From positions 1 through 23,896 of IMG/VR virus record IMGVR_UViG_3300030117_004842: a stretch of DNA of 23,896 nt; one strand, 5' to 3'. Below the pieces are notes generated by a model that saw only the letters and a program-made list of their open reading frames with translations, did no database searches and was not told the origin of the DNA. Shown here piece after piece: positions 1 to 23,896 of this stretch; the stretch's first letter is position 1; each line of letters starts with the position of its first letter. This stretch comes from a virus. A program made the translations under genes and the position numbers.

Positions 1-2879
1 GCCTCTACATTAGCTGCAAACTCAGCTGAAATAGCAAACTGAGGACCAGTTCTTCCAAGCTTAAGAGCTTTATTAGCTAAATTAACAGCTGTACCAACTT
101 GCATACCACCAGGTCCTAAAGCAGGAATTAATGGTTGTGCTGCTTTCACAGTGGCGTCAGCAGCAGTCATACCAGGGGCTGTAAAGTATAATCCCATCCT
201 AGATGTTATACTATTTAGCATTTGTCCTGAAAAAGCAAACGCGGCACCAGATCCAGTTGGTAAACCCATAAACTGCATCTTACCTTCTTCAATTAACATC
301 GTAACACCTAAAGCCCCTGCTTTTTCTAACGTTGAAGCTCCTTGTATTTTATATATATCTTTGCCGTTTTTATATTTATTTGCTGAAGACTTTAAAAAAT
401 CTTTAACTGCTTTATTATTTTTAGAACCTGTAGCAACGTATACGTCGTCTAATAATTTACTTCTACTAACAACCTTACCTTTATGTATAACTCTACCCAT
501 CCTCATAGCCATTAAGCTTTGAGACAAACCTGTAGCTGAAGCTACACCACCTGTTACATAATTTAATATTCCAAACTCAACCGCTATTTGAGGAACAGCA
601 CCTAGTGTTTGACCAGAAAATTCTGATGTAGTTTGTTGAAAGTTTTTTTGTTGTTCTTCACTCCAGGGTACACCTAATTCATCACCTATTTTTTGCACAA
701 CAGTTATTTTATCAGAATTACTATGTATTGTATCAGATTTTTCAGTCCACGTTTCTACCATACCTTCACCAAAAGCAGCTAAAAATTGTTTAGTACTTAG
801 CCAAGGTGTTTTTATAAAACCTTCATTTCTTTGTCCTTTACCCTCACCTATTCTACGCCAGTCAGCAGGATCTGTGTTAAGTATATACCAGTTTTTTAAA
901 GCCTCTCTTTCTACAGAATTGTTTATAACAGCTTCGCCATAATCTCTAACATCATCTTCTAATGCAGAAACACCTTCACCTGGACCTGCTTGTGTAACAA
1001 TTGTTTCACCTGGCTTTGTTTCAAAATGTTCTTTAAACTTAACTCTTCTTTTATCAAGTTTTAAAAGATCGTTTATTGATAATTCAAAAACACCATTTTG
1101 AGGTATAAAATCTGAATCAAGTCCTAAAATTTTACTAGCAGCACCGTAATCAAAAACATCAAGATTATCAAAATTTAAAAATGCTTTTACTTTTGTATTA
1201 CCAAGATCTAATAAACTATTTTTTTCTAAACTATTAAAATTAAATTTTTCTTCTAAATCTTGAAAATCACCATCGTTTTTAATATTATAAAACTCATTGT
1301 CATATGTTTTATATAAATCTAAAACACTTTGATATGTCATATCTTTTTTCAAAATAGAAGCTTCTTGCTCGTTTTTTGGTTTAACAACTCTACCAGTGCT
1401 ATAATCAAAATACATATCAGTACCTACACCAATAACTTTTTCATTTAATTCGTCAGTTTCTATTTTTAATTTATCTAAAGCTTTTTGTAGTTGTATAGCT
1501 TCTTGACTACCAGCTTGACCATTTTGTCTTAAATCACTAAGTCTTTTTGCAATTTGTATTGCTTCACTATTTCTTATTCCTAATTGATATTCATCACCGC
1601 TTAGCTCACTTGAAACGATTTGATTAAAATAAAGTTTACTTAAATCATCGTATTGAGCCATATCTCTATAATCATGGTCATCTATATTTATATTTTTATA
1701 TAAACCAGGATATAATTTTTGTAATTCATTTTGCAAATCATTTCTGTCTTCTTCAAATTTTTGAATTCTTTCTTCAGCTATTTTTTTATTTATTAAATTT
1801 TCAAAAGCTGTGTCAAAATGATATTCGCTAATTCCTTCAAAACCTAGTCTATCAAACGTTTCAGGATATGGATCACCCATATTTCTTTGTTGTTGATTAC
1901 GTCTTTGTTCTTCTGTTTGATACCTTTGATTATATTGTTCTCTAAAATATTTTCTTAAATTTTCTTTGTTTTCATACCCATCATCACCATTTACAAACTC
2001 TTCAAAGCTATTATAATTTTTATTTTGATAACGAGGAGGTGTAAATGCTTGTAAATCACTATCCCACTCAACATTAAGTGCAGAAAACACACCACCACTA
2101 TTAGCTTCGTTAAAAGATTTTTCTGCAAAGCTGTCCCAGTTCATTCCATCTAAACCTTTTCCTATTGAAGACATATTATCTTCAAATTGTTTTTGTTTTT
2201 TTCTTTGCTTTAAATCTTGGTTTTCTAGTATAAATTTATTTATTTTTTCATGTATATTACCACCTTTAAATTCAGTAGAACTTAATGTTAATTCTTTACC
2301 GTTTTCACCTTTTATTTTAAAACCAGGATTAAACATATCTCCTTTACTAAATTCAAAACCTGTGTTAGCATATGCTTCTTTATATTGTTTTATAAGTTTT
2401 TTATTTACATCTTCTACACCAGAATAACCCATAGATGATGCCTTATAACCTTTCATCATTATTTTTTCAGTGTCTGTTTCAAATGGACTAGATGTTATTT
2501 TTTCATTAAAAGGAACTTCAGTTTCTTTTTCAGGTTCACCTATAACATCATTAATGTTATATCCTTTTTTATTTAAAAAATCTTCATACTCGTCTTTATG
2601 CACTGTGTACATATCATCTCCAACTTGTAAATTAATATTGTCTCCAAAAATATTAAGTGGTGTTATTTTTTCTTTTGGTTTTTCAGCTTGAGGAGGCGCT
2701 AACATACTTGGATCAGAAGTTGGCACAATAGGGGTTGTTACATCTTGACTAACATCTGCTTGCGTTTGTTGTTTCTCATCGTCACTAACTAACTGTGCGT
2801 TGGGATACTTAGAAAGAAAACTCTCTTGCTCTTCAGGTGATATTGAATAATAGTCACCATCAACAATGTATGTTAACAT
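1..2879 (-). CDS. Giant internal virion (cargo/ejectosome) protein, partial
   Basis: An open frame runs from ATG at 2879 to the left edge without a stop, giving 959 complete codons; the C-terminus lies outside the window. It starts MLTYIVDGDYYSISPEEQ, then FLSKYPNAQLV, an N-terminal pattern I associate with very large virion proteins of Bacteroidota and marine phages. Residues 1 to about 740 are hydrophilic, acidic and rich in Gln, Asn and Lys, with helix-forming stretches. From about 745 onward the protein becomes hydrophobic and Gly/Ala-rich (GAVPQIAVEFGILNYVTGG near 760, GLPTGSGAAFAFSG near 870), suitable for membrane insertion. It follows two other internal-protein candidates, as T7 gp14, gp15 and gp16 follow one another. 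The inferred role is a head-stored protein ejected to build a DNA channel through the host envelope. No lysozyme or protease motif was recognised in the visible part. Confidence 0.8.
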   Translation of the reverse strand, partial: MLTYIVDGDYYSISPEEQESFLSKYPNAQLVSDDEKQQTQADVSQDVTTPIVPTSDPSMLAPPQAEKPKEKITPLNIFGDNINLQVGDDMYTVHKDEYEDFLNKKGYNINDVIGEPEKETEVPFNEKITSSPFETDTEKIMMKGYKASSMGYSGVEDVNKKLIKQYKEAYANTGFEFSKGDMFNPGFKIKGENGKELTLSSTEFKGGNIHEKINKFILENQDLKQRKKQKQFEDNMSSIGKGLDGMNWDSFAEKSFNEANSGGVFSALNVEWDSDLQAFTPPRYQNKNYNSFEEFVNGDDGYENKENLRKYFREQYNQRYQTEEQRRNQQQRNMGDPYPETFDRLGFEGISEYHFDTAFENLINKKIAEERIQKFEEDRNDLQNELQKLYPGLYKNINIDDHDYRDMAQYDDLSKLYFNQIVSSELSGDEYQLGIRNSEAIQIAKRLSDLRQNGQAGSQEAIQLQKALDKLKIETDELNEKVIGVGTDMYFDYSTGRVVKPKNEQEASILKKDMTYQSVLDLYKTYDNEFYNIKNDGDFQDLEEKFNFNSLEKNSLLDLGNTKVKAFLNFDNLDVFDYGAASKILGLDSDFIPQNGVFELSINDLLKLDKRRVKFKEHFETKPGETIVTQAGPGEGVSALEDDVRDYGEAVINNSVEREALKNWYILNTDPADWRRIGEGKGQRNEGFIKTPWLSTKQFLAAFGEGMVETWTEKSDTIHSNSDKITVVQKIGDELGVPWSEEQQKNFQQTTSEFSGQTLGAVPQIAVEFGILNYVTGGVASATGLSQSLMAMRMGRVIHKGKVVSRSKLLDDVYVATGSKNNKAVKDFLKSSANKYKNGKDIYKIQGASTLEKAGALGVTMLIEEGKMQFMGLPTGSGAAFAFSGQMLNSITSRMGLYFTAPGMTAADATVKAAQPLIPALGPGGMQVGTAVNLANKALKLGRTGPQFAISAEFAANVE

Positions 2880-2891
2880 ATTTTATTTATT

Positions 2892-5141
2892 TTATAATTC
2901 GTCAAAATCAGCAGGTAATCCTATTGGCGGTAAACCGTTTTTAGTTCTAAGAACATTAATAGTGTTTAATTCTTTTTTGAAATTATCTTTGTTAAACTCT
3001 CCATTAACAGTAAAATATTTTTTAACTTCTTTTAAATCATCAAACGTAGACCCTTTAGGAAGATTTACAGCACCTTTAACTCTTTTATCTCTTGTCTCCA
3101 TCCAAGAACCTCTATAGTTTGCTAATAAAGCGTCTTTATATTTCTTTTGATTTGTATTAGTGCTACTTAAAGAGTTTGTTAAGAAACCAACTATATCTTC
3201 GTAATAACCATCTCCAGTTGATAAATTGTCCATAGGTATAAAACTAGGTTTATCTTTTTTAAGATCAGAAACATATATTAATTCAGAATCAGGTCTAAAA
3301 TCCATTTTAGCTTCAACATTAAATTTATTTCGTAATTCTTGTTTCTTTTCTTCAGGTACATCGTCCCAAGTTGCCCATTGTTTATTTTCGTTCCATGTGG
3401 TATCATTCATAAAGTTATTCTTGAAATAATTAAAAGCAACATCTTTACTAACAAGTTGACCATCTTGATTACCAAACATTTGATTCATACTGTTACCCAA
3501 AGCTTTTACAGCTTGTGGATTAGTTAAGTCAACACCTTTGTAATCAATCCAAGATCCTTTTGGAGGTGCTAGAGCTTCTTTTGGAAAAAATTCAAACGGT
3601 GTTCCTTTGTGTGAAACAAATCCTTTCATAGGATTTAGCACAGCATTTAAATCAGCTGTTGTTATAGGATCAGCATCGCTACCACCAACGTTTACATTAA
3701 TATTAGTTCCTGATGTTGTAATTATATCTTGTGATCTTTCAGTAATAGTACCTACTTCTACAGCTCTACCGTTTTGATCTAAATCAAAAGCTTGCGTATT
3801 AGCTAGAGCTTCTTGTTTATAAGCATCTGATATAAACCAATCGTTTATTTCTTTTTTCTTTTTCTCAACTACTTCTCTATAATCAGATTTTTTATCTATT
3901 TCATTACCAGATTTACCAGCAGACCATTCGCTATAACTAGGTAAAACTTCATTTTGAACAAGTAAATCAGTATAACCATCGTTAGCATCTTTTGTCATTA
4001 TACCAAGTCTAGATTGATTTTGTTGTAAATATTTATATATATTTTGCTCAACAGTTATCGCTCCATCTATTGTATTAGCAGGCGCATCACCTGGTGTATA
4101 ATTACTGTTTATCATTTGATTATAAAAATCAGGCATATTTGTTTCATCTAACATAAACTTAGCGGTATCTTGATCAACAAGACTTCTTACTGTGCTTATA
4201 GTTTTATCACTCATTCTTTGAGTTTTAACACTAAGCTTTTTACCTTTACTTTCATCATCAGGATCAACCCACTCTACACCTTCTTCTCCAACAATAGCGT
4301 CTTCATACCCTTCATCACCTTTTAATAAAGTAGTTGAATCAACAATGTTTTCATATTTAAAATCCCAAGCAGAATTATTATCTGCATTTTGAGTTGTTGT
4401 AAAATGTTTTGATTTGTCAAAGTTAACATTCATTTTTGTAGCAACATAATCAGGATCATTCCATTTAGAAAAATCAATAAATTTTTTACTTGTACCTTTA
4501 CTAGGATCTTGTAAATCATTTGGGTAATCAACTTCAAAACCAGCAACCGAAACACCATCAACCTCTTTAGTTATAATTTTTAATTTATCTTTATTTTTAT
4601 TAGAATAATTTATAAACCAATCATAGCTTACACCGTTATCAAAAGATCTATCACTAGCTCCTCTTGAATATGTTGCACCAGGACCAACATCATTTATTGT
4701 TTTGGTAAAATTATTAGCTCCATTAAAACCAGCTTGATATACTTTATTTTCTCCAAGTATTGCATTAGCAGTATTTACATCACCAGATGCTGTAGCGTAT
4801 GCAAATTCTTTTTTCTTTTTCACCATTTCTTGCTGAAACATATCAGCAGTATTTTGCTGACTTTCTAATGCAATACCACCATCTGTTATATTTATATCAT
4901 CTGTACCACCTATAAGTTCACCAGAATACAATTCTTCAGCGGCTAATGTACCAGCATTATATTTTAACTTCCATTCGTCTTCTCTTTTCTTTTTTCTTTC
5001 TACCGCAGCTTCTAGTCCAGTTTCTATTTCAGTTGACATACGACTATAATCAGTTATGCCTAATCTAGGGTTTTCATATGTACCACCTGTTGTTACGAAC
5101 GGATTATAGTATCTATTTGGTTTATTTTGTGTTGTTGCCAT
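2892..5141 (-). CDS. Putative internal virion / cargo protein (749 aa)
   Basis: The 749-aa protein starts MATTQNKPNRYYNPFVTTGG. It is hydrophilic, with many Lys/Glu clusters (ERKKKREDEWK near residue 50, EMVKKKKEFAYA near 105, VVEKKKKEINDWF near 425) and predicted helical stretches. It has no signal peptide or clear membrane segment. I recognise no enzymatic motif. It lies 2 bases downstream of the 229-aa gp14-like gene (TAA AA ATG) and 12 bases before the giant partial gene, so the three form a tight set. By position and composition it corresponds to the middle internal protein, the place held by gp15 in T7 or a cargo protein in crAss-like phages. The gene is surely real; the role is inferred from context. 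Confidence 0.8.
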   Translation of the reverse strand: MATTQNKPNRYYNPFVTTGGTYENPRLGITDYSRMSTEIETGLEAAVERKKKREDEWKLKYNAGTLAAEELYSGELIGGTDDINITDGGIALESQQNTADMFQQEMVKKKKEFAYATASGDVNTANAILGENKVYQAGFNGANNFTKTINDVGPGATYSRGASDRSFDNGVSYDWFINYSNKNKDKLKIITKEVDGVSVAGFEVDYPNDLQDPSKGTSKKFIDFSKWNDPDYVATKMNVNFDKSKHFTTTQNADNNSAWDFKYENIVDSTTLLKGDEGYEDAIVGEEGVEWVDPDDESKGKKLSVKTQRMSDKTISTVRSLVDQDTAKFMLDETNMPDFYNQMINSNYTPGDAPANTIDGAITVEQNIYKYLQQNQSRLGIMTKDANDGYTDLLVQNEVLPSYSEWSAGKSGNEIDKKSDYREVVEKKKKEINDWFISDAYKQEALANTQAFDLDQNGRAVEVGTITERSQDIITTSGTNINVNVGGSDADPITTADLNAVLNPMKGFVSHKGTPFEFFPKEALAPPKGSWIDYKGVDLTNPQAVKALGNSMNQMFGNQDGQLVSKDVAFNYFKNNFMNDTTWNENKQWATWDDVPEEKKQELRNKFNVEAKMDFRPDSELIYVSDLKKDKPSFIPMDNLSTGDGYYEDIVGFLTNSLSSTNTNQKKYKDALLANYRGSWMETRDKRVKGAVNLPKGSTFDDLKEVKKYFTVNGEFNKDNFKKELNTINVLRTKNGLPPIGLPADFDEL

Positions 5142-5143
5142 TT

Positions 5144-5833
5144 TTATAATGATTTTCTAAATTCTGCTCTAGTTCCACCTGGATTTAATTCTTGCCAAGC
5201 TTTAAACTGCTCTTCATTTATACTCATGTCAAGAGCACCAGCTCCTACACCACCTATAATTTTTCCAAAGCCTTGCATCATTTGACCTCCATAAGAAGCC
5301 TCTTGCTGTGAATATGAACTAGCTAAACTAGATTGTCTATTTAATTGTTGCATCTCTCTTTTTTCCTGAGCATCAAACATAAATTTATTTCCAGCCCCAC
5401 TAAACATAGCTAATTGTTTTTCCATAGCAGCTTGTCCTTGAGCTCTTAACTGTTGTACTCTAGCTTCTTGTTTTGATAAATCAGCTGCAACAGCTGCTCT
5501 ACCTTGGGTAGCGGCTCTAGCTAAAGCAGTGGCACCACCAGCTCCAGCACCTGTGGCTCTTAATGTATCTAGTGTATTAGCTAAAGCAATATCTTGTTGT
5601 TCAGACTGAAACTCAGCTGCCTGAGTGGATACTTGCACGTTTGCAAAAGGATTAGACAACATTTGCGCTGCCTCAGCATAAGGATTTATTATATCTTGTC
5701 TACTAGCCTCAAGTTCAGCTATTTTTGCCTCTGCAGCTAATCTATTTTTTCTAGCAGCTCTTTTTGCTCTACCCGCGCCGTAAGCTTGTATTACTCCTCC
5801 AAAAACCTGGGCACCTGCTGTTATCCAACTCAT
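5144..5833 (-). CDS. Internal virion protein, T7 gp14-like (229 aa)
   Basis: This short Ala/Gln-rich protein has a hydrophobic Gly/Ala N-terminus (WITAGAQVFGGVIQAYGAG, residues 3-21), followed by a basic patch (RAKRAARKNR) and a long helical region. The segment TQAAEFQSEQQDIALANTLD (about 71-90), followed by LRATGAGAGGATALARAA, is a pattern I recall from many marine and Bacteroidota phages in the gp14-like internal protein. A second Gly-rich segment (GFGKIIGGVGAGALD) lies near residue 190. Such proteins are packaged in the head and inserted into the outer membrane at infection. It starts 19 bases after the 504-aa tail gene in an A/T-only leader and abuts the 749-aa gene. The assignment rests on motif memory and gene order. 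Confidence 0.82.
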   Translation of the reverse strand: MSWITAGAQVFGGVIQAYGAGRAKRAARKNRLAAEAKIAELEASRQDIINPYAEAAQMLSNPFANVQVSTQAAEFQSEQQDIALANTLDTLRATGAGAGGATALARAATQGRAAVAADLSKQEARVQQLRAQGQAAMEKQLAMFSGAGNKFMFDAQEKREMQQLNRQSSLASSYSQQEASYGGQMMQGFGKIIGGVGAGALDMSINEEQFKAWQELNPGGTRAEFRKSL

Positions 5834-5852
5834 AATTTATTTTTTAATTGTT

Positions 5853-7367
5853 TTATAAATAAGTTGATTCTGAAGATGTAACTACACCTAAATTTACAGA
5901 AAACAACTCTTGTTTTTTTATTCCTTCTTTTAACTCTAAACCTGTAGTAGAAAAAGTTCCTGGATTACCTTCGTTAGAGTTCCAATATTGAAATCTAATA
6001 TTAGCATAATAACCTTTTACACCACTTGAAGCAGCCCCAACAACTCTAACGTTGTTTTGAGGGTGATCAATATCTTGAAAATCTGAAAGATTATGTTGGC
6101 TTTGCCAAAATGTAGATAGATCTGATCTTAAAGCTGCAACTTTTTTATTTTCTTTCTTTTTAAATCTACTTGAATTAAATCCTTGTACAACATAACCACC
6201 ACCAATAGCTTGGCCAGAAGGTGGATACCAAGTAGCTTCTTTAACAGCTAAAGATTTATCAATATCTGTTAACATCTGTGTCATTTCCCAACCATCTGTA
6301 CCTGTGTAATCTATAGTTGAAAAGTTTTTAACAACTTCAGGTTCGTCGTTAATAACAAAAGAAACACGACAAGGATCGTTAAATGCACTAAAATAAAAAT
6401 TACATCTAGGTCTAGTATCTACATGATGTTGCCAAAATCTCCAGTTGTTAACATCTGGTCTATGACTAACACCTGCTTCAATATTTCCAGTTGTTGGGTC
6501 TAATGTATATTGCTCAAATAAAGGCCAAGTATAAAATTCATTACGTAAACTAAAGCCAAAAGTAGGTTTATAAGTATAAAAAGATACCCACCCCTTTGAA
6601 AGCTCGTCAAACGCAAGTGTATAATAACCTGTTACAGTTTTTACTTCAATACCTGGATTTGTACAAAATTCTATTTTAGTATCAAAAAACCCTTTGCCAT
6701 GCATAGATAATATGTATTTATTTTTTGGTTCATCATACATACCGTAAAGTCTTTTTGCATTTTTTAAATTATCAGCAAAAAACTTTCTCATACCAGCGTC
6801 TGATATAGGTGTTATACCGTCTTGTGATAATCTACAAACTACACCTCTTTTTTTATCTGTAAAATATTTTCTACCTGCATAAACAGCAAAGCTTTCTGGA
6901 TTTTTACTTATACCATATTTACCAGCAAAAGGAGCTATTTGACCAATAACAATTTTTGAAGCTGTTGTTAATGGCTGCCCTTCTTGTGTAAATATAGCGT
7001 CTTTATCGATTAAAGCTCTACTAACTTTATTTTCTTGAAATATAATTAAGTTTGTATCTTCAGCATATAGCTTTTGTATACTACCATGAGCTGAGTCAAC
7101 AGCTCTTGTTATATCTTGACTTATATCAAACTGATTTGTTTGATTTACATTGGTTTTAGAATTATAAACACCAGAATATATCATAGCATTTGGTCTTCGT
7201 CTAGGTTTATATTTATCATCAACTAGATAAGCTTTTACACCTAGATCAATAGATTTTCTATTAAAACCTCCTTTTATTCTTGACTCTTCAATGTGCCAAT
7301 CACCAGGGTTTTCTCCTCCAGATAATATGAAAGTGTTATAATAAGCTATTTCTATAGTTGTACTCAT
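5853..7367 (-). CDS. Tail nozzle/muzzle-type protein, C-terminal module as a separate gene (504 aa)
   Basis: The protein starts MSTTIEIAYYNTFILSGG and carries a chain of conserved blocks: HIEESRIKGGFNRKSIDLGV (about 24-43), NAMIYSGVYNSKT, GSIQKLYAEDTNLIIFQENK (about 95-114), ALIDKDAIFTQEGQP, GKYGISKNPESFAVYAGRKY (about 149-168) and LSQDGITPISDAGMRKFFAD. The composition is rich in aromatic residues and beta strands, with no signal peptide. I recall these blocks from the C-terminal part of very large phage tail or virion proteins, where they follow other modules in one chain. Here they stand alone, 4 bases after the stop of the 1414-aa gene and in a different frame. The likely role is part of the tail nozzle that closes the DNA channel. 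A separate structural protein of its own is the alternative. Confidence 0.78.
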   Translation of the reverse strand: MSTTIEIAYYNTFILSGGENPGDWHIEESRIKGGFNRKSIDLGVKAYLVDDKYKPRRRPNAMIYSGVYNSKTNVNQTNQFDISQDITRAVDSAHGSIQKLYAEDTNLIIFQENKVSRALIDKDAIFTQEGQPLTTASKIVIGQIAPFAGKYGISKNPESFAVYAGRKYFTDKKRGVVCRLSQDGITPISDAGMRKFFADNLKNAKRLYGMYDEPKNKYILSMHGKGFFDTKIEFCTNPGIEVKTVTGYYTLAFDELSKGWVSFYTYKPTFGFSLRNEFYTWPLFEQYTLDPTTGNIEAGVSHRPDVNNWRFWQHHVDTRPRCNFYFSAFNDPCRVSFVINDEPEVVKNFSTIDYTGTDGWEMTQMLTDIDKSLAVKEATWYPPSGQAIGGGYVVQGFNSSRFKKKENKKVAALRSDLSTFWQSQHNLSDFQDIDHPQNNVRVVGAASSGVKGYYANIRFQYWNSNEGNPGTFSTTGLELKEGIKKQELFSVNLGVVTSSESTYL

Positions 7368-7371
7368 AATT

Positions 7372-10300
7372 TTAATATCCTTGTATATCTACTATATAAC
7401 CATCTTGATTTACAACAGCCACTTTAAAAATATCACTACCATCACTAGCAATTGCTGATAAATATTTAATACGACCATTACCGTCACTAGACCAAGGCGC
7501 AAGAGGTGTTAAAGGCGTAAATCCAAAAGTGTTTGTATAAAATCTATTATTTTCATGTAATGTATGTGGGCAATATGTTCCAAAAGTAGAACTACAAGGT
7601 TCGTCAATTGTAGGCGCGCTTATTGAACTACCAATATTAACATATCTAACACCAGGATCAAGTTCAAAATTAAACCCACCAGTTACGGGGTTGAAACCAC
7701 CACCAAATCCTGGATAATTAAATTCAACTCCGTTTTCTTGTATACCTTGCACGTATATAGGAATTCTATATTGACCATTTTCAACAGTTGCTGTGTTCAT
7801 AACAAAAGATGTTTCAACTGTTATTCCATCTGGATTCCACTCTGTTGGTTCGCTAGAACTACCTACTCCACCATCATTTACTTTTACAACAACAGTTCTA
7901 TCTTCTTCACTTAGCAACTCATCATTTAACCCAAGATAAACTCCATTTACAATGTTAAAAACACTATCACCATAAAAAACTTTACCAGCGTGGAAAGTGT
8001 CGTTACATATAATTCTTAATACAGCACCTTGTTCATCAAACACTATTTCATGTCTTAACATACCTAAATTAGGACCATCTGGATTAGTATTACCAAAATC
8101 ATAATGTGTAGAATCTATTAAAGGTGGGTGTTGTGTTTCAAATATAGGAGTAAATCCAGCAGCAGCTTGATTACCTTCTAAAACTACTTTTAAATGTCTA
8201 TTTTGTAAATCAGCTCTAACAGATCCATTTTGTATTCTACATTCAAAAATAATTACACCACCCATATCGGAATTTCCTGAAACAACAACTTCACTAGGCG
8301 CTTCTGATATAATAGGTGTTTTATTTTTTAATTCAACTTCAACTTGTCCAAAAACACTTGGATTACCAGGCGCGGTTGCTTCAATTGCTTGTACTGTTAT
8401 TGTAAAAAAGTTTTTTAATTCTTCACCAACCTGCGGGTTCCAAACAAAACCAGGTATAACTCTTAACACACCGTCGCTGTCAACTGTAAAAGGAGGTGTT
8501 CCAGGTTCCCAATCTGTATTTTCAGAATCTATACTGTGAACATTAAAAGAAAATATTGCATTAGGATCACCTATTCCTGAATCAGCAGTTAAATATCCAA
8601 TAGCGTTATTACCACTACCCACAGACTGATCCTCATAGAATATATTATTACTTAATTGTATGTTGCTTGGATTAATAACTTCTACACCTGCTTGAGAATT
8701 TAAATCACTAATTAAACCAGATGTTGATGTTTCATAAAATATATCTAAATTAGATTCAAAAGGTTGTGTTTCAAAAACAGATAAACCTCTTGAAACCGAT
8801 ATAGGATCAGCGTTTATAATTCTAAAAGTTAAAACATCATTAGCATTTACATTTTCTTGTTGCCTAGATAGCTCTAATCTTTGGTAGTTTACAACACCTA
8901 TAGCAATATCAGATATACTTTTTATTGTTGTAAACTCCATTATTTCTAATTGATCAATAGAAAGAGTAACATTTCTGTCTAAGGTAATTATTAATTCTCT
9001 TTCATCATTGTTTTCACCTATAACATTTATTTGTGTTTCTATTATAACAGCTCTAAAAGACTGTCCATCTGGATCAACAGTGTCAGCATTTTTTATATAA
9101 TGGTCTTTTTTTACTTTAGAGTAATTATTGTATATTTCTTCACTATTACTTGCAAACCTTATTTTACTAGAATTTGATGGAACTGCATTATTGGCGGTTT
9201 GTATAGTACAAACACTTTGATCTTGTATATTTGTACCTTCAACATAATGTCCTTTTCTTAAAAAATAATTTCTATTTTTTAATATAACATATTTACTATC
9301 ATCATTTAAAGTTGTAAACGTTGGAACATCCTGTAACACAACTGCTGTTGTTTCAAAAACAGGTGTGTTTTGTGCGTTTAATAATGGTAATTCAGCAACT
9401 TGAGTTGATTTTTTACTAGAACCAAGAAAAGAATAATTAACATTATTATCATCAACCAAACCTTGTTCTTTAGCTGTACCTATACTTAATACTTTTACTG
9501 GATCTACAAAACTACTATAAACAGAGTATCCATCACTTGAAGTAGTCGCATCTTTTATAATTCTAGGAAAAAGTCTTATTTCAGAGTTAGAAGATCCAAC
9601 TTTATTAGCATCATCTCTACTAACTATTCTAGGTACTTTGTTTATATTATCACCGTACAATGTTAACCACGAGCTACCAGAAGCTGAATTATCTATAGTA
9701 TCAGTTAATGCATTCCAGTTTTCAGCAGGATGCACAGCGTATACATTATAATATTCTTGTTCTTTTTGTTGAATAACTAACCTCCATGAATACCAACCAG
9801 TTGGATTATAATTTTTACTATTAACATCACCATTGTAAGCATGTTCTTTAGAAACAATTTGATCATCTAAAAATGTAATAGCTAAAGATTTACCTATAGA
9901 GTCTGGATTATCAAAAATAGACCAACTCATACCAGTAGATGTGTGAAATCTATCAACTCTATACGTGTCAGATAAATAAGGGTGGTCATCATTAGACGAT
10001 AGTATTACGGTTGATTGTCTACCAAACTTATCAGATAAAACAACACCTACTTTATAATTTCTTCTTTGTTTTATTGAGTGATACCTATAAGAAACATCTA
10101 AGTTTTGTTTAAATCCATATGTATCACCATATTCTAAATCACCCTTGTTACTACTACTAATTACATAATTTATACCAGTATTACCTTTAGAATCAATAGG
10201 TAAAGGATGATTTTCTAAATAATTACCATATACTATTCTATTACCAACTAGTTCTTGAGACTTTGCTCTAATAGGAACATGGTCATAAACTCTGGTTATT

Positions 10301-11616
10301 TGAGCTTCAGGAAGTGCTTTAAAAGGTTCTTCAGATTTATAAAGGTATCTATAAGCATATCTAACATATATATTATCTGGGTCTGGTTTTACTTTATAAT
10401 ATTCTACACCAGTAACGTTTTCAGTAGTATCACCAACAACAACTGGATCAACGTTTATATCTTTAAAAAACTTTTCATTAACGTCTATTGATTTTATAAT
10501 TTTAACAATATTTTGATCTGACTGTTTTGCTAATAATTCTATTTTATCTATATCTAAATGATTTATCCAAGTAAGAGTACCATTATCGTTTGTATCTGGT
10601 TCAACTTGTTTTTCTAATGAATATAAAGGTATTCTAAGTTCTAATTTATTATAATCATTCTGCATTGATTCAACTATAGTATCTTGAAATATTTTTTCAT
10701 AACCATATTTATTTAATGAATCATTAGATATTATACCATTATTTATAGGCGCAAATACAACTTGAGTAAAAGGTGCTATTGTAGAATATTCACCATCTTT
10801 GTATTTGTATCTATATGAAAATCTTATAAAATTTTCTTTTAAATAATCAGATTGTATATTTACATCATCTGATAAAGTAACACCGTGTCCTTGCTCATCT
10901 TTATTGTTTAATATTATTGGGAGATAAGGCGCAAATTTAGCAACTGAAATTTTTTCTTCATTATCATAATATTTTGGTTCAGCAAAAGCTTTAGCAACAT
11001 TTATTTTTCTTGGCTGATTATAATTATCTGTCCAAAATAATAAATCATCTATTATATTAACACCAGTGATTAAGTGGTTTTTACTAAAATTTAAAAAATT
11101 ACCAGTAACTAATCTATGTACTCTTGGTAATCCGCCTTCTTCTACAACATCATCAAGATCAGACATTAATATATGACATACATAACAATCTGTGTTTGAT
11201 CTTTTAGGCGCCATTGTATTTAACGTGTCAACAGGTTTTGAATCACTAGTTTCAACGCTACCAGTCCAGTTAGTTACAAACCAAAAAACTCTATTGTTTA
11301 AAATATCTTCTTTATAACCTATGCATTCAAATGGAAACACTTGTCCTGATCTTGATGTTTTACTCTCTTTACAAGCGCTAGGAATAAAAGGCGCATCATT
11401 GTTATATGGTTTAAGACTATTTTCCCAACCATTACCTGTTTGAAATAAATGACCAGGCGAGTTACCTTTTATATTTTCTACAGCGCCTACATCATTTTCT
11501 TCTGACTGCGTAATTAATATATTTTGTGCTAATCGATATTCACCTTTTGGCACTAATCTTTCATCAAGGTCTTTATTCATTTTACCTTTTAGAAAGTTTT
11601 GATTTAACTTTGGCAT
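7372..11616 (-). CDS. Large tail protein, muzzle/nozzle-type (1414 aa)
   Basis: The N-terminus contains LNQNFLKGKMNKDLDERLVP (about 4-23), then GEYRLAQNILIT, a signature I associate with the large tail (muzzle-type) protein of crAss-like and related marine phages. Residues to about 650 are mixed alpha/beta with many Tyr and Asp, including VGNRIVYGNYLENHPLP near 455. From about 1000 to 1100 there is a cadherin-like beta domain (FSFNVHS, FTVDSDGVLRV, NFFTITVQAIE, VEVELKNKTP). Further beta-rich, Gly/Asn-rich segments reach the C-terminus. It follows the 423-aa connector gene by 3 bases. The expected position is the distal tail, contacting connector rings above and the host surface below. The stretch with Cys residues near 80-100 could be structural. 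The family assignment is fairly firm; the functional detail is inferred. Confidence 0.82.
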   Translation of the reverse strand: MPKLNQNFLKGKMNKDLDERLVPKGEYRLAQNILITQSEENDVGAVENIKGNSPGHLFQTGNGWENSLKPYNNDAPFIPSACKESKTSRSGQVFPFECIGYKEDILNNRVFWFVTNWTGSVETSDSKPVDTLNTMAPKRSNTDCYVCHILMSDLDDVVEEGGLPRVHRLVTGNFLNFSKNHLITGVNIIDDLLFWTDNYNQPRKINVAKAFAEPKYYDNEEKISVAKFAPYLPIILNNKDEQGHGVTLSDDVNIQSDYLKENFIRFSYRYKYKDGEYSTIAPFTQVVFAPINNGIISNDSLNKYGYEKIFQDTIVESMQNDYNKLELRIPLYSLEKQVEPDTNDNGTLTWINHLDIDKIELLAKQSDQNIVKIIKSIDVNEKFFKDINVDPVVVGDTTENVTGVEYYKVKPDPDNIYVRYAYRYLYKSEEPFKALPEAQITRVYDHVPIRAKSQELVGNRIVYGNYLENHPLPIDSKGNTGINYVISSSNKGDLEYGDTYGFKQNLDVSYRYHSIKQRRNYKVGVVLSDKFGRQSTVILSSNDDHPYLSDTYRVDRFHTSTGMSWSIFDNPDSIGKSLAITFLDDQIVSKEHAYNGDVNSKNYNPTGWYSWRLVIQQKEQEYYNVYAVHPAENWNALTDTIDNSASGSSWLTLYGDNINKVPRIVSRDDANKVGSSNSEIRLFPRIIKDATTSSDGYSVYSSFVDPVKVLSIGTAKEQGLVDDNNVNYSFLGSSKKSTQVAELPLLNAQNTPVFETTAVVLQDVPTFTTLNDDSKYVILKNRNYFLRKGHYVEGTNIQDQSVCTIQTANNAVPSNSSKIRFASNSEEIYNNYSKVKKDHYIKNADTVDPDGQSFRAVIIETQINVIGENNDERELIITLDRNVTLSIDQLEIMEFTTIKSISDIAIGVVNYQRLELSRQQENVNANDVLTFRIINADPISVSRGLSVFETQPFESNLDIFYETSTSGLISDLNSQAGVEVINPSNIQLSNNIFYEDQSVGSGNNAIGYLTADSGIGDPNAIFSFNVHSIDSENTDWEPGTPPFTVDSDGVLRVIPGFVWNPQVGEELKNFFTITVQAIEATAPGNPSVFGQVEVELKNKTPIISEAPSEVVVSGNSDMGGVIIFECRIQNGSVRADLQNRHLKVVLEGNQAAAGFTPIFETQHPPLIDSTHYDFGNTNPDGPNLGMLRHEIVFDEQGAVLRIICNDTFHAGKVFYGDSVFNIVNGVYLGLNDELLSEEDRTVVVKVNDGGVGSSSEPTEWNPDGITVETSFVMNTATVENGQYRIPIYVQGIQENGVEFNYPGFGGGFNPVTGGFNFELDPGVRYVNIGSSISAPTIDEPCSSTFGTYCPHTLHENNRFYTNTFGFTPLTPLAPWSSDGNGRIKYLSAIASDGSDIFKVAVVNQDGYIVDIQGY

Positions 11617-11619
11617 TTA

Positions 11620-12891
11620 TTAATTTTTAATATGTTTTGTTTTACCTCTCATAACTTGAGTCATTTCCTCAAGATTTAATTTAGATAATCTTATTTTAGC
11701 ATTTCTTATAGCAGCTCTTCTTTCTTTTCTATACCTTTGTACCACATATTCAGGTACCGCTGCTTTTGCTGATAATACATTATAAGCTATATGTTTATAT
11801 AAAGCTTCTTCAGCAAACTTATGAACTCTCATTTCCGCATCTGTTCCTAAACTATCAGAAACATATTCTATAACTATAATTTTACCAGATAAATCACTGC
11901 TAAAATTAAAACTACCAGTTCTTTCATTAATTGTAAAGTAACCATTTATTTGATTGTGCTCTGGTTCTAACCCATATCTTTCACCATAATTATAACCTAA
12001 ATGTTCATCTCTACCTACAAAATAATCATTTTCCACGTTTAATCTACCTGTAAGATTATCAGTGTCAAATGAATCCCATCTTTCTTCTGTTATAGATTCA
12101 CCTGTTAAAATATCACCATTGTCATCAAAAACATAATTATTATTAGAATCTTGAACTATCGGTTGATCAGGATTAATAGTTAAACGTGTTGGATATATTA
12201 TTCTTTTTATACCATCGTTGCCTATAAAAGATATTTTAACATAACTAACATAATCTTGAGGCATAGGTATACTTAAAGCGGCTCCTAATTCAACTTCTTG
12301 TGATTTTATTGTTCTAAAAACATCATAACTAAATTCTTGTAAACCTCTTTTTGCATGAAATATAACATCTGATTTAGCGACTGTGTTTATCAATTTACCA
12401 TCTCCAACGTAAGCAACCATAAAACTATTTACTATATCTGAAAGAGAAGTAAATCTATAATCACCTAAAAAACTTTCTTGATCTAATAATTGTATTCTAA
12501 CTCTTGCATCAGCACTAACTTCATTTAAATCGTCAAATAAAGGATCGGCATCGCCATCTTCACTAAATATTAAAATATTATTTGAAAGCGTGAAATCAAA
12601 AACTTCAATTATACCATTATTATCTGTAAAGTTTGAACCTAAATTAGTATCACCAGATTCTATTAAAACTCTTATATCAGATGATGTTAAAGTTCTACCA
12701 CATCTCCACAAAAAAGGTTGAGCTAGCTGAGATATAGAAAAAGTATTCCAATATAACGCTGGATTTGATGGAGATGATACAGTCTCAGAAGCTTCAAAAT
12801 ATGAACCATTACCCCATAAAGTATAGTTAGCATATCTACTTATTTCTCCTAGATAGTATAATTCTGATGATTGATTATCTAATAGTCCCAT
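11620..12891 (-). CDS. Putative head-tail connector / tail stabilisation protein (423 aa)
   Basis: The N-terminal third (about 1-145) is beta-rich and Asp/Asn-rich, perhaps an accessory domain. The core starts near 150 with SLSDIVNSFMVAYVGDGKLI, then DVIFHAKRGLQEFSYDVFRT (about 176-195) and IPMPQDYVSYVKISF (about 212). I recognise these from connector or ring proteins of Bacteroidota phages, which have a helical head-to-tail adaptor fold as in P22 gp4 or T7 gp11. A C-terminal helical part (KFAEEALYKHIAYNVLSAKA, then basic RYRKERRAAIRNAKIRLSKL) fits docking on the portal or the next ring. It lies between the 272-aa connector gene (7-base gap) and the large tail gene (3-base gap). The exact ring identity cannot be told from sequence alone. 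Confidence 0.78.
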   Translation of the reverse strand: MGLLDNQSSELYYLGEISRYANYTLWGNGSYFEASETVSSPSNPALYWNTFSISQLAQPFLWRCGRTLTSSDIRVLIESGDTNLGSNFTDNNGIIEVFDFTLSNNILIFSEDGDADPLFDDLNEVSADARVRIQLLDQESFLGDYRFTSLSDIVNSFMVAYVGDGKLINTVAKSDVIFHAKRGLQEFSYDVFRTIKSQEVELGAALSIPMPQDYVSYVKISFIGNDGIKRIIYPTRLTINPDQPIVQDSNNNYVFDDNGDILTGESITEERWDSFDTDNLTGRLNVENDYFVGRDEHLGYNYGERYGLEPEHNQINGYFTINERTGSFNFSSDLSGKIIVIEYVSDSLGTDAEMRVHKFAEEALYKHIAYNVLSAKAAVPEYVVQRYRKERRAAIRNAKIRLSKLNLEEMTQVMRGKTKHIKN

Positions 12892-12898
12892 TTTTTAT

Positions 12899-13717
12899 TT
12901 AGTTTTCTAGTTGTATTTTTTGTTGTGTTTCTTGTTGAGTAGGTTGTAATACAGAGGGATCTCTTATTACTATACCAGCATATCTTAATATACCTAATAC
13001 TAACTCAACTTCTTGAGATGGATGTAATTCAAAGTCAATATATCTTGATTGAAAGCTATAATCACCTGTAACATCTTGTCTAGGATAAACAAAAGATGTA
13101 GAATCTGAAGGATTACCACCATAAAAGGCAACTCCTCCAAAAACATCAGTTCTAACGTGCGCCCAAACAGGATTTGCTGGTACTTTAATATAATCTATCT
13201 TTATACTACTATTAGCCAAACTTGTGGGTTGAACAGTAATAGTATCATACACTGGGTTTAAAGTTGTTTCTTGGTTATCTACTTCTCGTGTACCGGATAA
13301 ATAATATATAGGAAATGATGCTGATGGACTTGTTAATGGGGAAGACATTAAAAAATTTATTTTTGATTTTTCAATTTGTTCTATATCTGTAAGTCTATCA
13401 CATGAAGATACACTTAATATATAATAATAGCTAGGAAGATTACCTATACTATTAGCATCAAGTGTTATATCTGTTGAAACGTAAAATGGATCTATACGTT
13501 CCTGAATTTTTTTTGGTATATTGGCATATCCTTGACCAACAGCACCTCTTGTTTGTTTACTGACAGCTCTGTTAAAATCATGAAAGTTTTTTTCTAGTAA
13601 ATCTAATTGAACTTGAGAACCTATTTTCATAAATTCATCTGGACTCATAAAACCTCTTGATTCTTTATTTAGTACTGCTAATACTTTTTTATATACTGAA
13701 TCTACTGATATTGCCAT
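12899..13717 (-). CDS. Putative connector / ring protein (272 aa)
   Basis: I take the start at ATG 13717 (MAISVDSVYKKVLAVLNKES). An in-frame GTG at 13738 would add MIIIIKN, but it lies in the base of a hairpin and encodes a low-complexity extension. The N-terminal helical part, with GFMSPDEFMKIGSQVQLDLL (about 22-41), matches a pattern I recall at the start of small structural proteins in marine phages beside the tail genes. The rest is beta-rich, ending in HPSQEVELVLGILRYAGIVI and a Gln-rich tail (QPTQQETQQKIQ). The A/T-rich leader AATAATAAAAAAT precedes the ATG, without Shine-Dalgarno. Context places it among the rings between portal and nozzle. Confidence 0.75.
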   Translation of the reverse strand: MAISVDSVYKKVLAVLNKESRGFMSPDEFMKIGSQVQLDLLEKNFHDFNRAVSKQTRGAVGQGYANIPKKIQERIDPFYVSTDITLDANSIGNLPSYYYILSVSSCDRLTDIEQIEKSKINFLMSSPLTSPSASFPIYYLSGTREVDNQETTLNPVYDTITVQPTSLANSSIKIDYIKVPANPVWAHVRTDVFGGVAFYGGNPSDSTSFVYPRQDVTGDYSFQSRYIDFELHPSQEVELVLGILRYAGIVIRDPSVLQPTQQETQQKIQLEN

Positions 13718-13734
13718 ATTTTTTATTATTATAA

Positions 13735-13761
13735 TCACAGGCCCTAATTAAAGGGCCGTGA
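13735..13761 (-). terminator. Hairpin between the 260-aa and connector genes
   Basis: GGCCCT-TTAATT-AGGGCC is a perfect 6-bp stem, extended by TCAC/GTGA with one bulged base, on either strand. In the direction of transcription it is followed by TTATAATAATAA rather than a clean T-run. It could be a weak terminator, an RNA processing or stability element, or a translation control element; it ends 18 bases before the ATG of the connector gene (13717). Confidence 0.6.
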
Positions 13762-13771
13762 CTAATAGTTG

Positions 13772-14554
13772 TTAATTTATTTTCTTTTGTATTGATTTAT
13801 AAACTTCAACACCTTCATCAGTTTTAAGCCATGCAGCAAACGCTGAATATGGATTTTCATCAAAAGGTACCTCCATTAATTTTTTATCATTAGATGCCCA
13901 AGAAAAACTTCTTTGATCTTGCGATAATTTAATTATACCAAGTTCAACTGCTTTTATAGCTGTATTTCTAAGTCCAACATTATCGTCTTTAACTAAGTTT
14001 AAGAATAAAACTGGGTTTCTCTTAGCAAATAAATATAAGTCTCTTTTTATTTCAGAAGAACTCATGTTACTAACTTGAGAACCTAATTCAACTCTTAATA
14101 TAGCTTCAGCTTGCTCAATATCAATAGAAATTGCAGTATTTAATGCTTCCATTTCAGTTTCAATACTAACTAATTGTTCTTTAGCTTCTGCAACTTCATC
14201 TTTTTCTTCGTATACATATCCTTTTTTCGGATGATATAATGATAATAATTTTTGTAAAGGTTGATTTGTTTTAGGAACAAACAAAACACCATCTTCAAAA
14301 ATAATGTGTTCTAAAATAGCGTTGTTATCTTGCTCGTCCATAAAAATAGAGTTTTGATTACTTGAGTATCTCATTTCTCTATTTATACCTTTTTCTTCAT
14401 CAAACCAAAGCATTGGTTTTTTTCTTGTTGATTTAGACTGTAAAACATAGGTTAAAGGCGAACCTAAACCTTTTAAATAATACTGTCTATCTTTAATCTC
14501 CCACTTAGGGTGTTGAGTTTCAACTACCTCAACTTCTTTTTTCTTTTTTGACAT
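13772..14554 (-). CDS. Conserved structural-module protein of unknown function (260 aa)
   Basis: It begins with a basic run (MSKKKKEVEVVE). A small beta-rich part with LEHIIFEDGVLFVPKTNQPL (about 82-101) and a YHPKKGYVYEEKDE segment follows, then a coiled-coil-like helix near 120-160 (EAKEQLVSIETEMEALNTAI). The C-terminal region is helical: KRNPVLFLNLVKDDNVGLRN (about 174-193), GIIKLSQDQRSFSWASNDKK, VPFDENPYSAFAAWLKTDEG. I recall this C-terminal pattern from uncharacterised genes between the capsid and connector genes of Bacteroidota and marine phages. It is flanked by hairpins on both sides and so may be transcribed or processed separately from the capsid genes. A virion or assembly role is inferred only from position. 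Confidence 0.72.
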   Translation of the reverse strand: MSKKKKEVEVVETQHPKWEIKDRQYYLKGLGSPLTYVLQSKSTRKKPMLWFDEEKGINREMRYSSNQNSIFMDEQDNNAILEHIIFEDGVLFVPKTNQPLQKLLSLYHPKKGYVYEEKDEVAEAKEQLVSIETEMEALNTAISIDIEQAEAILRVELGSQVSNMSSSEIKRDLYLFAKRNPVLFLNLVKDDNVGLRNTAIKAVELGIIKLSQDQRSFSWASNDKKLMEVPFDENPYSAFAAWLKTDEGVEVYKSIQKKIN

Positions 14555-14582
14555 AATATAATATAATTAAATAGTTAAAAAT

Positions 14583-14614
14583 AAAGGGCTAGGCGCCGAA
14601 GCGCCTATTCCTTT
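14583..14614 (-). terminator. Rho-independent-type terminator with cUUCGg tetraloop
   Basis: On the minus strand the hairpin is TAGGCGC-TTCG-GCGCCTA, a perfect 7-bp stem closed by the very stable C(UUCG)G loop. Outer pairing AAAGG with CCTTT extends it past a 2x2 internal loop. It is followed by ATTTTTAAC, a short T-rich tail. It lies 16 bases after the stop of the 116-aa gene and 29 bases before the next start, so it should end or reduce the capsid transcript. GC-rich DNA here stands out in an AT-rich genome. Confidence 0.85.
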
Positions 14615-14623
14615 AATTATTAA

Positions 14624-14637
14624 ACTCGTTTACGAGT
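14624..14637 (-). repeat. Small inverted repeat across the stop codon of the 116-aa gene
   Basis: ACTCG-TAAA-CGAGT forms a 5-bp stem with the TAA stop in its loop. It stands just upstream of the strong terminator hairpin, giving two hairpins in a row. It may add to termination or protect the RNA 3' end; it may also be chance. Confidence 0.5.
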
Positions 14638-14980
14638 CGTGAGTTATTGCACAAGCAGTAATATCTGAGTCGCAAAATACTGAGTTTAATTCATCAGCAA
14701 TTACAACCATTCCATTATCTGCAAAAGTTGCAGAGTTCATAGCTTTACAAATTGATGCTATAACTTTTTTATGAGTTGCAGCAGTGATAGTTAAATCAAC
14801 AACATCTACAGCAGCTCCATCTGTTCCGCCACTACCAATAGTACTAGCGAAGTTCATACCTAAAGACGCGTTATCAGCAGCGCTAACTTTAAATCCTAAA
14901 AAAGAACTTAAAGGATAGCAGGCTACATCACCTACTGCATCAATAGTATCTCCGTCTGTAAAAAATAAAAATTTTTCCAT
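14630..14980 (-). CDS. Small head-associated protein candidate (116 aa)
   Basis: The 116-aa protein starts MEKFLFFTDGDTIDAVGDVA. It is acidic, Ala-rich and probably beta-rich, with Cys at three or more places (VACYP, SICKAM, VFCDSD, TACAIT). It sits 26 bases downstream of the major capsid gene and just before a strong terminator, so it shares the capsid transcript and could be made in high amount. Proteins of this size directly behind the capsid gene are often head decoration or auxiliary capsid proteins; that role is inferred from position. I recall similar short proteins ending in a VVIADELNSVFC-like block from other marine phages, without a known function. The last codons (Asp-Ser-stop) lie in a small hairpin. 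Confidence 0.68.
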   Translation of the reverse strand: MEKFLFFTDGDTIDAVGDVACYPLSSFLGFKVSAADNASLGMNFASTIGSGGTDGAAVDVVDLTITAATHKKVIASICKAMNSATFADNGMVVIADELNSVFCDSDITACAITHDS

Positions 14981-15006
14981 TTTTGTTTAGTTTTTAAAGT
15001 TAATAA

Positions 15007-16494
15007 TTATGATTCTTTTAATAACACAAAGTTGTTAGCACCTTGAGTAATTAAACATCTCTCAGATAAATAATGTACTTGCATTTCATCAGTACCACTA
15101 TAAGAAGCAGAACCTACAGAACCAGTAACCCAAGATTTCATTCTTCTGTCATCAGTTGCAGATCTTCTATATCTTACGTGTAAGAAAGGTCTTTTAACAT
15201 TCTTACCTAATACTTCATCATATACAGATGAAACACCAGCAGGAATTAAAACACCTGAAATGTCTCCAAAACCTCCTCTACCAGCAGCATCGTTTAAGTA
15301 TTTCCAGTCAGATTTGTAGAAGTCATAAGAACCTCTTCTAAGTCCAGAAAAACCTAAATTAAGCGCCATATCAGCACTGTTAGAAAATACTCCAAAAGAA
15401 GCACCACCTTGGTAATTAGAGTTTAACCCAGCCATCATATCATCGATTGTAAGAGCTAAGTCTCTATTTACATAAAGCATGTTCTCTTCAATTGCTCCTT
15501 GCTTGTCAAGATTCTTAAGTATTAAATCAAAATCAGCAAGATCTTCTAAATCTTCAAAGATATTACCTCTGTTCTCAATAGCGTCAAATAGACCTTGAGT
15601 ACCAGTAGCATCGTTAGCATCAGCAATAGTACTATCAACAGTAGAAGCACCTACAGTAACTTCAACAGCTTCAACCATAGCTAATTCAAGATAATCTTCA
15701 AATCTCATTCTAGTTTCACCAGCAGATTTTAAATACCAAGAATAACCAACTTGTCCAGCCTCGTCAGTAGTTTCAACCCATCCAATAGAAGCAGTATCAG
15801 AACCAGAGATTCTAAAGTGATCTTTGATAATGATTGGCTTGTTATTATATTGTTGAAACTGAGCTTTAAGACCAGTACCTGAGTTAGTTCCATCTCCCAT
15901 AGAAGCTGAACCTTTTCCAAATTCAGAACCATAGATAAAGATGTTTACTTGATCATTGTCAGAAAACACTACAGCACTACCATCACCACCTGATAAATCA
16001 GTTTGTGTGTAAGGTAACACTTTTATGTTGTTACTACCAGCATCAGTAGCAACTCCAGATGTTTCTGAAACATAACATTTAAGCGTTTTAAGTCCAGTTG
16101 CTGCATCAGTAACGATAACAGTGTTACCAACTCTAAAAGAGTTGACATTAGCAGATCCAAGTGAAATATAACCACCTGTACCTTCTAATTGTACACTAGT
16201 TGTGCTACCAGCTGCTCCTGAGCTTTTTACTGCAATGTGTAATCTGTTTTGCTCAGACCACACGACTTGGTCAGATTCCATAGGCATTTCAGCCCCTACC
16301 ATTTTAAGGAATCCACCTAACCTACGATTTCCGTATCTTTCAACTTCTTGTTCGTAAAGTTCTGGTAAGTATTGTTGTGCCCAGCCTGCTGTTGCAGATG
16401 AAGTAAAGTCAATATAATTGTTATTACTTACAACTGGGGATGGAGTAGTAAGGTCGTATGAACCTTGTAACCCCAAAGACGTATTAAATCCCAT
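15007..16494 (-). CDS. Major capsid protein, HK97-fold, crAss-like type (495 aa)
   Basis: The 495-aa length fits crAss-like capsid proteins. The N-terminal arm ends in YLPELYEQEVERYGNRRLGG (about 42-61). A segment with GNTVIVTDAATG and YIDFTSS-like beta strands (about 110-200) looks like an inserted domain. The E-loop/P-domain region has RISGSDTASIGWVETTDEAG and MRFEDYLELAMVEAVEVTVG. The block GAIEENMLYVNRDLALTIDD (about 331-350) is characteristic of this capsid type in my memory. The C-terminus (FLHVRYRRSATDDRRMKSW, SERCLITQGANNFVLL) is well ordered. The gene has visibly higher GC than its neighbours (two hand-counted lines at 42% and 45%), as expected of a highly expressed gene. The leader AACAAAA before ATG has no Shine-Dalgarno. 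Confidence 0.9.
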   Translation of the reverse strand: MGFNTSLGLQGSYDLTTPSPVVSNNNYIDFTSSATAGWAQQYLPELYEQEVERYGNRRLGGFLKMVGAEMPMESDQVVWSEQNRLHIAVKSSGAAGSTTSVQLEGTGGYISLGSANVNSFRVGNTVIVTDAATGLKTLKCYVSETSGVATDAGSNNIKVLPYTQTDLSGGDGSAVVFSDNDQVNIFIYGSEFGKGSASMGDGTNSGTGLKAQFQQYNNKPIIIKDHFRISGSDTASIGWVETTDEAGQVGYSWYLKSAGETRMRFEDYLELAMVEAVEVTVGASTVDSTIADANDATGTQGLFDAIENRGNIFEDLEDLADFDLILKNLDKQGAIEENMLYVNRDLALTIDDMMAGLNSNYQGGASFGVFSNSADMALNLGFSGLRRGSYDFYKSDWKYLNDAAGRGGFGDISGVLIPAGVSSVYDEVLGKNVKRPFLHVRYRRSATDDRRMKSWVTGSVGSASYSGTDEMQVHYLSERCLITQGANNFVLLKES

Positions 16495-16514
16495 TTTTGT
16501 TAAATTTTAAGTTG

Positions 16515-17768
16515 TTATTTATTTCCAATTTTAAATTTCAACCTAGACATATCATCGCCACTTATAGCTCTAACTTTTACACCACCAGCCTCAATGGTAC
16601 GCGCAGCTGTTCTTGGAGACATATCAATGTTTTTAGCGCTTACAGCGCTCTCCTTTATAGCATCTGCTTTACCTTGTTCATAAAAATGTTTTACAATTTT
16701 ATCAATATTTCTACCGGCGTATAAAGCTTTGTGATACCCTTTTGCGTCTTTCATCATGTCATTTTCATCTAGGAACTCTCCTACAAAATTGACTATGTCG
16801 CTTTGATAAGTTTTTACATCTTGAACATTATTAATATTATATCTATACGTCTTATCTCCAACATTAAAATCAAAACCTTTGAAATTATTATTGAAAACGT
16901 TGTTAGTAGATTTTTGAAAATGATCAATTTGTCTTTTTTGAATCTCACTATTAGCAGCTTGTTCTTGGTTGTATTTATTGTAAAAATCTAATGCTTCTTT
17001 CTGCTCGCTGGTCAACTTAGAACCCAACTTGACTTCCTTGTAATACTGATCCTTTAAACCAGTAAGATGCTTTCGAGCTTTTACAATTTCTTCTTTGAAA
17101 GCCAATTTTTTCTTTTTAATACTTCTTGGCTCATCAATATCCTCATCAAAATAGAAAGTGTCTTCGATTAAAAAATCTATTTCTTCTAAATCTAAATGAG
17201 GTTTAGTGTTTTTATAATATTCTTTTAATAAAGTAGAATCATCTACTTTTGAATAATCAGCGTTTAATCTTGTATAATCTTCTAAACTACCACCAGTTTC
17301 TTCCATAAACTTAACTAAATCTTGTAAGTTTTCTGGTACAACAACCTCTGGTTGTTTTGGTTGTTCTGGTGATACTTCATCTACCACTAAGTTTTGTTGT
17401 TCAACTTGTTGTTCAACTTGTTGTTCAACTTCTTCTTGTGATACTTCTTCAAGAACTAATTCTTCTTTCTGCGTTTGTTCTTCTTGCTTTTTGATTTCTT
17501 CGCCCACCGCTTTGCTAATTCCGGTTTGTTCTTGAACATCCACTTCCTTTGTTTCTGACTTTTGAACGGGCTCATTTTCTTTTTGTTTTTCTTCTTGTTC
17601 TTGAAATTGTTTTAGTTTTGATAGGTCTACTTTAAAAGTCCCATCTTCTGCCACCTGTGAATAAGAAATTTTTTCTTCAGGAGGCGTTTGTTGTTCAACA
17701 GGTGTATTTGTTTCTTCTGTTTTTACCTCTTGAATAACTTGTTCTTGTTTTTCAGTGTTTTCTTCCAT
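16515..17768 (-). CDS. Putative capsid scaffolding protein (417 aa)
   Basis: The gene lies between portal and major capsid protein, the normal place of a scaffold. The first 145 residues are extremely Glu/Gln/Val-rich and low-complexity (EVEQQVEQQVEQQNLVVDEV near 112-131). A helical middle follows, containing VPENLQDLVKFMEETGGSLE (about 147-166), DFLIEDTFYFDEDIDEP and a Lys-rich part. The C-terminus (AARTIEAGGVKVRAISGDDM, then LKFKIGNK) is short and basic and is a candidate capsid-binding tail. High charge, helicity and disorder fit a scaffold that is removed on maturation. No protease motif was seen. The gap to the capsid gene is 20 bases and to the portal 24 bases, A/T only. Function is from context. 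Confidence 0.78.
   Translation of the reverse strand: MEENTEKQEQVIQEVKTEETNTPVEQQTPPEEKISYSQVAEDGTFKVDLSKLKQFQEQEEKQKENEPVQKSETKEVDVQEQTGISKAVGEEIKKQEEQTQKEELVLEEVSQEEVEQQVEQQVEQQNLVVDEVSPEQPKQPEVVVPENLQDLVKFMEETGGSLEDYTRLNADYSKVDDSTLLKEYYKNTKPHLDLEEIDFLIEDTFYFDEDIDEPRSIKKKKLAFKEEIVKARKHLTGLKDQYYKEVKLGSKLTSEQKEALDFYNKYNQEQAANSEIQKRQIDHFQKSTNNVFNNNFKGFDFNVGDKTYRYNINNVQDVKTYQSDIVNFVGEFLDENDMMKDAKGYHKALYAGRNIDKIVKHFYEQGKADAIKESAVSAKNIDMSPRTAARTIEAGGVKVRAISGDDMSRLKFKIGNK
17394..17429. repeat. Three perfect tandem copies of a 12-base unit
   Basis: TTGTTGTTCAAC occurs three times in a row inside the scaffold gene and codes for repeated Val-Glu-Gln-Gln. The unit is a multiple of three, so copy-number changes keep the frame. 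It sits in the low-complexity acidic N-terminal part. Confidence 0.9.
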
Positions 17769-17792
17769 AATAAAATATTATATAATTAGTAA

Positions 17793-20219
17793 TTATCTTG
17801 GTTCAAATTGCTCTAAACCAAAACCACCTAAGTTATCAAATCCAGCTGATTCAAAATTACCTGGGTTTTGAAAATTCTTAGATCCAGTTTTTCCTTTTCT
17901 TTGCTCAATTAACTCACTTTGTTGAGTTGCTTGTATTTTAGTTCTTTCGTCTTTACGATCTTCTTTTACTGTTTCTTTTTTAGTATTAGATTGAACTTCC
18001 ATTTGTCTTAACTGCATGTTAAATTGAAACTCTAATTCCATTAACTCTCTTTTTATTTGAGCTTCTCTTTCCATTTTTTGCATTTCAAATTGAGCTTTAG
18101 TTTGCTCTATTTGTATTTCTGTTTGCGCAAGCGATTGTGATTTTTGCATTTCAGCTTGTGCTGCTGCTTGAGCAGCTTGAGCGTTAGCTTGAGACTGTTG
18201 CTCTATATTTTGCCTTGCTTTTTGATCGTCTAAATCTTGTTTTTTCTTTCTACGTATTTTTAATAGTTGATTAGCTAGTTTTATATTTCTAACCTCTCTA
18301 ATATCAATAGCATCTTCAAGCTCTATGCTTTGTTGTTGAAGAGCAACTTGTATATTATTTTCTAACATAGCTTTTTCTTCTTCATCAGGTGCTAATTCTA
18401 AGAATATACCAAAATCATGTAAATGTAAGTTAGACATTTCTTCTAATGTAGCTACATTAAATTTACCTAAACTTTTAATAAACGATTCTTTTGTAGGTGA
18501 ATATTCTATAACATCAGATATTCTCATAGCTATGCACTCTGCAGTAGATAATGTTAAATACAAACTAGATTGTAATAAATGTCTTGTAGCTGTGTTACTA
18601 TTTGCAGCTGCTAGTTTTTGCACACCAACTAAAGCATTTTTATCAGGCATTGTACCATCTCTAGCTTCATTTAGACCAGTTACATCACGCATCATTTGTA
18701 GATAGTAGTTATAAGTTTGTATTAAACTCTGTATTTTACCACCTTTAGCACTAGTACTTAACTCTTGTATTGGTCTATTACCTCTATTCATATCACCATC
18801 TTGAGTCATTGATCTACCAATAACAGAACCTGTTTGGAAGAACATATTTAAAGCTTCTTGAGGATTATAATTAGTTCCATTACCTAAATCTATTTCAGCT
18901 AAAGCATCAGCATCTAAATAAACACCATCTGGTACCATTTTAGACATTACTTGTTGTAATTTTAAATGCGTTAACTGTATCATGTCTGCAAAGCCAGTTA
19001 TTCTATTAACTAAAGAATCAACTCTACCTTCATAAAGTCTAGGTGCACATATATTGTAACTCATTAAAGCTTTTGTAGTATCTGCTTTTGGACGAACCAT
19101 ATTTTTCTTTAGCTCCCATTTTAATATTTTATTTGAACCAAGTACTTTAGCCCCTTCATATACTACTTCTATAACTCTTTCTACTTTTTGATAGTCTTCG
19201 TTTTTAGGTGGATTAAAACTACTATTTTTCTTTATAGCTTTTTGACCACCGCTACTAGTATTTTTTACTTTATAAACTTCACTCATATATGTTTTATATT
19301 CAAAATACAAAACTGTTACAGAGTTGCTATCATTATATTTTTTATTAGTAACATTGTTTGTTGACTGTATGTTACCATGGTTCACGTATTGTTCAAGATC
19401 TTCATCAGTAACTTCAGGAAACTCTTTTTTAAGTTCATTAGCATATACTTCTTTTACTTCACCAACATAATACAAATCATCAAAATAAGGTGAATCAGTA
19501 TATGAATAAACTAAATCAGCTGGATCAACATATTCTATTTTAATACCTTCTGATTTATTAAAAGAGTTTTTTAATGCACCTATACCTAAAACAACTAAAT
19601 CATTATTTACTCTTTTTAATAAATATTCATATTTATTTTTATCAAAAATACTATTAATAGCTTCTTCTTCAGCTATTTCAATACTTTGTTTGTAGTCAAG
19701 TTGCATGTGAAGAGTTAATTCTTCAGGTGAAGAAGGTACTTTGTCTTTAGGCACTTCAGTTATATCCATACCAAACTTTTCAAAAACGTCTTCGTTAAAC
19801 TGGCTAGAGTTCATTTCTACAGCCATTTTTTCTACATAGTTTGTTCTTTCTTGTATTGAAGCAGGATCTTGAGAATAAGCTTTAATATCGTAAGATCTAT
19901 CAGCCATACCGTTTACAACTATATCTACGAATTTAGGTATAATAGGTACCGGCTTCCAGTCTAAATTAAGATAAGATAAATCACCGTTAATAGATAATTC
20001 ATCTTTATATTTTTGTACAGACTGCTCTCCTCTAGCATATAGTCTTAAAGAGTGAAAAGAGTTTTTATAATTAGCGTGTCTATTAGAACTACCAGTAGTA
20101 TTAAACCACTCGTGTTCAATTGCATTACCAATTTTAACACCATACTCAGCGCTCATTTTTTCCGCGTCACTAACTGCTTGGCTAGGGAAAGAGGTTTTAG
20201 TACCTTTTGTAATATTCAT
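17793..20219 (-). CDS. Portal protein (808 aa)
   Basis: The portal forms the dodecameric ring at the head vertex through which the terminase pumps DNA. Visible landmarks are YVDPADLVYSYTDSPYFDDL (about 226-245), NICAPRLYEGRVDSLVNRIT (about 390-409), GVYLDADALAEIDLGNG, RPIQELSTSAKGGKIQSLIQ (about 485-504) and MMRDVTGLNEARDGTMPDKN (about 515-534). From about 660 to 760 a long Gln/Lys/Glu-rich coiled coil (QAEMQKSQSLAQTEIQIEQT onward) would form the barrel. The end, NFESAGFDNLGGFGLEQFEP followed by Arg, is a tail that I recall from other Bacteroidota phage portals. Length and order (TerL, portal, scaffold, MCP) agree with crAss-like phages. It starts 3 bases after the terminase stop, with no Shine-Dalgarno. 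Confidence 0.9.
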   Translation of the reverse strand: MNITKGTKTSFPSQAVSDAEKMSAEYGVKIGNAIEHEWFNTTGSSNRHANYKNSFHSLRLYARGEQSVQKYKDELSINGDLSYLNLDWKPVPIIPKFVDIVVNGMADRSYDIKAYSQDPASIQERTNYVEKMAVEMNSSQFNEDVFEKFGMDITEVPKDKVPSSPEELTLHMQLDYKQSIEIAEEEAINSIFDKNKYEYLLKRVNNDLVVLGIGALKNSFNKSEGIKIEYVDPADLVYSYTDSPYFDDLYYVGEVKEVYANELKKEFPEVTDEDLEQYVNHGNIQSTNNVTNKKYNDSNSVTVLYFEYKTYMSEVYKVKNTSSGGQKAIKKNSSFNPPKNEDYQKVERVIEVVYEGAKVLGSNKILKWELKKNMVRPKADTTKALMSYNICAPRLYEGRVDSLVNRITGFADMIQLTHLKLQQVMSKMVPDGVYLDADALAEIDLGNGTNYNPQEALNMFFQTGSVIGRSMTQDGDMNRGNRPIQELSTSAKGGKIQSLIQTYNYYLQMMRDVTGLNEARDGTMPDKNALVGVQKLAAANSNTATRHLLQSSLYLTLSTAECIAMRISDVIEYSPTKESFIKSLGKFNVATLEEMSNLHLHDFGIFLELAPDEEEKAMLENNIQVALQQQSIELEDAIDIREVRNIKLANQLLKIRRKKKQDLDDQKARQNIEQQSQANAQAAQAAAQAEMQKSQSLAQTEIQIEQTKAQFEMQKMEREAQIKRELMELEFQFNMQLRQMEVQSNTKKETVKEDRKDERTKIQATQQSELIEQRKGKTGSKNFQNPGNFESAGFDNLGGFGLEQFEPR

Positions 20220-20222
20220 TAT

Positions 20223-22448
20223 TTATATTATTTTAGATCTTATTCCTTTGTTGTCGTATTTTTTAATACCAAGATCAATTGATTTTATTGTTCTTTCTTG
20301 AGTTGGTTTATATAGGTTTTTATTACAAGCCATTAAAGCTAATCCTGAACTAATAGAAGCATCAAATCTAGTTCTATTATTTATATTAAATTTTGCCCAG
20401 TCTTCAAGAGTTCTTTGAAAATATACATCACCATAATTATCGCCTAAATTTCCTACATAATTTTCAATATAACTTTCTATAGCTGCTGCATGTGCTTGTT
20501 TTATATCTTCACTTGAGTTTGGTATACCACCTATTTCTTTTTCAGCAACAGATAGTTTGTTCCAAACTTTATCAGGTCTATTCATACTAAACCCTCTATA
20601 ACCTCTACGTTTTAAATAATATAAAAGTCTAGGTTTATTATTTTCACATAATATTGGCATACCGTAAAAAACAATAGCCATTAAAACATCTTCAAAAAAT
20701 ATTTCAGCTGTTTGTGGTCTAGCTATATATTCCAAAAATATTCTATTTGGCGGTGCATTTTCCATGCTAAATTTTGTTATACCGTGTAAAGCTCCATTTG
20801 AACCAGATCTATCAACTGTTCCTGATATATCATAGCTATCACAACCAAACGCACCAACGTGTTCATTACCAGGATATTTAACACCGTTTTTAACAAAAAA
20901 TCTATTTTGCATATTTGTTTCAGGTATCCAACTTACTTTAAATCTACCATTATTACTTGGCATAAATTCTACAGTTGTATCTTTTATACCATTACGCCAT
21001 TGGAAACTACCTTGTGTTACAAGCCCAGACATTTTAACTTCTTCGTTATAATCTATTTGCTCATATATTTTTGTTAGATTAAATAAACTTTCTTTTGTTT
21101 CATCTCTAAAAGCATGTTGTTCTGTACGAGGAAACTGTCTGTAAAATTCATTTAAAGCATCTTGATCAGACTTTAAACCTTCAACTTCGTTTTGCCAATA
21201 ATCAATTACACCGTTTTTAATTTCATCTCCATATGGTCCAAAAACTTTCTCTCCTGGATTTTTGAATACAGGTAATCCATAAGAATCAATGTATCCTTCG
21301 TAGTTCCATTCCATAGGTATGAACAAACTATAGAGTCCTGAACGAGTCTGTCCGTTGCGGTTTCTTTTGGTAACATCTGAATCATAATATAGTTTTTTAA
21401 AATTATCGCCTCCTTTATCTAATGCATTTGACGTTGAGCCCATCATACATTTACCAACTATTCTACTACCTAGTCTTAATGTGGTTTTCGTAACCCTCCA
21501 GTTGTTGAGGATGTTGTTCGGACGCTCCCACTTCCCGGACTCGTCGTGTACGAGGAGTTTGAGTTTCTCCCCATCGTAGGAGTTATCACCTGTATTCTTC
21601 CAGTCGATAGTGGTGTCCAGTCCCTTGAGATCCTGTAAGGCTTCGTCGGTGGTGGTGGAGGTGGAGGTAAGTTTACGACGGGTATATTTGGTGGCTGGGA
21701 CACGGTAGGCAAGTTCGGTCTTTGGACGGTCCATTCCGTCCTGGGTCGGTTTGAAAAAGAAGGGGTAATTAACCGATATGGGTACCACCTTATCTGTGAA
21801 CATGGACTTCGCATCAGGTCCAGACTTGGATAATATACCATACCTGGAGTCACTTGATATGGTTGCCAAGTTAACCACCTCTCCTGAGGCCATAAAAGAA
21901 AACCCGGACCGCCTATTCTTAAGGTAACACATCCCAAAGGATCGTGAATCTGCCTTACAAGCTTCCCAGAAAATAAAGAATAATCTATTTGATTCACGGA
22001 AGTTTGGTGCGCCGACGTCAATCTTAGACCACTGCAAGTACATGTAATGAGTACCACTAATGTAAGTAGGAACGTCTTTGTTATAAAACCAAAAACCTTC
22101 TTCCCTACGAGTAAATTCATTATCGATGTAATCATACCATTTTTCTTTAAAATCTTGTGGATACTGTTTAAAATCGTAAACAGTTTTAATTTTTTTTAAT
22201 TCAACAGGATAATCAAATTTAGTCCACTTGTTTTCTTTAAATTTATGTATGTTTTTTGATTTAGGTAAAGCTATTTTTAAATTTTGTATTTCATATATTT
22301 CACCTATTTCACCTGTTCTACTTATAACTACAAAGTCATGATCTTCATTGTAACCGTACTCCCATTTTTTATACCTATTGTTTCTAGCTAAAACTTTAGG
22401 TTTAACATAGTCTTTTAGTACTTTTATTAAAGTTTGTTCGTATTTCAT
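20223..22448 (-). CDS. terL: Terminase large subunit, ATPase plus nuclease (741 aa)
   Basis: This is the packaging motor that cuts and translocates phage DNA into the head. The ATPase part has an atypical Walker A (KNRRSGFS, 177-184), a Walker B (LKLLVHDE, 296-303, with D302/E303) and a coupling motif (MMGSTSNALDKGG, 335-347). A further conserved block, KRNRNGQTRSGLYSLFIP, is at 361-378. The C-terminal RNase H-like nuclease shows GCDSYD (Asp near 537), LCENNK (Glu near 602) and TRFDASISSG (Asp near 696) as candidate metal-binding carboxylates. The 741-aa length is long, as in crAss-like phages. The start codon overlaps the previous stop (ATGA) and is preceded by AAAGGAGGT, the only clear Shine-Dalgarno in the window. 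Codons for about residues 122-324 are GC-rich, unlike both ends of the gene. Confidence 0.93.
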   Translation of the reverse strand: MKYEQTLIKVLKDYVKPKVLARNNRYKKWEYGYNEDHDFVVISRTGEIGEIYEIQNLKIALPKSKNIHKFKENKWTKFDYPVELKKIKTVYDFKQYPQDFKEKWYDYIDNEFTRREEGFWFYNKDVPTYISGTHYMYLQWSKIDVGAPNFRESNRLFFIFWEACKADSRSFGMCYLKNRRSGFSFMASGEVVNLATISSDSRYGILSKSGPDAKSMFTDKVVPISVNYPFFFKPTQDGMDRPKTELAYRVPATKYTRRKLTSTSTTTDEALQDLKGLDTTIDWKNTGDNSYDGEKLKLLVHDESGKWERPNNILNNWRVTKTTLRLGSRIVGKCMMGSTSNALDKGGDNFKKLYYDSDVTKRNRNGQTRSGLYSLFIPMEWNYEGYIDSYGLPVFKNPGEKVFGPYGDEIKNGVIDYWQNEVEGLKSDQDALNEFYRQFPRTEQHAFRDETKESLFNLTKIYEQIDYNEEVKMSGLVTQGSFQWRNGIKDTTVEFMPSNNGRFKVSWIPETNMQNRFFVKNGVKYPGNEHVGAFGCDSYDISGTVDRSGSNGALHGITKFSMENAPPNRIFLEYIARPQTAEIFFEDVLMAIVFYGMPILCENNKPRLLYYLKRRGYRGFSMNRPDKVWNKLSVAEKEIGGIPNSSEDIKQAHAAAIESYIENYVGNLGDNYGDVYFQRTLEDWAKFNINNRTRFDASISSGLALMACNKNLYKPTQERTIKSIDLGIKKYDNKGIRSKII
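21478..22085. other. High-GC compositional island inside terL
   Basis: Hand counting the nine 60-base lines from 21481 to 22020 gives 262 of 540 G+C (about 48%). The line 22141-22200 has 11 of 60 and the line 21361-21420 has 15 of 60. Inside the island Thr, Ser, Lys and Leu often use ACC, TCC, AAG and CTC; outside they use ACA/ACT, TCA/AGT, AAA and TTA. The left edge is sharp (between codons ACC and ACA-TTA-AGA near 21478); the right edge fades between about 22020 and 22085. The reading frame of terL continues through it unbroken. The segment covers the ATPase core from before Walker A to just after Walker B. Both edges are estimates by eye. Confidence 0.85.
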
Positions 22449-22457
22449 TTAGACCTC
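22437..22457 (-). promoter_or_regulatory. Shine-Dalgarno of terL within the preceding gene
   Basis: AAAGGAGGT stands 5 bases before the terL ATG and is read as codons for Glu-Arg-Arg in the preceding gene. Other starts in the window have A/T-only leaders such as AACAAAA, AAATAATATAAATA and CCAAAATT before ATG. The site decides the terL start and supports coupled translation across the ATGA overlap. Confidence 0.6.
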
Positions 22458-22720
22458 CTTTCAGCAAAACCTTTAAAAGTTTTTTCTTTATCTTCTTTTT
22501 TAGGTTTATCTTCTAGCATATCTTTTTCTTCTTGTATACGTTTAAGTATTTCAAAAGCATCGAATATAGCTAGCTTTTTTGTAGCCGCAGCATTTTTTAA
22601 TCTGTCAGCACTTATATCATCTTCTGAGTCTACAATAGGTTCTTTAGCAACTTTAATAAGTTCGTCCACAGCCACTTGCCCAGCTTGGATTATATTCAAC
22701 TTCGTCTCCTTTGTATTCAT
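22445..22720 (-). CDS. Short conserved protein before terL, candidate small terminase subunit (91 aa)
   Basis: The start is taken at ATG 22720 (MNTKETKLNIIQAGQVAVDE). The frame is open to 22783, but that extension overlaps the upstream gene even more and has no helical character. The protein is helical: ELIKVAKEPIVDSEDDISAD, RLKNAAATKKLAIFDAFEIL and KRIQEEKDMLED, ending in a basic FAERRSK. I recall the DRLKNAAATKKLAIFDAFEIL block from short genes directly before terL in marine phages. Position and size suggest the small terminase subunit that recognises DNA, but I see no clear helix-turn-helix, so this is a candidate only. It overlaps the upstream gene by 68 bases and terL by 4 bases (ATGA); its final Arg-Arg codons (AGG AGG) form the terL Shine-Dalgarno. 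Confidence 0.72.
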   Translation of the reverse strand: MNTKETKLNIIQAGQVAVDELIKVAKEPIVDSEDDISADRLKNAAATKKLAIFDAFEILKRIQEEKDMLEDKPKKEDKEKTFKGFAERRSK

Positions 22721-23273
22721 ATTTAATTGTAATATCATTAGTTCGCATACGGTATAATCTATCATTTTCAATGATAAATTCATATTCGCTGCTTGGGCTA
22801 AACCCTACAAGGCTTCCCTCGTGCACTTTAAAAGCATCTAAGGAACTATTACCATATTTTAGTATACCAACACGAGGACGTTCTTTTTGAACTGTTACAA
22901 ATTGTTTTTTATTTTCAATAGGTTTTACAAAACAAAACTCAAAAGGTGCCTTCCATTCACCATTTTGTTTGTATAAAAATATTTGATCATAATAACAAAA
23001 GTATAAATCTTCTTTAAAATATGATGAGCTGTTTTTTTCTTCACCTCTCATATTATAAAATCTTCTAAATACATTATGATGAACTATAACTTCATCACCA
23101 ACTTTAATATTTGTTTCACCAATTTTAGGTATTGATTTAACTACACCTATCCTACTAACGTATTTATGATCGTCCATAGTTGTATTAACAATAAGTTTAT
23201 TACCGTTAACATCAACTTCGTTTTCGTATCTTTTATTTTTTGGTTGTACTATAAAATTAAATAAACTTTGCAT
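22653..23273 (-). CDS. Protein with two GroES-like segments, possible phage co-chaperonin (206 aa)
   Basis: I choose ATG 23273, which overlaps the previous stop (TGATG), over an adjacent in-frame TTG. Two regions follow the GroES order (Gly-Val start, spacer, Gly-Asp-x-Val, then Tyr/Phe with a DI-like ending). The first is RIGVVKSIPK then IKVGDEVIVHHNVF and FCYYDQIFLY (about 41-101). The second is VGILKYGN, KVHEGSLVGFSPSSEYEF, then IENDRLYRMRTNDITI (about 135-183). Together they suggest a duplicated GroES barrel, comparable in concept to T4 gp31, which helps the host chaperonin fold the capsid protein. I also recall this protein from marine phages near the terminase. The similarity is by eye and weak; a non-chaperone barrel protein is possible. 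Its C-terminus (EYNPSWASGCGRTY) is coded within the 68-base overlap. Confidence 0.65.
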   Translation of the reverse strand: MQSLFNFIVQPKNKRYENEVDVNGNKLIVNTTMDDHKYVSRIGVVKSIPKIGETNIKVGDEVIVHHNVFRRFYNMRGEEKNSSSYFKEDLYFCYYDQIFLYKQNGEWKAPFEFCFVKPIENKKQFVTVQKERPRVGILKYGNSSLDAFKVHEGSLVGFSPSSEYEFIIENDRLYRMRTNDITIKYEYKGDEVEYNPSWASGCGRTY

Positions 23274-23500
23274 CAATACTCTAAATTGTATTCAATTGAT
23301 ATAGCCATGTTAGAATTAAATTTCTTCCATGGTATAACTTCGTCCTCTTTTTTTATAAATATATTATATGAATTATCTTTGTTATCAAATAATATATCGC
23401 ATATGCAATGTCCTCCGTAGACCTGTTGGCCTACAGAGTAATGCATTGCTTCGTTTTTATAGTCAGTTCCTATGCTTATTTTTCTAATTAACTTAGCCAT
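23273..23500 (-). CDS. Short conserved phage protein, unknown function (75 aa)
   Basis: The 75-aa protein starts MAKLIRKISIGTDYKNEAMH and continues YSVGQQVYGGHCICDILFDN, ending SNMAISIEYNLEY. It looks beta-rich, with two nearby Cys residues (HCICD) and no membrane segment. I recall similar short proteins with an IGPDYKNAMHY-type block in marine phages next to the terminase genes, without assigned function. Its stop codon shares one base with the ATG of the GroES-like gene (TGATG), so the two are probably translationally coupled. The leader before the ATG (AAATATAATTCCT) has no Shine-Dalgarno. Confidence 0.7.
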   Translation of the reverse strand: MAKLIRKISIGTDYKNEAMHYSVGQQVYGGHCICDILFDNKDNSYNIFIKKEDEVIPWKKFNSNMAISIEYNLEY

Positions 23501-23511
23501 AGGAATTATAT

Positions 23512-23772
23512 TTATTTTTCTTCTACTTCTTCTTTTTCTTCTTCAATAACTTCGTAAGTACCGTCTTCAAGATTAATATTGATCTTACCGTACTCTTTTT
23601 CTAGCTCATCAGCAGTTTCTTTTGTTTTCTGCATAACGTTATTTAAAGCATGAAGTAGCTCGTGTTTTTGAGCTTCTGCCGCGCCAATGTCAGCTACTAA
23701 TTGTCCTCTAACTTTTACTTGCGCTTGAACTTTTTGTAATTGTTCGTCTGTAATTTTTAATTCTTTACTCAT
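23512..23772 (-). CDS. Small coiled-coil protein, unknown function (86 aa)
   Basis: The 86-aa protein is mostly one long helix with coiled-coil spacing: LKITDEQLQKVQAQVKVRGQ, IGAAEAQKHELLHALNNVMQ and KTKETADELEKEYGKININ. A short strand (INLEDGTYEVI) and an acidic tail (EEEKEEVEEK) follow. The two-helix-plus-strand pattern resembles prefoldin-like or small chaperone proteins in outline, and I recall similar short proteins in marine phages with an EAQKHGLLH-type block; no function is known to me. It lies between the holin fragment and the 75-aa gene (11-base gap) as part of the small-gene cluster before packaging. Confidence 0.7.
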   Translation of the reverse strand: MSKELKITDEQLQKVQAQVKVRGQLVADIGAAEAQKHELLHALNNVMQKTKETADELEKEYGKININLEDGTYEVIEEEKEEVEEK

Positions 23773-23789
23773 AATTTTGGTTTTGGTTT

Positions 23790-23805
23790 TAATTAAATTT
23801 AATTA
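23790..23805. repeat. 16-base perfect A/T palindrome at the stop of the holin fragment
   Basis: TAATTAAATTTAATTA equals its own reverse complement and contains the TAA stop of the partial membrane-protein gene. It could be a weak hairpin end, but an A/T palindrome of this length may also arise by chance in such DNA. Confidence 0.45.
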
Positions 23806-23896
23806 TTTTTTAAATATACTAGCTGCTTTTTCACCACTTCGTCCACCGAAATAGGCTAAAACTACAGCCATCATAACTTTCTCAAAAGTATCGTTC
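23803..23896 (-). CDS. Probable holin or small membrane protein, C-terminus only
   Basis: A frame open from the right edge encodes 30 residues, NDTFEKVMMAVVLAYFGGRS then GEKAASIFKK, and stops at TAA 23803-23805. The hydrophobic stretch VMMAVVLAYFGG followed by a polar, basic tail looks like the last membrane helix of a phage three-helix holin, a pattern I recall as AVVLAYFGGR-SEK. Most of the gene is outside the window, so the holin call rests on this tail alone; another small membrane protein is possible. If right, the lysis function sits directly before the packaging genes. Confidence 0.5.
   Translation of the reverse strand, partial: NDTFEKVMMAVVLAYFGGRSGEKAASIFKK

Follow-up and report, generated by a model that had tools for sequence, protein, structure and literature searches.

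The terL gene and the frame nested within it

The DNA analyzed here, referred to below as the window, is a 23,896-nt stretch of the IMG/VR virus record IMGVR_UViG_3300030117_004842. It carries a gene for the large terminase subunit, TerL, whose 87 GenBank phage relatives reach 62% identity at best (Table 1). Part of this gene stands out by its composition. An earlier note, made from the letters alone, had counted about 48% GC at 21481-22020, and the count is borne out at 48.5% against 31.6% for the whole window, with 46.9% over 21478-22085. A scan of the entire window placed the top-scoring GC segment at 21481-21969 (49.7% GC, log-likelihood ratio 34.4; runner-up 14.8). The switch in synonymous codon choice described in the note is also present, with a third-position GC content (GC3) of 0.57 in terL codons 136-325 and 0.11-0.24 elsewhere in the gene (0.17 in codons 1-110, about 0.11-0.22 in codons 326-741), and the terL frame runs intact across the block, as had been claimed. 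Over 60 codons, GC3 peaks at 0.75 in terL and at no more than 0.37 in every other gene of the window. Two further segments are raised in GC, 5422-5820 (44.6%) and 1-342 (42.7%); since their host genes are low in GC3 (60-codon maxima of 0.23 and 0.28), the GC there reflects an Ala/Gly/Arg-rich protein and not a synonymous shift.

The block is spanned by a 660-nt open reading frame (ORF) that was missed at the first reading; it shares the strand of terL and runs in its +1 frame. Its stop codon gives the sharp left edge of the block, which proved real; the right edge, proposed at 22085, lies somewhat inside that position, at about terL codon 136 (22043). Translation would initiate at an internal ATG and terminate at 21478, yielding a product with a short basic N-terminus, one hydrophobic anchor or signal segment ending in CTCSG, and a Pro/Ser/Thr/Arg-rich tail that is probably disordered.

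Table 1. Features of the terL locus in the window
Feature	Position	Strand	Evidence
terL (large terminase subunit, 741 aa), the host gene of the overlapping ORF	20223..22448	-	PHROG 6681 match, E 2.3e-161
Putative overprinted ORF, 219 aa, +1 frame of terL, ATG to stop, wholly within terL	21476..22135	-	ORF list; 0 +1 stops in codons 105-324; homologous ORF in 50/80 relatives
ATG start, terL codon 105 (TAT followed by G)	22133..22135	-	ATG in 51/51 ORF+; codon third base T in 19/27 ORF-
Predicted membrane anchor or signal segment, terL codons 124-135	22044..22079	-	Hydropathy; near-absence of D/E/N/Q/H; AlphaFold helix 12-35
CTCSG motif of the predicted protein, terL codons 136-140 (MYLQW)	22029..22043	-	Codon choice in ORF+
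GC3-raised, putatively dual-coding stretch, encoding the predicted polar tail	21478..22043	-	GC scan, GC3, residue enrichment
Run of seven prolines, residues 157-163, in the predicted tail; in TerL, a short variable insert	21647..21667	-	Window sequence, alignment
Stop codon of the +1 ORF, sharp left edge of the GC block	21476..21478	-	ORF list; GC3 profile

Distribution and exchange of the two alleles

The relatives compared were 80 IMG/VR contigs with a TerL identity of 75-92%, which together with the window gave 81 sequences. A sequence was classed as ORF+ when it had an ATG at terL codon 105 and a +1 ORF of more than 170 aa. By this definition 51 of the 81 independently assembled sequences are ORF+ and 30 are ORF-. 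Block GC3 ranges from 0.11 to 0.61 among the relatives, and the flanks lie mostly at 0.1-0.35 in all of them. In 81/81 sequences (51 + 30), presence of the ORF goes with a GC3 over codons 141-295 that exceeds 0.40 and its absence with one that does not, and the two agree in 13/13 phylogenetically independent pairs (p = 0.00024; p = 1 for the flank GC3 control). Moreover, the stops of the ORF cluster at terL codon 296 or 314-326 (296, 314, 319, 324 or 326, depending on the clade), and GC3 drops directly past the +1 stop in each length class, from 0.66 to 0.32 for codon 296, from 0.73 to 0.21 for codon 324 and from 0.67 to 0.24 for codon 326. The same composition step in all relatives, together with the same placement of the three TerL parts, had been named in advance as a sign of selection on codons rather than transfer; most relatives do show the step, but it is polymorphic.

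Beyond this set, at least 592 stretches in IMG/VR match the predicted protein. The 79 further IMG/VR loci that were fetched all carry terL in the other frame, and the ORF is open in 78 of them. In the whole records of 16 phages the search found one matching place per record, located in terL wherever checked, and no stand-alone second copy. No homologue was found in GenBank phages; the Manatee Spring phage, a more distant relative with 62% TerL identity, lacks such an ORF, so the gene probably arose inside the marine clade. Since about one third of the relatives lack the ORF, it would be accessory and not essential to the clade. In three relatives (L069, L080 and L081) ACG replaces the ATG at codon 105, the +1 frame is still open and GC3 is intermediate (0.33-0.37); these are probable decaying copies of the gene, or another start is in use.

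The evolutionary history of the block is distinct from that of its flanks. On the terL-flank tree the presence of the ORF is scattered and requires 16 changes, and an AU test on the flank data rejects all ORF+ sequences as one clade (p = 1.7e-85); the block DNA does group them. However, composition may be the cause of the ORF+ grouping in the block DNA tree. With third bases recoded as RY the count is 8 changes, and on the block protein tree it is 13. A single origin of the ORF+ allele is likely. Two groups illustrate the conflict: the flank data reject the clades {window, L002-L005} (p = 0.0145) and {L039, L061} (p = 0.005; 0.00532), which the block supports at 94 (not starred) and 100, respectively. 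Compared with L004 and L005, the window is 93-100% identical in codons 101-250 and 59-80% identical in codons 1-100, and L039 and L061 are 95-100% identical to each other in codons 151-300 and 67-85% identical over much of the downstream flank. Pairs of one ORF+ and one ORF- sequence have a block identity of about 73% at a flank identity of 70% just as at one of 86%, which indicates that the two alleles are old and have been swapped, rather than the ORF being lost locally each time.

Block and flanks thus have incompatible trees, the mark of a recombinant allele; the note had called for separate phylogenies of parts of TerL, and those of block and flanks disagree in their placements. Homologous replacement of the conserved core, one of the causes it had proposed, therefore stands as a process among relatives, on the evidence of the tree conflict and the 73% block identity, and falls as the source of the composition. 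A homing endonuclease, also proposed there, is not required for the exchange. The ORF+ and ORF- alleles spread among related marine phages through homologous recombination within terL.

Selection on the +1 frame and the origin of the GC step

Within terL codons 105-324 of the window, the 6.3 stops expected in the +1 frame are reduced to none, a count below that of all 2000 shuffles in which synonymous codons were swapped inside the block, preserving both the TerL protein and its codon usage. Leu, Val and Ile codons ending in A allow a more specific comparison, as they make a +1 stop only when A or G follows. In the ORF+ blocks these codons end in A at 0 of 893 sites in the stop context and at 386 of 691 (56%) in the harmless context; the former figure follows from the definition of ORF+ and the latter does not. 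In the flanks the proportion is about 62-67% in both contexts, and ORF- blocks use A-ending codons in both (48% and 70%). The 56% in harmless context shows an AT-rich mutational regime still in force locally. The coincidence of GC3 and stop, like the shuffle result, is partly circular, ORF+ rows being defined as open. The circularity does not extend to the harmless-context codons, the choices at the ATG, anchor and CTCSG, or the opposite shifts of anchor and tail.

Codon choice at the CTCSG motif is nearly invariant. In ORF+ sequences the terL codon for Y137 is always TAC (51/51), that for L138 always ends in G (51/51) and that for Q139 is CAG in 50/51, choices that spell CTCSG in the +1 protein; at the same three terL sites the corresponding counts in ORF- sequences are 12/27, 12/27 and 6/27. 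The hydropathy of the +1 frame over codons 125-136 is 2.67 against an expected 0.80, and all 51 ORF+ sequences exceed expectation. The frame is thus kept open beyond expectation, its start and end are conserved, and selection is seen at the amino-acid level in the +1 frame. The tail evolves fast (mean column identity 58%), so its precise sequence is under weak selection.

Each third base of a TerL codon also serves as the middle base in a +1 codon. In the genetic code a middle T specifies hydrophobic residues, a middle C gives Ser, Pro, Thr or Ala, and a middle G gives Arg, Gly, Ser, Trp or Cys. Hydrophobic residues show a 1.5-fold excess in the anchor segment, which has essentially no Asp, Glu, Asn, Gln or His. 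In the tail they drop to 0.6-fold, and the enriched residues there are Pro (7.9-fold), Ser/Thr (2.7-fold) and Arg (2.8-fold); the same ratios are about 1 in the flanks and mostly near 1 in ORF- sequences. The third-base shift consequently runs in opposite directions in the anchor, which is T-biased, and in the tail. A protein that is first anchored and then polar would force T on the third positions of terL codons across the anchor and C or G across the tail, producing the GC step. Because the residue demands of anchor and tail differ, the GC block starts where the anchor ends and finishes at the stop, which accounts for both edges. Stop avoidance alone was rejected as the cause: when codons were redrawn from flank usage with +1 stops forbidden, in a simulation covering five sequences, GC3 in the window rose from 0.13 to 0.14, as against the observed 0.53. 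GC3 is also raised at codons where a +1 stop is impossible. Stop avoidance being insufficient, explaining GC3 requires the residue composition of the +1 protein.

These observations lead us to read the GC-raised block, with a probability of about 0.9, as the trace of a second gene, one that is overprinted on terL and read in the +1 frame; this probability does not extend to the role of the gene. We infer that the gene is translated. A different route of expression, programmed frameshifting from terL, which would fuse the TerL N-terminus to the tail and involve no internal initiation, would suit some relatives (L011, L012, L065 and L071) whose +1 frame is open well upstream of the start, from codon 60. 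That upstream stretch is variable and has normal GC3, however, and both the invariant ATG and the placement of the hydrophobic segment where an N-terminal signal anchor belongs speak for internal initiation, so that frameshifting seems improbable.

Slightly less credit is due to homologous replacement of the ATPase core with a GC-richer phage as donor, the open +1 frame being a by-product of the donor's composition. The difference between block and flank trees and the exchange of the block between relatives agree with it. Yet shuffles that keep the block's codon usage produce about six +1 stops instead of none, and a GC-rich donor would not show A-ending Leu, Val and Ile codons at the AT-rich level wherever they are harmless. 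The anchor of the same ORF is T-biased rather than GC-biased, the flanks of ORF+ phages are AT-rich throughout, and the fall in GC3 follows the ORF stop in all length classes. Foreign composition, as first suggested for this block, is therefore set aside as its cause.

Selection on the DNA or RNA itself, through a packaging site, an RNA structure or a slow-codon programme, would leave the +1 frame open incidentally. Third-base changes on their own do not always reveal whether a site is selected for its nucleotides or for the +1 amino acids; selection on DNA or RNA does not, however, predict avoidance of exactly those contexts that create +1 stops, nor the conserved ATG, the differing residue shifts of anchor and tail, or steps that end at different stops in different clades, and we regard it as very unlikely. 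An assembly chimera of two phages joined at conserved sequence, the artefact against which the note had warned, is rejected as next to impossible: nothing in the window supports it, the alignment of the window with L002 and L003, its two nearest relatives, runs from end to end, and the block recurs with the same edges in dozens of contigs that come from different metagenomes, in register in all ORF+ terL genes and absent from the 30 others.

An antisense overlapping gene was also considered and rejected, the antisense open lengths being inconsistent among ORF+ sequences and not unusual in terL. Elsewhere in the window, two minus-strand genes contain open stretches that exceed codon shuffles, one of 64 codons in the +1 frame (gene at 12899-13738, p < 0.01) and one of 159 codons in antisense (gene at 3-2879, p 0.01); these may be due to chance, as about 85 frames were tested and neither has a GC3 step.

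The predicted protein and its place among overprinted genes

Across the relatives the protein predicted from the overprinted ORF is basic and 186-220 aa long. AlphaFold models one N-terminal helix, residues 12-35, and no confident structure beyond it (pLDDT 42.5). Searches of Pfam and PHROG with the window protein gave no match, and comparison of the relatives' +1 proteins with known families returned only scattered weak matches to unnamed families. The sole PDB match to the protein profile, titin (E 0.023), was taken as chance. The predicted tail would lie outside the inner membrane.

Our best guess is that the product is an accessory late envelope protein. A function as a lysis helper is a tentative suggestion, a function in superinfection exclusion is doubtful, and some other envelope role may take up what these two leave. 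In the record of L002, the nearest relative, a holin gene (PHROG-3427) precedes terL by about 1.3 kb and has the same orientation; together with the lysis genes of that record, this suggests that the overprinted gene would be made with the late genes. The window itself ends in part of a minus-strand gene (23797-23896) that reads NDTFEKVMMAVVLAYFGGRSGEKAASIFKK and by eye resembles the end of the PHROG-3427 holin at L163:17467-17925, so a holin gene probably lies just upstream of the window's terL cluster. Far from terL, the L002 record also encodes an i-spanin-like protein of 96 aa with an N-terminal transmembrane segment and a coiled coil (L165:6532-6819). Next to it are a secreted thioredoxin-like protein (L165:6822-7217) and, downstream, an M15-peptidase endolysin (L165:7371-7829); the records of L004 and L015 contain the i-spanin-like protein too, as does that of L027, an ORF- relative. 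The ends of the 77-kb L002 contig (IMGVR_UViG_3300030380_004057; L162:10-17381 and L165:6822-16964) hold the same gene run in similar but clearly diverged form. This contig may join two related strains, which would make its full-length structure unreliable; terL lies outside the duplicated part.

Embedded genes are familiar from two-component spanins, such as the lambda Rz1 o-spanin within Rz (PMC6139136, PMC5295617). The protein predicted here resembles Rz1 in being encoded out of frame inside another gene and in having a signal-like N-terminus with Cys and, in some members, a proline-rich tail. It differs in that its host gene is the terminase, its length is about 190-220 aa, it is accessory, and its proline run is not conserved across relatives. 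The o-spanin lipobox follows the consensus [LVI][ASTVI][GAS]C (PMC6139136), from which the LITC and TCTC of the predicted protein depart in having T or I at position -1; as non-canonical lipoboxes exist, the protein may still be lipidated. The ORF sits in terL and not in an i-spanin gene, and Pfam and PHROG searches detected no homology to known spanin families. With no canonical lipobox, a location outside any i-spanin gene and no homology, the protein falls outside the definition of an embedded o-spanin.

Gene E of phiX174, located within gene D, is an overprinted gene for a short membrane protein. Like it, the ORF in terL arose inside a conserved gene older than itself, on the same strand but in a different frame, and is predicted to encode a membrane protein. 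The present case differs in belonging to a dsDNA tailed phage with a large genome, in having terL as host gene, in encoding 186-220 aa, and in being polymorphic and moved by recombination; no sequence relation to phiX174 E was found. Phage superinfection-exclusion membrane proteins and lipoproteins share with the predicted protein a small size, an envelope anchor, an accessory nature and a patchy distribution. This is a resemblance only, with no homology detected, and those we know of are stand-alone genes, unlike the ORF described here.

Nested out-of-frame genes of 560-660 nt with evolutionary evidence are, to our knowledge, seldom documented in tailed phages, and gene callers suppress fully nested out-of-frame genes. 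Overprinted genes as such are a known kind (PMC8227390, PMC6195259, PMC7017920), and overprinting has been reviewed (PMC8227390). Literature searches, confined to open-access papers, brought up no previous description of a gene nested in terL. We give roughly even odds to the fuller description, in which this is an undescribed family of membrane-anchored late phage proteins, overprinted on the terminase ATPase core and polymorphic for presence and absence in marine phages related to Flavobacteriia phages, with dual-coding alleles swapped by homologous recombination and a probable role in lysis or superinfection exclusion.

terL is a common marker for phage phylogeny. As block and flanks yield different trees, whole-terL trees are misled in this clade, as are composition screens. 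A GC3 step ending at an alternative-frame stop is suggested as a means of finding hidden genes. Meanwhile, the natural ORF+ and ORF- alleles and the decaying intermediates, with their known edges, offer a ready system for studying the birth, constraint and loss of overprinted genes.
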